Assembly: GCF_007997035.1 (NCBI RefSeq)
Contig: NZ_VOSS01000009.1
Location: forward strand, 1-64,000
Length of the DNA stretch: 64,000 nucleotides
Direction: 5' to 3'
Origin: Ralstonia sp. TCR112
Lineage (GTDB): Bacteria; Pseudomonadota; Gammaproteobacteria; Burkholderiales; Burkholderiaceae
Shown: positions 1 to 64,000 of the stretch, one piece after another
How positions within the stretch are numbered: the stretch's first letter is position 1
How the letters are laid out: each line of letters opens with the position of its first letter
Program-made: the position numbers and the translations under genes
The notes under the pieces: generated by a model
Told to the model about the DNA's origin: nothing
Databases searched by the model: none
The model's input: the letters and a program-made list of their open reading frames with translations, nothing else

Positions 1-2279
1 AGGTCCAGCTCCTGGCGCAGCACTTCGGTTTCTGCCTGCGACAGCAGCAGGTTGCCCGGGTCGTGGCGCCGGAAGACTTCATAGAACAGGCCGGAAGATG
101 CCTGCAACTGGCGCGCGCTCTTGTGCGCGCCGGGGTAGCCCTGAAACACCAGGCCCGATACACGTGCGATCTCGCGAAAGCGGCGTTGCGCCAGTTCTCC
201 GGCGTTGAGGCTGGCCAGCACATCGTGCATGAGCGTGTGCGTGGCAAAGAGTTCGCCGCTGGCCAGCAGCGCCGGCCAGTCGATGGGCGTGGCCGACAGC
301 AGTTCGAGGCCGTAGTCGTTGAATGCCAGTGAGAAGGTCGCCGGCGTGCGATTGGCCGCGCGCCAGCCGAGGAGGCTCGCGAGGCCCAGGTGCGCATGCC
401 GCCCGGCAAACGGGTAGAGAAACAGATGCCAGCCTTCGCGTGAGTGCAGCGTCTCGGCCACCAGCGTTGCCGTGGTGGGCAGCGCAGACCAGCGCGCCTG
501 CAACTCCAGCAGCGGGCGCGCGGCCTGCATTTCGGGGCTGTCGAAGCGGGCATGTGCTGCCGCATCAAGCTGCGCCACCACCGCGTGCGCCAGCTCGGTG
601 GAAAGCGGCATGCGACCGCCGTTCCAGCGCGGCACGGCAGCGCGTTTGCCGGTGGCGCGCCGCACATAGGCCGTCATGTCCTGCACGCGCACCAGCTCCA
701 GCAGGCGGCCTGCAAACAGGAAGTTGTCCCCGGGGCGCAGCCGCGCAATGAAACCTTCTTCAATCGACCCCAGCGCGCCGCCGCCGGAGGCGTGCCACCA
801 GCGCACGGTCATCGTTGCATCGCTGACGATGGTTCCGATGCTCATGCGGTGTCGCCGCGCAAGGCGTGCGTCGGGCACGCGCCAGACGCCGTGTTCATCG
901 GGCACGACGCGGTGGTAGTCGGGATACGCCGTGAGCGAGTGGCCGCCCTGTCGTACGAAGTCGAGCGCCCATTGCCATTCGTCGTCGCGCAAGTCGCGGT
1001 AGGCCCAGGCGCGGCGCACTTCCTCCAACAGCGCGTTGGGCACGAAGCCACCGCCCAGCGCCACCGTCACCAGATGCTGCACTAACACGTCCAGCGGCTT
1101 ATGCGGCGAGGTGCGGGCTTCCACCTGGCCCGACATGGCTGCTGTGCGCGCGGCCGCGCCTTCCACGAGTTCAAGGCTGTGCGTCGGCACCACCGTCACG
1201 CGAGAAGGGCGGCCGGGCGCGTGGCCAGATCGCCCCGCGCGCTGCAACAGCCTCGCCACGCCCTTGGGCGAACCGATCTGCAGTACGCGTTCCACGGGCA
1301 GAAAGTCGACTCCGAGATCGAGGCTGGACGTGCAGAACACGGCCTTCAGCAGGCCCTGCTTGAGGCCGGTCTCGACCCAGTCGCGCGTTGCGCGGTCCAG
1401 CGAGCCGTGATGCAACGCAATCAGCCCCGCCCATTCCGGCCGCGCGTTGATGACGGCCTGATACCACAGCTCCGCTTGCGACCGCGTGTTGAGAAACACC
1501 AGCGCGGTGCGGGCGCTTTCCAGCTCTTCCAGCACATGCGGCAGCATCGCCATGCCCAGATGACCGGCCCAGGGAAACCGCCCCACGCCGTCGGGGAGCA
1601 GCGTATCGATCTCCATGCGCTTGGGCAGGTGGCCCTGCACCAGCGTGCAGGGGGAGGGCGTTCCTGCATCGCCCAGCGCGTCCATGGCTTCCGTCAGGTT
1701 GCCCAGCGTGGCAGAAAGCCCCCACACGATCAGATCCGGCGACCACGCGCGCAGCCGGGCCAGCGCCAATTGGACCTGCACGCCGCGCTTGTTGCCAACG
1801 AGTTCGTGCCATTCATCCACGACGACCACGCGCACCGAGCCCAAGGCCTCGCGTGCATCGGCGCGTGCAAGCAGCAACGACAGGCTTTCGGGTGTGGTCA
1901 CCAGAGCGGTGGGCAAGCGGCGTGATTGCGCGGCACGTTCGGCGCTGCCGGTGTCGCCGGTGCGCAAGCCGAGCGTCCAGTGCGGCGCCAGTGCCTGTGC
2001 CGCTTCGGTCAATGCGCGGGTGGTGTCGGCCGCCAGCGCGCGCATGGGCGTGAGCCACAGCACCGACAACGGCGGTGCGCCGCCACGTCCGCGCACCTGC
2101 GCCAGCCGCTGCAACGCCCCGAGCCACACCGCATAGGTTTTCCCCGCGCCGGTGGTGGCATGCAGCAGGCCCGATTCGCCGCGCGCCATGGCCGACCACA
2201 CGGTGCGCTGGAACGGCATGGGCGTCCAGCCACGCGCAGCAAACCACGTATCAAGATCGGGCGGTGCAGGTGCGTTCAT
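1..2279 (-). CDS. Ligase-associated DEXH-box DNA helicase (Lhr-like), 3' end cut by window edge
   Basis: The minus-strand frame stays open from an ATG at 2279 to the left edge (about 759 codons). Visible helicase motifs: Walker A TGAGKT near residues 43-48, DEWH (motif II) near 155, SATLGN (motif III) near 180 and QRAGRSGH (motif VI) near 350. This fits the superfamily-2 Lhr-like helicase of the bacterial 'ligase-associated DNA damage response' cluster, thought to unwind DNA or RNA:DNA during repair. Its ATG overlaps the ligase stop (ATGA), so it is the third gene of the exonuclease-ligase-helicase operon. Family members are about 820 aa, so only a short C-terminus is missing; in related clusters a metallophosphoesterase follows, which here would lie outside the window (inference). 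Confidence 0.93.
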
Positions 2280-3922
2280 GACGGCGGTAGCAGGCTTTCC
2301 AGCGTCTGCAGCGTATCGGCTTCTGCGACGGGCTTGTCGTGCCGCCAGCGCAGCATGCGCGGAAACCGCACCGCGATGCCGCTCTTATGCCGGGGGCTGC
2401 GCGCAATGCCTTCAAAGCCCAGTTCGAACACCAGCGTCGGCGCCACGCTGCGCACGGGGCCAAAGCTCTCCACGGTGGTCTTGCGGATGAGCGCGTCGAC
2501 CTGACGGATTTCTGCGTCGCTCAGGCCGGAGTACGCCTTGGCAAACGGCACCAGCTTGCGCTCGGGGACATCGGGCGGCGCATCCCACACGGCGAAGGTG
2601 TAGTCGGTATACAGGCTCGCGCGCCGGCCGTGGCCACGCTGCGCATAGATCAGGACGGCGTCTACCGAGAACGGATCGATCTTCCACTTCCACCACACGC
2701 CCACGTCCTTGGTGCGGCCGACGCCGTAGCGCGCGTCGCGCCGCTTCAGCATGAGCCCCTCCACGCCAAGCTCGCGGGACGCCTCGCGCTGCTGCGCAAG
2801 ATGCTGCCAGTCGTCGCCTTGCAGCAAAGGTGACAGCTCCAGCGCCGGATGGATGCATTCGGCAATCACGCGTTCGAGTTGCGCGCGCCGTTCGCTCTGC
2901 GGGCGTTCACGCAAGTCTTGCCCCTGCCATTCCAGCAGGTCATACGCCAGCAGCACGGCCGGCGCATCGCGCAGCACGCGCGCATTCAGCGTCTTGCGGC
3001 CGATGCGTTGCTGAAGCAGGGCAAACGGCTGCACGCGGCCCGCCTGCCAGACCACGATCTCGCCGTCGAGCACGGTGCCTGGCGGCAGCACCTCGGCCAT
3101 CGCAGACAGTTCGGGAAAGCGTTCGGTGATGAGTTCCTCGCCGCGCGACCACAGCCATGCGCTGTCGGCGCGACGCACGAGTTGCGCGCGGATGCCGTCC
3201 CACTTCCATTCGATTTGCCATTCAGCGGGCGCGCCGAGCAGGGTGTCGAAGGCTTCCACGTCAGCCTGCAGCGGGTGCGCGAGAAAGAACGGATACGGGT
3301 GCCCGGTATCGAGCGCGTGGCCATCGACGCTGGCATCGGCCAGCAACGCGCGATAGCGCTCGGCGGTGGGCGCCTGGCCGATGTCGGTATAGCCCATCAG
3401 CCGTTGCGCCACATGCTTGGGGTCGGTGCCGCCCACCTCCGCCAGCGCGCGCGTGACCAGCAGTTTGGACACCCCCACGCGAAACGCCCCCGTGATCAGC
3501 TTCATCAACACCAGCCGCGCATGCAACGGGAGCCCACGGCACAGTTCAGCCAGGCGCGGCAGCACGACTTCGGGCGGCTGCCCGCGCAACGGCAGCAGGC
3601 GGGCTTCCATCCACTCGGCCAGGCTGGCGTCGTCGGCGTGATCTGCATCGGGCAGTACGAGCGCGATGGTCTCGGCCAGATCGCCCACGGCCTGGTAGCA
3701 CTCGTCAAACAGCCATTCGGGCAGGCCGGAGGTGGTCTGCGCAAAGCTGGCGAGCACGCGCACCGGCACCAGCTGGCGCGGCTTGCCACCGGCCAGGAAG
3801 TAGACCGCCCACGCGGCGTCGGCATCGGGCGCCGTGCGCAGGTAGGCCACCAGTGCGGCCAGCTTGCCGTTGCTCGATGTGGTGGCGTCGAGCTGCGCGT
3901 ACAGGTCGGCGAAGGCTTTCAT
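2276..3922 (-). CDS. ATP-dependent DNA ligase (ligase-associated repair cluster)
   Basis: 548 aa, the usual length for bacterial ATP-dependent ligases of this cluster. N-terminal helical DNA-binding domain, then the adenylation motif KWDG (residues about 236-239, in [10 protein letters not shown]) whose lysine is adenylated, then ELDGE-like motif III (VLDGEIVVW), LMLKRRDA motif IV and a C-terminal OB fold with WWKWK motif V. It seals nicks with ATP and is separate from the essential NAD-dependent LigA. Both ends overlap neighbours by 4 bp (ATGA), indicating translational coupling with the exonuclease upstream and the helicase downstream. The combination of the three genes defines the cluster; function in damage repair is inferred from the family. 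Confidence 0.95.
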
Positions 3923-4983
3923 GACGCGGGCGTGTCCTCTGGGGCGCTTGCCGTGGGCGTATCAGCTGTTTCAGCGGCATTGCCTTCTTCGCCCTCGTCG
4001 CCATACTCGGTGGCGAAGGCGCGCGCATCCAGGCCCCGTTCGCACAGCCAACGCACCATTGGCGCCACCTGGCCGTGCGTGACATAGACACGCGTGGCCC
4101 CCGTGGCGTCGATGGCCTGCAGCAGGCCGGGCCAGTCGGCATGATCGGACAGCACGATGCCGCGATCGACGCCGCGCCGCCGACGTGCGCCGCGCAGCTG
4201 CATCCAGCCGCTGGCAAACGCATCTGCGTAGTCGCCAAAACGCCGCATCCACGCCGTGCGTTGTGCGGAGGGCGGTGCCAGCACGAGCGCGCGTCGCAAG
4301 TCCGCGCGCGGCACGTCGGTCGCGAGTTGCGTGGGCGGCAACGCCACGCCCGCGTGCCGATACGCGGCATCCAATTGCAGCATGGCGCCGTGCGAAACGA
4401 TGGGCCCAATGTCGGTATCGAGCCCGGAGAGAATGCGCTGCGCCTTGCCGAAGGCGTAGCAGAACACCACGCTTGCGCGGCCCGCGTCGGCGTTGTCCCG
4501 CCACCATGCGTTGAGCTGCGCAAAGATCTCGGTCTGCGGGCGCCAGTGGTAGATCGGCAGGCCGAAAGTAGATTCGGTGATGAAGGTATTGCATCGCACC
4601 GGCTCGAACGGCGTGCAGGTGCTGTCAGCCTCCACCTTGTAGTCGCCGGACACGACCCACACCTCGCCGCCATATTCCAGTCGTACCTGCGCAGAGCCCA
4701 GCACGTGCCCCGCCGGGTGGAAGCTCAGCCGCACGCCGTGGTGGACGATGGATTCCCCGTACGGCAGCGTCTGCAGGGGGATGTCGTCACCCAGCCGCGC
4801 GCGCAGCACGCCCGCCCCCGGAGCGGCAGCCAGGTAATGCCGGTGCCCGACGCGAGCGTGGTCACTGTGGGCGTGCGTGATGACGGCGCGATCGACCGGC
4901 CGCCATGGGTCAACGTAGAAGTCGCCTGCAGGACAGTACAGGCCGCTGGGCGTTGTCACGATCAAGTCCGCTGCACTGGTCAT
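3919..4983 (-). CDS. Ligase-associated exonuclease, metallo-beta-lactamase fold (SNM1-like)
   Basis: 354 aa. The zinc-binding motif HAHSDH (residues about 37-42) is the HxHxDH signature of the metallo-beta-lactamase/beta-CASP nucleases, and a second metal-ligand region GHVLGS follows near residue 93. It belongs to the mRNA 3'-end-processing/SNM1-like exonucleases found beside ATP-dependent ligases. It would trim DNA ends before sealing. It is the first gene of the three-gene operon, starting at ATG 4983 behind a purine-rich GAGAGCGAG. The acidic, Thr/Ser/Pro-rich last 20 residues look like a disordered tail. Confidence 0.93.
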   Translation of the reverse strand: MTSAADLIVTTPSGLYCPAGDFYVDPWRPVDRAVITHAHSDHARVGHRHYLAAAPGAGVLRARLGDDIPLQTLPYGESIVHHGVRLSFHPAGHVLGSAQVRLEYGGEVWVVSGDYKVEADSTCTPFEPVRCNTFITESTFGLPIYHWRPQTEIFAQLNAWWRDNADAGRASVVFCYAFGKAQRILSGLDTDIGPIVSHGAMLQLDAAYRHAGVALPPTQLATDVPRADLRRALVLAPPSAQRTAWMRRFGDYADAFASGWMQLRGARRRRGVDRGIVLSDHADWPGLLQAIDATGATRVYVTHGQVAPMVRWLCERGLDARAFATEYGDEGEEGNAAETADTPTASAPEDTPAS

Positions 4984-5027
4984 CGCTCGCTCTCATTGGA
5001 TGCCCCGATCTGGCTCCCGCGACAACA

Positions 5028-5396
5028 TTAACGCAATGGCTGCTTGCGCACAGGCTCGCCGCGCATGTCCGCAGGCCCTCCCGGGCCCGCTGCGGCACTG
5101 GTGCCCGACGAATCAATGCTGCCACCGGGCTCGCGTGGTCCTGCGGGCGGGTTCGTGGTCTGCGGGGAGGGCGATTGTGGTGCGGAGGCCGGCATGGTGT
5201 CCGGATATCGCGACAAGGAGTGCTTTGCCGTCTTCGCTTCGCCGGGTTGAGGGGCTTGAGCGGCTTGAGCGGCGTCGGGCGATGCCGACCGGGGCTCCGT
5301 GGGCTGCGCGAGCGAAAGCCCGCTGCCCGTCGTCGATATCAGGAAGAGCAGCCAACCCGCGGCTGCTTGTCTTGTTACTCGTAATGCGTGATGCAT
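5028..5396 (-). CDS. Secreted Pro/Ala/Ser-rich hypothetical protein
   Basis: 122 aa from the ATG at 5396, chosen because GGAGG stands about 10 nt upstream; an in-frame start further upstream adds 33 residues with no signal-peptide character. The first 31 residues form a signal peptide (HHALRVTRQ, hydrophobic core GWLLFLIST, end SLAQ). The rest is low complexity, rich in P, S, A and G, with no recognised domain, so it is probably an unstructured periplasmic or cell-surface protein. It lies 44 bp upstream of the repair operon on the same strand but carries no repair motif. Function unknown; a chance open frame cannot be fully excluded. Confidence 0.5.
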   Translation of the reverse strand: MHHALRVTRQAAAGWLLFLISTTGSGLSLAQPTEPRSASPDAAQAAQAPQPGEAKTAKHSLSRYPDTMPASAPQSPSPQTTNPPAGPREPGGSIDSSGTSAAAGPGGPADMRGEPVRKQPLR

Positions 5397-5725
5397 GCGT
5401 GGCCTCCGGTTGCGCTCCCGTGCCGTAAGCAGCCGGCATGCCAGGCCGGCTGGCCGACTGGTTGCGGCGCCGAGGGGCCCGTGGCAGCGGCGCACCTGGC
5501 CGTTTCTTCAATGGTGAGAAAAAACGACGTTCGGCGCACGATCGGTTCGCGGGGCATAAGCGTCGATTGCAAAGGTCCTGGACGGCTGAACGCAGTTGAA
5601 CGCCGCATCCGCGGTGCCTGCCGATCCAGTCGGAAGTTGATCTGTGTCAGCCAGCGAGGGGCAGCATCGACGTACCGTGGGTCCTATCAGAGAAGCCATC
5701 CAATAGGCTAAGAACGGGGAACGTC
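5397..5725. other. Intergenic region with FNR-box-like site
   Basis: 329 bp between divergent genes. It holds the start signals of the secreted protein on the minus strand and, on the plus strand, an FNR-like box at 5637. No other gene, RNA or repeat was recognised. Confidence 0.6.
5637..5650 (+). promoter_or_regulatory. FNR/ANR-type box upstream of the first orphan paralogue
   Basis: TTGATCTGTGTCAG matches TTGAT-N4-(A/G)TCAA in nine of ten half-site positions (last A is G). It lies 76 bp upstream of the ATG at 5726. An FNR-type regulator with matching recognition residues is encoded at 15921-16652. Binding itself is inferred. Confidence 0.6.
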
Positions 5726-6175
5726 ATGCTTGAGCAACAACCAGATGAGGTGGTCGCCGCCACGCTTTGGGAACTGGAATCCTCGGTGTCCCGTGCGCTG
5801 CCCGGAGGCGCGCTTGTCAGTTCCGCAAGGGCCGCCTGCGGCGGCTACGACGTGGCAGCGAAGTGGACGATGCCGACAGCCCTCGGCAATCGGCAGGAAT
5901 GCACCTTGAAACTGCATTTCAGCTTGGTGGAGGCCAGGGCGTACTGCCGGTTGAACCATCCAAGACGGGAGGAAATCTGCCGGCGCATGAGCGAATGGCT
6001 GGTGGGGCAGTTGGAAATCCAGGGCCGAGAGCGCGCAGACACCGGGTACGACCTGGTGCTGGCCGTGCCAAACGACTTCTTTGTGGATGAGCAAGACACC
6101 ATTCAGGTGGGCCGCCAGGACAGGGAGCACGATTTTTCGCTCTATCGAGGGGCATCACTGCCGCCGCTGACGTGA
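5726..6175 (+). CDS. Orphan paralogue family member A (possibly DUF3022-like)
   Basis: 149 aa, no signal peptide or membrane segment. It shares a fold-like pattern with the proteins at 6312 and 16922: a GGYDV-x-A(K/E)WT segment near residues 38-47, an alternating LxLHF strand, a CRRxxxW helix (CRRMSEW near 88) and a GYDLVLAVP-x2-FF block near 110. Those shared positions show three paralogues in the window. The start is ATG 5726, behind GGGGAACGTC. An FNR-like box 76 bp upstream suggests low-oxygen control. I half-recognise this as the DUF3022-type family of Ralstonia/Burkholderia, but could not verify that; the function is unknown. Confidence 0.8.
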   Translation: MLEQQPDEVVAATLWELESSVSRALPGGALVSSARAACGGYDVAAKWTMPTALGNRQECTLKLHFSLVEARAYCRLNHPRREEICRRMSEWLVGQLEIQGRERADTGYDLVLAVPNDFFVDEQDTIQVGRQDREHDFSLYRGASLPPLT

Positions 6176-6311
6176 GCGGAAGTTCGGTCCGCCATTTGAC
6201 GCTCCTCCGCTAAACATCGGTTCGTTGTGCGCCGTCAACGCACGCGGCTACGCAGGAGCTACCTTCGAATGGCGGCCCGTCAATGTGGGTGCGCGGAAAT
6301 GCGGAGGCCTT

Positions 6312-6698
6312 ATGCGCGAGACGATCAGCGAAGCCGAGAAGACCTGTCTACGTGAACTCCAAGATGCGCTAACCGAGACGCTGCCCCGCCGGGCCGTCTT
6401 GCGACTGGAAGGCGACGAGCTAGACGGAATAGATGTTCATGCGTGGTGGATAGTGGAAGGCCCGCAAGGCGCCAAGCAGGTGAATTCGTTTTCGTTCCAC
6501 CTGACGGAGTCGATGTTGCAGGCTTACTTCCACCAGCCCATGGAGGCGCGTGCAAGTACGTGCAGACGATTGAAGGATTGGGCGAACTGGGCGCTCGAAG
6601 GTGCAGAGGAGACTGGCGACAGCGAGATGGGCTTCGATATCTGCGTTGCCGTACCTGGGGGCATCTTCCATCCAGGCGCTGATTTGCAACGGGCCTGA
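6312..6698 (+). CDS. Orphan paralogue family member B
   Basis: 128 aa from ATG 6312, selected because CGGAGG at 6302-6307 is a good ribosome site; the longer in-frame start at 6225 lacks one. It keeps the family landmarks found at 5726 and 16922: FSFHL strand, CRRLKDW helix and GFDICVAVPGGIF block, but its N-terminal half is more divergent (HAWW replaces the AKWT segment). It follows paralogue A by 136 bp on the same strand, so both could be one transcript driven from the FNR-like box at 5637. Soluble, function unknown. Confidence 0.78.
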   Translation: MRETISEAEKTCLRELQDALTETLPRRAVLRLEGDELDGIDVHAWWIVEGPQGAKQVNSFSFHLTESMLQAYFHQPMEARASTCRRLKDWANWALEGAEETGDSEMGFDICVAVPGGIFHPGADLQRA

Positions 6699-6836
6699 CG
6701 GTCCATCGCAGGCGACGGCGGGAAGGGCTCGGTGCCATCGCGTGCGGGCCGGTAATGGACGTTGTGGGCGTCCATCCCGGAGCCCGCGTCAGGGCCGCTG
6801 CAGCCGGTAGCGAACCGGCAACCCCATCGCACCTGC

Positions 6837-8948
6837 TTACTGCGTAATCGCAGCGGTGCCCACTCGATAGCAGGTCGGAATCGCGTTCTTCTTGGGGCGT
6901 TGATAGATCAGTTTGTAGGCGCCGGTCGAGGCACGCGACTGCGGTGAACTGAATGTCACGACCTTCCCGTAATCGCCGTTCGCAGTGGCTTCTTTACCGA
7001 TGATCAGCGGCGAGAGGATCGGGTCTGTACGCGCGGAGTCCGCGTCGATGATGCGGCGCACGTGCGAGAGATTCTCGACGTACCAGTCCGCCTTCATCGC
7101 TGCGGTGGGGATCACGAACGGACGATATGCCGGGCCCGCAAAATGGCTGTCGATGATCATCCATGGGTCCTTGTCGGCACTTCCCAGTTCAGACGGAAGC
7201 ACCTTCTGACCGGCCGTTGCGCTCTTCAAGTAAGAACCAATGTCGGCACCCAGGCGCGAGCCGCGTTCTCCAGCGGTGGCCGGGTCGAACAGGTTGCCGT
7301 CCGGGCCATTTCTGAGTTCGCTGAATCGTTTGCCCGTCCAGGTGATGACGTGGGAGACGATGTAGCCGTTCGCGATGTTCGAAGGCGTGGCGTTCCTGGG
7401 CTGGGGCGCGGTCTGCGTGATGTACAGAAGGTCGCCCGGCCGCAGGTGGCCAACGAGGCTCGCGATGTTGCCTTGGTTGATGTCGAGCAGGACGCCCGCC
7501 TGCTCCTTGCCCACCAGCGGATCATCGCCGGTCGAACATGCCTGCGTGCCGATACCGGTTTCGAGATTGCCGTCCTTTTGCGTGACGCCCGCAAAGTTGT
7601 ATGCCCATGATGTGAAGTCCGAGCAATCGACCCCTAGCCACTTGACCTCGGCATGTGTCAGGGCAGCGAGACTCTGCGCGCCGTCGCTCCTGCGATTTGC
7701 CGTACACGTCATGCCGGAGCTATCACCACCAGATGTACTTCCGGATGACGAATTGCGGAACTTCGCCGGGCTTGCGGGCGGGAGCCAGCCGGGGATGTGG
7801 TGGTGGCAATAGTTCAGGCCCTGGTCCACCCAGTAGTTTTCCACGGCCATCACGAGTTCACGCTGGAACGTCGCAACGTCGGCATTGCACGACGCCGCGG
7901 AAATCGCGCCGTATACGGCGGCATGCGGTCCCCACGTCCCCCCATTTGCGTAGTTCGCCCAATTGGCGACGGTCACGCCGTTGCCAAGCTGCGCCTGCAC
8001 GTCGTTCTTTCGACTTTCGAACAGGGGGGACGCTTCGCCCAGGAGCGCGTTGCGGTCGTGGCAGGCCGCGTTGCTCACGGTGATGGACGAGGGTTGGCCC
8101 GGGATGATGGCGCGCAGCTTCGAAACAGACGTGATGCCAGAGCGGTTACGCGTCCCGCCGATATAGTCGGCAGCCCCTACCGTGATGGCGCAGTTCGCAG
8201 CGGCTGGCGCACTCACCGTGCCGTCAGCGGCTACGTCGCCCGCGCCGGCGTGGCAGTCGCTTAGTGTGTCGCCGTTGGCCGCCTGCGCGACGATGTTTGC
8301 AGTGCTCTCGGCAACTGATATCCCGGCAGACGTGCGGCTTTGTGATTCGGCACCCAAGGCCAGCGCCATGAGCGCGCCCGGCGTCACGTCCGACGTGCCG
8401 CCCGTTTCCACGAACGTGGGCAGCGTCTGCTGCACGTCGATGTTGCCTGCCAGGGCGTTCACGCGCGACAAAGCGGCGGCGACGTTGTCGGGAGTCAGGC
8501 CACCCGCGCTGCGGGCGTCTTCGACCACGGCATTCGACCACGGAGAGACAACCATCCGCGTCGGCTCAGACAAGTAGACCGCATCGACTTCACCCGAGAG
8601 GTTGCCGCTTGCGCCGCTCGCCTCTTCTTCGTATGTGCCTCCCGTTACCCGGACGAGCACGGGATAGCGCAGCGCCTGCCACAGCGAAAACGTGCCGTCG
8701 CTCGCGGTCATGGTGGTGGCAAGCGGCTCTGGCGCCGCACTGCCGTCGGGGTTCAGTGCGTAGATTGCGACTTTCGCGTTCGCCACGGCGCCCATTAAGA
8801 CGCTGCCGGAAACGACGGGGGCGGACGAGCCGCAGCCCGCGAGGGTAAGCGCGAGTACAGCGCTCGCCATGTAGGAGAGTTGTAAAGCTTTCACGGATGG
8901 ACGTGTCCGAATTCTGAGGCGGTTGATATTGCCGAGCTGCTCGAGCAT
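6837..8948 (-). CDS. Large lipoprotein with C-terminal NlpC/P60-like cysteine-hydrolase domain
   Basis: 703 aa if started at ATG 8948; a GTG at 8894 gives a tidier signal sequence. A lipobox (LTLAGC, Cys39) predicts lipidation. Residues 45-120 look like a carboxypeptidase-regulatory/beta-sandwich repeat (SGSVLMGAVANAKV, DGTFSLW). The C-terminal third holds GVDCSDFTSW (Cys442), VSHVITW (His533) and a DSHF segment (residues 600-603), the Cys-His-polar order of NlpC/P60 or CHAP amidases. Substrate could be peptidoglycan or another amide/ester; it is far longer than housekeeping NlpC lipoproteins. It converges with paralogue B. Assignment to the exact clan is tentative. Confidence 0.75.
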   Translation of the reverse strand: MLEQLGNINRLRIRTRPSVKALQLSYMASAVLALTLAGCGSSAPVVSGSVLMGAVANAKVAIYALNPDGSAAPEPLATTMTASDGTFSLWQALRYPVLVRVTGGTYEEEASGASGNLSGEVDAVYLSEPTRMVVSPWSNAVVEDARSAGGLTPDNVAAALSRVNALAGNIDVQQTLPTFVETGGTSDVTPGALMALALGAESQSRTSAGISVAESTANIVAQAANGDTLSDCHAGAGDVAADGTVSAPAAANCAITVGAADYIGGTRNRSGITSVSKLRAIIPGQPSSITVSNAACHDRNALLGEASPLFESRKNDVQAQLGNGVTVANWANYANGGTWGPHAAVYGAISAASCNADVATFQRELVMAVENYWVDQGLNYCHHHIPGWLPPASPAKFRNSSSGSTSGGDSSGMTCTANRRSDGAQSLAALTHAEVKWLGVDCSDFTSWAYNFAGVTQKDGNLETGIGTQACSTGDDPLVGKEQAGVLLDINQGNIASLVGHLRPGDLLYITQTAPQPRNATPSNIANGYIVSHVITWTGKRFSELRNGPDGNLFDPATAGERGSRLGADIGSYLKSATAGQKVLPSELGSADKDPWMIIDSHFAGPAYRPFVIPTAAMKADWYVENLSHVRRIIDADSARTDPILSPLIIGKEATANGDYGKVVTFSSPQSRASTGAYKLIYQRPKKNAIPTCYRVGTAAITQ

Positions 8949-9105
8949 CGACGTTGAGTATCTTCAGCGTATAAGGCGCACTGCCCGCCTGATCAACTAA
9001 ATAGCGAAGCGGACACCAGCCTTATCTTCCAATTGCGCAGATGCCGCGCCGGCATGTGCGCGCGACGCCGGTTGCCACCGCGGCCGATTCAGTTTTTGTC
9101 GGTGC

Positions 9106-11802
9106 TCAAGGAGGGCCGCCGCACTGCGGTACGGCTTCTGTGATCGGAACGTCGTCGGAGAATTCGTAGCGCGCTTTGCCGTGGCCCTTGGCGCGATAGA
9201 GCGCCTCGTCTGCGGCGGCAAACACGACGGCCCGCTCCACGTTGTGGCTCAGTCGTGCCACGCCAACGCTACACCCCAGTTCAATGACGACTTCACCAAA
9301 CTTGTAGGGCCGCGCGCCGATCGAAACGATTCGGCCAGCCAGCCTGTGCAACGCTTCGTCGTTCACCGGCCCGACGATGACGGCAAATTCGTCGCCACCG
9401 AAGCGGGCGACAAAATCGGACGGACGTGTGACTGTGCGCAGCCGGTCGGCAAATGCGCGCAGCACCTCGTCGCCGGTTGAGTGGCCGTAAGTGTCGTTGA
9501 CGCGTTTGAACCCGTCGAGGTCGATGAGCAGCAGGGCGCCCAGCTCGCGGCGGTTGCCGGAAGAAAGCGCTTTCTCCATCTGGTTGTCAAAGCCAGCGCG
9601 GTTCATCAGACCCGTGAGATGGTCTGTCATCGACAGGGTTTTCAGACGGATCTCCTTCTCCCTGCGGGCGGTGATGTCCGTGACAAGGATGTGCACACCG
9701 ATGACGGTGCCGTCGGCCCGGAACTGCGGAACATACTGAACTTCCCGGTATGTGAGCGAGGACCCGATGCGCTCCTCGCGCTCGAACTTCTGCGGGCTTC
9801 CCGCCAGCGCCTTCTCCAATGGCTCGCGCAGGCGCTCATACGCGGCCAGGCCCACGACTTCGGCAACGGTCTTGCCGACAAGACTCGAACGTGGCATGCC
9901 CATCTCGCTTGCATAGGCGGCGTTTACAAATTCGTATCGGCCGTCTGCGCCCACGAACAGCACGTGCCCCGGCATTGCGTCCGTGATGGTCTGCAAGGTC
10001 TCTGCGTTGCGCTGGATGGCTTCTTTCGCTGCCTTTTCGGCACGGATGTCCCGCATGAGCGCGGAGTAATGGTCAAGCTTGCCGGTGGCATCGCGGTGAA
10101 CGATGACGGTGTGGGCCACAGGAACGACTTCTCGCTCGGCGTTGTATGCGAGCGTTTCGCCCATCCACATGCCCGATCTCAGCGCGGTGGGCACGGCGAC
10201 CTCTTTCAGCAGCTGTAACGTCTGGGGCGGGTGGTAGTCGGCAATGGTCGTTTCGCTGACGGCTTTGTCGGGCGGAATGCCCGCGAAGACTCGACCCGCC
10301 GGGTTGATGTAGGTCAGTTGCCCGTACCGGTCTGTTTGGGCAATGAAGTCCGGCGTGGCTTCCAGAATGGACATCAGCGCGCCAATCGCCTCTTCGGCGC
10401 GAACGCGTTGTGTGATGTCTTCAATGACGCCGACATATCCTTCGGCTTTCCCGTCCACCACAACAGGGGCAGCCGTCACGGATATCTGGCGGTCCGGTTC
10501 GCCCGGTATGGAGAAGCGCTGCATGTCGCGAAAGAGCAGGCCCGCTTCTCTCGAGGCATCCCACGCGTTCTCTGCGCGCTCCTTGTCTTCCGGTGAGAGC
10601 CTTTCACGCCAGGAATCTGCAAGCGCATCTTCCTTCGACAGGCCGAGAATGCGGCAGTACGCGTCGTTGACATAGGTCGTGCGGCCGTCATTGCGTGTCC
10701 GGAAGAATCCGAGCGGTGATGCGTCGTTGACCGCTTCGAGTTCGGCCCTCTGCTGTACGACCTGACCCATGAGGGCGCGCAGGCTCCGCACGATGGAGTC
10801 GATTTCGGGAGAAGCGCGTCCGATATCGAGCGTAGTGAGCCCATCCCATTCGCAGTGGTCGGGCCGACGCAAAGCGACGTGCAGACGGTGCAAAGGCCTG
10901 AGAAGCCACTGCATGCCGCTCCACACAGACAACGCGACCAGACCAATCAGGCAAAGGGAAACCCACCCCAGGCGGTGTCGCATGACGGCAAAGGGGGCAT
11001 CAACTTCGGCCCTGGGGATGACCGACCCCAACGTCCATCCTGTGGCAATGACGTTCTCCAGCGTGATCATCGGCGCTGCCTCATCCAGAGGTTGGCCGGC
11101 AAGCGCCTTTGCGATGTCCGGCTCCGCTGTGGTGTTGGCGAGGAGCTTTTCGTCGTCTGGATGGATGACGAATACCGGGGCATTGCCCCGCTGAACAACG
11201 AATAGATAGCCGTGCTCGCCAATGCGGGTACTCCGCATGTCGCCCAGAAAGTTCGGGCGAAGCAACCCCAGCGATGCGCAGAACACGCCAACCATGTGAC
11301 CCGCTTCATTCAAGACGGGTGCGGCGAAGACGATGTTTGGCGCGCCTCCGATTCGGTTGCGCAGCGGTGCCGAGATGGTGGCCTGACCGACGACAACGAC
11401 TTGCTTGAAGTAGTCGCGGTCATGAACGTCCAGACCGACTACCTGCTCTACGTAAGGGGACACGGCTGTCACCTTGCCGTCCATGCCGACAAGGAACACG
11501 CCATCAAACATCCCGGCAGTGGGCGCGATGGAAGCAAAGTACTTGCGAGCGTCTTGCATAGACGCGAAGTGGACCGTGCGGGTCTGGCCTGCGGTGCGCT
11601 GGACAATGTCGAGGTACGCGTCCATGCGCTGACGGAGATCGGTCGCGGCATCCTTTACCAGCGCCTGTTGGTGCTTCTGAATCAATACCTGAATGTCTGA
11701 CCGGAACTTCGTTCGTTCGGCCAGGAAAGCGATGCAGATCAGGGTGGCCACGATGAGGCTGGCCAGCAAAGCAGCTTGGAATTTCAGGGTGGGCCGGCTC
11801 AT
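9106..11802 (-). CDS. Membrane diguanylate cyclase: CACHE sensor, three PAS domains, GGDEF
   Basis: 898 aa. TM1 at about 8-28 and TM2 at about 283-303 bracket a periplasmic double-CACHE (PDC) sensor. Three PAS domains follow (about 345-470, 475-595, 600-730; each ends with a V/L-xDIT or DIRA segment), then a GGDEF domain. The active site RFGGDEF (near 800) is intact and an inhibitory I-site RxxD (RPSD) lies exactly five residues before GGDEF, so it should make c-di-GMP with product inhibition. No EAL or HD-GYP domain is present. It is divergent from the chemoreceptor at 12324, with an FNR-like box between them. The sensed ligand is unknown. Confidence 0.93.
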   Translation of the reverse strand: MSRPTLKFQAALLASLIVATLICIAFLAERTKFRSDIQVLIQKHQQALVKDAATDLRQRMDAYLDIVQRTAGQTRTVHFASMQDARKYFASIAPTAGMFDGVFLVGMDGKVTAVSPYVEQVVGLDVHDRDYFKQVVVVGQATISAPLRNRIGGAPNIVFAAPVLNEAGHMVGVFCASLGLLRPNFLGDMRSTRIGEHGYLFVVQRGNAPVFVIHPDDEKLLANTTAEPDIAKALAGQPLDEAAPMITLENVIATGWTLGSVIPRAEVDAPFAVMRHRLGWVSLCLIGLVALSVWSGMQWLLRPLHRLHVALRRPDHCEWDGLTTLDIGRASPEIDSIVRSLRALMGQVVQQRAELEAVNDASPLGFFRTRNDGRTTYVNDAYCRILGLSKEDALADSWRERLSPEDKERAENAWDASREAGLLFRDMQRFSIPGEPDRQISVTAAPVVVDGKAEGYVGVIEDITQRVRAEEAIGALMSILEATPDFIAQTDRYGQLTYINPAGRVFAGIPPDKAVSETTIADYHPPQTLQLLKEVAVPTALRSGMWMGETLAYNAEREVVPVAHTVIVHRDATGKLDHYSALMRDIRAEKAAKEAIQRNAETLQTITDAMPGHVLFVGADGRYEFVNAAYASEMGMPRSSLVGKTVAEVVGLAAYERLREPLEKALAGSPQKFEREERIGSSLTYREVQYVPQFRADGTVIGVHILVTDITARREKEIRLKTLSMTDHLTGLMNRAGFDNQMEKALSSGNRRELGALLLIDLDGFKRVNDTYGHSTGDEVLRAFADRLRTVTRPSDFVARFGGDEFAVIVGPVNDEALHRLAGRIVSIGARPYKFGEVVIELGCSVGVARLSHNVERAVVFAAADEALYRAKGHGKARYEFSDDVPITEAVPQCGGPP

Positions 11803-12323
11803 GCGGATTTTTCTGTTATGCGTTTTGTCCGACTGCGGGACCGACGGCCCGGCGGGGCGCCGTCCACAGGCGCCGGCCGTTGTGAGCGGGATTGGGATTC
11901 GACGGAGTCACGGTGGTGGATCGACGCGCATCTCAATAGGGTGGCGTGCGTCTCGTAACGCGTGATCGCGGTGTACCGCTGCTCCAATCGACGCCTGCCG
12001 CGGAAACCTTAGAACCGCGTGCGAACGTTTCTTGATCTACGTCAAGGGTTTGGCGCTTGATTGCCGGCGACAGGACCGATGTTCAATGTTGCGTTTTTCC
12101 ACAACTGTTCCAGAGTGGAACGTTGCTCAAGCAGAGGGCTGCCGTGTTGGCCGCTGTGTTCGCCTCACGGCGGCGGGCCACTACGTGGACGTCCTTTGTC
12201 AGCTTGCGCTTGGCTGCTTCTGGCCTGGGTCTTGCAGAGATGGCATCGCAGGCCAACGGACCTGCGGGCCAACCGTCATGCGTTGCGCCCTTACACAAAA
12301 ACGCTGTTTTGCTGGGGAGCGCT
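11803..12323. other. Shared upstream region of cyclase and chemoreceptor
   Basis: 521 bp without a convincing gene. Open frames in it lack ribosome sites. The main signal is the FNR-like box at 12032-12045; if used as a -41.5 activator site it would place a plus-strand start near 12080 and a leader of about 240 nt before the chemoreceptor. Confidence 0.5.
12032..12045. promoter_or_regulatory. FNR/ANR-type box between cyclase and chemoreceptor genes
   Basis: TTGATCTACGTCAA fits the TTGAT-N4-(A/G)TCAA half sites completely and is the best such site in the window. It lies 230 bp from the cyclase start and 279 bp from the chemoreceptor start and could serve either direction. Confidence 0.68.
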
Positions 12324-14042
12324 ATGCAACTTCTGTCGAGATTCAGTCTCACCAAGAGACTCTATTTTTTCTCCTTCATCTTGATTGGCGCATTGGCCGC
12401 ACTGGCCATGGCGTCTTGGGTTCAGCTGTCCAACGTGGCGGCGCTTGCCGACACCGCTGGACGTGTCCGCGTGCTCCAATTGCAGCGCATCGCCAGTACC
12501 GAGCAGTGCGTGACGCGGGTGTTGCTGCAGATCCGCCATGCCATGTTGGTGAAGACGCCCGAAGACGTGGGCCAATCGGTTGAGCAAATCAACGCGCGAC
12601 GCAAGCAGATTTCCGAGAACGATGCCGCGTTCCTGAAGGAACTGACCAAGGCCGCAGACCGTGACGCTTTTGAAGCGAACTGGTTGAACCTTCAGAAGGT
12701 CACGTGGCCCTTTGTTGAGCGCAACCTGAAGCTCATCCAAGCGGGGCAACGAGACGACGCGTTCCACATGCTCATGACTGAAACCATTCCTGCGCTGGAT
12801 CGCATGCAGGCATGGCTCGACGCCGAGAAGAAGCGGCAAGAGGGCATCCTCACCGATGAAGTGGCGGGCATTACCGCCGCAGCATCGCAGACGCGGGGTC
12901 AGCTCAATGGCCTGGTGCTGGCGATTGCGGTGGGGCTTGTCGCTTTCTCGTGGTTCACGGGACGTTCCTTGCGTCAGCGTGTCGAAGTCTCGCAGCGTGT
13001 TGCAGAACGGGTGCGCGACGGCGACCTGATCGCAACACATGCCGACATGGCACGCGACGAATTCAGTCCGCTGCTGTCGGCCCTGAAGGCCATGCAGGAT
13101 TCGCTGGCCAGCGTGGTCGGTACGGTCCGGCAGAACGCCGACAACGTTGCTGCTGCGTCCACCGAGATTGCGCAAGGCAATACCGACCTCTCGAAGCGCA
13201 CCGAAGAGCAAGCCGCGTCCTTGGAGCAGACCGCTTCGACGATGGCTCAACTTACCGAGACGGTCCGGCAGAACGCCGATGCCGCCAAGCAGGCGAACGC
13301 TCTCGCCACGCGCGCTACCGACGTAGCCGACGCGGGCAACGATGCCATGCAAGGCATGGTCGGCACGATCGAGCAGATCAGCGGCAGCTCCACAAGAATC
13401 TCCGAGATCACCGGTGTGATCGAAGGCATCGCATTCCAGACGAACATCCTCGCGCTGAACGCGGCGGTGGAGGCCGCGCGCGCCGGCGAACAAGGCCGTG
13501 GCTTTGCGGTGGTTGCCAGTGAGGTGCGCAGCCTGGCGCAACGCTCGGCTGCAGCCGCAAAGGAGATCAAGGATCTGATCGGGTCGTCTGTGGCCATGAT
13601 CCAGGATGGCGCCAGGCAAGCGACCGATGTCGGCGCCACCATCGGAGAAGTAAAACAGGCCATCAAGCAGGTCGCCGATATCGTCAGCGAGATTGCCGCA
13701 GCTTCGGAGGAGCAAAGCCAGGGCATCGAACAGGTCAATCAGGCGGTGAGCCAGATGGATGAGGCCACCCAGCAAAACGCCGCGCTCGTGGAAGAGGCGT
13801 CTGCGGCCGCGCATTCGCTAGAGGAACAGGCGATCAAGCTCAAGCAGGCCGTGTCCGTTTTCAGGCTTGCCGACGATGGCGGGCTGGCCATGAGCAGCGG
13901 GGCGCTGCATGGCATGCCGGCGCCTAAGGGCTCCGTGGCGCGCAAGCCGAGTGTCAGCCCCAGGCGAGGTTCTGAACGCCTGGCATCCGCGGTGCAACCT
14001 GCAATGGCAGCGGGCTCAGGCGACCAATGGGAGGCCTTCTGA
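12324..14042 (+). CDS. Methyl-accepting chemotaxis protein
   Basis: 572 aa from ATG 12324; the frame is open further upstream but that part is not MCP-like. TM1 lies at about 11-33, followed by a four-helix-bundle periplasmic ligand domain, TM2 at about 190-210, a HAMP linker and the cytoplasmic signalling hairpin with the highly conserved tip ([20 protein letters not shown] near 370-390). The last residues QWEAF match the xWxxF pentapeptide that tethers CheR/CheB, so it is probably a high-abundance-type receptor. Its TGA overlaps the ATG of the next small gene. An FNR-like box lies 279 bp upstream, suggesting expression under low oxygen. Ligand unknown. Confidence 0.96.
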
Positions 14043-14356
14043 TGGACGCAGCAGCGATGATGTACGGCCCAGGAACATGCGGTGCGGCAACGGAGGACTT
14101 TACGCGGACAACCGCTGAAACCGTACTGCGGTTCAGTGGACGCCTGGCGGTGCTCTACCAGTTTGTGGGCGCGGTCTTTCTGCAGTGCGACGGCAAGCAA
14201 CTCAAGGCCATTACGCCTGCCTTCCGGCGTGGCATCGAAGAGTCGATGTCATTGACGGACGACATGGCCGTCCCGGCGGAGTATCACGATGCGTTGCTGG
14301 AACAGGCAAACGTCTTGTTGACAGCCCTCGAAGCCTTGGGGAACAAGCCCGTATAG
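14042..14356 (+). CDS. Small helical protein coupled to the chemoreceptor
   Basis: 104 aa, starting at ATG 14042, which overlaps the chemoreceptor stop (TGATG), so the two are translationally coupled. Predicted all-helical and soluble; no known motif was recognised. It resembles the 105 aa protein at 14678 in length and in the layout of its second half (acidic EE-S/A helix, then PAEYHDALLEQ versus PAYSDAFFDEV). Coupling to an MCP suggests a receptor accessory protein, but that is inference. Confidence 0.75.
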   Translation: MDAAAMMYGPGTCGAATEDFTRTTAETVLRFSGRLAVLYQFVGAVFLQCDGKQLKAITPAFRRGIEESMSLTDDMAVPAEYHDALLEQANVLLTALEALGNKPV

Positions 14357-14677
14357 GGCAGCGTTTCCCTGGACGAGCGTCGGTCGCCCAATCGCCTCCC
14401 CATCCTTTCGGTGCCGCGTTGCCGTGGCACCTGCTTGAGGCAATTCCATGGTGGTGGGGAGTCTGTTTTGGGCGCGTAGAACGTCGCCACCGCATCGGCT
14501 TTGCTCTCCACCTCCACTACGGTGTGCGCGCAGCAGCTGAGTTGAGCTTGAGCAGGATCAACTCCGCTCGCCTCCATCCCGTGTGTGAAAGCAGGAGTCG
14601 CACTTAACTTGAGGTAAGCGGTTGAGTTGGTGAGCGCCTTTAACGGCGAGCAGCCTTGCGACAGGGAGGAGACAGCC
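14357..14677. other. Intergenic region with candidate FNR box
   Basis: 321 bp between the two small helical proteins. It carries an FNR-like site at 14548 and, just before 14678, the ribosome site AGGGAGGA. No open frame in it has coding character. Confidence 0.5.
14548..14561 (+). promoter_or_regulatory. Candidate FNR box upstream of 105 aa protein
   Basis: TTGAGCAGGATCAA matches TTGAT-N4-ATCAA in nine of ten defined positions. It lies 116 bp upstream of the ATG at 14678, in an intergenic region. Weaker evidence than the site at 12032. Confidence 0.5.
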
Positions 14678-14995
14678 ATGACGCCCGAACCGGAAGACAC
14701 AGGCGAGCTTATTCAGGTCAAAGCCGTTCTGCGAAAGAACCTGGAGTCCATGGGCGCCATTGCGGCGCGCATGGTGGTGCTGATGAAGTTTCGGGAGGCG
14801 GTATTGCCGTATCTCCCGCCTGCCGCCGCGCGGGCGGCCCTCGATGCCTTCAACGCAAGCCTGGAAGAGGCGATCCCGCTGGCGGCCGAGTTCGGATCGA
14901 TGCCCGCATACAGCGATGCGTTTTTCGATGAAGTTCTGACGACCCGGGCAGCGATGCAGCGGCGGCAGAACGGCGAAGCGGTTCTCGATCATTGA
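14678..14995 (+). CDS. Small helical protein, probable paralogue of the 14042 product
   Basis: 105 aa from ATG 14678 behind a strong AGGGAGGA. Acidic N-terminus, then three or four amphipathic helices (LRKNLESMGAIAARMVVLMK; AAARAALDAFNASLEEA; a terminal helix ending in ARG/GLN-rich residues). No signal peptide. Similarity in size and helix order to the chemoreceptor-coupled protein at 14042 suggests duplication. A candidate FNR box lies upstream and a good terminator lies downstream at 15214. Function unknown. Confidence 0.75.
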   Translation: MTPEPEDTGELIQVKAVLRKNLESMGAIAARMVVLMKFREAVLPYLPPAAARAALDAFNASLEEAIPLAAEFGSMPAYSDAFFDEVLTTRAAMQRRQNGEAVLDH

Positions 14996-15394
14996 CGCGG
15001 CCGGACAACGCTATTTCGGTCTTTGATGGCCCCAGCCTGTCGTGGCCATCGATGCGGCTCGTCGTGGCTTTTTTTCCTGTTGCGATAGCGCGAATTTGCC
15101 TTAGCTCTTCCGGCGGATTCCAGGCCGCCCGGATTGGCCGCAGGATGTCGCCCGTGCCGTCCACGCTCGTGTTGCGGCACCCAGGGCGAGAGCTGACCTT
15201 CTCGTCTGTCCGAGGCCAAGCGCGTCCCAGCTTGGCCTTTTTTTTTGAGGGGCGCTTCGATCGCCAGGGCAATGGTGCAGTCGCTTTCCCAGGCCGGGTC
15301 GACGGCGGAGCTTGCGCAGCCGATGGCGCGGCGCAGAGCGGGTAGCGGGAAGCGGCGGTGTCGTTGGGTGCCATGCCGCTTCCGTGTGGGCGGC
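14996..15394. other. Gene-free stretch with terminator
   Basis: 399 bp. Contains the intrinsic terminator at 15214-15246 and a separate short inverted repeat GATGGCC/GGCCATC (15025-15052) without a T-run. No coding region, RNA gene or mobile remnant was recognised. Confidence 0.5.
15214..15246 (+). terminator. Rho-independent terminator
   Basis: Perfect 8-bp stem GGCCAAGC/GCTTGGCC with an 8-nt loop, followed by nine T residues. It would end transcription from the small-protein gene at 14678, about 220 bp downstream of its stop. Confidence 0.85.
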
Positions 15395-15631
15395 TTATGC
15401 AGCGGCAGGCAGGGAGGCGGAGGTTTCTTCAGCGGTCTGCTTGCCGAGCAGAATCGCCGCGCTCAATGCCATGCCTTCGGTGATGAAGCCTTCAGGCGAA
15501 CACGCAGACTGCCACTCCAATGGTGCTCTGCCGGTGGGCGCATAGCGAAACTCGCTCGCCCATCTGCCGTCGGTTCGTCGCTGTGTGCGTATTTCGACGT
15601 GGCCTCTCTGTGCTTTGACGATCAATTCCAT
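15395..15631 (-). CDS. Small hypothetical protein
   Basis: 78 aa from ATG 15631, chosen for the upstream GAGGGG; the frame is open further but without a ribosome site. N-terminal half is basic with alternating beta-like residues (VEIRTQRRTDGRW, EFRYAPTGR), followed by a short hydrophobic helix (ALSAAILLG) and an Ala/Ser tail. No family recognised. It lies between the terminator at 15214 and the FNR-type regulator, on the regulator's strand and 290 bp downstream of it. Confidence 0.55.
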   Translation of the reverse strand: MELIVKAQRGHVEIRTQRRTDGRWASEFRYAPTGRAPLEWQSACSPEGFITEGMALSAAILLGKQTAEETSASLPAAA

Positions 15632-15920
15632 GGGACCCCTCGTTATTGTGTCCCCCCTTCTCCCGTAGGCGGGGCGCCGTTCTGCGCGGCGCATCCCAAT
15701 AGCATCACGGTATGAATGTTTGAGTTCAATGTCTAGCGATTCCTCCAGTACATCGCGCGAAGCGCTGAATGGCCGCGCGTTTTCAGGATGTGCTGAATTG
15801 CGATGCGGCGATTTCTGCCAAGGCAGCGTGCCTTGCCCATTTGCCTTTGGGCGCATGGAAGATGCTCGCGAATGATCGACGAGCGAAAGCGCTTTCGCCG
15901 CCTGCTTCGTTCAGCGGAGG

Positions 15921-16652
15921 CTAGAGAACCGGGCGCTTTTGAACGCCCGCCTGTGCAACCGTCTCCAGCCCTTGCACGTCGAGGATCTGGATCTCGCGAT
16001 GGTCCACTCGCAAGATGCCTTCGCGCGCGAGCAAACTGAAGATCCGGCTCACGGTTTCGAGTGTCATGGCGAGGTGCTCGGCAATCTCTTCGCGGCTCAT
16101 GCGAAGGATGATGTGTCGATTGGAAAAGCCCCGTTCCCGCAGGCGTTCAGAAAGGTCGAGCAAAAACATGGCGATACGCTCTTCCGAGCGCATCGAACCG
16201 ATGCAGAGCATCAGCCGTTGTTTGCGGCCGATGCGCGCGCTGAAGATCTGCGTAACCAGTTGTTGAATCGCGCCTTCCCGTTGTGCCAATTCGGCAAGGC
16301 TGTTCCACGATATGGCGCATACCTCGGAGTCTTCCAACGCGATTGCCGTTGAGGTTCGGGTATCCGACTCGAAGCCGTCCGTGCCGAATATGTCGCCGCT
16401 CAGGTAGAACGCTGCGATCATTTCCCGGCCTTCGGCGGTGCCCAGCGTCAGCTTGAACGTCCCGTACTTGACCGCATAGATATCGTCCAGCGCATCGCCG
16501 GAACGGAAAATCGACTCGCCTCTCTTTACCCTGATCTTTCGATGTGCGATGTCCTCCACCAAGGCCGCCTCGCGGGTGTTCAAGCCACGCGAAAGGCAAA
16601 GGTGACCGTTCCGGCACGTGGTGCAGCCGAGGTTGGGGGTGTTGTTGGACAT
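15921..16652 (-). CDS. FNR-type transcriptional regulator with four Fe-S cysteines
   Basis: 243 aa. Cys10, Cys13 and Cys19 form the C-x2-C-x5-C pattern of FNR, and Cys112 is placed like the fourth ligand, so a [4Fe-4S] oxygen sensor is expected. A cNMP-type beta roll (about 25-140) is followed by a dimer helix and a winged helix whose recognition element is ETVSR (Glu199, Ser202, Arg203), the residues that read TTGAT half sites. Four TTGAT-type boxes lie within 11 kb. It is divergent from paralogue C, with a box between them. It is probably a paralogue of, or the genome's, anaerobic regulator. Confidence 0.93.
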   Translation of the reverse strand: MSNNTPNLGCTTCRNGHLCLSRGLNTREAALVEDIAHRKIRVKRGESIFRSGDALDDIYAVKYGTFKLTLGTAEGREMIAAFYLSGDIFGTDGFESDTRTSTAIALEDSEVCAISWNSLAELAQREGAIQQLVTQIFSARIGRKQRLMLCIGSMRSEERIAMFLLDLSERLRERGFSNRHIILRMSREEIAEHLAMTLETVSRIFSLLAREGILRVDHREIQILDVQGLETVAQAGVQKRPVL

Positions 16653-16834
16653 GAGGCGTGCGGGGGGGCGGGAGGGGAAACAATAGTGTTATCGGCAGCC
16701 GCTCCCGGAACTTCATGTTGCCGCGTCAGATACCCGATACGCAGGTATCTTCGCGGCACGTAGCTCTTCGCGTGTGACGGATCGTTTGCAGAAGCCACAG
16801 TAGTACACGAGCCCACCGCCGATACGCCCAATAA

Positions 16835-16848
16835 TTGATCCACGTCAG
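16835..16848 (+). promoter_or_regulatory. FNR-type box between the regulator and paralogue C
   Basis: TTGATCCACGTCAG matches the half sites except the last base, just like the site at 5637. It lies 74 bp upstream of the ATG at 16922 (the 5637 site lies 76 bp upstream of its gene) and 183 bp from the regulator's own start, so autoregulation is possible. Confidence 0.62.
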
Positions 16849-16921
16849 TATTTTGGCCAACGCGGCGGGTACGCTCGGGGAATTTCGATACTGGTCCAGC
16901 TTCGAACCCGGGGGAAACGCA

Positions 16922-17317
16922 ATGCTGAACGCACAAGTCGAAGAGACCGGCGCCGCTGCCGAACGGGAATTGGGCGCCGTGGTCGCAGCAACGCTACCGC
17001 GAAGTGCATTTGTCAGAACATTCCACACAAAAGCCGGCGGCTACGACGTCGAAGCGGAATGGACGACCCGTAGCCCTTACGGGCTGCAGGCAAATTGCAC
17101 GCTTGCGCTCCATTTCACGGGCGCGGAGATATCCAGCTACGCCAGTTTCAGTGCCGCCAAGCGTGAAGAGGCATGCCGCCGAGTGGCCGACTGGTTGAGT
17201 ATTCGGCTGGAAGTGCAGGCAGGGGACATTCTCTGGGACAAGGGGTTTGATATCGAGGCGGTGGCGCCTTCGGCCTTCTTCGTTGAAGAGACCGGTCGGA
17301 CTAAAACCCTGCAGTAG
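16922..17317 (+). CDS. Orphan paralogue family member C
   Basis: 131 aa from ATG 16922, preceded by GGGGGAAA; the longer frame from 16835 begins inside the FNR box and is rejected. It aligns by eye with the protein at 5726: GGYDVEAEWT versus GGYDVAAKWT, LALHF versus LKLHF, CRRVADW versus CRRMSEW, and GFDIEAVAPSAFF versus GYDLVLAVPNDFF. Soluble and of unknown function. The same box-to-gene distance as paralogue A argues for common regulation. Confidence 0.8.
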   Translation: MLNAQVEETGAAAERELGAVVAATLPRSAFVRTFHTKAGGYDVEAEWTTRSPYGLQANCTLALHFTGAEISSYASFSAAKREEACRRVADWLSIRLEVQAGDILWDKGFDIEAVAPSAFFVEETGRTKTLQ

Positions 17318-17422
17318 GTCGTTGCCCGCGATACCACTGCTGAAATTGGCGGCCCTGCAGACAAAAGAGGGTTGCCTATCTTGCGGGATGGCGCGCCGAT
17401 CGACCAACCTCAACCACAAAGA

Positions 17423-17447
17423 GCCGGCACCCTAGGCGCCGGCCTTT
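17423..17447 (+). terminator. Possible terminator hairpin
   Basis: Six-bp GC stem GCCGGC/GCCGGC with a 9-nt loop followed by CCTTT only. It sits between the convergent genes ending at 17317 and 17497. The T-run is weak. Confidence 0.4.
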
Positions 17448-17496
17448 ACCCTCGGTTCAATTCCTCGGCACTACGCTTCGGCACTACGCTCACAGC

Positions 17497-18093
17497 CTAG
17501 TGCCCCTGCCCATACCCCTCCAGGCTCAGCAGCAATCCCTTCAACGCATCCTTGAAGCTATGGCCGGCCTTCATTAGTTCCGCCAGGCTCTTCACACACT
17601 CGGCGCGCTTGGCACCGGGCGGGTGGTCACCAGACCAGCCGGCGTTGAAGATGCCGGTCGCAACGCCGTTGTTGGCAACGTTGCAGATATCGTCCCAGCT
17701 CACCCCGGCTTGCTTCAGCAGGTATGCGGCACCCAGGTCCGCAATGATCTCCGTGCGCGGGCCGTCCAGCGGTCGCTTGTGGTCGTAGCCCAGGTCTGCC
17801 GCCAGCTTTTCGCTGAAGGCGTGGCCCAGTTCGTGGGCAAGGGCAAATTTGATGGTGTTGTCGCCAAGCTGGAGCAAGCGGCTGTTCACGTCGATGACGA
17901 CGTCGGTCACGTTGTTGTGTTCGTAGGTGCCCAGCGTGGAGTTGGGCACAGCGTTGCCGATGCCGTTGTCCAGCCTGACTGCCCCGGTGACGGGCAGCCC
18001 GCCGATGGCGGTGAATGCGCCGCCGTTGTAGAAGTCCCGCTTGATGATGGCAACCAGGTTGCCACCAATAACAGTTGCTTGTGCGATGTCCAT
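17497..18093 (-). CDS. M48-like zinc metallopeptidase without signal peptide
   Basis: 198 aa from ATG 18093, behind AGGAAGAG. The core is AHELGHAF (His87-Glu88-His91) with a downstream ExxxD (Glu115, Asp119, in TEIIADLGAAYL), giving the zincin HExxH...ExxxD arrangement of M48-type peptidases; a GDHPPGAKRAE segment near residue 155 resembles the HPP-x-KR feature of that family. Unlike HtpX or BepA it has no membrane helices or signal peptide, so it is cytosolic or uses an unrecognised export route. The C-terminus is Gly-rich. No obvious partner gene is adjacent. Substrate unknown. Confidence 0.75.
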   Translation of the reverse strand: MDIAQATVIGGNLVAIIKRDFYNGGAFTAIGGLPVTGAVRLDNGIGNAVPNSTLGTYEHNNVTDVVIDVNSRLLQLGDNTIKFALAHELGHAFSEKLAADLGYDHKRPLDGPRTEIIADLGAAYLLKQAGVSWDDICNVANNGVATGIFNAGWSGDHPPGAKRAECVKSLAELMKAGHSFKDALKGLLLSLEGYGQGH

Positions 18094-18367
18094 GATCGAT
18101 CTCTTCCTGACGTTGGTTTGGGAGTCGGTCGACAACGTCAATCTGAACGAAGCCATGCGCGCAAAATGCGAGATCGCGATCGCACGTGTGTCGTCATCCG
18201 TTGCCGTGAAGAGAAGGTAGGTCTGCGTGCCGCATGAAACCATGTGCCAATCGGCCCAGCCGTCGCTATATGCCGTTGACAAGGGCCGGTGCGCGGCGTG
18301 TCCCGCAACAGGTGTTTGGCAGCGTTAAAGGCGTGGCACGCGGCAATTGCCGCAACCGTTAATCGCC

Positions 18368-19333
18368 TTACGGAATGAGCAATAGCTTTCCGATGGTCGC
18401 CCGGTTTTCCATGTCGGCGTGAGCGCGTGCTGCTTCCGAAAGCGGATATTGGCCACCAATCGTCACGTTGAGGCGGCCTTCGCCGATCCATTCGAAGAGT
18501 TGATTGGTGTGGCGACGAAGTAGGGTTGGCGTGGGGATGTGGTCGGAGAAGACCGCATAGCCGATCTTGACGCTCTTGGGCAGGCTCATGATCTCGATAG
18601 GGCCTGGTCCACCAAGAACGGGCCCAAACCAACAGAGGGTGCCCGAAGGACGAAGCGCGGCAAGAGAACCTTGAAACGTCTTCGGTCCTGACCCATCAAA
18701 AACGACGTCGACGCCTACACCTCCAGAGAGGCGGATCGCTTCCTCCGCGAAGGAGCCTTCAGTATCGACGATGACGTGATCTGCGCCGGCGGCCACCGCA
18801 GCACCGATTTTGTCGGAACTGGACACGCGACTGATCACATTGCCCCCTCGAAGCTTAATGAGTTGGGTCAGGATGAGTCCCAGACCTCCTGCCCCTGCAT
18901 GAACGAGGGCGAGATCGTCTTGCCGCACGGGATAGAAGTCAGTGGCGAAGTGGCTCGCCGTGAGGCCTTGCATCATCACCGCTGCCGCTGTCAGATCGTC
19001 AATGTGGTCAGGAATCTTCACCAGCGAATTGACGTTTGCAACGACACGCTCGGCGTAGCTCGAAGCAACGTAAACCCAAGAGACGCGGTCGCCGGGACGA
19101 AAGCCGACCACGCCCGGTCCAATTTCGATGACTCGGCCTGCACCCTCAACGCCGAGAATGGTGGGCTTGTAGGCGCCTCCTTTCATGCCGCGCCGGATGC
19201 CGATGTCCATAAAGTTGACCCCGGCAGCGCGGACATCGATCAACACCTCGTTTTCACCGGGACGGGGATCTGGCTCATCGCTGTACTTGAGAACATGGAC
19301 GTCGCCGACGCCGGTCATCCTGATAGCTTTCAT
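18368..19333 (-). CDS. Quinone-oxidoreductase-type (zeta-crystallin) dehydrogenase
   Basis: 321 aa from ATG 19333 (MKAIRMTG). Medium-chain dehydrogenase fold: GroES-like N-terminus with GVNFMDIGIRRG, then a Rossmann domain with AGAGGLGLI (about 145-153) for NADPH. The catalytic zinc ligands of alcohol dehydrogenases are missing, as in NADPH:quinone oxidoreductases. It follows a tetR gene by 45 bp on the same strand; a candidate operator lies in that gap. Likely role: reduction of quinones or alpha,beta-unsaturated carbonyls, induced by an inhibitor of the TetR. Confidence 0.9.
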   Translation of the reverse strand: MKAIRMTGVGDVHVLKYSDEPDPRPGENEVLIDVRAAGVNFMDIGIRRGMKGGAYKPTILGVEGAGRVIEIGPGVVGFRPGDRVSWVYVASSYAERVVANVNSLVKIPDHIDDLTAAAVMMQGLTASHFATDFYPVRQDDLALVHAGAGGLGLILTQLIKLRGGNVISRVSSSDKIGAAVAAGADHVIVDTEGSFAEEAIRLSGGVGVDVVFDGSGPKTFQGSLAALRPSGTLCWFGPVLGGPGPIEIMSLPKSVKIGYAVFSDHIPTPTLLRRHTNQLFEWIGEGRLNVTIGGQYPLSEAARAHADMENRATIGKLLLIP

Positions 19334-19346
19334 GCCTTTCCTTTTT

Positions 19347-19360
19347 TGGAACAATCGTTC
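19347..19360 (-). promoter_or_regulatory. Candidate TetR operator before the oxidoreductase
   Basis: An imperfect palindrome read on the minus strand as TTGAAC-GATT-GTTCCAA lies 14-29 bp before the oxidoreductase start. The motif TGGAAC(A/G)AT recurs at 19966 inside the tetR promoter. Confidence 0.45.
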
Positions 19361-19378
19361 AAGAATTGGTAAAAAAAA

Positions 19379-19945
19379 TCAGCGCAAAGCACGGATTGCG
19401 AGCCGTTCCATGACTTCAAGTTGGGCCCGCTGTGCGCCGCCCCGCGCCGCAACGCGTATTCCGGTAATGCATGCAACCAGAAAGTCGACGACGGAGTTTG
19501 GGTCAAGTTCGGACAGCAGGTCTCCGGCAAGCTGCGCCTCGCGAACGCATGCCACGAAAACTTGGCGCAACGAATGGTCGGCGGCGGCATTGATGTCGTT
19601 GACCTCGGGTTGTCGGCTGCCGAACTCGCAGACGGAGTTGATTCCCAGGCAGCCTTGATGAGCCTCTTGAACGACCCGCCGCAGCGCTGCCTTTATTCCA
19701 TCGAGCGCACGCGTTTCGCTTCTCAGAGCCTTTGCGTGGGCGGTGATCTCGGTATCGACATAGCGCCGTAACGCAGACAGGTACAACTGCCACTTGTCCC
19801 CGAATGTGTCGTAGATACTCTGGCGCCCGATCTTCATTGCATCGGCGAGCATGCCCGAAGAGGCACCGTCGAAACCATGCTCTCTGAAAACTTCCAGCGC
19901 GGCATCGAGCGCGCGATCAACGTCGAATTCTTTTGGTCTGGCCAT
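19379..19945 (-). CDS. TetR-family repressor
   Basis: 188 aa from ATG 19945 (MARPKEFD). N-terminal helix-turn-helix (FDVDRALDAALEVF, then GMLADAMKIGRQSIYDTF) followed by a helical ligand domain with Cys residues near 108 and 115 that could sense electrophiles. A near-consensus promoter ends only 7 bp before this ATG, so the mRNA is probably leaderless; longer in-frame starts are therefore rejected. It heads an operon with the quinone oxidoreductase and most likely represses both. Confidence 0.92.
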   Translation of the reverse strand: MARPKEFDVDRALDAALEVFREHGFDGASSGMLADAMKIGRQSIYDTFGDKWQLYLSALRRYVDTEITAHAKALRSETRALDGIKAALRRVVQEAHQGCLGINSVCEFGSRQPEVNDINAAADHSLRQVFVACVREAQLAGDLLSELDPNSVVDFLVACITGIRVAARGGAQRAQLEVMERLAIRALR

Positions 19946-19952
19946 GCGGCCG

Positions 19953-19981
19953 AGTATAGGAATTCTGGAACGATAAGTCAA
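19953..19981 (-). promoter_or_regulatory. Sigma-70 promoter of tetR with operator in the spacer
   Basis: On the minus strand: TTGACT, 17-bp spacer, TATACT. The spacer contains TATCGTTCCA, the motif repeated before the oxidoreductase. The -10 ends 7 bp from the ATG at 19945. Confidence 0.75.
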
Positions 19982-20270
19982 AAATATTTCGGCAGAAAAG
20001 CCAACTAGGCGCGTGCGTTTGCCAGACGTTGTCGAGCACCCGCAACCGTTGTCCCGTGGATTCGATAAGCACAAACGCTAACGCTTCGTTGCGGTAGAGC
20101 GTGGGGCGGACAAACAAGCGAATTTTTTAAGGGGGGAGAGGGCGCCGGCAGCAGGGAGCATTGGTACGCCATCGTGAAGGCGAGCGAACTCGATTTTGAT
20201 TGGATGACGCTGTAAGTCCTGCTGATATTGGCCCTCTCCTCAGCGTACAGACTTGCGGGTTGACCCGAGC
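19982..20270. other. Gene-free region upstream of tetR
   Basis: 289 bp between the tetR promoter and the AhpD-like gene's stop. It is less GC-rich than its surroundings. A half TTGAT match near 20197 has no partner half. No gene, RNA or repeat recognised. Confidence 0.4.
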
Positions 20271-20729
20271 CTATGACTGCTCCACAACGGCCTGAGGCGT
20301 GTTTCGGAAGCTGATTGCCATGCGGTTGTAGGTGTTCATGATGCCGACGGCGATCGTCAGATCTACCAATTCGCGCTCACTGAACACGGCGCGCGCCGCT
20401 TCAAAGGCTGAGTCCGGCACGCCCGTTTGAGCCACCAGCGTGACCGATTCCGCCCACGCCAGCGCTGCGCGCTCGCGCTCGTCGAACAGGTTGCCCGCTT
20501 CCCGCCAGGCCTGCACGAGGGCCAGCTTTTCGACCTTCACGCCTTTTCCCAACAGGTCCCGAGTATGCATGTCGAGGCAATAGGCGCAGTTGTTCATTTG
20601 AGAGACACGAAGGTAGACCAGGTCGACCAGAACGGGCGATAGGTCACTCTGCATGACGTAGCCATAGACTCCGCCAAGGGCTTTGACGCCCGCAGGCGCG
20701 ACCTGGATATAGTCAAGACGTTTGCTCAT
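20271..20729 (-). CDS. AhpD-like carboxymuconolactone-decarboxylase-family protein
   Basis: 152 aa, all-helical. The redox motif CAYC with following His (NCAYCLDMH, residues about 47-55) is the AhpD/CMD peroxidase signature, as is the downstream TIAVGIMNTYNRM helix. Such proteins reduce peroxides or act as thiol-dependent scavengers; the family often sits with stress-induced small enzymes. It is followed upstream by the cupin gene (24 bp apart), probably co-transcribed. Confidence 0.9.
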   Translation of the reverse strand: MSKRLDYIQVAPAGVKALGGVYGYVMQSDLSPVLVDLVYLRVSQMNNCAYCLDMHTRDLLGKGVKVEKLALVQAWREAGNLFDERERAALAWAESVTLVAQTGVPDSAFEAARAVFSERELVDLTIAVGIMNTYNRMAISFRNTPQAVVEQS

Positions 20730-20753
20730 GGCATGACTCCTTATGACGGCGCA

Positions 20754-21170
20754 TTATTTGAGGGGTGTGGTCAGGGCTTTGTCGTCGCTGTCCGTGACAA
20801 ACACAGCGAGCAACTTTGCAGGGCGTGAGTCGCTTGCATTGCGGCTTATGCGATGTACGGCGCCGGGCTCCTCAAAGAAGCTCTCGCCCGCGTGGTAGAC
20901 GCGCTTTGGGCCGTCATCCACCTGTGACTCGATGTCGCCTGACACAACGTATGCGTAGATGAAAGCCGACGCCGCATGCTTGTGAGCAACAGACGCTGCG
21001 CCGGGTGCGTAATCGACAACGACCGCTATCAACGACTTTCCCGGGATGTTCGGAATGACGTGCCGAAAGTTTTGCGTGACGGTCTCCGCCGTGTCATGTG
21101 CTGCTGCAGGCGTTGCGATGCCGAACGCCATTGCTGCGCAGGCAACTCCGAGGGCTGATGGAATGTTCAT
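20754..21170 (-). CDS. Secreted cupin-domain protein
   Basis: 138 aa from ATG 21170, preceded by AGGAG. Signal peptide (core ALGVACAAMAFGIA, cleavage after PAAAHA-like end). A single cupin barrel follows, with HKHAASAFIYAYVVSG (metal-binding His-x-His then Tyr) and a second motif GAVHRISRN. Periplasmic. Probably one transcript with the AhpD-like gene 24 bp downstream. Cupins of this type are often involved in stress or small-molecule binding; substrate unknown. Confidence 0.85.
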   Translation of the reverse strand: MNIPSALGVACAAMAFGIATPAAAHDTAETVTQNFRHVIPNIPGKSLIAVVVDYAPGAASVAHKHAASAFIYAYVVSGDIESQVDDGPKRVYHAGESFFEEPGAVHRISRNASDSRPAKLLAVFVTDSDDKALTTPLK

Positions 21171-21288
21171 GGGGGCTGACTCCTGTGTGCCCATGCATTG
21201 TCGTGCCGCAGGAGGGCATGTAAAAAGCACCAGGAATGAACATTCTTGATGTACCAAGTCGGAGGACTTGGCAGGAATTTTTGGCCCG

Positions 21289-22701
21289 CTAGTGGCGCCC
21301 GCGAACGATTTCCAGCAGGCGAGAACAGTTGGCCGTCAGCGTTCTCTCATTCACATTGGTTACGCCGAGCAGGAGCCCTTGCACTGCCGGTTTGCGCGTG
21401 TACCACGGCGAGAGAGGTACCGGGGCCAGCCCGAAAGTGCGCGCCCGAGCGGCGACATCGATATCCGATACGGAGGGGGGCAGGGCGGCCACGACAGTCA
21501 TGCCTGCAGCGGCGTGCACATTGATGAATTCCGAGCCGAGACTACCCAAGCAACGGACTAGAGCGTCCTGTCGATCCGCATACAGACGTTTCATCCGCCG
21601 CAGATGGCGAAGATGGTGGCCGTCGTGCATGAACTCGGTCACGGCGTGCTGAACCGCCGCAGCGGGGGCGGGAGCGAGGCAGGCTGCGATGTCGCCGAAG
21701 GCGGAAGCCATTACGGGCGGAACGACGAGAAACCCCAGTCGAAGTGCGGGGGAGATCGTCTTGCTGAAAGTGCCAATGTGGAGCACGCGTCCATGCTGAT
21801 CGAGCGAGGCGAGCGCAGGTGCAGCGCGTCCTTTCAACTGCAGCTCACCAAGATAATCGTCTTCGATGATCCAGGTGCGCTGTTGTTCTGCCCAGTCAAG
21901 CAGTGCCAACCGTCGGGCCAGCGACATAGTCATCCCAAACGGTGCATGTTGGCCTGGTGTAACGACTGCGAGGGCGGCTTTAGGTGCGATCCGTTTCCCA
22001 ACGTCGATATCCAAGCCATCAGCGTCCACCGGGACACCTGCCACCGTCATGCCCGCCAACCTCAGCGCCGTGCGGGTGAGCGGGAAGCCGGGTTCCTCCA
22101 TCCATGCGTGCTTGCCCTCAACCTGCAGGCCGCGAATTGCGAGATTTAGGGCACCCGAGAATCCATTTGTGACGAAAACTTGGGATGGGCTGCACCGGAT
22201 TCCGCGCGAGACCGCCAGATACGCCGCAATCTCCTGTCTCAGATCGGGATCACCACGCGGATCCGGATATGCGACCGGAGCAGCGGCCGCACGTCGTGCT
22301 GCCCGCGCCTGAATGCGCGACCAGAGCTTGAAGGGAAACGCGTCTTGCGCTGGAACGCCCATCTGAAACACCAAAGGCGCTGTGTTGAAGTCGTTGAACA
22401 GGTTCGGAAGGGGTGGCGCCTCGGGCGACCATTTGCTCGGCGCCTGCACGGGGCGCGCCGCTACGCGAGTTCCCGCTGCGCCTAGCCCGACCGCAAATTG
22501 TTCGTCAATCAGACGCTCATAAGCAGCCCGTACGGTGCCACGTGACACGCCCAGTTGAGTGGCCAAGTCCGACCAAGAGGGGAGCCGGGCTCCTGCAGTG
22601 AGCTGGCCTGACTCGATCGCATCTCGAATCGAACCGTAGATTTGCATCGACAGTGAGACACGCGTCGTGCGATCAAGGCCAATAGAAATAGGCGTTGCCA
22701 T
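21289..22701 (-). CDS. MocR/PdxR-type regulator (GntR helix-turn-helix fused to aminotransferase fold)
   Basis: 470 aa from ATG 22701; the frame is open 100 codons further without coding character. Residues 1-80 are a GntR winged helix (LATQLGVSRGTVRAAYERL). The remainder is a fold-type-I aminotransferase domain with the PLP lysine in FSKTISP (about 310). Such regulators sense PLP or an amine. It is divergent from the HD-hydrolase and SDR genes at 22879 and 23590, its likely targets. Confidence 0.92.
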   Translation of the reverse strand: MATPISIGLDRTTRVSLSMQIYGSIRDAIESGQLTAGARLPSWSDLATQLGVSRGTVRAAYERLIDEQFAVGLGAAGTRVAARPVQAPSKWSPEAPPLPNLFNDFNTAPLVFQMGVPAQDAFPFKLWSRIQARAARRAAAAPVAYPDPRGDPDLRQEIAAYLAVSRGIRCSPSQVFVTNGFSGALNLAIRGLQVEGKHAWMEEPGFPLTRTALRLAGMTVAGVPVDADGLDIDVGKRIAPKAALAVVTPGQHAPFGMTMSLARRLALLDWAEQQRTWIIEDDYLGELQLKGRAAPALASLDQHGRVLHIGTFSKTISPALRLGFLVVPPVMASAFGDIAACLAPAPAAAVQHAVTEFMHDGHHLRHLRRMKRLYADRQDALVRCLGSLGSEFINVHAAAGMTVVAALPPSVSDIDVAARARTFGLAPVPLSPWYTRKPAVQGLLLGVTNVNERTLTANCSRLLEIVRGRH

Positions 22702-22878
22702 GGTCCGGATAGTACATCGAGATTTCGCAATCTTGGGCCTGTCCGATGCTCCATGGGAAGCGTAATTTCGTGTTGTACCGAAGCGGATCGTCTCTTTCGT
22801 CCCATCCACCCTCCAGGTTGGCCGGACCGGGACAGTCGACCCTCGGTGGCACGTGTTCTTCACAGACGGAGTGACCCC

Positions 22879-23538
22879 ATGAAGCACGATAAAGCAATGC
22901 GCACCGGGCAGATCATCGGCGTGGTGATCCCTGACAGCCGACTGGCGCGTGAAGCAGCCCAGCTTATTCGTGATACCGAAAGCGAGCTGCTGTTCAACCA
23001 TTCCACGCGCGTCTTCCTATGGGGGGCAATGTTGGGGAAACAAAAACGCGTCGACTTCGACTCCGAGCTGCTCTACGTCGCCGCCATGTTCCACGACATT
23101 GGCCTGACACAGGCCTATCAGAAAAGTGAACTCAGGTTCGAAGTGGACGGTGCCAATGCGGCCCGCGATTTTTTGCGCAGCCATCAGGTTTCCGAGGCTG
23201 ACGTAGCCAAGGTATGGGCTGCAGTAGCCCTGCATACCACGCCGGGCATTCCCGAACACATGGGCGGTGAGATCGCATTGGTGCAGGCCGGAGCGGGATT
23301 GGATGTGGCGGGACGAGACTTCGAGGCGCTCACGGCAGAGCAGCGGGCACTCGTGGTCACGGCCTATCCGCGTGGGGGCGATTTCGCCGCCAACATGATC
23401 GACGCCTTCTACGAAGGCATGAAGCATCGACCAGCCACCACATTCGGCACGTTCAACGACGATTTTCTGGCTCACAAAGACCCGAGCTTCCAGCGCACGA
23501 ACCTGTGCACGGTCATCCTGAATTCCAAGTGGGGCTGA
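22879..23538 (+). CDS. HD-domain hydrolase (cyanamide-hydratase-like)
   Basis: 219 aa from ATG 22879, with CGGAGTGA upstream; an earlier in-frame ATG at 22753 has no ribosome site. The HD metal-binding set is present: NHSTR (His41), FHDIG (His72-Asp73), LHTTPGIPEH (His near 117 and 125). Similar to bacterial cyanamide-hydratase/DJ-superfamily HD proteins that hydrolyse small nitriles or amides, but the substrate cannot be assigned. It is followed 51 bp later by an SDR gene, probably co-transcribed and under the divergent MocR. Confidence 0.85.
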   Translation: MKHDKAMRTGQIIGVVIPDSRLAREAAQLIRDTESELLFNHSTRVFLWGAMLGKQKRVDFDSELLYVAAMFHDIGLTQAYQKSELRFEVDGANAARDFLRSHQVSEADVAKVWAAVALHTTPGIPEHMGGEIALVQAGAGLDVAGRDFEALTAEQRALVVTAYPRGGDFAANMIDAFYEGMKHRPATTFGTFNDDFLAHKDPSFQRTNLCTVILNSKWG

Positions 23539-23589
23539 CCTCTTCGGCGGGCCTCACAAGCTAACCCCTAGTTCTGCAGGATTTTCGTA

Positions 23590-24312
23590 ATGCAAAAACG
23601 TACATTCTTGGTCACCGGAGCGAGCAAAGGCATCGGTCGGGCACTTTCCCACCGGCTCGCTGCCGATGGTCATCAGGTCGTTGGTCTTGCGCGCAAGGCT
23701 GACGATCCGAGCTTCCCCGGCACATTGATTTCGGTGGACTTGACCGATCGCGATGCGACGGCGCAAACGCTCGACAAGCTGGTAGACCGCTACGCCTTTG
23801 ATGGCGTCGTCAACAATGTGGGATTCGTCCGGCTGGGCGCCTTGGAGGCTGTCGATCTGGACGACCTCGAAACGTCCTTCCGACACAACCTCATCTCGGC
23901 CGTGCAAACAGTGCAGGCCTTAGTGCCAGGCATGCGTGAGCGAGGGTGGGGCCGGATTGTGAACCTTTCCAGTTTGGTGGTTCTCGGGGTTGCCAACCGG
24001 ACGGCCTACGCCGCATCAAAAGCGGCAATGATGAGCTTTACACGCACGTGGGCGCTGGAGCTCGCGCAAACTGGCATCACCGTGAATTCGGTCGCGCCTG
24101 GGCCCACCGAAACCGAACTGTTCCGCCAGAACACGCCCGTGGGTAGCGAGGCAGAGGAACGCTTTCTGTCTTTGGTGCCGATGAAGCGATTCGGCAGGCC
24201 CGAGGAATTGGCAGCGGCCGTGGCGTTTCTCTTGTCCGAGGATGCGGGCTTTATCACTGGGCAAACCTTGTTTGTTGACGGTGGCGCATCGATAGGTAAG
24301 GCGGCATTCTGA
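23590..24312 (+). CDS. SDR-family oxidoreductase
   Basis: 240 aa classical short-chain dehydrogenase. Cofactor motif TGASKGIG at residues 8-15, NNVG near 76, catalytic Ser in LSSLVVLG and YAASK (Tyr about 140, Lys 144). Arg/Lys after the beta-2 strand (ARKADD) points to NADPH. It resembles 3-oxoacyl-ACP-reductase-like enzymes, but context (HD hydrolase, MocR) suggests a small-molecule role rather than lipid synthesis. ATG 23590 follows a weak ribosome site. Confidence 0.92.
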   Translation: MQKRTFLVTGASKGIGRALSHRLAADGHQVVGLARKADDPSFPGTLISVDLTDRDATAQTLDKLVDRYAFDGVVNNVGFVRLGALEAVDLDDLETSFRHNLISAVQTVQALVPGMRERGWGRIVNLSSLVVLGVANRTAYAASKAAMMSFTRTWALELAQTGITVNSVAPGPTETELFRQNTPVGSEAEERFLSLVPMKRFGRPEELAAAVAFLLSEDAGFITGQTLFVDGGASIGKAAF

Positions 24313-24381
24313 TCGCTTACTGATTGCCGACCATATGGGCTATCGGCTTCGCTGCACTGAGTTACTGCGGTACCGCGCATC

Positions 24382-24591
24382 GTGCGAAACCGCGCAGACG
24401 TAGTCGTCCGAAGTGCGCAAGAACTTTCTTCTGAACGAGCCCGCAATTTGCTTGTCCAGCTCCATAGCCTGGTAGAGGTGAATAGGCAGCTTTGGAATCT
24501 CCCTTATCCATTGCGGAGTGCCGTGCTTGGCAGCGTTAAAGGCATGATCACCTTGCTGCAGGAAGCGCGGGATCGTATGGAGGCGGACTGA
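24382..24591 (+). CDS. Small hypothetical protein
   Basis: 69 aa, helical, with a Leu-rich central helix (LLVQLHSLVEVNRQLW) and an acidic C-terminus. It is followed within 40 bp by a strong plus-strand terminator, which supports a real transcript end here. No family recognised and no strong ribosome site before ATG 24382, so the coding status is uncertain. Confidence 0.4.
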   Translation: MRNRADVVVRSAQELSSERARNLLVQLHSLVEVNRQLWNLPYPLRSAVLGSVKGMITLLQEARDRMEAD

Positions 24592-24618
24592 AGGTCACCG
24601 AAGCGTAAGAGTTCAAGA

Positions 24619-24646
24619 CAAAAGCCGGCCATTGGCCGGCTTTTTT
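24619..24646 (+). terminator. Strong intrinsic terminator
   Basis: Stem AGCCGGCC/GGCCGGCT with a 3-nt loop (ATT), preceded by AAA and followed by a six-T run. It ends the HD/SDR/small-gene transcript. The flanking A-run makes it partly bidirectional. Confidence 0.9.
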
Positions 24647-24700
24647 GCCCGTCGGTTTTGTGACTGTTTGAGGATCCGCCCGTCAACGTGCGCCGTGGCG

Positions 24701-24764
24701 ATAAAGCATAGCGTGGCCGATCAGGTAAAGAACCATAACCTGTCCAAATGGCCACTTTATGCTT
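24701..24764. repeat. Nested inverted repeat, possible mobile-element end
   Basis: Outer arms AAGCATAGCGTGGCC (24704-24718) and GGCCACTTTATGCTT (24750-24764) pair at 13 of 15 positions. Inner arms CAGGT/ACCTG lie in the loop. The sequence is not followed by a T-run and lies outside any gene, so it is not a terminator. It resembles the terminal region of an insertion sequence or a miniature element; no transposase is left. Confidence 0.6.
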
Positions 24765-24804
24765 AACGGCACAACAACGTTGGTTGCTCCTCAATATCAT
24801 TAGA

Positions 24805-24881
24805 TGGTGGGGCGTACAGGATTTGAACCTGCCTGCCTGCGCCGGTAAACCGTCGCCGCTCGACCTATGAGCTACCGCCCC
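24805..24881 (-). tRNA. tRNA-like sequence with degenerate anticodon arm (probable pseudo-tRNA)
   Basis: 77 nt on the minus strand. The acceptor strands pair at six of seven positions (GGGGCGG with ACGCCCC), the D arm GCTC/GAGC is perfect, the T arm GCAGG/CCTGT (one G-T) encloses a canonical TTCAAAT loop, and CCA is encoded. The middle does not fold into a 5-bp stem with a 7-nt loop, so no anticodon can be called. It is either a decayed tRNA or an integration-site fragment. Confidence 0.55.
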
Positions 24882-24979
24882 GCCTTCACTATATCGACCC
24901 ATCCTGAGGAAACCCGAGTCGGGACATCCCCCTAGCCGGATCGGCCAGGGCGTCCTCATCGTGGGGGCATCCGGATGCT

Positions 24980-26041
24980 CTACCCCGGAATGATCCTGCG
25001 CTCGCGCAAGTCGTCGAAGATGCGCATGAGCATCGCTTCCGTCTCTACGTATTCATGAAAGCCGAAGCGGCGAGCCTTCGAGCCGTCGCCGAACATGTCG
25101 TAATCCCATGAGAAGACGAAGTCGGCAAAGCGCCACGAAGACACATCGCGGTAGGGCGTGTTTGCCAGGCCATGTCGGGCGATCATGCTCTGCCAGAGCA
25201 GCGCCTTGTCGGCCATGACGGTGTCGAGCGACAAGGGCAGCGGCGGGGCGACTTCCAGGTCAAAGTACCGCGCGATCCGGGGCCACATTTCGCTCCAGCG
25301 GAACAGGTCGCCGTTGTTGATGTTGAAGGCCTGGTTGGCGCAGCGCGGGTCGGTGGCGGCCCACACGGTGGCGCGGGCGAGCAGGCCGGCGTCGGTCATT
25401 TCCAGCAGGTGGTCGTACGCGCCCGGTTTGCCGGGAAACCGCAGCGGCAAGCCCAGCTCTTTCGAGATCGACGCATATACGGCGATGGCCACGGCAAGGT
25501 TCATCGGGTTGCCCAGCGCGAAGCCGCCCACCACCGACGGGCGGATGGCCGACCACGTCCACGCTTTGCGCTGCTGGCGCGCTTCCAGGAAGGTCTGCTG
25601 ATCGAACATGAATTCAGGCGGCATGAAGTGCGCATCGGTTTCGCGCGCCGGCGTTTTGAATGGCCCAAGGTGACCGCCGTAGACCTTGTAGCCCTGCATC
25701 AGGCTGATGTGCGTGAGGTTGGGCGATGCGGCTTCGATGGCGTCGACCACGTTGGTCAGCATGGCGAGGTTGGGCGGCACCAGCTCGGCCCAGCTCGGAC
25801 GGTCTTGGTATGCGGCGTAGAAGATATGGGTGACGTTGCCCAGTGCGCCGAGCTTGATGCGCGTGTCAGCCGCATCGAGCAGGTCGACGGCGATGTGCCG
25901 GACGCGCTGTGTCGATTCACCGCCGCGACGCGACAGGCCCACGATGCGCCAGTCGTCCAATGTGGCGAGGTGTTCGATCAGGTTGCGGCCGATCACGCCC
26001 TGCGCTCCCACGACGAGCGCGACTTTGTCCTGTGTAGTCAT
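24980..26041 (-). CDS. PRISE-like SDR (progesterone 5-beta-reductase/iridoid-synthase type)
   Basis: 353 aa extended SDR. Cofactor motif GAQGVIGRN (about 12-20), then a QGYKVYGGHLGPF segment near 118-130 that matches the modified active-site region (lysine displaced relative to YxxxK) of the PRISE enone reductases. The C-terminal half contains FNINNGDLFRW, also typical. It reduces activated C=C bonds in known members. Divergent from a LysR gene 107 bp away, its likely regulator. Confidence 0.85.
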   Translation of the reverse strand: MTTQDKVALVVGAQGVIGRNLIEHLATLDDWRIVGLSRRGGESTQRVRHIAVDLLDAADTRIKLGALGNVTHIFYAAYQDRPSWAELVPPNLAMLTNVVDAIEAASPNLTHISLMQGYKVYGGHLGPFKTPARETDAHFMPPEFMFDQQTFLEARQQRKAWTWSAIRPSVVGGFALGNPMNLAVAIAVYASISKELGLPLRFPGKPGAYDHLLEMTDAGLLARATVWAATDPRCANQAFNINNGDLFRWSEMWPRIARYFDLEVAPPLPLSLDTVMADKALLWQSMIARHGLANTPYRDVSSWRFADFVFSWDYDMFGDGSKARRFGFHEYVETEAMLMRIFDDLRERRIIPG

Positions 26042-26148
26042 GTTGGTGTTGGATGGAGCCTCGAATCAGCAATGGCTACCAGTATGAGAACGCCAGGATC
26101 TGTGCGATAGACTGCCTGTCAGAACAATATCTATGAATTGAAATCACA

Positions 26149-27054
26149 ATGGCGCGGCTCGATGTCAATCGTTTTGGCGAGATGGAAGTCTTCGTGCGCG
26201 TGGTGGAAGAAGGCGGTTTCTCGGCGGCGGCGCGGGCGTGCCGGATGACGCCGTCAGCGGTGAGCAAGCTGGTGGCACGGTTGGAAGGCCGGCTGGGCGC
26301 GCGGCTAGTGAACCGCTCCACGCGGCGCTTCCAGCTCACGCTGGAGGGCACGGCCTTCTATGAGCGCAGCGTGACGGTGCTGGCCGATCTGGACGAGGCC
26401 GAGCGTGAGGCTTCTGCCGGGGCGCAGCCTTCAGGGCGATTGCGCATCAATTCGAATGTGCCGGTCGGCACGCATTTGCTGCTGCCGATCGTGCCGGCGT
26501 TTCTGGCGTGTCACCCGGAAGTGTCGCTCGACATTGCGCTCACGGATCGTGTGGTCGATCTGCTGGAAGACCGCACCGATGTTGCACTGCGCAGCGGACC
26601 GCTGAAGAGTTCCAGGCTGGTGGCGCGCAAGCTGGGACAGACGCGCTTGATGGTGGTGGCCTCGCCGGCCTATCTGGCGCGCGCCGGCACGCCGCGCACG
26701 CCGGCTGATTTGGAGGGCCACAACTGCCTGACGTTCAGCTACGTGCGCGCCGCAAACGCCTGGCCTTTTATCAAGCGCGGTCGCCGCACCGAATTCAACC
26801 CGCACGGCAACGCCCAGATCAGCGATGGTGAGGCGCTGCGCGCCGTGGTGGTCGCGGGCCTGGGTTTGGCGCGCTTGGCGGAGTTTCAGGTGCGTGCCGA
26901 TCTGGAGGCCGGCCGCCTCGTGCCCGTCCTGGAGGATTACAACCCCGGCGAGACCGAAGACATCCACGCCGTCTATGTCGGCCAGGGCGCGAATCTGCCC
27001 GCCCGCGTGCGGACGTTTCTGGATTTCCTCGTCGCGCACGTGAAGGTTGCCTAG
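26149..27054 (+). CDS. LysR-family regulator
   Basis: 301 aa. Helix-turn-helix GGFSAAARACRMTPSAVSKLV (read as residues about 22-42) followed by the two-lobe inducer domain. The DVNRFGEMEVFVRVVE start and EGTAFYER-SVTVL linker place it in the common CrgA/DsdC-like group. It is divergent from the PRISE-like SDR at 24980, the standard arrangement for LysR control of that enzyme. Confidence 0.93.
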   Translation: MARLDVNRFGEMEVFVRVVEEGGFSAAARACRMTPSAVSKLVARLEGRLGARLVNRSTRRFQLTLEGTAFYERSVTVLADLDEAEREASAGAQPSGRLRINSNVPVGTHLLLPIVPAFLACHPEVSLDIALTDRVVDLLEDRTDVALRSGPLKSSRLVARKLGQTRLMVVASPAYLARAGTPRTPADLEGHNCLTFSYVRAANAWPFIKRGRRTEFNPHGNAQISDGEALRAVVVAGLGLARLAEFQVRADLEAGRLVPVLEDYNPGETEDIHAVYVGQGANLPARVRTFLDFLVAHVKVA

Positions 27055-27169
27055 GCTTGTGTTTCCCCACGCTGGAAGGGCGCGGCGTTCACATTCGCAA
27101 AACGCCTTCAAGTTGCCAAACGCCGTGCCGTTTACCGCCACATAACGTGTGCTTGAACGGGGGAAGACA

Positions 27170-28114
27170 ATGTCGCAGCACGAAGTTGATGAACGGACCA
27201 ATCTGACGAACAACAACCGCTTTGAGCTGTTGTTGTTCCGCCTGGGCGAATCTGCGCGTTCCAATCAGCGCGAAATGTTCGGCATTAACGTCTTCAAGGT
27301 GCGCGAGATCATGGTCATGCCGCCTGTGACGCATGTGGCGGATGCCGGCGCCCATATCCTGGGTGCGGTCAATGTGCGCGGCCAAATCATTCCCGTGATC
27401 GATCTTGCCAGCGTGATCGGCACCAAGAACGGCAATGCCAACATCCTCCTGATTACCGAATACGCGCGCTCGACCCAAGGCTTTGCGGTGGAGGAAGTGG
27501 ACGAGATCGTGCGCCTGGAGTGGAGCCAGATCTTCCCGGCCGAGGCGAGCGTGGGCAGCAGCAATATCACGAGCCTGGCGCGCCTGGATGGCAATGCAGA
27601 CAACTCGCGCCTGGCGCAGGTGATCGACGTCGAGCAGATCCTGGTGGATGTGTTCCCGACGCGCCGCACCGATCTGGCGCCGGACAATGACGAGCGGCCG
27701 ATCAAGCTGCCGCCGGGCGCAAAGCTGCTTGTGGCGGATGACTCGGGCCTCGCGCGATCGCTGATCGCAAACGGTCTGGAGGCGATGGGCACCCCATACG
27801 TGATGACCAAGAGCGGCCAGGAAGCGTGGGATACGCTGCAGAACATCGCGCGCGATGCCGCTCGCGAAGGCAAGACCGTGCGTGACAAGATCGCGCTGGT
27901 GCTGACCGATCTGGAAATGCCCGAGATGGACGGCTTCACGCTCACGCGCAAGATCAAGACCGAGCCGGCGTTCCAGTCGATTCCGGTGGTGATCCACTCG
28001 TCGCTGTCGGGCTCGGCCAATGAAGACCACGTGCGCCGCGTTGGGGCCAACGGCTACGTCGCCAAGTTCGAAGCCAACGAACTCGCGCAGGCCATCGCTT
28101 CTGCGCTGGGTTAA
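27170..28114 (+). CDS. cheV: Chemotaxis coupling protein CheV (CheW-REC)
   Basis: 314 aa from ATG 27170, directly after GGGGGAAG; an in-frame start at 27149 is less well placed. N-terminal CheW-like domain (about 20-165; FGINVFKVREIM, GAVNVRGQIIPVIDL) couples receptors to CheA. C-terminal receiver domain (about 185-312) has the phospho-acceptor Asp in LTDLEMPEMDG and conserved Lys in YVAKFE. CheV tunes receptor arrays. No other che genes are adjacent, so it is a stand-alone coupler, and the chemoreceptor at 12324 is a possible partner. Confidence 0.95.
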   Translation: MSQHEVDERTNLTNNNRFELLLFRLGESARSNQREMFGINVFKVREIMVMPPVTHVADAGAHILGAVNVRGQIIPVIDLASVIGTKNGNANILLITEYARSTQGFAVEEVDEIVRLEWSQIFPAEASVGSSNITSLARLDGNADNSRLAQVIDVEQILVDVFPTRRTDLAPDNDERPIKLPPGAKLLVADDSGLARSLIANGLEAMGTPYVMTKSGQEAWDTLQNIARDAAREGKTVRDKIALVLTDLEMPEMDGFTLTRKIKTEPAFQSIPVVIHSSLSGSANEDHVRRVGANGYVAKFEANELAQAIASALG

Positions 28115-28175
28115 GCGCGGCGCCAGCATCGAAACCCGCGCGGCGTGCAATGCGCCGCCGGGCGCTGTCTCTGGA

Positions 28176-28688
28176 TTACTTGCGGCTCTGGTGGTCTCCG
28201 CCGAGCGGGTCGACGACGATCATGGTGCGATCGAGCACGCCGTTGTCGTCGAAGAGGGCGTTGAAGTGCGCCTGCTGATACCCGAGCACGTACATCCGAT
28301 ATGACCACGCCTCCCGCTTCATCAGCGGGTAGTACTGCGTCGGCTCCTTTGGTGTGCCGAAGCGCTCGAGCACATCGCGTTTGGTCCACACACCGGGGCG
28401 CGCCTCGTAGATTTCCTTTTCCGTCAGCATCTGCCGATAGTTGGTGAGCTTGCCGCTTGCATCAAAGTCGGCGGCATAGACTTCGTGGCCCATCGGCTGC
28501 TTCGAATAGATCCAGCGGTGCGTGCCGTTTGCCAGTTGATACGTCTCGGTGGGCGCGCCGAAGGTCTCGCGCACGGCGCTTTCGGGCTGGCCGATCATCT
28601 TTTGCCCCGTCTGGATCGGCGTGAGCGACGCGCACGCGCTCAACACGAGCGCGGCGGCGCTGATCCATGTGCCAAGTCGCATCTGCAT
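28176..28688 (-). CDS. BamE/SmpA-like outer-membrane lipoprotein
   Basis: 170 aa from ATG 28688, after GGAGAAC. Signal sequence with lipobox LSAC (Cys near 19). The core TGQKMIGQPESAVRETFGAP followed by strands (YQLANG, RWIYSK, EVYAADFDASG) matches the SmpA/OmlA (BamE) two-helix-plus-sheet fold, here repeated a second time from about residue 95 (KRDVLERFGTPKE). Duplicated folds of this kind are stand-alone lipoproteins rather than the essential BamE. Role unknown. Confidence 0.85.
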   Translation of the reverse strand: MQMRLGTWISAAALVLSACASLTPIQTGQKMIGQPESAVRETFGAPTETYQLANGTHRWIYSKQPMGHEVYAADFDASGKLTNYRQMLTEKEIYEARPGVWTKRDVLERFGTPKEPTQYYPLMKREAWSYRMYVLGYQQAHFNALFDDNGVLDRTMIVVDPLGGDHQSRK

Positions 28689-28775
28689 GGTGGTTCTCCG
28701 GTGTGTGGCTTTTGCCTTGATGGTAAACACTTCGAGCGCAAGCCATATTCCATTGACGCACCGGTTCAGTCGTCT

Positions 28776-29420
28776 CTACAGGCCGTTCTCCACCATTTCC
28801 ACCACGCGCAAGGCAATGGCGCCGGTTTGCTCCGGCGGGCGCCCGCGCAGCGGCCCATCGATGATGAGCAGCGCCAGCCCGTGCACCGCCGACCATGCGA
28901 GGTATTCGGCACCCGGGCGACGTTCGGGCGGCAACACGCCGGCAGCGGTCATGCGGTCCAGCGCCAGGCCCAATAACTGGAACGGGTTCAGGCCGCTATT
29001 GCCGGCTTTGGCCGGGTCCGCATCGTTTTCCACTTCGTCGGGCACAGCAAAGGCCGTACGGAAGAGGCCGGTCTCCATCTGCGCAAACCGCAGATAACCC
29101 ACGCCGATGGCGCGCAGCGACGCACGTGCGCGCACATCCTCGGGCCACGTCGGGTCGATGGCGTCCAACTCGGCCTCCATGGCGCGCGCCAACGCGGCCA
29201 ACGCCTCTGCCCGCACGGCTTGCAGCAAGTCCTGTCGCCCCGCGAAGTGCCGGTAGGCGGCGTTCGGCACCACGCCAGCGCGGCGCGTAGCTTCGCGCAG
29301 CACGATGGCGTCGGGCCCGCCGGCGCGCGCCAGTTCAATGCCGGCGTCGAGCAGCGCACGTCGCAAGTCGCCATGGCGATACGTGCTCCGCACGGGCGGT
29401 CGGGGTGGTTCCTGGGTCAT
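28776..29420 (-). CDS. TetR-family regulator
   Basis: 214 aa from ATG 29420 (MTQEPPRP). DNA-binding helices HGDLRRALLDAGIELA and TRRAGVVPNAAYRHF (residues about 16-62); the ligand domain belongs to the WHG/TetR_C group (LRAIGVGYLRFA, then MVENGL at the end). Divergent from the SnoaL-like gene at 29560. A 19-bp palindrome at 29475-29493 lies between them and is the likely operator. Confidence 0.93.
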   Translation of the reverse strand: MTQEPPRPPVRSTYRHGDLRRALLDAGIELARAGGPDAIVLREATRRAGVVPNAAYRHFAGRQDLLQAVRAEALAALARAMEAELDAIDPTWPEDVRARASLRAIGVGYLRFAQMETGLFRTAFAVPDEVENDADPAKAGNSGLNPFQLLGLALDRMTAAGVLPPERRPGAEYLAWSAVHGLALLIIDGPLRGRPPEQTGAIALRVVEMVENGL

Positions 29421-29474
29421 GCAATGCGTCTCCGCAAGTTCTATGTGGACACCGTCCATTATGTCTGCTATCGT

Positions 29475-29493
29475 TTGTGGACAGTGTTCACAA
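29475..29493. promoter_or_regulatory. Palindromic operator between TetR and SnoaL-like genes
   Basis: TTGTGGACAGTGTTCACAA is a near-perfect inverted repeat (arms TTGTG-ACA / TGT-CACAA). A second partial copy of the half site, TGTGGACA, lies at 29440-29447. Position between the two divergent starts suits repression of both. Confidence 0.7.
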
Positions 29494-29559
29494 TTGAACC
29501 CTAGGCGCTGCTTCGCAAATTTCCAAGCGTTTATTGCGACAGACCTTTCGGAGACCGAC

Positions 29560-29991
29560 ATGACCCTAGCCACAGCCGCAGCGGACGATGCAGCGGAACT
29601 CCGCACGTTGATCAACGCATGGGCCGCCGCCGTCCGCGCCAAGGATGTCGACGCCGTCATGCGGCATTACGCGCCCGATGTTGTCGTGTTCGACGTGATG
29701 CCGCCGCTGTTCGTCAAAGGTGTCGATGCATACCGCCGCAACTGGCAAAGCTGGTTCGACGCGCTGGAAGGTCAGGCCGATTTCCAGTTCACCGAATTGC
29801 ATCTTGAGGTGAGTGGCGATCTGGCCTATTGCTTCAGCGTGAATCGGTTGCGCGCGCGCTACCGCGACGGCGCAAAGCACGATGCACAGACGCGCGCCAC
29901 CGTGTGTTTTCGCAAGCGCGATGGCCGTTGGCAAGTCGTACACGAGCATGCCTCGGTGCCGATGCCGGTGCCCGAACCTGCGTGCAGCTGA
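29560..29991 (+). CDS. SnoaL-like / NTF2-fold protein
   Basis: 143 aa from ATG 29560, preceded by CGGAGA. N-terminal helices then a curved sheet with VFDVMPPLFVKG and YRRNWQSWFDAL, matching the SnoaL-like nuclear-transport-factor-2 family. Such proteins are small cyclases, hydrolases or binding proteins. It is divergent from the TetR at 28776 and separated from the next VOC gene by 73 bp on the same strand, so the pair is probably co-regulated. Confidence 0.88.
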   Translation: MTLATAAADDAAELRTLINAWAAAVRAKDVDAVMRHYAPDVVVFDVMPPLFVKGVDAYRRNWQSWFDALEGQADFQFTELHLEVSGDLAYCFSVNRLRARYRDGAKHDAQTRATVCFRKRDGRWQVVHEHASVPMPVPEPACS

Positions 29992-30064
29992 TCGAGTTTT
30001 TTCCCCGACCGCGTGGCGCAACGCGCGGCTTTGCAGTCCCCCAAGTCCACCCCAAGGAGTTGTG

Positions 30065-30496
30065 ATGCTAGTTCAACCGTATCTGTTCTTCGAAGGTCGT
30101 TGTGAAGAAGCGCTGGAGTTCTACAAGAAAACGCTCAGCGCCAAGGTCGATGTCGTGATGCGCTACAAGGATGCGCCCAAGGATGCGCAGCCCACGGCCG
30201 AGCAATGCGGCGGCGTGGCGCCTCCGCTCGACAAGGTCATGCATGCTGCATTCCGCGTCGGAGAAACGCAGATTCTGGCGTCCGACGGTATGGCCGCCGG
30301 CAAGACGGATTTCAAGGGTTTCGGGTTGTCCGTGAACGTGGCTGACAACGCCACTGCGGAGCGCACCTTCAAGGCACTCGGCGAAGGTGGCCAAGTCACG
30401 ATGCCGATGTCCGAAACGTTTTTCGCCAACGCATTCGGCATGGTGACCGATCGCTTTGGCATCACGTGGATGGTCATCGCCCCCAAGCCGATGTAA
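30065..30496 (+). CDS. VOC-family (PhnB/glyoxalase-like) protein
   Basis: 143 aa, started at ATG 30065, after AAGGAG. The PYLFFEGRCEEALEFY start and FGITWMV end are the hallmarks of the PhnB-like subfamily of the vicinal-oxygen-chelate fold, with GG-x-APPLDKVMHA in the middle. Often linked with antibiotic or reactive-carbonyl resistance, though many members lack a known substrate. It follows the SnoaL-like gene. Confidence 0.92.
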   Translation: MLVQPYLFFEGRCEEALEFYKKTLSAKVDVVMRYKDAPKDAQPTAEQCGGVAPPLDKVMHAAFRVGETQILASDGMAAGKTDFKGFGLSVNVADNATAERTFKALGEGGQVTMPMSETFFANAFGMVTDRFGITWMVIAPKPM

Positions 30497-30675
30497 CTGC
30501 ACGGCGTGTGCGGACGGCCGCCGCCCGGTGGCCGTTCTACGCAAAATCGTAGGCGGTCTGTCTTGGCTCACGACGGCGGTCCGGTGCTAGACTGCGCGAT
30601 CACTGGGGCTTTACCAATATCAACGAAACCACCCCCTTTGTGACGACCGGCTGTTCTGGCCGCGACCCTTTGCAT

Positions 30676-30810
30676 GGCCCGTGCAAATGTGTCCTTTTCA
30701 CCTGCTGCCCTCATCCGTCGGAGCGCTCTTCATGCTGAAGATCATTGCGATTGCATCGTCGTCGCGATGACCGCTGTGCCGGGCACATTTTCAAGCTGAC
30801 GGGCCTTTTT
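30676..30810 (+). promoter_or_regulatory. Candidate attenuator enclosing a leader peptide
   Basis: GGCCCG (30676-30681) and AAATGTG (30685-30691) are complementary, in the correct order, to CGGGCC (30800-30805) and CACATTT (30784-30790). The last arm runs directly into five T residues, so a long stem-loop terminator would form around the leader open frame. Pairing by eye, energy not computed. Confidence 0.45.
30732..30770 (+). CDS. Putative 12-aa leader peptide
   Basis: ATG to TGA encoding MLKIIAIASSSR. A GGAG lies 11-14 nt upstream. It sits inside the possible attenuator and ends about 150 bp before the MFS gene. Three serine codons (TCG TCG TCG) in a row precede the final Arg codon, which could make translation speed informative. 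Too short to prove by sequence alone. Confidence 0.4.
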   Translation: MLKIIAIASSSR

Positions 30811-30923
30811 CTGTACGGATGCGATAACCGGCAAGGACGTTGAAGCCGGTCTCGCCAACCCCAAATCGGCTGCGCAATCCTGAGCGACATTCAGGCACGG
30901 CGGCCAAGCATAGGAGTGATTCC

Positions 30924-32372
30924 ATGACGCATGGCATCGACGAACGCAAGCGCTGGCTTGCCCTCATCGTGCTCTGCCTGGGCGTGCTGATGATCGTGCT
31001 GGATACGACCATCGTGAACGTTGCGCTGCCGTCCATCCAGGCAGACCTGGGCTTTACCGAAACCTCGCTCGTGTGGGTCGTTAACGCCTACATGCTGACC
31101 TTTGGCGGGTGCCTGTTGCTGGGCGGTCGACTGGGTGATCTGTTCGGGCATCGCAAGCTGTTCCTGCTGGGGCTGACGCTGTTCACGCTGGCATCGGCCG
31201 CATGCGGGCTGGCGAATTCGCAAGGGCTGCTGATTACGGCGCGCGCCGTGCAGGGGCTGGGCGGCGCGGTGGTGTCGGCGGTGTCGCTGTCGCTGATCAT
31301 GAATCTGTTCACTTCGCCAGCGGACCGGGCCAAGGCAATGGGCATCTACGGCTTTGTCTGTGCGGGCGGCGGCAGCATCGGGGTGTTGCTCGGTGGCCTC
31401 CTGACGAGCACGTTGAGCTGGCACTGGATCTTCCTGGTCAATCTGCCGATTGGCGTGGCGGTGTACGCCGCCTGCGTGGCGTTGCTGCCGGTGGGCAAGC
31501 CGTTGGCCGATCGCACAAAACTGGACGTGGCAGGCGCGATTGCCGTCACCGCATCGCTGATGCTCGCGGTGTACGCCGTCGTGCACGGCAACGAAGCCGG
31601 TTGGACATCGACGCAGACGCTCACCCAGCTGGGCATTGCCATTGCGTTGATGATCGCGTTCCTGGTCATTGAATCGCGTGTGTCGCATCCGCTGATGCCG
31701 CTGCGTATGTTCGCGCTGCGCAACGTCGCCACGGCAAACGTGGTCGGCGTGCTGTGGGCGGCGGCGATGTTTGCGTGGTTCTTCATCTCGGCGCTGTACA
31801 TGCAGCGCGTGCTCGACTACAGCGCGATGCAGGTGGGGCTGGCCTTCCTGCCCGCCAACATCATCATGGCGGTGTTCTCGCTGGGGTTGTCGGCCAAGCT
31901 GGTGATGCGCTTCGGCATTCGCGCGCCGCTGTCGGTGGGTTTGCTGGTGGCGGGCATTGGGCTGGTGTTGTTTGCACGCGCGCCCGCCGGCGGCAGCTTT
32001 GTGCTCGACGTGCTGCCCGGCATGCTTTTGTTGGGCTTGGGCGCCGGTGTGGCGTTCAACCCCGTGCTGCTGGCCGCCATGAGCGATGTGGCGCCCGATG
32101 AATCCGGCCTGGCGTCCGGCGTGGTCAACACGTCGTTCATGATGGGCGGTGCGTTGGGCCTAGCCATCCTGGCAAGTCTGGCTGCCGCGCGCACCGAAGG
32201 TCTCGCTGCGGCAGGAGCCGACGCCACGACGGCACTCAATGGTGGCTATCACCTCGCGTTCCTGCTGGGGGCAGTTGCCGCCGTGCTGGGTTCGGTGCTG
32301 GCGGGCGTGTTTGTGCGCACGCGCACGCAAGGGGCCGGGCAGGGCGAAGCCTCGTCGGCAGCGCCAATTTAA
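30924..32372 (+). CDS. DHA2-family MFS drug exporter (EmrB/QacA type)
   Basis: 482 aa from ATG 30924 with AGGAGTGA upstream. Fourteen predicted membrane helices. Signature pieces: LDTTIVNVALPSIQ in TM1 (motif D1), LGGRLGDLFGHRK between TM2 and TM3 (motif A), and GGSIGVLLGG in TM5 (motif C of antiporters). Proton-driven export of toxic compounds, acting without a visible EmrA partner here. A leader-peptide attenuator may regulate it. Confidence 0.94.
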   Translation: MTHGIDERKRWLALIVLCLGVLMIVLDTTIVNVALPSIQADLGFTETSLVWVVNAYMLTFGGCLLLGGRLGDLFGHRKLFLLGLTLFTLASAACGLANSQGLLITARAVQGLGGAVVSAVSLSLIMNLFTSPADRAKAMGIYGFVCAGGGSIGVLLGGLLTSTLSWHWIFLVNLPIGVAVYAACVALLPVGKPLADRTKLDVAGAIAVTASLMLAVYAVVHGNEAGWTSTQTLTQLGIAIALMIAFLVIESRVSHPLMPLRMFALRNVATANVVGVLWAAAMFAWFFISALYMQRVLDYSAMQVGLAFLPANIIMAVFSLGLSAKLVMRFGIRAPLSVGLLVAGIGLVLFARAPAGGSFVLDVLPGMLLLGLGAGVAFNPVLLAAMSDVAPDESGLASGVVNTSFMMGGALGLAILASLAAARTEGLAAAGADATTALNGGYHLAFLLGAVAAVLGSVLAGVFVRTRTQGAGQGEASSAAPI

Positions 32373-32443
32373 GTCACAGAGAAGGAACCCGCGGAAGGGA
32401 GCGCACCGCATGTCTCACACGAGACCTGCGGTGAAAACCGTTA

Positions 32444-32471
32444 TTGACCGACCGGTCGGACGGTTTATAAT
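32444..32471 (+). promoter_or_regulatory. paa promoter with palindromic operator
   Basis: TTGACC, 16-bp spacer, TATAAT: a near-consensus sigma-70 promoter. The perfect palindrome CCGACCGGTCGG (32448-32459) overlaps the -35 and spacer, the position expected of a TetR-family repressor. The repressor gene at 36303 is the obvious candidate. Predicted start about 60 bp before the paaA ATG. Confidence 0.85.
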
Positions 32472-32538
32472 CGATCCACCCAAAACACGATGCGCATGAC
32501 GTGCCGTGCACATGCCGCGCCAGCGGCCGGAGGATCGC

Positions 32539-33557
32539 ATGTACACCCAAAGCCTCGACCAACCCGGCGGTCTGCCCACGGAGCAGGAACTGGCCGCCGC
32601 CTCTCAAGGCGAAGCCGATTTGCAGGCGCGCTTCGATGCGCGCATCGGGGCCGACCACAAGATCGAGCCGCAGGACTGGATGCCGGCGCCGTACCGCAAG
32701 ACGTTGCTGCGGCAGATTTCGCAGCACGCGCATTCCGAGGTGGTCGGCATGCTGCCCGAGGGCAACTGGATCAGCCGCGCGCCGTCGCTCAAGCGCAAGG
32801 CCATCCTCCTGGCCAAGGTGCAGGACGAAGCGGGCCACGGCCTCTATCTCTATTCCGCCGCAGAAACACTCGGCAGCTCACGCGACGAGATGATCGACGC
32901 CCTGCACGAAGGCCGCGCGAAGTATTCGTCGATCTTCAATTACCCGACGCTCTCCTGGGCAGACGTGGGCGTGATCGGCTGGCTGGTCGATGGCGCGGCC
33001 ATCATGAACCAGGTGCCGCTGTGCCGTTGCTCATACGGCCCGTATGCGCGCGCCATGATCCGCATCTGCAAGGAAGAGTCGTTCCACCAGCGTCAGGGCT
33101 ATGAATCGTTGCTGACGATGATGGGCGGCACGCAGGCGCAGCGCGACATGGTGCAGGAAGCCGTCAACCGCTGGTGGTTTCCGGTGCTGATGATGTTCGG
33201 GCCGCCCGACACCGCATCGCCCAACAGCGCGCAGACCATGGCCTGGGGCATCAAGCGCATTTCGAACGACGATCTGCGGCAGCGTTTTGTCGATGCCACG
33301 GTCGAGCAGGCGCGCGTGCTCGGCGTGACGCTGCCGACCCCGGCCTTACGTGGAACGAAGCGCGCGGCCATTACGATTTCTCGCCGCTCGATTGGTCCGA
33401 ATTCAAGCGCGTGCTCGATGGTCACGGCCCGTGCAACCGCGAGCGCCTTGCCACCCGCAAGCGCGCACACGAAGAAGGCGAGTGGGTGCGCGAAGCCGCG
33501 CTCGCCTACGCACGCAAGCAGGCCGAACGCGCCGCCGCCAATCAACAAGCTGCCTGA
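32539..33557 (+). pseudogene. paaA: paaA, phenylacetyl-CoA epoxidase catalytic subunit, frameshifted
   Basis: Starts at ATG 32539 behind GGAGG. Ferritin-like diiron subunit: the EAGH ligand set ([13 protein letters not shown]) and EESFHQRQ are intact. The reading frame breaks after CTGCCG at 33336: a single extra base there (CCGGAC instead of CCGAC) would give [13 protein letters not shown] and continue in the second frame to the stop at 33557 (about 339 aa in total). Without it the protein runs out of frame through paaB. Probably a sequencing error or a recent lesion, because paaB-E are intact. In the intact enzyme it makes the 1,2-epoxide of phenylacetyl-CoA. Confidence 0.9.
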
Positions 33558-33574
33558 ACCGGAAGGAGCCCGCC

Positions 33575-33862
33575 ATGCATCAACACGAATGGCCGCTGTG
33601 GGAAGTGTTCATCCGCAGCAAGCAGGGCCTGGAGCACAAGCATTGCGGCAGCCTGCACGCCGTGGACGCCAAGCAGGCGCTGCAGATGGCGCGCGATGTC
33701 TACACGCGCCGGCAGGAAGGCGTCTCCATCTGGGTGGTGCCCTCGGCCGCCATCACCGCGAGCGAACCTGACGACAAGCCGATGCTCTTCGACCCGATGG
33801 CCGACAAGATCTATCGCCACCCGACGTTCTATCGGCTGCCCGATGAAGTCAACCACATGTGA
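33575..33862 (+). CDS. paaB: PaaB, phenylacetyl-CoA epoxidase subunit
   Basis: 95 aa, the standard PaaB length. [14 protein letters not shown] at the start and SVW-type VSIWVVPS in the middle are family-typical. Non-catalytic structural subunit bridging PaaA and the reductase. Starts at ATG 33575 behind GGAAGGAG, 17 bp after the restored paaA stop. Confidence 0.95.
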
Positions 33863-33871
33863 GCCGCGGTG

Positions 33872-34672
33872 ATGACTTCCGACGCGCATCTGCAATACAT
33901 CCTTCGCCTGGCTGACAACGCGCTGATCCTTGGGCAGCGCAACGCGGAATGGACCGGCCACGGCCCCGTGCTGGAAGAAGACATCGCGCTGTCCAATCTC
34001 AGTCTTGATCTGATCGGCCAGGCGCGATTGCTCTACACGCACGCGGGGCAGATCGAAGGCGAGATCACCGGCACACCGCGCACGGAAGACGACTACGCCT
34101 ACTGGCGCGCCGAGCCGGCTTTCCGCAACTACACGCTGCTCGAGCTGCCCCATGCCGGGCCGCTGGTCGCGACATCCGCGGCGACGCGCGACTACGCCGT
34201 CACCATCGTCCGCCACTTCCTGTACGCCGCGTTGATGGTGCCGCTGTGGGAAGCGTTGACGCGTTCGACCGACACCGAGCTGGCCGCCATTGCCGCCAAA
34301 TCCGTGAAGGAGATGCGTTACCACCTCGCCCATACGCGCGACTGGCTGGTGCGCTTCGGTGATGGCACCGACGAATCGCATGCACGTGCGCAGGCCGCGC
34401 TCGACTGGCTGATGCCGTACACGAACGAATTTTTTGCCACAGACGACCTTGAAGCGGCAGCGGCCGAAGCCGGCATCGGCGTGCGTCCGGCAGACCTGCG
34501 CGACGCATGGGAGGCGACGGTGCGTGACGCGCTGGACGAGGCCACGCTGCGCTGGCCCGAGCCCGGTCCCTATGTCAGCACCGGCAAGCACGGCGTGCAT
34601 TCCGAGCATATGGGCTACCTGCTGGCCGAGATGCAGGGATTGGCGCGCCAGTTCCCGGGGGCATCGTGGTAA
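33872..34672 (+). CDS. paaC: PaaC, phenylacetyl-CoA epoxidase structural subunit
   Basis: 266 aa from ATG 33872 (a GTG at 33869 is the alternative). Ferritin-like helical protein with LRLADNALILGQRNAEW and YHLAHTRDW, lacking the full diiron ligands, as in known PaaC, which stabilises PaaA. Starts 10 bp after paaB and its stop overlaps the next GTG by 7 bp. Confidence 0.95.
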   Translation: MTSDAHLQYILRLADNALILGQRNAEWTGHGPVLEEDIALSNLSLDLIGQARLLYTHAGQIEGEITGTPRTEDDYAYWRAEPAFRNYTLLELPHAGPLVATSAATRDYAVTIVRHFLYAALMVPLWEALTRSTDTELAAIAAKSVKEMRYHLAHTRDWLVRFGDGTDESHARAQAALDWLMPYTNEFFATDDLEAAAAEAGIGVRPADLRDAWEATVRDALDEATLRWPEPGPYVSTGKHGVHSEHMGYLLAEMQGLARQFPGASW

Positions 34673-35178
34673 GCGAGCGATTGCAGCGCGCGCGCATCGC
34701 GCTGGAGGCCGTCACCGACCCGGAGATTCCCGTGGTGACGATTGCCGAGCTGGGCATCCTGCGCGATCTCCAGCTCGACGAGGCCGGCACACTGGTCGCG
34801 ACGATCACGCCCACGTATTCCGGCTGCCCCGCCATGGGGCAGATTTCCGATGACGTGAGCCGGGCGTTGCAGGCAGCGGACGTGGGTGCGTATCGCGTGC
34901 GTTCGGTGCTGTCGCCGGCATGGACGACGGATTGGATTACCGCTGAAGGGCGCCGCAAGCTGCGCGACTTTGGCATTGCCCCGCCGGCGCACGTGGCGGA
35001 CGACGGCGGGGCTCGCCCGATTCGTCTCACGCGTCCCGCGCAGGCCGAGCATATTGCCTGCCCGCAATGCGGGTCGCACGATACGGCGCTCATTTCCGCC
35101 TTCGGCTCAACGGCCTGCAAAGCGCTGTACCGCTGCCGCGCGTGCCGCGAGCCGTTCGACTACTTCAAGCCTTACTGA
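34666..35178 (+). CDS. paaD: PaaD, Fe-S/MIP18-type maturation factor
   Basis: 170 aa. N-terminal DUF59/MIP18 domain (ALEAVTDPEIPVVTI, TYSGCPAM) and a C-terminal zinc-ribbon-like CPQCG...CRAC. Needed to assemble the Fe-S or diiron centres of the Paa system. It starts at a GTG (34666) overlapping the paaC stop, so translation is coupled. Intact. Confidence 0.94.
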   Translation: MVSERLQRARIALEAVTDPEIPVVTIAELGILRDLQLDEAGTLVATITPTYSGCPAMGQISDDVSRALQAADVGAYRVRSVLSPAWTTDWITAEGRRKLRDFGIAPPAHVADDGGARPIRLTRPAQAEHIACPQCGSHDTALISAFGSTACKALYRCRACREPFDYFKPY

Positions 35179-35198
35179 GCCCACCGGGCACGACCGCC

Positions 35199-36299
35199 AT
35201 GACCCCGCAATTCCACCCCTTGCGTGTTGCCGAAGTGCGCGGCGAGACGGCCGATACGATTTCCGTGCGCTTTGACGTGCCGAATGACCTGCGCGATGCG
35301 TACCGCTTTACGCAGGGCCAGTTCCTGACGCTGCGCGTGCCGCCGGGCCACTTGCCCGGACATGAAGAACTGCGGCGTTCGTATTCGATCTGCTGCGCCG
35401 TGCAGGACTACGACGCGCACGGCGAGTTGCGTGTGGCGGTCAAGCGCGTCGATGCGGGGGTCTTCTCCAACCACTTGCACGATCGCATCCGCGTGGGCCA
35501 GACGCTCGATGTGCTGCCGCCGGATGGCCGCTTCTACGTGCCGCTGGCGGCCGAAAGCGCGCGCCACTACGTCGCCTTCGCGGCCGGCAGCGGCATCACG
35601 CCGATCCTGTCGCTCATCAAGACGACGCTGGCGGCGGAGCCGCAGAGCCGCTTCACGCTGGTCTACGGCAATCGCAGCGTCGACAGCATCATCTTTGGCG
35701 AGGCCCTCGAAGACCTGAAGGACCGCTATCTCGATCGCTTCGCGCTGTATCACGTGCTGTCGCGCCAGGCGCAGGAGATTGCGTTGTTCAACGGCCGGCT
35801 CGACGGTGCGAAGGTGCATGCGTTTCTGGATGCGCTGATTCCGCCGGACGATATCGATGCCGCTTTCATCTGCGGCCCGTCGACGATGATCGATGCCGTG
35901 GAAGCCGCGCTGCTTGAGCGCGGTGTGCCGCGCGAGCGCGTGCATGCCGAACGCTTTGGCGTACCGGTGGGCGATGCGACGGCAGCGGCCAAACCACGCA
36001 AGCATGCCGCCGTCGCGGGCGATGTGGCGCTGACCGTTGTACTCGACGGCAAATCGCACGAGGTGCCGATGGCGGGTGACGCCAAGGTGCTGGACAGTGC
36101 GCTGAGTGCGGGGCTGGATCTGCCCTATGCGTGCAAGGGCGGCGTGTGCTGCACGTGCCGCGCCAAGGTGCTGGAAGGCCGTGTGGAGATGGAGAAGAAC
36201 TTCACGCTGGAAGACTGGGAGATCCAGCAGGGGTTTGTGCTGACCTGCCAGGCGAGGCCGCTCACGCAGCGCGTGGTGGTCAGCTACGATGAGCGTTGA
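35199..36299 (+). CDS. paaE: PaaE, phenylacetyl-CoA epoxidase reductase
   Basis: 366 aa from ATG 35199. FAD domain with RSYSICC near 62-68, NAD-binding lobe with GSGITPILSL, and a C-terminal plant-type [2Fe-2S] ferredoxin domain with C-x4-C-x2-C (CKGGVCCTC) and a fourth Cys in LTCQA. Transfers electrons from NADPH to the PaaA diiron centre. Last gene of the operon, 4 bp before the convergent repressor stop. Confidence 0.96.
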   Translation: MTPQFHPLRVAEVRGETADTISVRFDVPNDLRDAYRFTQGQFLTLRVPPGHLPGHEELRRSYSICCAVQDYDAHGELRVAVKRVDAGVFSNHLHDRIRVGQTLDVLPPDGRFYVPLAAESARHYVAFAAGSGITPILSLIKTTLAAEPQSRFTLVYGNRSVDSIIFGEALEDLKDRYLDRFALYHVLSRQAQEIALFNGRLDGAKVHAFLDALIPPDDIDAAFICGPSTMIDAVEAALLERGVPRERVHAERFGVPVGDATAAAKPRKHAAVAGDVALTVVLDGKSHEVPMAGDAKVLDSALSAGLDLPYACKGGVCCTCRAKVLEGRVEMEKNFTLEDWEIQQGFVLTCQARPLTQRVVVSYDER

Positions 36300-36302
36300 G
36301 CG

Positions 36303-36923
36303 TCAGCCCTTTTTTCCGTCCGGGCCGCCCAGCCCGTTCTCCAGCATGTCGATCACCATTTCCGCATAGCCTTCATACGAAAGTGGCCCGTCGGGTTTCA
36401 GCCAGGTGAAGGTCCAGTTCATCATGCCGAACAGCATCATCGTGATGGGCGTGCGGTTGGCCTCGTCCACCTTGCTCGGATAAGCCGCCCCGAGCTGTCG
36501 GCCCACCGCGGCCACCACGTCGCGTTCACGCGCGAGCACGATGTCGCGCTGCTCCGGCGCCAGGTATTTCACATCATTGAGCAAGGCCACATGCCGCGTG
36601 CGCGATGTGGCGTATTCGGCCAGGAACGTACGGATCAGCAGATGCAGCGTGGCGCGTGCCGAGAGCTTGGCGTGGCGCGCGTCGCTCTCGGCGCGTTCAA
36701 CCAGATCGGCCAGCCGGCGCGTGTAGCGGTCGAGCAGGTCGAACAGGATGGCTTCCTTGCCTTCGTAGTAGTGATACAGCCGCGATTTGGAGCCGCCGCA
36801 CGCAGCGGCAAGCTGGTTCATCGACACGCTCGGGTAGCTGTCGGCCGCAAAGGCTTCGGCGGCGGTGTCGAGCACGCTTTCGCGGCGCAACTCGAATTCG
36901 TCTTCGTTCTTGACGCGGGACAT
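36303..36923 (-). CDS. paaR: TetR-family repressor, probable PaaR
   Basis: 206 aa from ATG 36923 (a GTG four codons upstream is possible). DNA-binding helices LDTAAEAFAADSYPSVSMNQ and GGSKSRLYHYYEGKEA at residues about 16-55. Ends MVIDMLENGLG, as in PaaR-type regulators of Burkholderiales. It converges with paaE, and its putative operator is the palindrome at 32448. Phenylacetyl-CoA is the expected inducer (family knowledge). Confidence 0.85.
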   Translation of the reverse strand: MSRVKNEDEFELRRESVLDTAAEAFAADSYPSVSMNQLAAACGGSKSRLYHYYEGKEAILFDLLDRYTRRLADLVERAESDARHAKLSARATLHLLIRTFLAEYATSRTRHVALLNDVKYLAPEQRDIVLARERDVVAAVGRQLGAAYPSKVDEANRTPITMMLFGMMNWTFTWLKPDGPLSYEGYAEMVIDMLENGLGGPDGKKG

Positions 36924-37009
36924 GGCGGGCGGCACATCGGTTGGATGGCCGCCATGTTAACCGGCTGGGTTGCCGTGTGTCGATGCTGCATTGATGCTGC
37001 AACAAGGCG

Positions 37010-37825
37010 TCAGACGGTTTCGTGCACGCCCAGGAAATCCAGCACGGCTTCGACAAACGCGTCCGGCTGCTCCACGTTGGCGAGATGCACGGTGTCGAGC
37101 AGGCGCAATTGCGCGCCCGCAATGGCAGCCGCAATCTCCTCGCCATGGCGGGCAGACGTCACGGTGTCGTGCCGGCCGGCAATGACGAGCGTCGGATGCG
37201 TGATCAGCGTGATCGTGCGGCGCAGATCGGCATCGCGCACGGCTGCCCAGCCACCGATGATGCCCTCGCGCGGCGTTGTCAGCAGCGTGCGGCGGAACGG
37301 TGCAACGGCCGGGTCATTGGCCTCCAGCATGCGCGCCGGAAACCAGTTGCGCAGGAACGTTTCCGTTGTTGCCTGCATGTCGGGCGCTTGCTGAAGCTCG
37401 GCGATGGCCTGATCGAAATACTGCGTCGGGCCGATGTGCGCGGCTGTATTCGAGAGGATCAGCCGGTCGATGCGTTCCGGCGCATGGATCGCCAGCCACT
37501 GCGCCACGATGCCGCCGAGCGACAGCCCCAGCATATGCACGCGCTGGATGCCCAGCGCATCGAGCAGCTCGACCACGTCACGACCGAGCCGATCGATCGA
37601 ATAGGCGCCGGCTGGCGCATCCGAAGCGCCGTGGCCGCGCGCGTCGTAGCGCAGCACGTGAAAGTGCTCGCCCAGGCGCGGCACGGTCACGTCCCACATG
37701 TGCAGGTCGGTGCCGATGGAGTTGGCCAGCAGCAGGACGGGCTTGCCGGCGGTGCCATCAAAGCGATAGGCGAGACGTGTGCCGTCACCGGCGGTGATGA
37801 AGGAGAGGTCGTTGCGGGTGGTCAT
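37010..37825 (-). CDS. pcaD: 3-oxoadipate enol-lactonase-like alpha/beta hydrolase
   Basis: 271 aa alpha/beta hydrolase. Nucleophile elbow GLSLGG (Ser about 101), acid in AGRHD and terminal His in DTVHLANVEQ complete the triad. LLLANSIGTDLHMWD near the start is typical for PcaD. Converges into paaR; divergent from the LysR gene at 37937, which may control it. In the beta-ketoadipate pathway the enzyme opens the enol-lactone; the rest of that pathway is not in the window. Confidence 0.82.
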   Translation of the reverse strand: MTTRNDLSFITAGDGTRLAYRFDGTAGKPVLLLANSIGTDLHMWDVTVPRLGEHFHVLRYDARGHGASDAPAGAYSIDRLGRDVVELLDALGIQRVHMLGLSLGGIVAQWLAIHAPERIDRLILSNTAAHIGPTQYFDQAIAELQQAPDMQATTETFLRNWFPARMLEANDPAVAPFRRTLLTTPREGIIGGWAAVRDADLRRTITLITHPTLVIAGRHDTVTSARHGEEIAAAIAGAQLRLLDTVHLANVEQPDAFVEAVLDFLGVHETV

Positions 37826-37936
37826 GTTGGGCTCCTGGGAAAGACGGTGGAAACGATTGGGATGCCGTCATCCTAGAAGCCGACGCGGCTGGCCGATACT
37901 ATGAAGTTTGGACGAACTTTGTAGGTTTTGCCGACA

Positions 37937-38886
37937 ATGCAGAACTTCACGCTTCATGAGCTGCAGTGCTTCGACGCGGTGGTCACCGGTGGCAGTTTCC
38001 AGGCAGCGGCCGAGCGGTTGCATCGCTCGCACCCGTCTGTGTTTGCGGCGGTCGCCAAGCTGGAAGGACAGTTGGGTCTAAACCTGCTGGATCGCAGCGG
38101 TTATCGCGTGCGCTTGACGGAAGCGGGGCGATCGTTCCACCGCAAGGTGCAGTCGTTGCTGCGTGAGAGCGAGGAGCTGCGGACCCACGCAAAACAGCTT
38201 GCGATGGGCGAGGAGGCCGAGCTGCGCGTGGTGCTGGGTGACCTGTGTCCGCTGCAGCCCGTGCTGGCACTGCTGAGTCAATTCTTCGGCCAGTGTCCGC
38301 AAACGCGGCTGCAATTGCAGTTCGAAGCCGTCACCGGGCCATGGGAGCGCTTGCTGGAAGACGATGCGGACCTGATCGTCCACCGCGTGCCGAAAGGCGA
38401 CGTGCGCATGGAGTGGATCGACTTGGGCAAGATCGCCATGGTGCCGGTGGTGGCGCCGGGGTTTTTGCCGTTCGCCATCACGTCGGCCATCACGCCGCAG
38501 CAGATGCAGCGCTTCATGCAGTGCGTCATCAACGATTCCGCGCGAACCCGCCCGAGCACTCCCATTTCGTCATCGACGGTGCGCCGCAGTGTGCCGTGCC
38601 CGATCAATTGATGAAGAAAGAGTTGATTCTCCACGGCATGGCATGGGGGCATCTGCCGCGTTTCCTGATCGAGACGGAACTGCGCGAGGGGACGTTGCTG
38701 TCGATTGCGGGGCGCCATTTTCCCGGCATGGTGCAGGAGCTGGTGGTCGCGCGCAGGCGCGATCAGCCGCATGGGCCGGTCGCCAACCGGCTGTGGGGCT
38801 TCCTTGGCGACCACGCGCCGGTGCTGAAGCCTGCGTTGGGCCGTATGCCACGTCAGGCGGCCGCGGCCGTCCGAAAGCGCGTGTAG
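37937..38886 (+). pseudogene. LysR-family regulator, frameshifted
   Basis: Starts at ATG 37937. N-terminal helix-turn-helix (VVTGGSFQAAAERLHRSHPS) and inducer domain are clear up to about residue 200. At 38544 one base is missing (GCGCG-AACCCG): restoring one gives NPPEHSHFVIDGAP and the frame continues to the stop at 38886, about 316 aa. As printed the first frame ends at 38611. It lies divergently from the lactonase-like gene 112 bp away. Could be a true pseudogene or a sequencing error. Confidence 0.85.
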
Positions 38887-39005
38887 TTTGCAGACACGTC
38901 CATGCCTGGGCAGGCTCGCCATCTAGTCGACTTGGCGGAGTGCCCGCCGCGCGGTTCCCGACTATAACCATTCATGCCCGATCCTTTCACGGGCAAAGGT
39001 GGTGA

Positions 39006-39826
39006 ATGATGAGTGCACATGGCACCGATCAGGTTTTCTCGGGTTCCATTCCCGAGCTGTACGACACGTTGCTGGTGCCGCTGATCTTCGCGCCGTATGC
39101 GCAGGACATGGCCGTGCGGGCGACGGCATGTCAGCCGCAGCGCGTGCTGGAGGTCGCCGCCGGTACCGGCGCGGTGACGCGTGCCTTGGCGCAAGCACTG
39201 CCGGCCACTACCGAGATTGTGGCGACCGACCTGAACCCCCCGATGCTAGAGCGTGCGGCTGCCGTGGGCACATGCCGGCCCGTCACGTGGCAGCCGGCGG
39301 ATGCGCAGCAACTTCCGTTTGCCGACGGCAGTTTCGATTTGGTGATCTGCCAGTTTGGCGTGATGTTCTTTCCGGACCGGCCCAAGGCCTTTGCCGAAGC
39401 ACGACGTGTGCTGACGGCGGGCGGCAAGCTGCTCTTCAGCGTGTGGGACCGGATCGAAGACAACGACTTTGCGAATGCGGTGACGAAGGCGCTGGCGAAA
39501 CGCTTTCCGGAAAACCCGCCGATGTTTCTCGCGCGCACGCCGCATGGCCATTACGATCCGGCGCCGATTCAGGCCGACGCCCGCGCGGCGGCTTCACCGC
39601 AGAGGTCACGTACGACGTTGTTACCGCACGCAGCCGGGCAGACACCGCGCGCACCGTCGCCACCGCCTATTGCCAAGGCACGCCGGTGCGCGCCGAGCTG
39701 GAGGCGATCGGTGGCAATGCACTGGCCGACGCCACTGACGTGTGTACCGATGCGTTGGCCGCCCGGTTCGGCACAGGGCCGGTCGAAGGCAAAATCCAGG
39801 CGGTGATGTTCAGCGTGACAGCCTGA
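39006..39826 (+). pseudogene. Class I SAM methyltransferase, frameshifted
   Basis: Starts at ATG 39006. Motif I VLEVAAGTGAVTR (about 42-54), ATDLNPPML (motif post-I) and FDLVICQFGVMFFPDR are UbiE/COQ5-like. One base is missing near 39587 (GCG[G]GCGGC), after which the frame shifts; the second frame continues with GGFTAEVTYDVVTARS to the stop at 39826 (about 273 aa if restored). Substrate unknown. It is third in a row of genes broken by a single base. Confidence 0.85.
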
Positions 39827-39835
39827 AGCGGACGA

Positions 39836-40441
39836 TCAAGCGGCTTGCTTGGTCGCGCTCATGTAGTTGCGGTTGTAGTTCAGCACGCGGCCCGTGGCCA
39901 GGTCATAGCCGACGCGCCCCGCCAGGGTTTCCAGCGCTCGGCCATACAGGTGGAAATGGCGGGTGGGTGTGTTGCCCAGCACGTGGATGCTGTGGATGTC
40001 GTCGTCGACGAACGTGATGGGCGTGCCGGGCTGTACCACGACTTCGCGCGACAGGGCCAGTGTGGCGCGCTCGGGGTCGCGGCCGTCGTCGGTGCGTGTG
40101 TAGACGCGGTTCAACTCTTCGCCTTCGAGCGCCACGATGACCGCCCACGTGGTGTGGTTGTGCGGCGGCGTGGTCTTGCCCGGGTTGATGGAGTTCAGGT
40201 AGAGCGCGAAGGTCTGGTCGGGCTCCACGTGCAGCAGGTAACGGCTGGAGGCATCGGCATCGCCCGCTGCGGGCGGCGGGAAGGCATCGAGCGGGAACAG
40301 CGCTTCCTGCGCGGCAAGTTCATGCAGACGATCGGCAATGCGTGCAAGCGATGCCTGCGTAATGCCATCTTGCGCGGCAATGGCGCGGATGGCGACGAGG
40401 GTCTGGCGGACGGCGTGGTCGCGTTGCTGGGCGAGGCTCAT
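39836..40441 (-). CDS. Cysteine dioxygenase
   Basis: 201 aa cupin. Metal ligands fit the CDO family: His94 and His96 in PPHNHTTW and His150/His153 in DDDIHSIHVLG. Oxidises L-cysteine to cysteine sulfinate. It is divergent from the PLP enzyme at 40596 and near a polar amino-acid ABC transporter, forming a sulfur amino-acid group. Confidence 0.9.
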   Translation of the reverse strand: MSLAQQRDHAVRQTLVAIRAIAAQDGITQASLARIADRLHELAAQEALFPLDAFPPPAAGDADASSRYLLHVEPDQTFALYLNSINPGKTTPPHNHTTWAVIVALEGEELNRVYTRTDDGRDPERATLALSREVVVQPGTPITFVDDDIHSIHVLGNTPTRHFHLYGRALETLAGRVGYDLATGRVLNYNRNYMSATKQAA

Positions 40442-40595
40442 GGCAGCTCAAAGCGGATCGGTGAAGCACTCAGTGTAGGGCGCCGGCACCGCACGACCAA
40501 CGCAGCATCCTGCATATGGTTAGACGCATCGGTTCGTTCTCGGGCGCGGGGTGGCGTGCCTAACATGGGCCTCTTCAGAAACACGCGAGGCCTGC

Positions 40596-41840
40596 ATGAC
40601 ACGCTCTTCCATCGACGCTCATTCCAACGCGCCGGATGCCTCGGGTTCTCTTGCAACACGCCTCGTCCACGCAGGCAGCCCGCCGTTCGTGGAGGGCACT
40701 GCGCCGGTCAACGTGCCGGTGGAGCGCACCAGCACCGTCCGCCATGCCAGCACCGCCGCGCAGCATGACGTCCACGCGCGCCGCAAGGCCGGCGAGAACA
40801 TCGCCAGCTACGGCCGCCACGGTTCACAAACGCATCGCGCGCTGGAGGATGCGCTGCTGGCCCTTGAAGGCGGCGTGCGCGCGTTCCTTGTGCCATCGGG
40901 CTTGTCGGCGATTTCGCTGACGTTCCTGGCGCTGTTGTCGCCCGGTGACCACGTAGTCGTGACGGACAGCGTGTATGCGCCCGTGCGCCGGCTCGACACC
41001 GGTCTGCTGCAACGCCTGGGCATTGAACTGACCTATGTGGACCCGCGCGACGGGCAGCTCGAAGCGGCCATCCGGCCGCACACGCGGCTCATCTATACGG
41101 AATCGCCGGGGTCGCTGCTCTATGAAATCTATGACTTGCGTGCCATCGTCCGAATAGCGCAACGGCACGGCATCGCGCTGGCCACAGACAACACCTGGGC
41201 GTCTGGCATTCTCTTCCGGCCGCTCGATGCAGGGGCAGACATTTCAATCCTGGCCGCCACCAAGTACGTGGCCGGGCATTCCGATGTGATGCTGGGCGCC
41301 GTCATTGCCCGCACCGATGCCGTGGCCGCGCGTATTGCCGCCGCACATGATGTGCTCGGCCTCACGATCGGCGCCGATGATGCTTATCTGGCGCTGCGCG
41401 GCGTGCGCACGTTGCCGGTGCGCATGGCCCAGCACCAGCGCAATGCCACGCGCGTGGCGCAGTGGCTGCAGGCGCAGCCGGGTGTGGGGCGGGTGTTTTA
41501 TCCGGCATTGCCGGGTGACCCGGGTTACGTGCTGTGGCAGCGGGATTTCTCGGGCGCCAACGGGCTCGTTTCATTCGTGCTGGAAGGCGCGGATCAGCAC
41601 GCCGCAGAACGGGTCGCCGATGCGTTGCGGTTGTTTGCGATTGGCGCCTCGTGGGGCGGGTACGAAAGCCTCGTCACCGTGGTTGCGCCCGAAAGGCTGA
41701 CGGACCACGCGCAATGGGATCAAGCCGGTGCCGTGCTGCGTCTGCATGTCGGCCTGGAAGATGCAGATGACCTCATTGCCGATCTGGAGCAGGCGCTGCA
41801 GCACGCGCCCGTGGCCGCGCTGCACGCGATTGGCGGTTGA
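40596..41840 (+). CDS. metC: Cystathionine beta-lyase-type PLP enzyme
   Basis: 414 aa from ATG 40596, with GAGG upstream. Fold-type-I Cys/Met-metabolism family: SGLSAISLTF near 101, YxGS-type substrate loop, and the PLP-binding Lys223 in ATKYVAGHSD. Beta- versus gamma-elimination cannot be fixed from sequence alone; the closest pattern is cystathionine beta-lyase. Divergent from cysteine dioxygenase; convergent with the ABC ATPase 24 bp downstream. Confidence 0.9.
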   Translation: MTRSSIDAHSNAPDASGSLATRLVHAGSPPFVEGTAPVNVPVERTSTVRHASTAAQHDVHARRKAGENIASYGRHGSQTHRALEDALLALEGGVRAFLVPSGLSAISLTFLALLSPGDHVVVTDSVYAPVRRLDTGLLQRLGIELTYVDPRDGQLEAAIRPHTRLIYTESPGSLLYEIYDLRAIVRIAQRHGIALATDNTWASGILFRPLDAGADISILAATKYVAGHSDVMLGAVIARTDAVAARIAAAHDVLGLTIGADDAYLALRGVRTLPVRMAQHQRNATRVAQWLQAQPGVGRVFYPALPGDPGYVLWQRDFSGANGLVSFVLEGADQHAAERVADALRLFAIGASWGGYESLVTVVAPERLTDHAQWDQAGAVLRLHVGLEDADDLIADLEQALQHAPVAALHAIGG

Positions 41841-41864
41841 AGCTCAAAGGTCACAGGTCAAAGG

Positions 41865-42722
41865 TCAGACGGCAAACGTCGCGCTGGTGAAGGCAGCGTG
41901 CCATGGTGCATGCACGGTCGGTCGCGCACCTGCATGACCCGATAGCGTGCGCGATAGGAATGCACGCGTGCGGTCGCTCGTCGGGGAGGAGAAAACCTGT
42001 TCTGCCGAGCCGCGTTCCACCACGACACCGTGTTCCGTGAACACCACCTCGTCGCTGATCGCCCGCGCGAAGGCCATTTCATGCGTGACCAGCACGCAGG
42101 TCAGGCCATCGTCGACCAATTCGCCGATGACGTTGAGCACTTCGCCCACCGTTTCCGGATCGAGCGCGGACGTCACTTCATCGAACAGGATCAGTTCCGG
42201 TTTCATGGCCAGCGCACGCGCAATGGCCACGCGCTGTTGCTGCCCGCCGGACAGCTGCCCCGGGTATGCGCGCGCCTTGTCTGCCAGGCCCACTTTCTTG
42301 AGCAGCGCATGCGCGGTGGCTTCAGCCTCCGACCGCGCTTTGCCGAGCACGCGCACGGGTGCGGCGACCAGGTTGTCGAGCACGCTGAGGTGCGGAAACA
42401 GGTTGTATTGCTGGAACACAAAGCCGATGCGCTTGCGCAGGGCAATGGTGTCTTCTTCGGTGTTGAGCTGGTCGACGCGGATGCCGTCCACGGTGATGCT
42501 GCCGCGCTGCGGCCGAAGCAAGCCGCTGATGCAGCGCAGGAGCGTCGACTTGCCCGAGCCCGACGGCCCGATGATCGACACGGCCTGGCCACGCTGCACG
42601 TCGAGGTCGATGCCCGACAGCACCGGCGTGATGCCGAAACTCAAATGCACGTCGCGGAGTGAGACAAGCGGTGGGGCAACCGGCGTAGATGCATCGAGAG
42701 GAAGAAGATCAGGCAGCGACAT
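41865..42722 (-). CDS. Polar amino-acid ABC transporter ATP-binding subunit
   Basis: 285 aa. Walker A GPSGSGKST near residue 52, Q-loop VFQQYNLFPH, signature LSGGQQQRV (about 159) and Walker B LILFDEVTSALDP. It is of the GlnQ/HisP type, with an unusual C-terminal extension (AFLSRTLSGHAGARPTVH). Its start overlaps the upstream permease by 14 bp. With the two permeases and binding protein it forms a complete importer, probably for cystine or a related sulfur amino acid by context. Confidence 0.95.
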   Translation of the reverse strand: MSLPDLLPLDASTPVAPPLVSLRDVHLSFGITPVLSGIDLDVQRGQAVSIIGPSGSGKSTLLRCISGLLRPQRGSITVDGIRVDQLNTEEDTIALRKRIGFVFQQYNLFPHLSVLDNLVAAPVRVLGKARSEAEATAHALLKKVGLADKARAYPGQLSGGQQQRVAIARALAMKPELILFDEVTSALDPETVGEVLNVIGELVDDGLTCVLVTHEMAFARAISDEVVFTEHGVVVERGSAEQVFSSPTSDRTRAFLSRTLSGHAGARPTVHAPWHAAFTSATFAV

Positions 42723-43392
42723 GCGCGCGCTCCATGCGCCGGGTCAGGCGCGAAATCAGGTAGCAGTAAACGAAGAACAGGGCGAGCACGGTGAAGTAGG
42801 TCAGCACCGTAAACGGCGTGCGATTGACCGTGTTGCTGGCGATCTGGGCGGTGTCGAGCAGATCGTGCACGCCCACCAGCGACGCCAGTGCCGTGCCCAT
42901 GGTGATGACGGCGTACAGGTTCATCCACGAAGGCAGCATGCGGCGCACGCACTGCGGCAGCACGATGCGCCAGAGGATGTCGCGCCGCGTAAACGCCAGC
43001 GACGCTGCGGCTTCCCACTGCGTATGCGGGATCGACTGCACCGCGCCACGGAAGATTTCCGCCACGTGCGCACTTGCCGGCAATGCCAGCGCGAATGTCA
43101 CCTTGAGCCAATCCGGAAACGGGATCACGTGGCCGTGTACGACAATTTCGAAGGGCACCGCGTACGCAATGCCGTAAACCAGTACAAGCCAGGGCGCATT
43201 GCGAAACGCAACGACATAGCCGCCGGCGAGCTGCCTTAGCCCGCGCACCGACGACAAATGCAGTGCGCCGATCGCCAGCCCCACCAAGGTGCCGAACCCG
43301 ACGGCCAGCAAGCTGATGCCGACGTTGATGCCCAGCCCCCGCAGCAAAGCTGGCGACCAATGGAAAAGCGTGGCGAGAAGGGTGTCAGGCAT
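42709..43392 (-). CDS. Amino-acid ABC transporter permease
   Basis: 227 aa from ATG 43392, the usual length. HisM/GlnP-type with the EAA loop EAAASLAFTRRDILWRIVLPQ (read from about 125). Five membrane helices. Overlaps the other permease by 8 bp and the ATPase by 14 bp, indicating one operon transcribed from the binding-protein gene. Confidence 0.94.
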   Translation of the reverse strand: MPDTLLATLFHWSPALLRGLGINVGISLLAVGFGTLVGLAIGALHLSSVRGLRQLAGGYVVAFRNAPWLVLVYGIAYAVPFEIVVHGHVIPFPDWLKVTFALALPASAHVAEIFRGAVQSIPHTQWEAAASLAFTRRDILWRIVLPQCVRRMLPSWMNLYAVITMGTALASLVGVHDLLDTAQIASNTVNRTPFTVLTYFTVLALFFVYCYLISRLTRRMERAHVAA

Positions 43393-44167
43393 GCGCGGCG
43401 CTCCCCAATGCGGTGTGGCCAGCGGCGCCGTAACCGGGCATCTGCAACCGGCGTTCGATCCATACGCCCAGCGCATGCACGGCATAGGTCACCACGCCGT
43501 AGAACAGCAGCAAGAGCACCATGCATTCGAGCACGTTGTCGCGCTGTGTCCAGATCATCAGCGCGCTATACGTGAGGTCGCCCACCGCAATGGCGGATGC
43601 CAGCGACGATGCCTTTACCAGCTCGACGGTGTTGTTCATCAGCGAGGGCCATGCCGCGCGAAGTGCGAGCGGCAGTTGCACGCGCCACAGGCGCTCGCGT
43701 GCGCTGAAGCCGAGCGAAGTTGCGGCTTCCAGCATGGCGGGCGGCACGGCTTCAATGCCGGCACGCAGGGCTTCCGCATGAAACGCCGCCTTGTGTAGCG
43801 AGAGCAACGTCACCGCCCAGAAGAACGGCGTGAGCGGATTGGTCAACTGCCACTGCGCCAGCGTTTGCGTGATCAGCGTGTTGACGACGAGAAACGCGCA
43901 GCACAACTGCACGAGCGTGGGCGTGTTGCGCGTCAGTTCGATAAAGCCCTGCGCCAGCCATCTCACGCGCTTATGCGGCGACACCAGCAGCCGCGCGAGC
44001 CCAACACCAAAGACGAGGCTCAGCACCACGGTGCTGAGCATCACCAGCAGCGAAACTTTCGCGCCTTGCAGCAGCGCATTGCGCTCGTACGCCTCGGCCA
44101 GAAAGCCGTAGTCGAGGCCGGTGTGGCGGACCAGCGCAATCGCCCGCGCGAGCAGATCGTCAGTCAA
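43385..44167 (-). CDS. Amino-acid ABC transporter permease
   Basis: 260 aa. Same family as the neighbouring permease (heterodimeric pore): ELTRNTPTLVQL after TM1-2, and the EAATSLGFSARERLWRVQLP loop. It begins 14 bp after the binding-protein gene stop and overlaps the second permease gene by 8 bp. Confidence 0.94.
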   Translation of the reverse strand: MTDDLLARAIALVRHTGLDYGFLAEAYERNALLQGAKVSLLVMLSTVVLSLVFGVGLARLLVSPHKRVRWLAQGFIELTRNTPTLVQLCCAFLVVNTLITQTLAQWQLTNPLTPFFWAVTLLSLHKAAFHAEALRAGIEAVPPAMLEAATSLGFSARERLWRVQLPLALRAAWPSLMNNTVELVKASSLASAIAVGDLTYSALMIWTQRDNVLECMVLLLLFYGVVTYAVHALGVWIERRLQMPGYGAAGHTALGSAAHA

Positions 44168-44181
44168 CTGCAGCCTCTCGA

Positions 44182-45030
44182 TCAGCCGCGCGTGGCCTTC
44201 AGCTTGTCATGCCATTCGACCAGCGCGGGCGAAGGCGGCAGGATGCCGTTCTTCTTCTCCGTTTCGATCAGCCAGCCGGTGCGGTGCCAGCCCTGGACGA
44301 TGCGGTCGAGGGCGGCCACGGTGTCGTTCTCGCCCTTGCGCGCCCAGATGACCGTGGGCGAAGGGATGAGGTCCGGGCCGACGATGCGGTAGTCCTTCCA
44401 TTCGGGGTTGCTGCGGGGCAGCGGCTGCAGCAGCGTGGCGTCGTGCACGGCGGCAGCGCAGTTGTTGCCGCGCAGGGCCAGCAAGGACTCGGCCGGGCTC
44501 TTGAACCCCTTGGGCGTGGCACCAATGTCGGCTGCCAACGGCTTGGCATAGCTGCTGCCTTGCGACAGGCAAACGTCCTTGCCCTTCAGGTCGCTCCACT
44601 GGTGCACCGGGCTGTCTTTCGGGACCAACGCCACGCCGCCCACGCGGTAGTACGGCGTCGGCACGTGGGCGAGCAGGTCTGCGCGCTCGGGGTTCAGCTC
44701 CATCGCCGCAACCAGGACGTCAACACGCCCCTGCTGCAGAAATTGCACGCGGTTGGAAGGTTGCACCTGCACCGTCTCCACTTCCACGCCAAGCCCGCGC
44801 CCGAGTGCCTGGGCAAGGTCGACGTTGAAGCCCGTACCGCGCTGTGTGACGGGGTCGATGGAGCCGAATGGCCCGCCCGACAGCACCACGCCCACGACAA
44901 GCTTCTTGCGCTGCTGGATCTTGTCGAGCGTGGCATCAGCATGTGCCGCTGTTGCACTGAACGCGGCGGCCGCTGCCAACGCGACGGCAGCGAAGACGGA
45001 TCGGCGGAACGAGGAAGAAGGGGCGGACAT
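44182..45030 (-). CDS. Periplasmic amino-acid binding protein
   Basis: 282 aa. Signal peptide ends in ATAAHA. Type-2 periplasmic-binding fold with KKLVVGVVLSGGPFGSID and GFNVDLAQALGRGLG, typical of the GlnH/FliY family. First gene of the four-gene import operon. Ligand not determinable; the metC and cysteine dioxygenase neighbours suggest a sulfur amino acid. Confidence 0.92.
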   Translation of the reverse strand: MSAPSSSFRRSVFAAVALAAAAAFSATAAHADATLDKIQQRKKLVVGVVLSGGPFGSIDPVTQRGTGFNVDLAQALGRGLGVEVETVQVQPSNRVQFLQQGRVDVLVAAMELNPERADLLAHVPTPYYRVGGVALVPKDSPVHQWSDLKGKDVCLSQGSSYAKPLAADIGATPKGFKSPAESLLALRGNNCAAAVHDATLLQPLPRSNPEWKDYRIVGPDLIPSPTVIWARKGENDTVAALDRIVQGWHRTGWLIETEKKNGILPPSPALVEWHDKLKATRG

Positions 45031-45119
45031 GGCACGCGACAGATTGTTTCTGAAGCAGCCATTGTCCGAGACGCCCGTCGTGCAACGAACGAATAAAAAC
45101 CGGAAACGTTATGCGCCGC

Positions 45120-46247
45120 TCAGGGCTTTTGCGGCCCGAGGCGGGTCCGCAAGGCCCGCCGGCGGTTGCGCATCCAGTCGACGGCGCGGCGGCCGAGGGC
45201 GATGGATGGCAGTTCGACATAGCGATGCAGCAGCACGGCCAGCGCCAGCGTGAGCGCGAGGTTGACGGCAAACAGCATCAACTGCGTGCCGAGCCACTCC
45301 GGCGCGAGCCTCCCCACCACGCGATGCGTGGCTTCAATCACGCTCGGGTGCACGAGGTACAGCGCATACGACAACTCGCCCAGCCAGGCGGCGACGCGCG
45401 GCACGCGAAGCTCGCCGCAGTGCTCCATGGCCACCATGCCGATCAACAACGCGCCGGCGGGCAGGCCCCGCGCGAGCAGATCGAATTTCGGGACCGGGCC
45501 GACGACCGACATCACGAACGTTGCCGCGCCAATCGCCATCAGGACACGCGCAACGGCCGGTGTCAGGCGATGCCGATGTGCCGCATACAGCCATGCCAGC
45601 CCGGCGCCCAACAGGAACTCCAGCACCAGCGGGTTGGCTGCCATGGCCTGCAATGGCGTGGCCCAGTCGTACAACGCTTCCGGGTTGCGCTGCACGACGC
45701 CGTTGTGCCAGAACGGCACGATGATCGTTGTCGTGAACAGCGCCAACGCCACCAGCCCAAGCGCGCGCCGTCCGAACAGCGCCAGCCCCACCGCGCACAA
45801 CGCGTAGAAAAACACTTCGTAGTTGAGCGACCAGCCGACGTACAGCGCCGGATAGCCGAAGTACGGCGCATCCACATTGGCCTGCGGCAAAAACGCCAGC
45901 GAAGTGAGCAATACGCCCGACGAGACGGGATTGAGCCACGTCGAATGCAGGACCGACATCAGCCAGTAGGGCGGCGCCAGGCGGAACGCCCGCTTGACGA
46001 GAAATTCGTCGGCCGGCTCCGGCCCCTTGGGGCCGAGAATGGCCACCCACGCAATGATGAAGCCGCTGATGACGAAGAACACGTCCACACCGACATGCCC
46101 GCGCTTGATCACATGCGACGTCAGCCACGCAAGCGCAGGGACGTCGACATGGGCCAGGGCAAGTCCGGAATGGAACACCACGACATACAGCGCAGCGAAG
46201 CCCCGCAGCGCCTGGATGCTGAGTAGAGAAGACGAAGAACGGTTCAC
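45120..46247 (-). CDS. Acyltransferase 3 family membrane protein
   Basis: 375 aa with about ten membrane helices. RGFAALYVVVFHSGLA near the start contains the family's catalytic His, and HVGVDVFFVISGFIIAW and Arg-rich loop follow. O-acetylates or O-acylates surface polysaccharide or lipid in known cases. It is alone between the amino-acid importer and the sfn operon and is probably transcribed separately. Confidence 0.92.
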   Translation of the reverse strand: MNRSSSSLLSIQALRGFAALYVVVFHSGLALAHVDVPALAWLTSHVIKRGHVGVDVFFVISGFIIAWVAILGPKGPEPADEFLVKRAFRLAPPYWLMSVLHSTWLNPVSSGVLLTSLAFLPQANVDAPYFGYPALYVGWSLNYEVFFYALCAVGLALFGRRALGLVALALFTTTIIVPFWHNGVVQRNPEALYDWATPLQAMAANPLVLEFLLGAGLAWLYAAHRHRLTPAVARVLMAIGAATFVMSVVGPVPKFDLLARGLPAGALLIGMVAMEHCGELRVPRVAAWLGELSYALYLVHPSVIEATHRVVGRLAPEWLGTQLMLFAVNLALTLALAVLLHRYVELPSIALGRRAVDWMRNRRRALRTRLGPQKP

Positions 46248-46296
46248 GCGGGATGGCTATCGATAACGCAGAGAGCAACCCACGCTGGCAAGCAAG

Positions 46297-47475
46297 CTAC
46301 GTGCCCATCACGTCTTCGTGTGCCGGTGTTGCAGGCGTTGAGGCAAAAGGTGATGTGCGCGGCGCGCCAACCTCGCCCAGGCGAATCAGCCGGGCCCGCA
46401 CCACGTTGCGGCTGACCCCGAGCACGCGCGCGGCGTCGCTTTGGCTGTAGTGGCAGTACCGGAATACCTCCCGGAACAGCGCGTCTTCCACCACCTGATA
46501 GACATTCCCGACGCTGTCGTTGCAGAGGTGCTGGATCGCTTGGCATAGCAGGGCAGCTTCGTCTGCACTGGACGGGTCGGGCGGTTGCGCGGTCGGCGGG
46601 GCGGTGGAGGCGATTGGCGGCTCGGTCTCGGGCCGGGCCTGCGCCACCGCCTGCGCCGGGGAACTGGCAGGGCGGCTGGACAGCCGCAGGTCGGACGCGT
46701 CGATGGTGTTTCCGTCGCAGAGCAGGAGCGTCCGATGAATGACGTTTTCAAGCTCGCGCACGTTGCCGTGCCAGGGGCTCTGTGTCAGCAGGCGTTCGGC
46801 CGCCGGTGTGAGCGTCGCGCGCGCGTGGCCGAGTCGCTTGCTGTAGGTGTTGATGAAGTAGCGTGCCAGCGGAACGATGTCGCCCGGACGCTCCTTCAGC
46901 GTGAGGACGTTGAGATTGACGACATTCAGCCGGTAGTAGAGATCCTTGCGAAAGCGCTTCTCCTGGACGAGCGTTTCCAGGTCGACGGTCGTGGCCGCGA
47001 CGATCCGGAGATCGACCGGAATGGGCGTGCGCCCGCCCAGGCGTACGATTTCGCGCTCCTGCAGCACGCGCAACAGCTTGTTCTGCACAGGCAAGGGCAA
47101 GTCGTTGACCTCGTCGAGGAAGATCGTCCCGCCGTTCGCCTGCTCGAACCACCCCACCTGCGTGCCGAATGCGCCGGCGAACGCGCCGTTTTCGTGGCCG
47201 AAGAGTTCTGCATCGACGAGCGTGTCGGAGAACGCTCCGCAGCTCACCACCACGAATGGACCACCCTGCCGCGCGCTGCGGTTGTGCAGGTAGCGGGCAA
47301 TCAGCTCTTTGCCCGTGCCGGTTTCACCAGAGATCAGCACCGCCGCGTCGCTGGGCGCGACCTGTTCGACTTCATCGAGCAGGGCGCGGGAGCGCGGATC
47401 CTCGAAGATCCATTCTGGCGTGCTGGCCGCCGACTCCTGGCCAAGCGGCGGAGGCCATACAGGGAACGTCGCCAT
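46297..47475 (-). CDS. sfnR: Sigma-54-dependent activator of the SfnR type
   Basis: 392 aa. It has no N-terminal receiver or GAF domain: the AAA+ module begins near residue 22 (Walker A GETGTGKE at 50-57, Walker B GTIFLDEV near 116). The sigma-54 contact loop reads GAFAGA (residues 97-102), not the canonical GAFTGA. C-terminal Fis-type helix-turn-helix is intact (SDAARVLGVSRNVVRARL). Lack of a sensor domain matches SfnR of pseudomonads, which controls sfnG; sfnG and msuE homologues lie upstream in the same run of genes. Confidence 0.88.
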   Translation of the reverse strand: MATFPVWPPPLGQESAASTPEWIFEDPRSRALLDEVEQVAPSDAAVLISGETGTGKELIARYLHNRSARQGGPFVVVSCGAFSDTLVDAELFGHENGAFAGAFGTQVGWFEQANGGTIFLDEVNDLPLPVQNKLLRVLQEREIVRLGGRTPIPVDLRIVAATTVDLETLVQEKRFRKDLYYRLNVVNLNVLTLKERPGDIVPLARYFINTYSKRLGHARATLTPAAERLLTQSPWHGNVRELENVIHRTLLLCDGNTIDASDLRLSSRPASSPAQAVAQARPETEPPIASTAPPTAQPPDPSSADEAALLCQAIQHLCNDSVGNVYQVVEDALFREVFRYCHYSQSDAARVLGVSRNVVRARLIRLGEVGAPRTSPFASTPATPAHEDVMGT

Positions 47476-47498
47476 GATTTTTCATTCAGCGCGTGGGG

Positions 47499-48701
47499 TC
47501 AGGAATAGAAGGAAGGTTCGGGCAGCGTGCCGTTCAGCGCCCAGTCGCCCAACTCGTGCAGCTTGTAGTCGACAGGGTCGTGCAGCGTCTGCGTGCGCAG
47601 GTTGCGCCAGAAGCGATCCAGCGCGAGCGCGCCGTGGGTGGCGCGTGCGCCGGTGGTCTCGAACATTCGGCTGGTCAGATCGAGCCCGACCCGCGTGGCT
47701 GCGACCTTGGCGGTGGCGATGGCAACACCAACGTGGCCGCGCGCGCGTGCCGTCAACGTGGGGCCTTGCACCCACGCTTCGTCAAAGCGTGTGGCCGCCT
47801 GCCGCGCCAGCAGGCGCACGCTCTCCAGGCCGACAAAGAACTCACCGTAGTGGGCCAGCGTGTACGGGTCTTCGCTCGCCCGCTTTGCTGCAGACCGATG
47901 CCAAGGTCGCGCCTCGTGCAGCGTGTAGTGCCGGGCCTGCTCGAACGCACCTTCTGCCAGACCCAGGAACAGGTGCACGAACACCAGCTGCGCCAGCAAC
48001 GGGCGCAACGACGAAAAAGGCGTGGTGAGCGGCCCCGGATCGCGGAGCAGTTCGTTTTCTTCCACACGGACTTTCTCGAACAGGGCGCTGCCGCTGTCGG
48101 TCTGGCGCTGCCCGAAGGCGTTCCAGTCGTGGTTGAGCGTGATGCCGGCGCGTGCAGTCGGCACCGCTGCAACCAGCAGCTTGCGACTGTGTTCATCGAT
48201 GCCCGAGGCAATCAGCATTTGCGAATCCAAGGCGCCCGAGCAGAAGCTCTTCTTGCCGGAGAACTCGTACCAGCCGTCGAACCGGCGCACGATGGTGCGA
48301 TCGTCCAGCGGGTTCAGCGCGTTGCCCCAGAACCAGTGCTTGCGCGCGGTCTGCTCGTACCACGGCTCCCACTGGTCTGGCCGCGCAAACAGGCGCACGG
48401 TCGCCAAAAGCAGATGGTGGAAGCCGTAAACGTGGGCGATGGAGCTATCCACCTGTGCCAACTCGCGCACGGTGTCCAACGTCTCGGCCCAACTGGCACC
48501 GTGCCCGCCATAGCGCCTCGGAATCGCCAGGGAGAGCAGGCCGCTGCGCCGCAACGCGTCGCGTTCGGCCAAGGGCGTGCCGCCCGCGGCATCGCGTTCC
48601 ACCGCCGTCCGGGCGAACTCGGCAGCCAGTGCCCTGGCGGATGACGGCGCCGGCACTGCAAGGGTTTCGGTGTCAGGAAAGATTGCCGTTTCTGTTGTCA
48701 T
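47499..48701 (-). CDS. SfnB/DszC-like acyl-CoA-dehydrogenase-fold flavoprotein
   Basis: 400 aa from ATG 48701. Acyl-CoA-dehydrogenase fold with PRRYGGHGASW, a FSGKKSFCSGA strand and DWNAFGQRQTDSGS, the combination seen in SfnB and DszC-type monooxygenases that use FMNH2. It probably oxidises a sulfur compound imported by the linked ABC transporter. A second homologue lies at 49520, separated by livF; both belong to the same run. Confidence 0.85.
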   Translation of the reverse strand: MTTETAIFPDTETLAVPAPSSARALAAEFARTAVERDAAGGTPLAERDALRRSGLLSLAIPRRYGGHGASWAETLDTVRELAQVDSSIAHVYGFHHLLLATVRLFARPDQWEPWYEQTARKHWFWGNALNPLDDRTIVRRFDGWYEFSGKKSFCSGALDSQMLIASGIDEHSRKLLVAAVPTARAGITLNHDWNAFGQRQTDSGSALFEKVRVEENELLRDPGPLTTPFSSLRPLLAQLVFVHLFLGLAEGAFEQARHYTLHEARPWHRSAAKRASEDPYTLAHYGEFFVGLESVRLLARQAATRFDEAWVQGPTLTARARGHVGVAIATAKVAATRVGLDLTSRMFETTGARATHGALALDRFWRNLRTQTLHDPVDYKLHELGDWALNGTLPEPSFYS

Positions 48702-48731
48702 GAACACTCGGGAAAAACGAATGGACGCCGC

Positions 48732-49517
48732 TCACGCCAAGGCTGGTGCTTGGTGCGCAACATCGCGGCCGAAATAGAAATGCTGGATGTCCTCACGCTG
48801 GCGCAACGCCTCAGCCGTGTCATTGAGCACGGTGACGCCTGCCTCCAGCACCGTGGCGCGATCGGCGTATTGCAGGGCCACCGTGGAGTTCTGTTCGGCC
48901 ACCAGGATCGACAGCCCGTCTTCACGATTGAGCTGCCGCAGCCTCGCAAAGATGTCCTGCACGACCAGGGGCGCAAGGCCCATCGACAGCTCGTCCAGCA
49001 CCAGCAGGCGCGGGCGTGACATCAGCGCGCGCCCAATGGCGGCCATCTGCTGCTCACCGCCCGACGTGAGGCCGGCGGCAACCCGGCGCCGTGCTTTCAG
49101 GCGCGGGAAGATCGCGTACACGCGTTCCAGGTCGGCGGCCGTCTCCGCGCGCGAAGCGCTGCGCCCGAGCGCACCGGTAACGAGGTTCGCCTCGATGGAC
49201 AGGTTCGGAAAGCAGCGCCGGCCCTCCAGCACCTGAACGAGCCCCAGGCGCACCAGCTGCGCAGGCGTGGTGCGAACGACGTCATGCCCGTCCAAACGGA
49301 TGGTGCCGGCAGTGACCTGTCCGCGTTCGGGCACCAGCAGGTTGGAGATCGCCTTGAGCGTGCTCGACTTGCCCGCACCGTTTGCGCCCAGCAGTGCGTG
49401 CACCTCACCGCGTTGCACGGTGAGGTTCACGTTGTGCAGGGCGACGATGGCATTCTGGTACGTCGCTTCGACACCGTTGACGTGCAGCAGCACAGCAGGA
49501 TCGCGCATCGTCATCAC
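48732..49517 (-). CDS. Liv-type ABC transporter ATP-binding protein (LivF-like)
   Basis: 261 aa. Walker A GANGAGKSS near 47, Q-loop LVQVLEGRRCFPNLS, signature TSGGEQQM and Walker B LLVLDELSMGLAP; the QVLEGR region is diagnostic of LivF. Preceded by the second SfnB-like gene with a 2-bp gap. Forms the importer with the LivG, LivH, LivM and binding-protein genes upstream. Confidence 0.93.
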   Translation of the reverse strand: MMTMRDPAVLLHVNGVEATYQNAIVALHNVNLTVQRGEVHALLGANGAGKSSTLKAISNLLVPERGQVTAGTIRLDGHDVVRTTPAQLVRLGLVQVLEGRRCFPNLSIEANLVTGALGRSASRAETAADLERVYAIFPRLKARRRVAAGLTSGGEQQMAAIGRALMSRPRLLVLDELSMGLAPLVVQDIFARLRQLNREDGLSILVAEQNSTVALQYADRATVLEAGVTVLNDTAEALRQREDIQHFYFGRDVAHQAPALA

Positions 49518-49519
49518 GC

Positions 49520-50776
49520 TCAGGCCGCTTTGGCGATGGGCGGTGTCGCCGTGGTACCGGGCCCCGCACCGATCTGCCAGACATACGGCGGTTCGGTGCC
49601 GTTGATGTGCCAGTCGCCGATGATGCGCGCCTTGTAGATCAGCGGATTGTGCGAGGCCACCGTGCGCGCGTTGCGCCAGTGGCGGTCCAGCGCCTTGCCC
49701 GAGGCCGTGGCGGATGCGCTGAGCGCATTGAAGAACTGCGTGGACGCACGCAACACGAGATCGGAAATCGCCACCTGCCCTTGCGCGGATTCGAGTTCGG
49801 CGTCGATGTTGGCCTGGCGCTCCTGCGCAGCGTCGCCGGCCCAGCGGGCGTCATAGGCACGTTGCGCGGCGAAGGTGGCGCGAATGGCCGTGGCCTCCGC
49901 CGCGTAGGCCAATGCCGACACCTCGCCAACCACCTGCTGCACCTGCACGTCTTGCGCCACCGCCGAGGCGTTGCCGGTGCTGAAGATGCGTTTGCGCTCG
50001 CGCACCTGCTGCGCGACCTCGCGCGTGATGGCCCGCGCAATGCCGGCCAGCGTGGCCAGGTGGAACAGCTGGTAGAACGCGGTCTGATACTTGAAGCGGC
50101 TGCTGAACGGGAAGATGTTTTCGTCTTCCACGGCGGCGTTCTCATACACCGAGGTGCCGCTGCCGGTGGTGCGCTGGCCGAAGCCGTTCCAGTCGTCGTG
50201 GTGCGTCACGCCGGGCTGATGCGAGCTGACGGCGGCGATCACGTCGGTGCCGTCTTCCAGGCGCGCATACAGGTCGACCCAATCGGCAAAGATGCTTCCG
50301 GTGCTGTAGTACTTGCGCCCGTTGGCAACCCAGCGGCCGTCCCGTTTGGAGATGCGCGTGATGACATCGCCAATGGCCACGTCGCCGACTTCCGTCCACG
50401 CGTTGCCGACCAGGTCGCCGGCCACGAAGCGCCGCAGCCAGACTTCGTTGCCGGCATCGCGCGGTGCGTTCAGGCGATCTTCCACGAAGGCGAAATGCCC
50501 GCGCAGCGCCTGCACGATGTTGGAGTCGGCGTCGGCCAGCTCAATCAGCAGCTGGAACAGTTGGGGCAGCGTGGCGCCGTCGCCGCCGTATTCCACCGGC
50601 ACGCGCACCGCGCCGAAGCCCGCCTGCTTGAGCCACTGGATGGCGTCGACGCCGAGCTGGCGGTTGTGCTCGCGCTGCAAGGCGGTATCGCGGATGCGCT
50701 GGAAGACGGGGCGGTACTTCTGCGCAAGGGTTTCGTAGGGAGCGCCGAACAGGGTCTCGGCGTGCGGCTGCGTCAT
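49520..50776 (-). CDS. SfnB/DszC-like flavoprotein monooxygenase
   Basis: 418 aa acyl-CoA-dehydrogenase-fold protein with VEYGGDGATLPQ, GRKYYSTGSIFADW and DDWNGFGQRTTGSGT; close in plan to DszC and SfnB and to the neighbouring 47499 product, so the cluster contains a divergent pair. Likely substrate an organosulfur compound; FMNH2 from the msuE-type reductase. Its Gly/Ala-rich C-terminus is atypical. Confidence 0.85.
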   Translation of the reverse strand: MTQPHAETLFGAPYETLAQKYRPVFQRIRDTALQREHNRQLGVDAIQWLKQAGFGAVRVPVEYGGDGATLPQLFQLLIELADADSNIVQALRGHFAFVEDRLNAPRDAGNEVWLRRFVAGDLVGNAWTEVGDVAIGDVITRISKRDGRWVANGRKYYSTGSIFADWVDLYARLEDGTDVIAAVSSHQPGVTHHDDWNGFGQRTTGSGTSVYENAAVEDENIFPFSSRFKYQTAFYQLFHLATLAGIARAITREVAQQVRERKRIFSTGNASAVAQDVQVQQVVGEVSALAYAAEATAIRATFAAQRAYDARWAGDAAQERQANIDAELESAQGQVAISDLVLRASTQFFNALSASATASGKALDRHWRNARTVASHNPLIYKARIIGDWHINGTEPPYVWQIGAGPGTTATPPIAKAA

Positions 50777-50821
50777 GGCGAACCTCCGGGTGGGTCGGGC
50801 AGGGTGGAGAGACAGCGGAAT

Positions 50822-52153
50822 TCAATCGTTGATGCTCGTGCGCACCTTGATGTTTTTCTCTTTGGCGTACGCCAGCGACGATTTCTCGATGATGGGCCGC
50901 AGCAGTTTCCAGTCCGGTGCGATCCAGTCGGAGATCACGTTCCATTTTGTGCCATCCCACTGCTGGAAGGCGACGCGGCCGTCTCCTTCATGGTTGTCCC
51001 ACGTGACGTTGATGGAGTGGAACAGGCCCTTGGCGCCCAGCGCAGCGGCGCGGGCTTCGTCAATCTTCAGGTTCTCCAGGCCCCAGCGGACTTCGTCGCC
51101 GGTCAGCGTGCGCTTGCCGAACTTGGCCTGCGCGATGCGAATGGCTTCCACGTTCAGGATGCCGTTGAGCACGCCCAGGTTGTGGTACACGCTGCCGATG
51201 CGCTTCTTGTCTTGCAGGTTGCCCTTGCCGTGGTCGTACAGCGTTTTGGTGATCTGCTGAACCACCGGGTATTGCGCACCCGCAGCCACCGTCGTGATGG
51301 CGACGTAGCCCTTGGCGGCATCGCCGGCCGGGATCACGTCTTCTTCGGAGTTGGACCACACGTTGCCGATGATGTGGTCGGCCGGAAAGCCTGTCTTCTG
51401 TGCCGTCTTGAGCGCCACCGGGTTCATCACGCCCCAGCCGCGCAGCACGACGTAATCGGGTTTGGCGCGGCGGATGGCCAACCATTGCGACTGCTGCTCA
51501 TTGCCCGGGTGCGGCACTTCGATCTGCTGCACCGTGAAGCCGTATTTCTTCGCCAGCAGTTCATAGATGGGGATCGTCTCTTTGCCGTACGGCGAGCCGT
51601 GATACAGCACGACGATCTTCTTGCCCTTGAGCTTGTCGACGCCGCCTTCCTTGGTGCCGATGTAGTTGACGATGCCGGAGGTCTCGCTGTACGGGTTGAG
51701 CAGCAGCGGGAAGATGTACTTGAACACGCGTCCGTCCGTCGTGTCGGTGCGGCCGTGGTTGATGGTGAGCAGCGGCACCTTGTCGGCGGTCACCCGGTCG
51801 AGCAGCGCATACGCAATGCCGACCGACAGCGGATTCCATGTGGCGATGCCGGGGTGCGTCTTCAGGCGTTCGTACACCTCCACGCCGCGTTCCACTTCGT
51901 ACTGCGTTTCGCCTTCTTCCCAGGTCAGCTTGACGCCGCCCACGCCGCCGTCTCGCGTGTTGACGAGGTTCAGGTAATCGATGAAGCCGCCAAAGAACCC
52001 CGTGCCGCCGGCTGCATATGGGCCGACGCGGTAGCTTTGCAGCGGAAAGAACTGCTCATCCGCATGGGCGGCTTGTACGCCCAGACCGGCCAGGCCAGAA
52101 AGGGCCAGCGCGCCGGTCAGCAACGCCATCTTGATGGTGCGGGGGAGGGACAT
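50822..52153 (-). CDS. Liv-type periplasmic substrate-binding protein
   Basis: 443 aa with signal peptide (ALSGLAGLGVQAAHA). Type-1 periplasmic-binding fold of the LivK/branched-chain family (VSAGGLNLVNT-like start, FFGGFIDYLNLV, VLYHGSPYGKETIPIY). Longer than LivK (about 370), as in members that bind non-amino-acid ligands. It sits between the flavoprotein and LivM genes. An organosulfur ligand is inferred from context only. Confidence 0.9.
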   Translation of the reverse strand: MSLPRTIKMALLTGALALSGLAGLGVQAAHADEQFFPLQSYRVGPYAAGGTGFFGGFIDYLNLVNTRDGGVGGVKLTWEEGETQYEVERGVEVYERLKTHPGIATWNPLSVGIAYALLDRVTADKVPLLTINHGRTDTTDGRVFKYIFPLLLNPYSETSGIVNYIGTKEGGVDKLKGKKIVVLYHGSPYGKETIPIYELLAKKYGFTVQQIEVPHPGNEQQSQWLAIRRAKPDYVVLRGWGVMNPVALKTAQKTGFPADHIIGNVWSNSEEDVIPAGDAAKGYVAITTVAAGAQYPVVQQITKTLYDHGKGNLQDKKRIGSVYHNLGVLNGILNVEAIRIAQAKFGKRTLTGDEVRWGLENLKIDEARAAALGAKGLFHSINVTWDNHEGDGRVAFQQWDGTKWNVISDWIAPDWKLLRPIIEKSSLAYAKEKNIKVRTSIND

Positions 52154-52210
52154 GGTGCAGATGCTCCTGGTATCGATGCGACGTAGGTTGAGTGGAGACA
52201 GAGGACGGAA

Positions 52211-53290
52211 TCAGCGCCGGGAAGCGCGGCGCACGACATTGCTTATCCGGCGCAGCACCCGCTGCCACAGGGCGGCAAGGCCCTGCGGCTCGGCAATCAG
52301 AAAGGCCACGATGAGCGCACCGATCACGATGCGCTGGCTGAGGTCCAGTACGCCGGAGTCGAACCGGCTGCCGAACACGAACGCGCCAAAGCGGGACAGC
52401 AGCAGCGGGAACACCACCACCAGCGCTGCGCCCAGGAACGCGCCCCGGATGGTCGCCAGGCCGCCGATGATGACGATGAACAGGATCTGGAACGATCGAT
52501 CGAGATTGAAGCCCGCGGGCTCCACCGTGCGCAGATAGACGAAGCCCCACAGCACACCCGCCACGCCAATGACGAACGATGAGATGGCAAAGGCGAGCAG
52601 CTTGGTCCGCAGTACGGGCACGCCGGTAACGCGCGCCGCCATTTCGTTGTCGCGCACGGCAATGAAATGGTGTCCGGTGGGCGTTTGCACGAGCCGCCAG
52701 ACCAATGCCGTGAGGATCGCCACGACCGTGAGCGCAAACACGTAGCGCAGCGCTGGCGTGTCGAATGCGAAGCCCGCCACCACGATGGGCGGCGCGTCGA
52801 TCACGCCCGATGCGTTGTTGTTGCTGAACCAGCCGTACTTGGTCAGTGCCCACTGCACGAAGAATTGCGCGGCGAGGGTCGATACGGCCAGGTAGAAGCC
52901 GCGCAGGCGCAGGCTCGGCAACCCGAAGGCGACGCCGATGGCGGTGGCGGCCAGCCCGGCCAGCACGATGCTGACAGGCAGCGGCAGACCGTCAACGCGC
53001 AGGTTGAAGTTGTACGCGGCGAACGCGCCCACTGCCATGAAGGCGGCCGAGCCCACCGACAATTGGCCCGCGTAGCCCGTCAACAGGTTCAGGCCCACCG
53101 CCGCAAGCGACAGCGCGAGGAACGGAATGAGGATGGCATCCAGCCAATAGTCCGATGCGACCGGCGGCACGACGAAGTAGGCCAGCAGCAGCGTCACCGC
53201 GGGCGTTGCCCATGCGGGCCAGGACAGGTGCGTCCGCGCAGTAGAGGGGCGCGTGGTGTGCCCGGATGGGGCGTCCAATGCAGTCGACAT
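52211..53290 (-). CDS. Liv-type ABC permease (LivM-like)
   Basis: 359 aa, about ten helices. LTGYAGQLSVGSAAFMAVGAF and FNLDRSFQILFIVIIGG are LivM signatures. Its gene starts 3 bp after the LivH stop, so both permeases are coupled. Confidence 0.93.
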   Translation of the reverse strand: MSTALDAPSGHTTRPSTARTHLSWPAWATPAVTLLLAYFVVPPVASDYWLDAILIPFLALSLAAVGLNLLTGYAGQLSVGSAAFMAVGAFAAYNFNLRVDGLPLPVSIVLAGLAATAIGVAFGLPSLRLRGFYLAVSTLAAQFFVQWALTKYGWFSNNNASGVIDAPPIVVAGFAFDTPALRYVFALTVVAILTALVWRLVQTPTGHHFIAVRDNEMAARVTGVPVLRTKLLAFAISSFVIGVAGVLWGFVYLRTVEPAGFNLDRSFQILFIVIIGGLATIRGAFLGAALVVVFPLLLSRFGAFVFGSRFDSGVLDLSQRIVIGALIVAFLIAEPQGLAALWQRVLRRISNVVRRASRR

Positions 53291-53293
53291 GGC

Positions 53294-54193
53294 TCAGGCT
53301 CTCTCGACAGGGCGCAGGCCGAACAGCCCGCCCGGTTTGACCAGCAGGAAGGCAAGCGCGGCCACATAGGCGATCCAGCTCTCGATGCCGCCGCCGACAA
53401 ATGGCCCCAGGTACACCTCGGCGAGCTTCTCCAGCGCGCCGATGATCAAGCCACCGACCACCGCGCCCAGGATCGAATCGAAGCCGCCCAGCACCAGCAC
53501 CGGCAGCGCCTTGAGCACCACCAGCGACAGCGAGAACTGCACGCCCAGGCGTGCGCCCCACAGCAGCCCCGCCACGAGGGCGATGACGCCGGCTGTGGCC
53601 CAGACCGTTGCCCAGATGCGCGGTAGCCGCAAGCCCACGGCAATGGCGGCGAATGTGTCGTCCGCCACGGCACGAAACGCCAGCCCCACGCGTGTGTAGC
53701 GGAAGAACACCGACAGCGCCGTCACCATGACGGCTGCAGTGGCGGCGGCAAACAAGTCAAAGCTGGAGACGAGGATGCCGCCGATCTGCAGCGGCGCATC
53801 GGAAATGCCGAGGTTCAACTCGTGTACCTGCGTGCCCCACACCAGCTGCGCCACGCCCTCGATCACGTACGACAGGCCGAGCGTCGCCATGAACAGCGTG
53901 ATGGGCGGCTGATTGACCAGCGGCCTCAGCACCGCGCGCTCGATCCCGAGCCCCAGCAGCACCATCAACGTGAAGGTGAGCAGCAACGCGAGCGGGAACG
54001 GCACGCCGCGCTCGAGCAGGCTGACAAATGTGAGCGCAGCAAACAGCAGCTGCGCGCCCTGCGCGAAATTGAGCACGCCCGAGGTCTTGTAGATCAGCAC
54101 AAAGCCAATCGCCACCAGCGAATACATCACGCCGGACAGCAGGCCGCCCACCAGCACCTCGGCAAAGAACGCCAGGTCGAAGTCGCCCATCAT
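53294..54193 (-). CDS. Liv-type ABC permease (LivH-like)
   Basis: 299 aa from ATG 54193, which overlaps the LivG stop (ATGATGG against TGA). LLSGVMYSLVAIGFVLIYKTSGVLNFAQGAQ near the start is the LivH start; only its first half is quoted here as a motif of helices 1-2. Eight helices. The open frame extends further upstream but the extra residues are Arg-rich shadow sequence. Confidence 0.93.
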   Translation of the reverse strand: MMGDFDLAFFAEVLVGGLLSGVMYSLVAIGFVLIYKTSGVLNFAQGAQLLFAALTFVSLLERGVPFPLALLLTFTLMVLLGLGIERAVLRPLVNQPPITLFMATLGLSYVIEGVAQLVWGTQVHELNLGISDAPLQIGGILVSSFDLFAAATAAVMVTALSVFFRYTRVGLAFRAVADDTFAAIAVGLRLPRIWATVWATAGVIALVAGLLWGARLGVQFSLSLVVLKALPVLVLGGFDSILGAVVGGLIIGALEKLAEVYLGPFVGGGIESWIAYVAALAFLLVKPGGLFGLRPVERA

Positions 54194-55104
54194 TGGGCCT
54201 CCGCCGCGCTTGGCGCGTCGTGTGCGACGCCGAGGTAAGCATCGATGACGGCCGGGTCGTCGCGCACGGCTTGCGGCGTGCCGTCGGCGATCTTGCGGCC
54301 GTAGTCGAGCACCGCCACGCGATCGGACAGGCCCAGCACGATGCCGATGTCGTGTTCGATCAGCACGATGGTGGTGCCCCACTGGTCGCGCGCCGCGCGG
54401 ATCAGGTCGGCCATCTGAACCTTCTCCGTCACCGTCATGCCGGCGAGCGGCTCATCGAGCAGCAACAGGCGTGGCCGCGCGACCAGCGCACGCGCCAGTT
54501 CAACGCGCTTTTGCAGCCCATAGGAAAGCGTGCCCGCGAGCTGGTCCTGCACGTCGCCCAGGCCGACAAAGTGGATTACCTGTTCCGCACGCTCGCGCGC
54601 ATCGGCCAGCTCGCGGCGCGCGCGGCCCAGCCCGATCAACTGCTCGACGAAGACGGAGCGGGTGTGCTGTACGCGGCCGAGCGCAATGTTGTCGCGCACG
54701 CTCAGGCCCTTGAACAACGCCAGGTTCTGGAACGTGCGGGCAATGCCAAGACCGGCCAATCGTGCCGGCGACACCTTGCGCATGGCGCGGCCATTGAGCC
54801 AGATGCCGCCGCGGTCGGGTTCGTACAGGCCGCTGATGATGTTGACCAGCGAGCTTTTGCCCGCACCGTTGGGACCGATGATGGCGCGGATCTCGCCCCG
54901 CGCCACGGTGAGCTCGACGCCCTTGAGCGCCTGAATGCCGCCGAACGACAGGTCGATGTCGGCCAGCCGCAACGCGGGTGCCGCGGCCGGCACGGCATGG
55001 GTGTCAACGCTGCGTGCAGGCGATGGCGCATCGGCGTTACGCGTGTCGGCGTAGCGTGCGAGCGGCGGTGGCGGGGCAGCAAGTTCAGCGGACGTGTGAG
55101 ACAT
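54190..55104 (-). CDS. Liv-type ABC transporter ATP-binding protein (LivG-like)
   Basis: 304 aa. Walker A GPNGAGKSS near 77, signature LSYGLQKRV, Walker B LLLLDEPLAGM and the LivG feature SVRDNIALGR. The first 45 residues form a Pro/Ala-rich N-terminal extension not normal for LivG; a later start cannot be excluded but the frame and ATG at 55104 are clean. Overlaps livH. Confidence 0.93.
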   Translation of the reverse strand: MSHTSAELAAPPPPLARYADTRNADAPSPARSVDTHAVPAAAPALRLADIDLSFGGIQALKGVELTVARGEIRAIIGPNGAGKSSLVNIISGLYEPDRGGIWLNGRAMRKVSPARLAGLGIARTFQNLALFKGLSVRDNIALGRVQHTRSVFVEQLIGLGRARRELADARERAEQVIHFVGLGDVQDQLAGTLSYGLQKRVELARALVARPRLLLLDEPLAGMTVTEKVQMADLIRAARDQWGTTIVLIEHDIGIVLGLSDRVAVLDYGRKIADGTPQAVRDDPAVIDAYLGVAHDAPSAAEAQ

Positions 55105-55197
55105 GGCGGTCTCCGCAAAGCGACAGGCAACAGAACTCCCCCGCGCCCACTCAACTGAGCGGGCGCGTGCGGGAAACGCGGGTATCAGGTCAGGCGG

Positions 55198-56358
55198 TCA
55201 GGCGGCGGACGTGGCGGCCTCGGCCTCGCGCGTGTCGGCGCTTGTGTCGGCGCCTGACGCAGCGCTTGTGGCAGCGCGTTGGGCTTCCAGCTCGCGCACC
55301 AGCGGCAGCACCTTGCGACCGAAGTACTCGACTTCTTCGATGAAGTGCAGGAAGCCGGCCAGGATCAGGTCAACGCCGATCGACTTCAGGTGCACGATGC
55401 GCTCCGCAATCTGCTGCGGCGTGCCGATCAGGTTGGTGCGGAAACCGTCGTTGTATTGAACGAGATCTTCAAACGTGGATTTCGCCCAGTTGCCTTCACC
55501 TTCGGGCGATGCCTTGCCGGCTTGCTTCACCGCATCGCCAAAGGCATGCACGGCTTCCACGTGCGCATGCTTGATGATGTCGTCCAGCACCGCCTTGGCT
55601 TCTTCTTCGGTATCGCGCGCGATGATGAAGGCGTTCACCCCGATGCGGACCTTGTGGCCGTTCTCGCGGGCCTTCGCCTGGATATCGTCGATCTGCGCCT
55701 TGATGCCTTCGGGCGTATTGCCGTTGGTGAAGTACCAGTCCGATACGCTGGCCGCGTTGTCGCGTGCGGCACGCGAGCTGCCGCCCTGGAAGATCTCCGG
55801 GTGCGGCTTCTGCAGCGGCTTTGGGCTCAGCGTGTAGTCGTTGATGCGGTAGAAGTCGCCCTTGAAGGTGAACTTGTCCTGCGTCCAGATGCCCTTGAGC
55901 ACGCGGATGAATTCGTTGGAGCGGCGATAGCGCTCGTCGTGTTCGAGCCAAGGCTCCCCGAGTGCCTGGAACTCGCCCTTGAACCAGCCGCTGACGACAT
56001 TGATGGCGATGCGGCCGTTGGAGATGTGGTCGATCGTGGCCAACTGCTTGGCCACCACCGCCGGATGCCAGGGGCCCGGCAGGATGGCGGCCAGCACCTT
56101 CAGCTTGGTGGTGGCGTGCAGGATGGCCTGGCTGAACGACACTGATTCGTGCTGATGCTCGGCGCCGTAGCCGGCGGTAAAACGGATCTGGCTGAGCGCG
56201 TAGTCAAAGCCGGCCTTCTCAGCCGTCTGCGCCAGCTTCTGGTTGTATTCGAGGCTCCAATCGGTGCGCTGCGGGATGGTGCTGACGACCAGGCCGCCGC
56301 TGACGTTCGGCACCCAGTAGGCAAACTTGATAGTGGCGCTGGAAGAAGATTGGCTCAT
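55198..56358 (-). CDS. sfnG: Dimethylsulfone monooxygenase, SfnG type
   Basis: 386 aa luciferase-like flavin monooxygenase. FAYWVPNVSGGLVVSTIPQ at the start and GAEHQHESVSFSQA are characteristic of SfnG; DRISNG-type loop and GGSSRAAR also fit. Uses FMNH2 to cleave dimethylsulfone to methanesulfinate. A Ser/Ala/Thr-rich tail of about 25 residues is extra. FMN reductase is 50 bp upstream. Confidence 0.9.
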   Translation of the reverse strand: MSQSSSSATIKFAYWVPNVSGGLVVSTIPQRTDWSLEYNQKLAQTAEKAGFDYALSQIRFTAGYGAEHQHESVSFSQAILHATTKLKVLAAILPGPWHPAVVAKQLATIDHISNGRIAINVVSGWFKGEFQALGEPWLEHDERYRRSNEFIRVLKGIWTQDKFTFKGDFYRINDYTLSPKPLQKPHPEIFQGGSSRAARDNAASVSDWYFTNGNTPEGIKAQIDDIQAKARENGHKVRIGVNAFIIARDTEEEAKAVLDDIIKHAHVEAVHAFGDAVKQAGKASPEGEGNWAKSTFEDLVQYNDGFRTNLIGTPQQIAERIVHLKSIGVDLILAGFLHFIEEVEYFGRKVLPLVRELEAQRAATSAASGADTSADTREAEAATSAA

Positions 56359-56407
56359 CGCGATGGTCCTTTGCTCAGTGCGGGATGGGAACGAACGAAG
56401 CGGCGCT

Positions 56408-56986
56408 TCAGGCGGCTTGCGCCACCGGGGCGGTGCGGAGGTCTGCGGCCGACGCCGTGCTCAGCAGCGGCAACGCACGCGTGACGGCCAGGGCGATCCG
56501 GTCACGCAGTGCCTGACTGGTGATGTCGTAGCCGTTGAAATCCTGCTCGGATGCATACACGCCGAGCGGCAATGTGCGCGCCTGGAAGAAGCTGAAAAGC
56601 GGCCGCAGCTGATGGTCGATCACCAGCGCGTGACGGTCGCTGCCGCCCGTGGCTGCCAGCAGGACAGGCACGTCGATGAGCGCTTCGTGGTGGACCAGAT
56701 CAAAAAGATGCTTGAACAGACCCGTGTATGAGCCGCGATACACCGGGCTCGCGACCACGAGCACATCGGCCGACTCAATGGCGGCAAGTTCCGCCTGCAC
56801 CCGGCCCGGCAGCTGGTCTCGATACGACGTGCCACCAATGGCTGGAGCCAGTTCTTCGAGCGTGATCAGGTGGACATCGATGGGAAGAACCTCGGCGAGG
56901 GCGGCCAGCAGTTGCTCGACCAATACGAGTGTCCGCGAGGGGCGCTGCACGCTGCCCGAGACGGCCACGACCTTGAACTTGCGACT
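56408..56986 (-). CDS. msuE: NAD(P)H-dependent FMN reductase, MsuE type
   Basis: 192 aa from ATG 56986 (MSRKFKVVAVSGS). Flavodoxin-like FMN reductase with VSGSVQRPSRT and SPVYRGSYTG loops; matches the MsuE group that supplies FMNH2 to sulfonate and sulfone monooxygenases. First gene of the run 56986 to 46297. No convincing CysB or sigma-54 site was identified upstream. Confidence 0.88.
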   Translation of the reverse strand, partial: SRKFKVVAVSGSVQRPSRTLVLVEQLLAALAEVLPIDVHLITLEELAPAIGGTSYRDQLPGRVQAELAAIESADVLVVASPVYRGSYTGLFKHLFDLVHHEALIDVPVLLAATGGSDRHALVIDHQLRPLFSFFQARTLPLGVYASEQDFNGYDITSQALRDRIALAVTRALPLLSTASAADLRTAPVAQAA

Positions 56987-57468
56987 CATTGTGAGTACCT
57001 CTGCGCTTGCGCGATCGACGGAACGATGTGAATGCATGAGCGCGGCCGGCCTTGAGCCATGTCCTGCGCCTGCAAATCATTCTGCGTCGCACCATGCGCA
57101 GCGGCATACGTAGAAATCGGAGCATCTATATTTCAATGCTCGCGTTTCACGCTAAGTCTCTGAGCTGTAAAGAGAATTGAATTCAGTCTTTGGCATTGGG
57201 GCGGTGTTGCCAATCCGCAATCGCGCGATGTCATATCGAAAGACGAATTCCGGATGCGTGCAAGCACGCAATCTGCTGGAGACTTGCTTCCAAAGCATCA
57301 CGATCAACGTGCAGGTCGGTGTGATGATCGACAGCGTCAGCTGCGCGTGTGGTGCCGCAGCCGGTCAATGGCGCGGTCTATGGCGAGCGCCTCCTGTGTC
57401 GTACTGCGACGTGGCCGCGGCGACGCCGCGCCTTTGACGGGCTCCTTTTTGGAAGCCCTTGTGTGACT
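56987..57468. other. Non-coding region upstream of msuE
   Basis: 482 bp between msuE and the HxlR gene. It contains an A+T-rich piece around 57125-57180 and several short inverted repeats. A weak minus-strand TGGCTC-N5-CGGCC (57041-57056) has the GG-N10-GC spacing of a sigma-54 promoter but few other consensus bases. No credible gene was found. Confidence 0.45.
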
Positions 57469-57855
57469 TCAAGTCGCTATCGCCTCGCCACGCGCGCACT
57501 CCGGCGCTACGGCCGGCTCGCGAGACATCTCGTTCGTGCGATACGACTCGCCCCACTCGCGCAGGCTGATGAGCACCGGCGCCAGCGATTCGCCAAGCGG
57601 GGTGAGCGCATATTCGACCTTGGGCGGCACCTGCGGATAGACATGCCGCGCGATGACGCCGTCCGCCTCGAGCTCGCGCAATTGCAGCGTCAGCATGCGC
57701 TGCGTCGCGTTGGGAATCAGCCGCGTCAGTTCCATGAAGCGCTTCTTCCCGGGCAGTAGATGGAACAGGATCACGGGCTTCCAGACGCCGCCGATTACGG
57801 AAAGCGTGACTTCGACCGCACAGCCGCTTTTGCCGTCCTGACGTTTCAGACGCAT
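57469..57855 (-). CDS. HxlR-family transcriptional regulator
   Basis: 128 aa from ATG 57855; the frame is open for 63 codons upstream but without a ribosome site. The CAVEVTLSVIGGVWKPVIL core with a preceding Cys (GKSGCAVE) and LIPNATQRMLTLQLREL winged helix are typical. HxlR proteins often sense aldehydes or thiol stress through that Cys. Divergent from the dehydrogenase at 58004, with repeated sequence at 57863-57895 between them. Confidence 0.92.
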   Translation of the reverse strand: MRLKRQDGKSGCAVEVTLSVIGGVWKPVILFHLLPGKKRFMELTRLIPNATQRMLTLQLRELEADGVIARHVYPQVPPKVEYALTPLGESLAPVLISLREWGESYRTNEMSREPAVAPECARGEAIAT

Positions 57856-57862
57856 GGTTTTA

Positions 57863-57895
57863 TACCTACAAAATTGATAGTACCTGTGAAAATTG
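57863..57895. promoter_or_regulatory. Direct repeats in the HxlR/dehydrogenase intergenic region
   Basis: TACCTACAAAATTG (57863-57876) and TACCTGTGAAAATTG (57881-57895) are near-identical direct repeats with an 18-bp period. They lie 8-40 bp from the HxlR start and 109-141 bp from the dehydrogenase start, a position suited to HxlR binding. Confidence 0.6.
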
Positions 57896-58003
57896 TACGT
57901 TCTTGCGAAGCAGGAGGTACGACGTGACAATGCCTGCAATGCGGTATCGCTGCAAGTTTTGCAGCGCTGCCTTTGCAACCTTCTCACTGAGGACATCGTC
58001 TTT

Positions 58004-59011
58004 ATGAAAGCCATTACCCTGCGCCAGCCCGCTGGCCTCGACAAACTTCACCTCGTCGATCTGCCCGACCCCGGCCAGCCGCGCGCCGGAGAAATCCGCG
58101 TGCGTGTGCATGCCAGCTCGCTCAACTTTCACGATCTGGGCGTGGTCAGTGGCCGCATGCCGAGTGCCGACGGCCGCATCCCCATGTCAGATGGTGCCGG
58201 GGTGGTGGAAGCAGTGGGCGAAGGCGTGGATGAGTTTGCCGTGGGCGATTCGGTCGTCTCGACGTTTTTTCCGACCTGGCTGGATGGCGGGCCGACCATC
58301 GCCGATTTTGCGACCGTGCCCGGCGACGGCGTCGACGGCTATGCACGCGAATACGTCGTGCGCCCGGCGCATTGGTTCACGCATGCGCCGCGCGGTTACA
58401 GCCATGCCGAAGCGGCCACGCTGACGACGGCAGGCCTCACTGCATGGCGTGCGCTGGTGGTCGACGCGCGCTTGAAGGCCGGTGACACCGTGCTGGTGCT
58501 CGGCACGGGCGGCGTGTCGATCTTTGCGCTGCAATTTGCCAAGAGCATGGGCGCAACGGTGATCGCAACTTCATCCTCCGACGAGAAGCTGGCACGGGCC
58601 CAGGCGCTCGGCGCTGATTTCACGATCAACTATCGGCGCGATACCGACTGGGCGGCCAAGGTGCTCGAGTACACGAACGGCCGGGGCGTGGACAACGTGA
58701 TCGAAGTGGGCGGCCCCGACACGCTCGGCCAATCCATTCAGGCGTGCCGCACGGGCGGGCATATCGCCCTGATCGGGGTGCTGACCGGCGTTGCCGGCCC
58801 GGTGCCGACGGTTGAGCTGATGCGACGGCATCAGACGCTGCAGGGTTTGATTGTCGGCAGCCGAAGCCACCAGCGCGACATGGTGCGCGCCATCGAGGCG
58901 ACCGGCATCAAGCCGGTGATTGATCGGACGTTCGCGCTGGAAGACATTGCCGACGCGTTTGCGCATCAGGCGGCGGGCAAGCACTTCGGCAAGCTTTGCC
59001 TGTCGATTTGA
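58004..59011 (+). CDS. Medium-chain zinc-type alcohol dehydrogenase (NAD(P)H quinone-like)
   Basis: 335 aa from ATG 58004. GroES-like fold with SSLNFHDLGVVSGR and Rossmann motif GTGGVSIFALQFA near 167. The zinc-ligand Cys/His set is absent, pointing to a quinone-reductase or enoyl-reductase role rather than true alcohol oxidation. Divergent from the HxlR regulator and probably induced by an electrophile. Confidence 0.92.
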   Translation: MKAITLRQPAGLDKLHLVDLPDPGQPRAGEIRVRVHASSLNFHDLGVVSGRMPSADGRIPMSDGAGVVEAVGEGVDEFAVGDSVVSTFFPTWLDGGPTIADFATVPGDGVDGYAREYVVRPAHWFTHAPRGYSHAEAATLTTAGLTAWRALVVDARLKAGDTVLVLGTGGVSIFALQFAKSMGATVIATSSSDEKLARAQALGADFTINYRRDTDWAAKVLEYTNGRGVDNVIEVGGPDTLGQSIQACRTGGHIALIGVLTGVAGPVPTVELMRRHQTLQGLIVGSRSHQRDMVRAIEATGIKPVIDRTFALEDIADAFAHQAAGKHFGKLCLSI

Positions 59012-59096
59012 GTTGCGCGGGCGGCGCGAAACACCCTCGGCTTGGGTGGGACGCCGCCCGAATCTGCCGGCCAATGCACCGGCGTGAAGGCGAGGG

Positions 59097-59750
59097 TTAT
59101 ACGGTGAAGTATTCGGGCCGCAGCCGGCGCGTGATTTCCAGCACCGGCAGCACGTGGTCCAGATGCTCGCGCATGGCGCGCACGGCGCGTTTCGGGTTGT
59201 TGGAAGCCAGGGCGTCGATCACCGCGCGGTGCTCGGCCAGCACCTCGGTCATGCGGCCCTCCAGGGGCAGCGTCAGCAGCCGGTAGCGGTCGATTTGCGT
59301 TTTGACTTCGAGGATGATCTGCCAGACGCCGGGGTAGCCCGACAGCTCGGCCAGCGTGGCGTGAAAGGCTTCATCGGTGCGGAAGAAGCCGCGCCGGTTG
59401 CTCTCGCGCACGCATTGGGCTTGCCGCTCCAGCACGACGTTGAGCTTGTGGATGCCTTCGGGCGTCATGCGCTCGGCAGCCTTCTCGATGATGGCGACCT
59501 CCAGCGCGCCGCGCACGAGCATGGCTTCTTCCAGCGTATTGAGCGGAATGCGGGAGACGAACGTCCCGACGCGGGCCTGGACGTCGATCAGTCCTTCCTC
59601 GGCCAACCGCTGGACCGCCTCGTGCACGGGGGTGCGGCTGGTGCCGAATTCTTCTGCGAGATCCTTCTCGACGATGCGCGTTCCGGGCAGCAGTTCCATC
59701 TCGACAATCCGCTCACGCAGGCTCAGGTACACGCGTCGAGAGGCGGTCAT
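59097..59750 (-). CDS. GntR-family regulator (FCD/FadR group)
   Basis: 217 aa from ATG 59750, chosen because GAGGACGAGG stands just before; an ATG at 59795 adds 15 residues. N-terminal winged helix (LAEEFGTSRTPVHEAVQRL) and C-terminal FCD ligand domain with the metal-ligand pattern EAFHATL and DHVLPVL. It lies downstream of and on the same strand as the porin and TRAP genes, which it may repress. Sugar acids are typical ligands of this group. Confidence 0.9.
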   Translation of the reverse strand: MTASRRVYLSLRERIVEMELLPGTRIVEKDLAEEFGTSRTPVHEAVQRLAEEGLIDVQARVGTFVSRIPLNTLEEAMLVRGALEVAIIEKAAERMTPEGIHKLNVVLERQAQCVRESNRRGFFRTDEAFHATLAELSGYPGVWQIILEVKTQIDRYRLLTLPLEGRMTEVLAEHRAVIDALASNNPKRAVRAMREHLDHVLPVLEITRRLRPEYFTV

Positions 59751-59977
59751 GGTGGCCTCGTCCTCACGCGACGAGGGGAAAGGGCGCGAAGTCATACAGC
59801 TCGCAACGAGTTCGGGGGGAAGTGGAAAGGGTCGCAACGGCGCAGCCTGAGGTTTCGATGCGGTCAGAGACCAAGGGCGGCGCGGGCACCATGATAGCGG
59901 CAAACTCCGCGCGCTTGAACAGAGGTGAACCCGGGCACGGCGTCCGAAGTGGACGCTGTGCCCGGCGCTCAAACCGG

Positions 59978-61186
59978 TCAGAACCGGTGAATCATGCCGA
60001 CAGCCACGGCCAGCTGCGACCCGGTTGCCGAGGGTGCGCCGTTCTGGCCGTCGCCGATGGACGCCGTGGCGTCGATGATGCTGCCCGTGGGCGAGATCGT
60101 CTTGCCGTTGGCCTTCTGGTACGCCTCCAGCAAGTACAGGCCCGTGCGCTTCGAAAAGCTGTAGTACTGCGACAGGTTGAACTGGTGATACGTCGCCGCA
60201 TCGGCAATGCCGTTGGCCTTGGTGGCGCGCGTGTACGAATAGCCGGCTGCCAGGTCAAGCGTCGGGGTGGCCTTGTAGTGCAGCACGGCGCCGCCCGTAT
60301 TGAAGATCGCCTCGCTGGCGAACTTGGAGTTCAGGCCCGGGATGTACTGCACGTTGGAGTACGACACCGACACGTCCCATGTCGGCGAGAACGTGTACGA
60401 GCCCAGCACGGCAAAGCGCTGCTGTGCGGCCGCCAGCTGGTAGCCGGCATTGATGGCGGACACGGCCGGCTGGCTGCCGTTGTTGGATAGCGCCGAGTTC
60501 GCGCCCCAGGCGCCTCCGCCCACCGTGGAGTTGTTCACGCGCATGAAGCCGGCCCCCACGCCGACCGGCCCGTTGGCATAGCGCGCGGCAAAGCTCCAGG
60601 TGGACCCATTGCCCGCGCTGCCCGGCGTTTCGCCCATGCCGTACGAGCCGCTGAACGTCACGCCGCCTAGCGTGGGCGACATGTACACCACGGAGTTGTT
60701 GACGCGGTAGTTGGTGTCGAGCGAATCGATATCGCCGGGGTGCGCACCGTAGAAGCCGGTCAGCCAGTTGATCGGGCTGTACGGGGCGAGGATCGAGAAA
60801 TACGCCGTGTACTGACGGCCCAGCGTGACGGTGCCCAGGTCGCGGTTGGCAATGCCGACGAACGCCTGGCGATTGAACATCAGCCCCGAGACCGATTGCG
60901 AGCCCGTGTCGCCGTTAAAGCCTTCTTCGAGCACGAACTGCGCGCTGTTGCCGCCGCCCAGGTCTTCGTTGCCCTTGAAGCCGAAGCGGCTGCCCGACCA
61001 GATGCCGCTGTTCTGCTTCACGACCGAATGGCCGTTCGAGGTGGAGCCGACCGAGGTCTGGTTGCTCTGATACCCGACCGACACGTCGATGTTGCCGTAC
61101 AGCGTGACGCTGCTCTGCGCGTACGCCGATTCGGCGATGCCTCCTGTGAGTGCAATCGCTGCCGCGATGGCTACCTGGCTCTTCAT
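59978..61186 (-). CDS. Gram-negative porin (OmpC/GBP-like)
   Basis: 402 aa. Signal peptide MKSQVAIAAAIALTGGIAESAYA, mature SSVTLYGNIDVSVGYQSNQ start typical of betaproteobacterial trimeric porins, and terminal Phe (VGMIHRF) needed for outer-membrane assembly. Anion-type or general diffusion channel. Precedes TRAP genes and probably supplies the periplasm with their substrate. Confidence 0.95.
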   Translation of the reverse strand: MKSQVAIAAAIALTGGIAESAYAQSSVTLYGNIDVSVGYQSNQTSVGSTSNGHSVVKQNSGIWSGSRFGFKGNEDLGGGNSAQFVLEEGFNGDTGSQSVSGLMFNRQAFVGIANRDLGTVTLGRQYTAYFSILAPYSPINWLTGFYGAHPGDIDSLDTNYRVNNSVVYMSPTLGGVTFSGSYGMGETPGSAGNGSTWSFAARYANGPVGVGAGFMRVNNSTVGGGAWGANSALSNNGSQPAVSAINAGYQLAAAQQRFAVLGSYTFSPTWDVSVSYSNVQYIPGLNSKFASEAIFNTGGAVLHYKATPTLDLAAGYSYTRATKANGIADAATYHQFNLSQYYSFSKRTGLYLLEAYQKANGKTISPTGSIIDATASIGDGQNGAPSATGSQLAVAVGMIHRF

Positions 61187-61253
61187 GATGACTCCTTCCT
61201 TGATGTCGCAGCCGTGGCCGCATGTTGGTTATTCGTGGGGATTGCGTTTGTGC

Positions 61254-62606
61254 TCAGAACACCGGATGCCCGTTGATCACGCTCGGCAGCCAGGTCGAGA
61301 AGAACGGCACGTAGGTCACCACGTTGATGGCGGTGAAGATGGCGAGGTAGTAGGGCCAGGCGATCTTGGTGGTCTCACCGATGGAGACCTCCCCGATGGC
61401 GCAGCCGACAAACTGCACCGAGCCGATGGGCGGATGCACGAGGCCGAGCGAACAGTTCAGCAGCAGCATGATCCCGAACTGCACCGGGCCGACGCCGCAG
61501 TGCATGGCCATCGGCAGGAACAGCGGCGTGGTGATCAGGATGTGCGCCGCCATGTCGACGAACGTACCCAGGAAGACCTGCAGGATGTTGATGTAGAGCA
61601 GCATCAGCCAGGGTGCGGCGCTGGTCTGCGTGAGCATCTGCTCGATGGCGTCCGGGATCTCCAGGTAGGCCAACTGGAAGCGCAGCATGTTCGACACGGC
61701 AATCAGCAGCAGCACCACGCCCGTGGTCTTGGCGGCGTGGGCGAGCGCGCGGCGGAACTTGCTCCACGTCATGGAGCGATAGACGAGCACCGTCAGGCAC
61801 AGCGAATACGCGACGGCGATGGCGGCGGCTTCGGTGGCCGTGGCAATGCCCATGGCCACGCATACCAGGATCAGCGCGATCACCATCAGGCCCGGTACCG
61901 CGCCCACAAAGGCGCGTGCCACGGCAAACCAGCCGGGGAAGGCCGGCAGCTCGGTCGAGCCGTCGGCGCGGCGCGGGAAGCCGTAGCGCTTGGCTTGCCA
62001 GTAGGCGGCGATCAGCACGAAGCCCATGACCCACAGCACGGGCAGCAGCCCCGAGAACAGCAGGTCGCCAATCGACACGCCGCTCACCTGCTGACCGTTG
62101 AGCGAACCCACGATGCCCTGCGCCGCAAAGGCGTAGATGATCATGTTGGTTGAGGTCGGCATGAGCGCCCCGGCCAGCGAGGCATGCGTGGTCACGTTCA
62201 CGGCGTAGGCCGCGCTGTAACCTTCGCGCTTCATCAGCGGGATCACCACGCCGCCCATGGCCGACGTGTCGGCGGTGGGCGAACCCGACACGCCGCCGAA
62301 CAGCGTGCAGGCCACCACGTTGGCCATGCCGAGGCCACCGCGGAAGTGCCCCACGAGGGATTGCGCGAAGCGCAGGATGCGGTCTGCGATGCCGCCGTGC
62401 AGCATCAGCTCGCCCGACAGAATGAAGAACGGCACGGCCAGGAACGAGAACGCGTTCATGCCCGAGATCATCGACTGCATGGCGGTGGCCGCCGGCAGAC
62501 CTTCGTGCAGATACGTCAGCACGCATGACAGGCCGAGCGCGAACGAAACCGGTACGCCCAGCAGAAGAAACGCCAGAAAACTGACGGAGAGAATGGCGAG
62601 ATCCAT
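61254..62606 (-). CDS. TRAP transporter large permease (DctM-like)
   Basis: 450 aa, about 12-13 helices, of the DctM/DctQ-M family: FLAVPFFILSGELM, GGVSGSPTADTSAMG, VPLMKREGYSAAYA-type loop and PIGSVQFVGCAIG. Sodium-driven uptake of carboxylates. Starts at ATG 62606, 6 bp after a TAA that would fit as the dctQ stop if a frameshift there were corrected. Confidence 0.95.
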   Translation of the reverse strand: MDLAILSVSFLAFLLLGVPVSFALGLSCVLTYLHEGLPAATAMQSMISGMNAFSFLAVPFFILSGELMLHGGIADRILRFAQSLVGHFRGGLGMANVVACTLFGGVSGSPTADTSAMGGVVIPLMKREGYSAAYAVNVTTHASLAGALMPTSTNMIIYAFAAQGIVGSLNGQQVSGVSIGDLLFSGLLPVLWVMGFVLIAAYWQAKRYGFPRRADGSTELPAFPGWFAVARAFVGAVPGLMVIALILVCVAMGIATATEAAAIAVAYSLCLTVLVYRSMTWSKFRRALAHAAKTTGVVLLLIAVSNMLRFQLAYLEIPDAIEQMLTQTSAAPWLMLLYINILQVFLGTFVDMAAHILITTPLFLPMAMHCGVGPVQFGIMLLLNCSLGLVHPPIGSVQFVGCAIGEVSIGETTKIAWPYYLAIFTAINVVTYVPFFSTWLPSVINGHPVF

Positions 62607-63100
62607 GGTGACTTAACTGCGTCTTGCGCGAACAGCCCGATCAGGCGTTCGAGAGCGAATAGGGCGATGGCGACACTGGCCACGATCGGAATCCAGTAGC
62701 GGACGGCTTCAGGCAGGCCGAGGATGGGAATGCGATCACCGAACGTGGTTTCGGCCATGTCGAAGCAGCCGATGAAGATCACCACGGCAAAGGCGATCAG
62801 ACACAGCTTCTGCAGCACGTGCGCGGCGCGCTTGCCACCAGCAGGGAGGCGCTCAACAAAGGAATCCAGGCCGATATGGCCGCCTTCGCGCACCTTGAGC
62901 GCGGCCCCGAACATCGCGATGGCCACCACCATGAGTAGGGCGATGGGTTCAACAAAATCCGGCGCGTTGTTGAAGACGTAGCGCATGACCACGCCGTAGA
63001 AGACGAGTACGGTCAGCGTGGCCAGGCATGACGCCGCCACAAGCGAGAGCACAAGCGCAAACGCATCGTTGATGCGTTTGAGTAAAGACATCGATTGCAT
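62516..63100 (-). CDS. TRAP transporter small permease (DctQ-like), C-terminus possibly frameshifted
   Basis: 194 aa from ATG 63100. Four membrane helices; core FNNAPDFVEPIALLMVVAIAMFGAAL is typical. The last 25-30 residues overlap dctM in an unnatural frame (aromatic and Arg/Ser/Cys-rich). A single missing base near 62620 would give a TAA at 62613-62615, 6 bp before dctM, and a normal ~170 aa protein. The overlap of 91 bp with dctM is otherwise unusual. Confidence 0.85.
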   Translation of the reverse strand: MQSMSLLKRINDAFALVLSLVAASCLATLTVLVFYGVVMRYVFNNAPDFVEPIALLMVVAIAMFGAALKVREGGHIGLDSFVERLPAGGKRAAHVLQKLCLIAFAVVIFIGCFDMAETTFGDRIPILGLPEAVRYWIPIVASVAIALFALERLIGLFAQDAVKSPWISPFSPSVFWRFFCWAYRFRSRSACHAC

Positions 63101-63234
63101 GCTGAACCTGGAGGGGGAGCGCGGTATCGGAGGTGGGCAGGCGTGGCCGGTGTACCAACGGCGCACATCGGCAGCCTGCCCGGCGCGGGCTTGCGGGAAA
63201 GGCGCAGGCCCTGCGCTTGAGCGGTGAGGCAGGC

Positions 63235-64000
<766 letters not shown>

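Follow-up and report, generated by a model that had tools for sequence, protein, structure and literature searches.

Several FNR-type boxes in a gene island of Ralstonia sp. TCR112 are real and conserved, and their placement lies far beyond chance. The genes of a small-protein family encoded there share one promoter plan around such boxes. We consider it quite probable that, as a whole, the island belongs to the FNR regulon of Ralstonia near R. pickettii, with class II activation of the small-protein genes. Low-oxygen control of these proteins by an FNR-type regulator, as proposed in a first-pass annotation of the DNA, finds support in conservation, promoter spacing, and gene context, all read from sequence.

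FNR-type boxes in the island

The window, that is, the whole stretch of 64,000 nt that we analyzed, had been annotated with four FNR-type boxes, and all four are where they were placed. They lie before gene A (5637..5650, + strand, TTGATCTGTGTCAG), upstream of a diguanylate cyclase (12032..12045, − strand, a perfect box, TTGATCTACGTCAA, or TTGACGTAGATCAA when read on that strand), before a 105–amino acid protein (14548..14561, + strand, TTGAGCAGGATCAA), and before gene C, which shares this intergenic region with an FNR paralogue here called FnrB (16835..16848, + strand, TTGATCCACGTCAG). The total itself needs correction: a degenerate fifth box with two mismatches precedes gene B (6225..6238, + strand, TTGTGCGCCGTCAA), and gene D, outside the window, has a box of its own. 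The distances from the box ends to the ATG, 76 bp for A and 74 bp for C, agree with the earlier description.

By number alone, the boxes are unremarkable. Seven sites in the window have at most one mismatch to TTGATNNNNRTCAA, of which two (30610 and 61324) are outside the island and one (10304) is inside the cyclase gene; this count is not above the genome average (407 strand-counted matches in 5.44 Mb). When two mismatches to TTGATNNNNATCAA were allowed, the window gave 18 matches against 10.5 expected, a count reached in 1 of 100 shuffles. Their placement, by contrast, stands out. Of the 10 intergenic regions of the island (2,398 bp in total, delimited from our own choice of genes), 4 contain a box with at most one mismatch, where 0.072 would be expected, and none of 3,000 dinucleotide shuffles reached this number. 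At related loci of other Ralstonia, the boxes are kept. In a wrong-spacing control counted by hand, we found 16 distinct places with the N4 spacing versus 25 across N5 to N8 combined.

A promoter plan common to four paralogues

Genes A (149 amino acids, 5726..6175, + strand), B (128 amino acids, 6312..6698, + strand), and C (131 amino acids, 16922..17317, + strand, divergent from FnrB) are paralogues, and a fourth one, D, is on another contig, outside the window, with a box upstream. The family of A is found in 11 of the 16 genus genomes, while C is present in G000, in two copies in G015, and as a fragment in G014. For each copy, we took the best box 60 to 110 bp upstream, including degenerate ones. 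The box centers are 77.5 to 95.5 bp upstream of the ATG and are followed by a −10 element of the form TAnnnT, which is 21 or 22 nt from the box in 24 of 25 copies. This set leaves out the C fragment of G014 and a weak match in G319, and keeps D′ of G010, for which neither a box nor a −10 was found, as the miss. The element of A is TACCGT (5673..5678, + strand), 22 nt after the box in 11 of 11 copies; that of B is TACCTT (6260..6265, + strand), 21 nt after the degenerate box in all seven copies; and that of C is TACGCT (16870..16875, + strand), 21 nt after the box in all three full copies.

As a set, the four genes have a box close to TTGATNNNNATCAA, as expected of an FNR class II promoter. At most one mismatch to TTGATNNNNRTCAA was found in 9 of 11 copies of A, 3 of 3 of C, 2 of 4 of D, and 0 of 7 of B. 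The box of B has two mismatches in every copy, with the sequence and the distance to the ATG identical in all seven. In an alignment of the region upstream of A from 11 genomes, the 14-mer stretch with the highest conservation is the box; it has two mismatches in G013 and four in G006, where its left half is lost, and the box of D has two mismatches in G001. When the 25 copies were reduced to eight representatives (three groups of A, B, C, D, D of G001, and D′), the probability of at least seven having TAnnnT at a gap of 21 or 22 was ~5e-14 by mononucleotide shuffle, a value that, over related genes, measures retention rather than independent origin. Judged from the gap to the −10, with predicted start sites, the layout of A, B, C, and D would be that of class II FNR promoters, with the box at about −41.5.

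Seven of 11 other perfect gene-facing boxes of this genome show the same gap, and 4 of the 11 lack TAnnnT at 21 or 22. These controls were the loci L001 to L015 with an open reading frame after the box, excluding L004, L005, L011, and L014. The boxed genes with this gap include those for a universal stress protein, hemN, and ccoN (identities read by eye), and a perfect box also precedes a ribosome hibernation factor gene. All four are oxygen-type targets.

The small proteins are predicted distant relatives of DUF3022

The small proteins had been regarded as orphans. This holds with respect to the Pfam cut-off: A, B, and C of the window had no Pfam match of their own at E ≤ 1, and five relatives tested against DUF3022 (PF11226) scored 16.3 to 24.9 bits, below the gathering score of 30.6 bits. 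It does not hold for profile comparison, in which hhalign matched a 25-row family alignment to DUF3022 with a probability of 94.9% over 101 columns, as compared to at most 0.7% for 11 negative controls (eight shuffles, a reversal, and two unrelated alignments), but a narrow alignment of A only gave 3.9%. The Ralstonia proteins match DUF3022 in length and pattern across ~100 columns and differ in that the copies tested fall below the Pfam cut-off or have no match. By these profile comparisons, the small proteins form a branch of Pfam DUF3022 that is divergent and stays below its threshold. The family is nearly confined to Ralstonia, with the box kept in almost all copies compared. For six DUF3022 genes over the cut-off in four other genomes, and for one gene below it, the 400 bp upstream of the Pfam match contain no box with one mismatch or fewer, and a literature search returned no paper on DUF3022.

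A is flanked by a P-type ATPase gene and phaC in three diverged Ralstonia (G004, G006, and G013), and the phaC side of this neighborhood is kept in G001. In G013, genes for HSP20, a β-CASP hydrolase, and a PRPP-synthetase–like protein are within 8 kb of A. These surroundings suggest a low-oxygen–type cluster. The products are small, acidic α/β proteins with a pI of ~4.7 to 5.1, and their most likely role is that of cytosolic accessory proteins in survival at low oxygen; that they act by binding a partner protein is a tentative guess.

The cyclase, the chemoreceptor, and the 105–amino acid protein

The box at 12032 lies between the diguanylate cyclase gene (dCache, three PAS, and GGDEF; 9106..11802, − strand) and a chemoreceptor gene (4HB_MCP and MCPsignal; 12324..14042, + strand), and a low-oxygen switch of motility had been proposed on this basis. 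G015 lacks the chemoreceptor gene and yet retains the box next to the cyclase, and alignable sequence stops at the box toward the chemoreceptor (by eye). Thus, the box belongs with the cyclase, while its link to the chemoreceptor, and with it the motility switch, is unsupported. On the cyclase side, where promoter elements were sought, TAAGGT (12006..12011, − strand) is a possible −10 and a weak candidate, with an inconstant spacing of 20 nt after the box here and 18 nt in G015.

The start of a 104–amino acid protein (14042..14356, + strand) overlaps the chemoreceptor stop. It is a relative of the 105–amino acid protein (14678..14995, + strand), which has three predicted helices and belongs to no family. 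The box of the latter has one mismatch in four of four loci, and upstream similarity starts at the box. A −10 candidate, TAACTT (14605..14610, + strand), is 43 nt after the box in all four, which would make this a candidate class I–like promoter with the box at about −62.5.

FnrB and the other FNR-type regulators

FnrB (15921..16652, − strand) is of the FNR type, as had been recognized: C10, C13, C19, and C112 are present and invariant among five aligned FNR-type proteins, and ETVSR is found at residues 199 to 203. The protein matches cNMP_binding and HTH_Crp and has the E-x-x-S-R recognition helix. With 173.4 bits, it misses the NCBIfam Fnr cut-off of 228 bits (NF008365) and is thus an FNR-like paralogue rather than Fnr proper. 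In the tree, it forms a separate Ralstonia clade.

The role of cognate regulator assigned to FnrB fits its distribution poorly. It is present in only 4 of the 16 genus genomes. A box with at most one mismatch precedes A in all 4 of them, but also in 5 of the 7 genomes that carry A and lack FnrB. Because the box persists where FnrB is absent, it is probably read by another FNR. Of the at least three FNR-type proteins encoded, the widespread one near ccoN would be the best candidate for recognizing A's box, and FnrB may add a strain-specific layer.

Alternative explanations and the proposed model

The same distribution weighs on the idea that FnrB is a dedicated local regulator with the boxes as its private regulon, which we regard as unlikely. 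FnrB, with its Fe-S cysteines and ETVSR helix, does form a divergent pair with C around a single intergenic region with a box, an arrangement that occurs twice in G015, and the boxes of A and C have, at position 14, a G in place of A and, at position 6, mostly C. This resembles the Fnr3 motif of Herbaspirillum seropedicae, described in passages of PMC5934665 as relaxed at position 14 and preferring C or G at position 6; however, the other boxes of this genome frequently carry C or G at position 6 as well. Less likely still is a response to nitric oxide in place of oxygen, with a DNR-type protein of near-identical motif controlling some of the boxes. The motif predicted for DNR of denitrifying β-proteobacteria, including three Ralstonia, is CTTGATnnnnATCAAG (passages of PMC1274295), and the cyclase box with its flanks, cttgatctacgtcaag, has this form. 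Against this, perfect boxes precede ccoN, hemN, and the stress and hibernation genes, and CxxCx5C is present in 27 of 27 FNR-type rows of the tree, the set of proteins covered by this check.

That the boxes arose by chance, or were retained merely through conserved neighboring sequence, is very improbable overall. The unexceptional number of one-mismatch sites in the window would fit chance, and the D promoters of G000 and G010, which are nearly identical over their whole length, would fit retention through neighboring sequence. The intergenic shuffles, the box as the conserved 14-mer, the boxes kept at related loci, and the constant gap to the −10 refute, in our reading, this explanation for A, C, and the 14678 gene; it may still account for B and the cyclase.

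We favor membership in the FNR regulon with class II activation. As oxygen falls, an FNR-type [4Fe-4S] regulator would dimerize and bind the boxes; A, C, D, and probably B would be activated with the box near −41.5. For the 14678 gene, activation would proceed from its class I–like promoter with the box near −62.5. A literature search found no fitting paper on oxygen-dependent activation or FNR binding of the A, B, C, and D promoters. If the model is correct, the small-protein family gains a testable physiological role as direct low-oxygen genes in a genus whose members are environmental and opportunistic bacteria, and four paralogues with one promoter plan offer a natural set for studying how multiple FNR proteins divide or share sites. 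A bolder and improbable extension is that Ralstonia enlarged the genus-specific DUF3022 branch into a dedicated low-oxygen set that cooperates with diguanylate cyclases and is tuned by a mobile FNR paralogue evolved in the genus, FnrB, which would amount to a previously undescribed low-oxygen c-di-GMP module.

Comparison with known systems

The lxa locus is the low-oxygen–activated locus of Burkholderia cenocepacia. A possible likeness in gene content lies in the HSP20 and metallo-β-lactamase genes near A in G013 and the PfkB kinase gene in a related G000 cluster, which also has a hibernation factor gene (PMC6127331 and PMC9060813, in part). In contrast to lxa, the examined stretch of the G000 cluster has no A, and the passages of these papers name no DUF3022 gene. 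In the Ralstonia solanacearum complex, FNR and two FNR-like regulators are described in the context of denitrification, and intergenic FNR sites have already been predicted with the E. coli matrix; the likeness is the three FNR-type genes in the genus (passages of PMC9973335). The three-Fnr system of H. seropedicae likewise has several FNR-type proteins with slightly differing box types, an fnr gene near highly induced genes, and universal stress proteins among its targets (passages of PMC5934665); FnrB, in contrast, forms its own Ralstonia clade. In E. coli, 19 of 23 FNR-activated promoters have the box at −41.5 ± 4, and one has it at −60.5 (passages of PMC3688515). The Ralstonia system shares with this class II regulon the box consensus, the recognition residues, the Fe-S cysteines, and the spacing from box to −10, and it differs in that the targets are unannotated small proteins and that several FNR paralogues are present.

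FNR-type boxes fall in the intergenic regions of the island more often than expected by chance

Re-reading of the sequence bore out the four FNR-type boxes of the first-pass annotation (at 5637, 12032, 14548, and 16835), their distances to the ATG, and the features of the FNR protein. The window belongs to contig C282 of a 5.44-Mb draft genome (G000), and the collection comprises 16 genomes of the genus, cited here by their G numbers. The boxes are unremarkable by count: seven window sites differ from TTGATNNNNRTCAA at no more than one position, which does not exceed chance, and the whole genome has 407 strand-counted matches to the box motif. Their placement, in contrast, exceeds chance. A box was present in 4 of the 10 intergenic regions of the island against 0.072 expected in total, and four was reached in none of 3,000 dinucleotide shuffles; as these regions were examined after the finding was already known, the figure is to be taken jointly with conservation.

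Hand counts placed perfect matches at 16 distinct sites genome-wide and identical half-sites at the wrong spacings N5 to N8 at 25 (four spacings, about six per spacing), while a backward-motif control, judged too favourable, gave one match. Neighbours of perfect boxes, read by eye, included a universal stress protein, alcohol dehydrogenase, hemN, ccoN, and an Aer-like PAS receptor; a ribosome hibernation factor adjoining a perfect box was confirmed with Pfam.

The boxes and their promoter layout are conserved in Ralstonia

At related loci of other Ralstonia, boxes are kept before the small-protein paralogues A (5726..6175) and C (16922..17317) and before the gene of a 105-amino acid protein (14678..14995, +; 14678 gene). 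When the upstream regions of A from 11 genomes were aligned, the box was the most conserved 14-mer stretch; next came the -10 region together with GCCATCCAATAGGC. The A box had at most one mismatch in nine of these genomes and two in G013, and its left half was gone in G006. The C box was retained in all three full copies, and upstream similarity among the four compared loci of the 14678 gene starts at the box. The box before the diguanylate cyclase (9106..11802, -) was retained in G015, the sole other occurrence of this cyclase among the loci compared. Before paralogue B (6312..6698), where no box had been listed, 7/7 genomes have a degenerate yet unvarying TTGTGCGCCGTCAA in the corresponding position. 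The original observation of the boxes is right, and stronger than first put.

In each of 25 copies of the paralogues A to D (D being a fourth one, on another contig), we chose the best box located 60 to 110 bp ahead of the start codon, then sought the -10 element TAnnnT downstream. It began 21 nt (B, C, and D) or 22 nt (A) after the box end in 24 copies, the exception being D', the D-type copy of G010. For eight representatives, P(≥7) was ~5e-14 (mononucleotide shuffle), which measures retention of the layout rather than its repeated origin because the genes are orthologues and paralogues. Seven of the 11 other perfect boxes facing a gene in G000 showed the identical gap. With a -10 element starting at about -12, these gaps would center the box at -40.5 to -41.5, a class II position; of the 23 E. 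coli FNR-activated promoters described in PMC3688515, 19 have it at -41.5 ± 4, and a single one has it at -60.5. For the 14678 gene, a candidate -10 element lies at gap 43 in 4/4 loci, a class I-like layout. The cyclase gap was 20 versus 18 nt in two genomes and, not being constant, makes weak promoter evidence. As far as sequence can tell, the proposed oxygen-responsive control of FNR type holds for the small proteins and may hold for the cyclase; the motility switch attached to it is unsupported.

The small proteins are distant relatives of DUF3022

A, B, C, and D form one family, present in 11/16 genus genomes, with one weak match in 283 other genomes searched of the taxonomic family. A, B, and C of the window had no Pfam or NCBIfam match at E ≤ 1 and only one PHROGs match (E 0.3). 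In five relatives (D of G000, G010, and G001; D'; and A of G001), DUF3022 was the sole Pfam family, below cut-off. A 25-row family alignment scored 94.9% against DUF3022 proteins (11 negative controls, ≤0.7%) and a narrow A-only alignment 3.9%, so the link depends on the broad profile. Given this and the sub-cut-off matches, we class the family as distant DUF3022 relatives, not members. We found no paper on DUF3022 (PF11226). Boxes with one mismatch or none were missing from the 400 bp that precede the match in six above-cut-off DUF3022 genes of four other genomes, and likewise in one gene below the cut-off; among the genes seen, the FNR link is therefore a Ralstonia trait. The predicted structure of C (pLDDT 82.9) comprises a helix, three strands, two helices, a strand, and a short helix, and fold comparison of this model gave no decisive match. 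A weak DUF3022-like gene in another genus (locus L154:9208-10195) adjoins a 39% relative of a small gene from the A-holding Ralstonia cluster.

More than one FNR-type protein may read the boxes

At least three G000 proteins of FNR type carry the cluster cysteines: one encoded on contig C216 (~5 kb from ccoN), one on contig C267 (near other boxed genes), and FnrB in the window (15921..16652, -). FnrB had been proposed as the regulator in charge, which is probably wrong: of the seven A-bearing genomes that lack FnrB, five have an A box with no more than one mismatch, and the protein is thus not required to account for this box. FnrB forms a separate clade in the FNR tree and occurs in 4/16 genus genomes and in none of 398 other genomes drawn from the order (E ≤ 1e-62). 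Of 13 genus genomes compared, 12 have the ccoN-type FNR; G001 gave weaker matches only, one cut by a contig end. FnrB may read the C box, since its gene and C are divergently paired, twice over in G015. A DNR-type protein of the kind described in PMC1274295 might read the cyclase box. As described in PMC5934665, three Fnr proteins of H. seropedicae split promoters into groups with slightly differing boxes; the closing G of the A and C boxes resembles the Fnr3-type relaxation at position 14 reported there, a lead rather than a test. For the R. solanacearum complex, PMC9973335 describes one FNR and two FNR-like regulators, with FNR sites predicted using an E. coli matrix. A second FnrB-like protein (75 to 76% identical) is encoded in G010 (L093:9125-9856); the gene for a 2Fe-2S/4Fe-4S protein and another gene of FNR type lie a few kilobases away.

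Gene neighbourhoods

Diguanylate cyclases adjoin the family in the window and at D, where a MASE4-GGDEF gene is divergent; a box lies between these two genes (L100:7663-9885), as one does before the window cyclase. G010, G015, G008, and G009 have further GGDEF genes close to A/B or C; among the loci compared, none was found near A in G004, G006, G013, and G001 or at the D-type loci L099 and L102. Both family loci of G000 have a GGDEF gene nearby; given the 30 GGDEF rows in this genome, we calculate that any one locus would have such a gene within 4 kb with a probability of ~4%. The association is suggestive only.

In G015, an ArsA-like ATPase and a probable ArsD, read from sequence (L083:14428-16596), lie between the cyclase and the 14678 gene, the position of the chemoreceptor (12324..14042, +) in the window. 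The 104- to 105-amino acid proteins at 14042-14356 and 14678-14995, without family, are probably paralogues, as both match one G007 gene. A 153-amino acid protein (15395-15856, -) accompanies the 14678 gene and, in G014 (L097:10831-11281), also a C fragment. The gene at 17497-18282 (-) has a sub-threshold Peptidase_M48 match.

The second C-FnrB-14678 cassette of G015 (contig C33, L095:1658-3375) lies near a 311-amino acid gene (L095:3564-4499) starting MCYSAQIEADYRRF. The same gene also neighbours D in G000 and in G010 (L098:8677-9612 and L100:10089-11024), as if this were an insertion place common to the cassette and the D genes.

In G004, G006, and G013, A is flanked by a cation P-type ATPase on one side and phaC on the other; G001 retains the phaC side. 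Within 8 kb, G013 also has HSP20, beta-CASP hydrolase, PRPP-synthetase-like, and nucleoside-phosphorylase-like genes (domains were Pfam-checked in G013 and assigned from position and similar sequence in G004 and G006). A related cluster on C267 of G000 holds several boxes, the hibernation factor, PfkB, and an FNR; A was sought in this cluster and not found, the A of G000 being in the window. The B. cenocepacia lxa locus, as described in PMC6127331, is partly comparable in content. The finding represents a new target set for a known kind of regulon, that of FNR.
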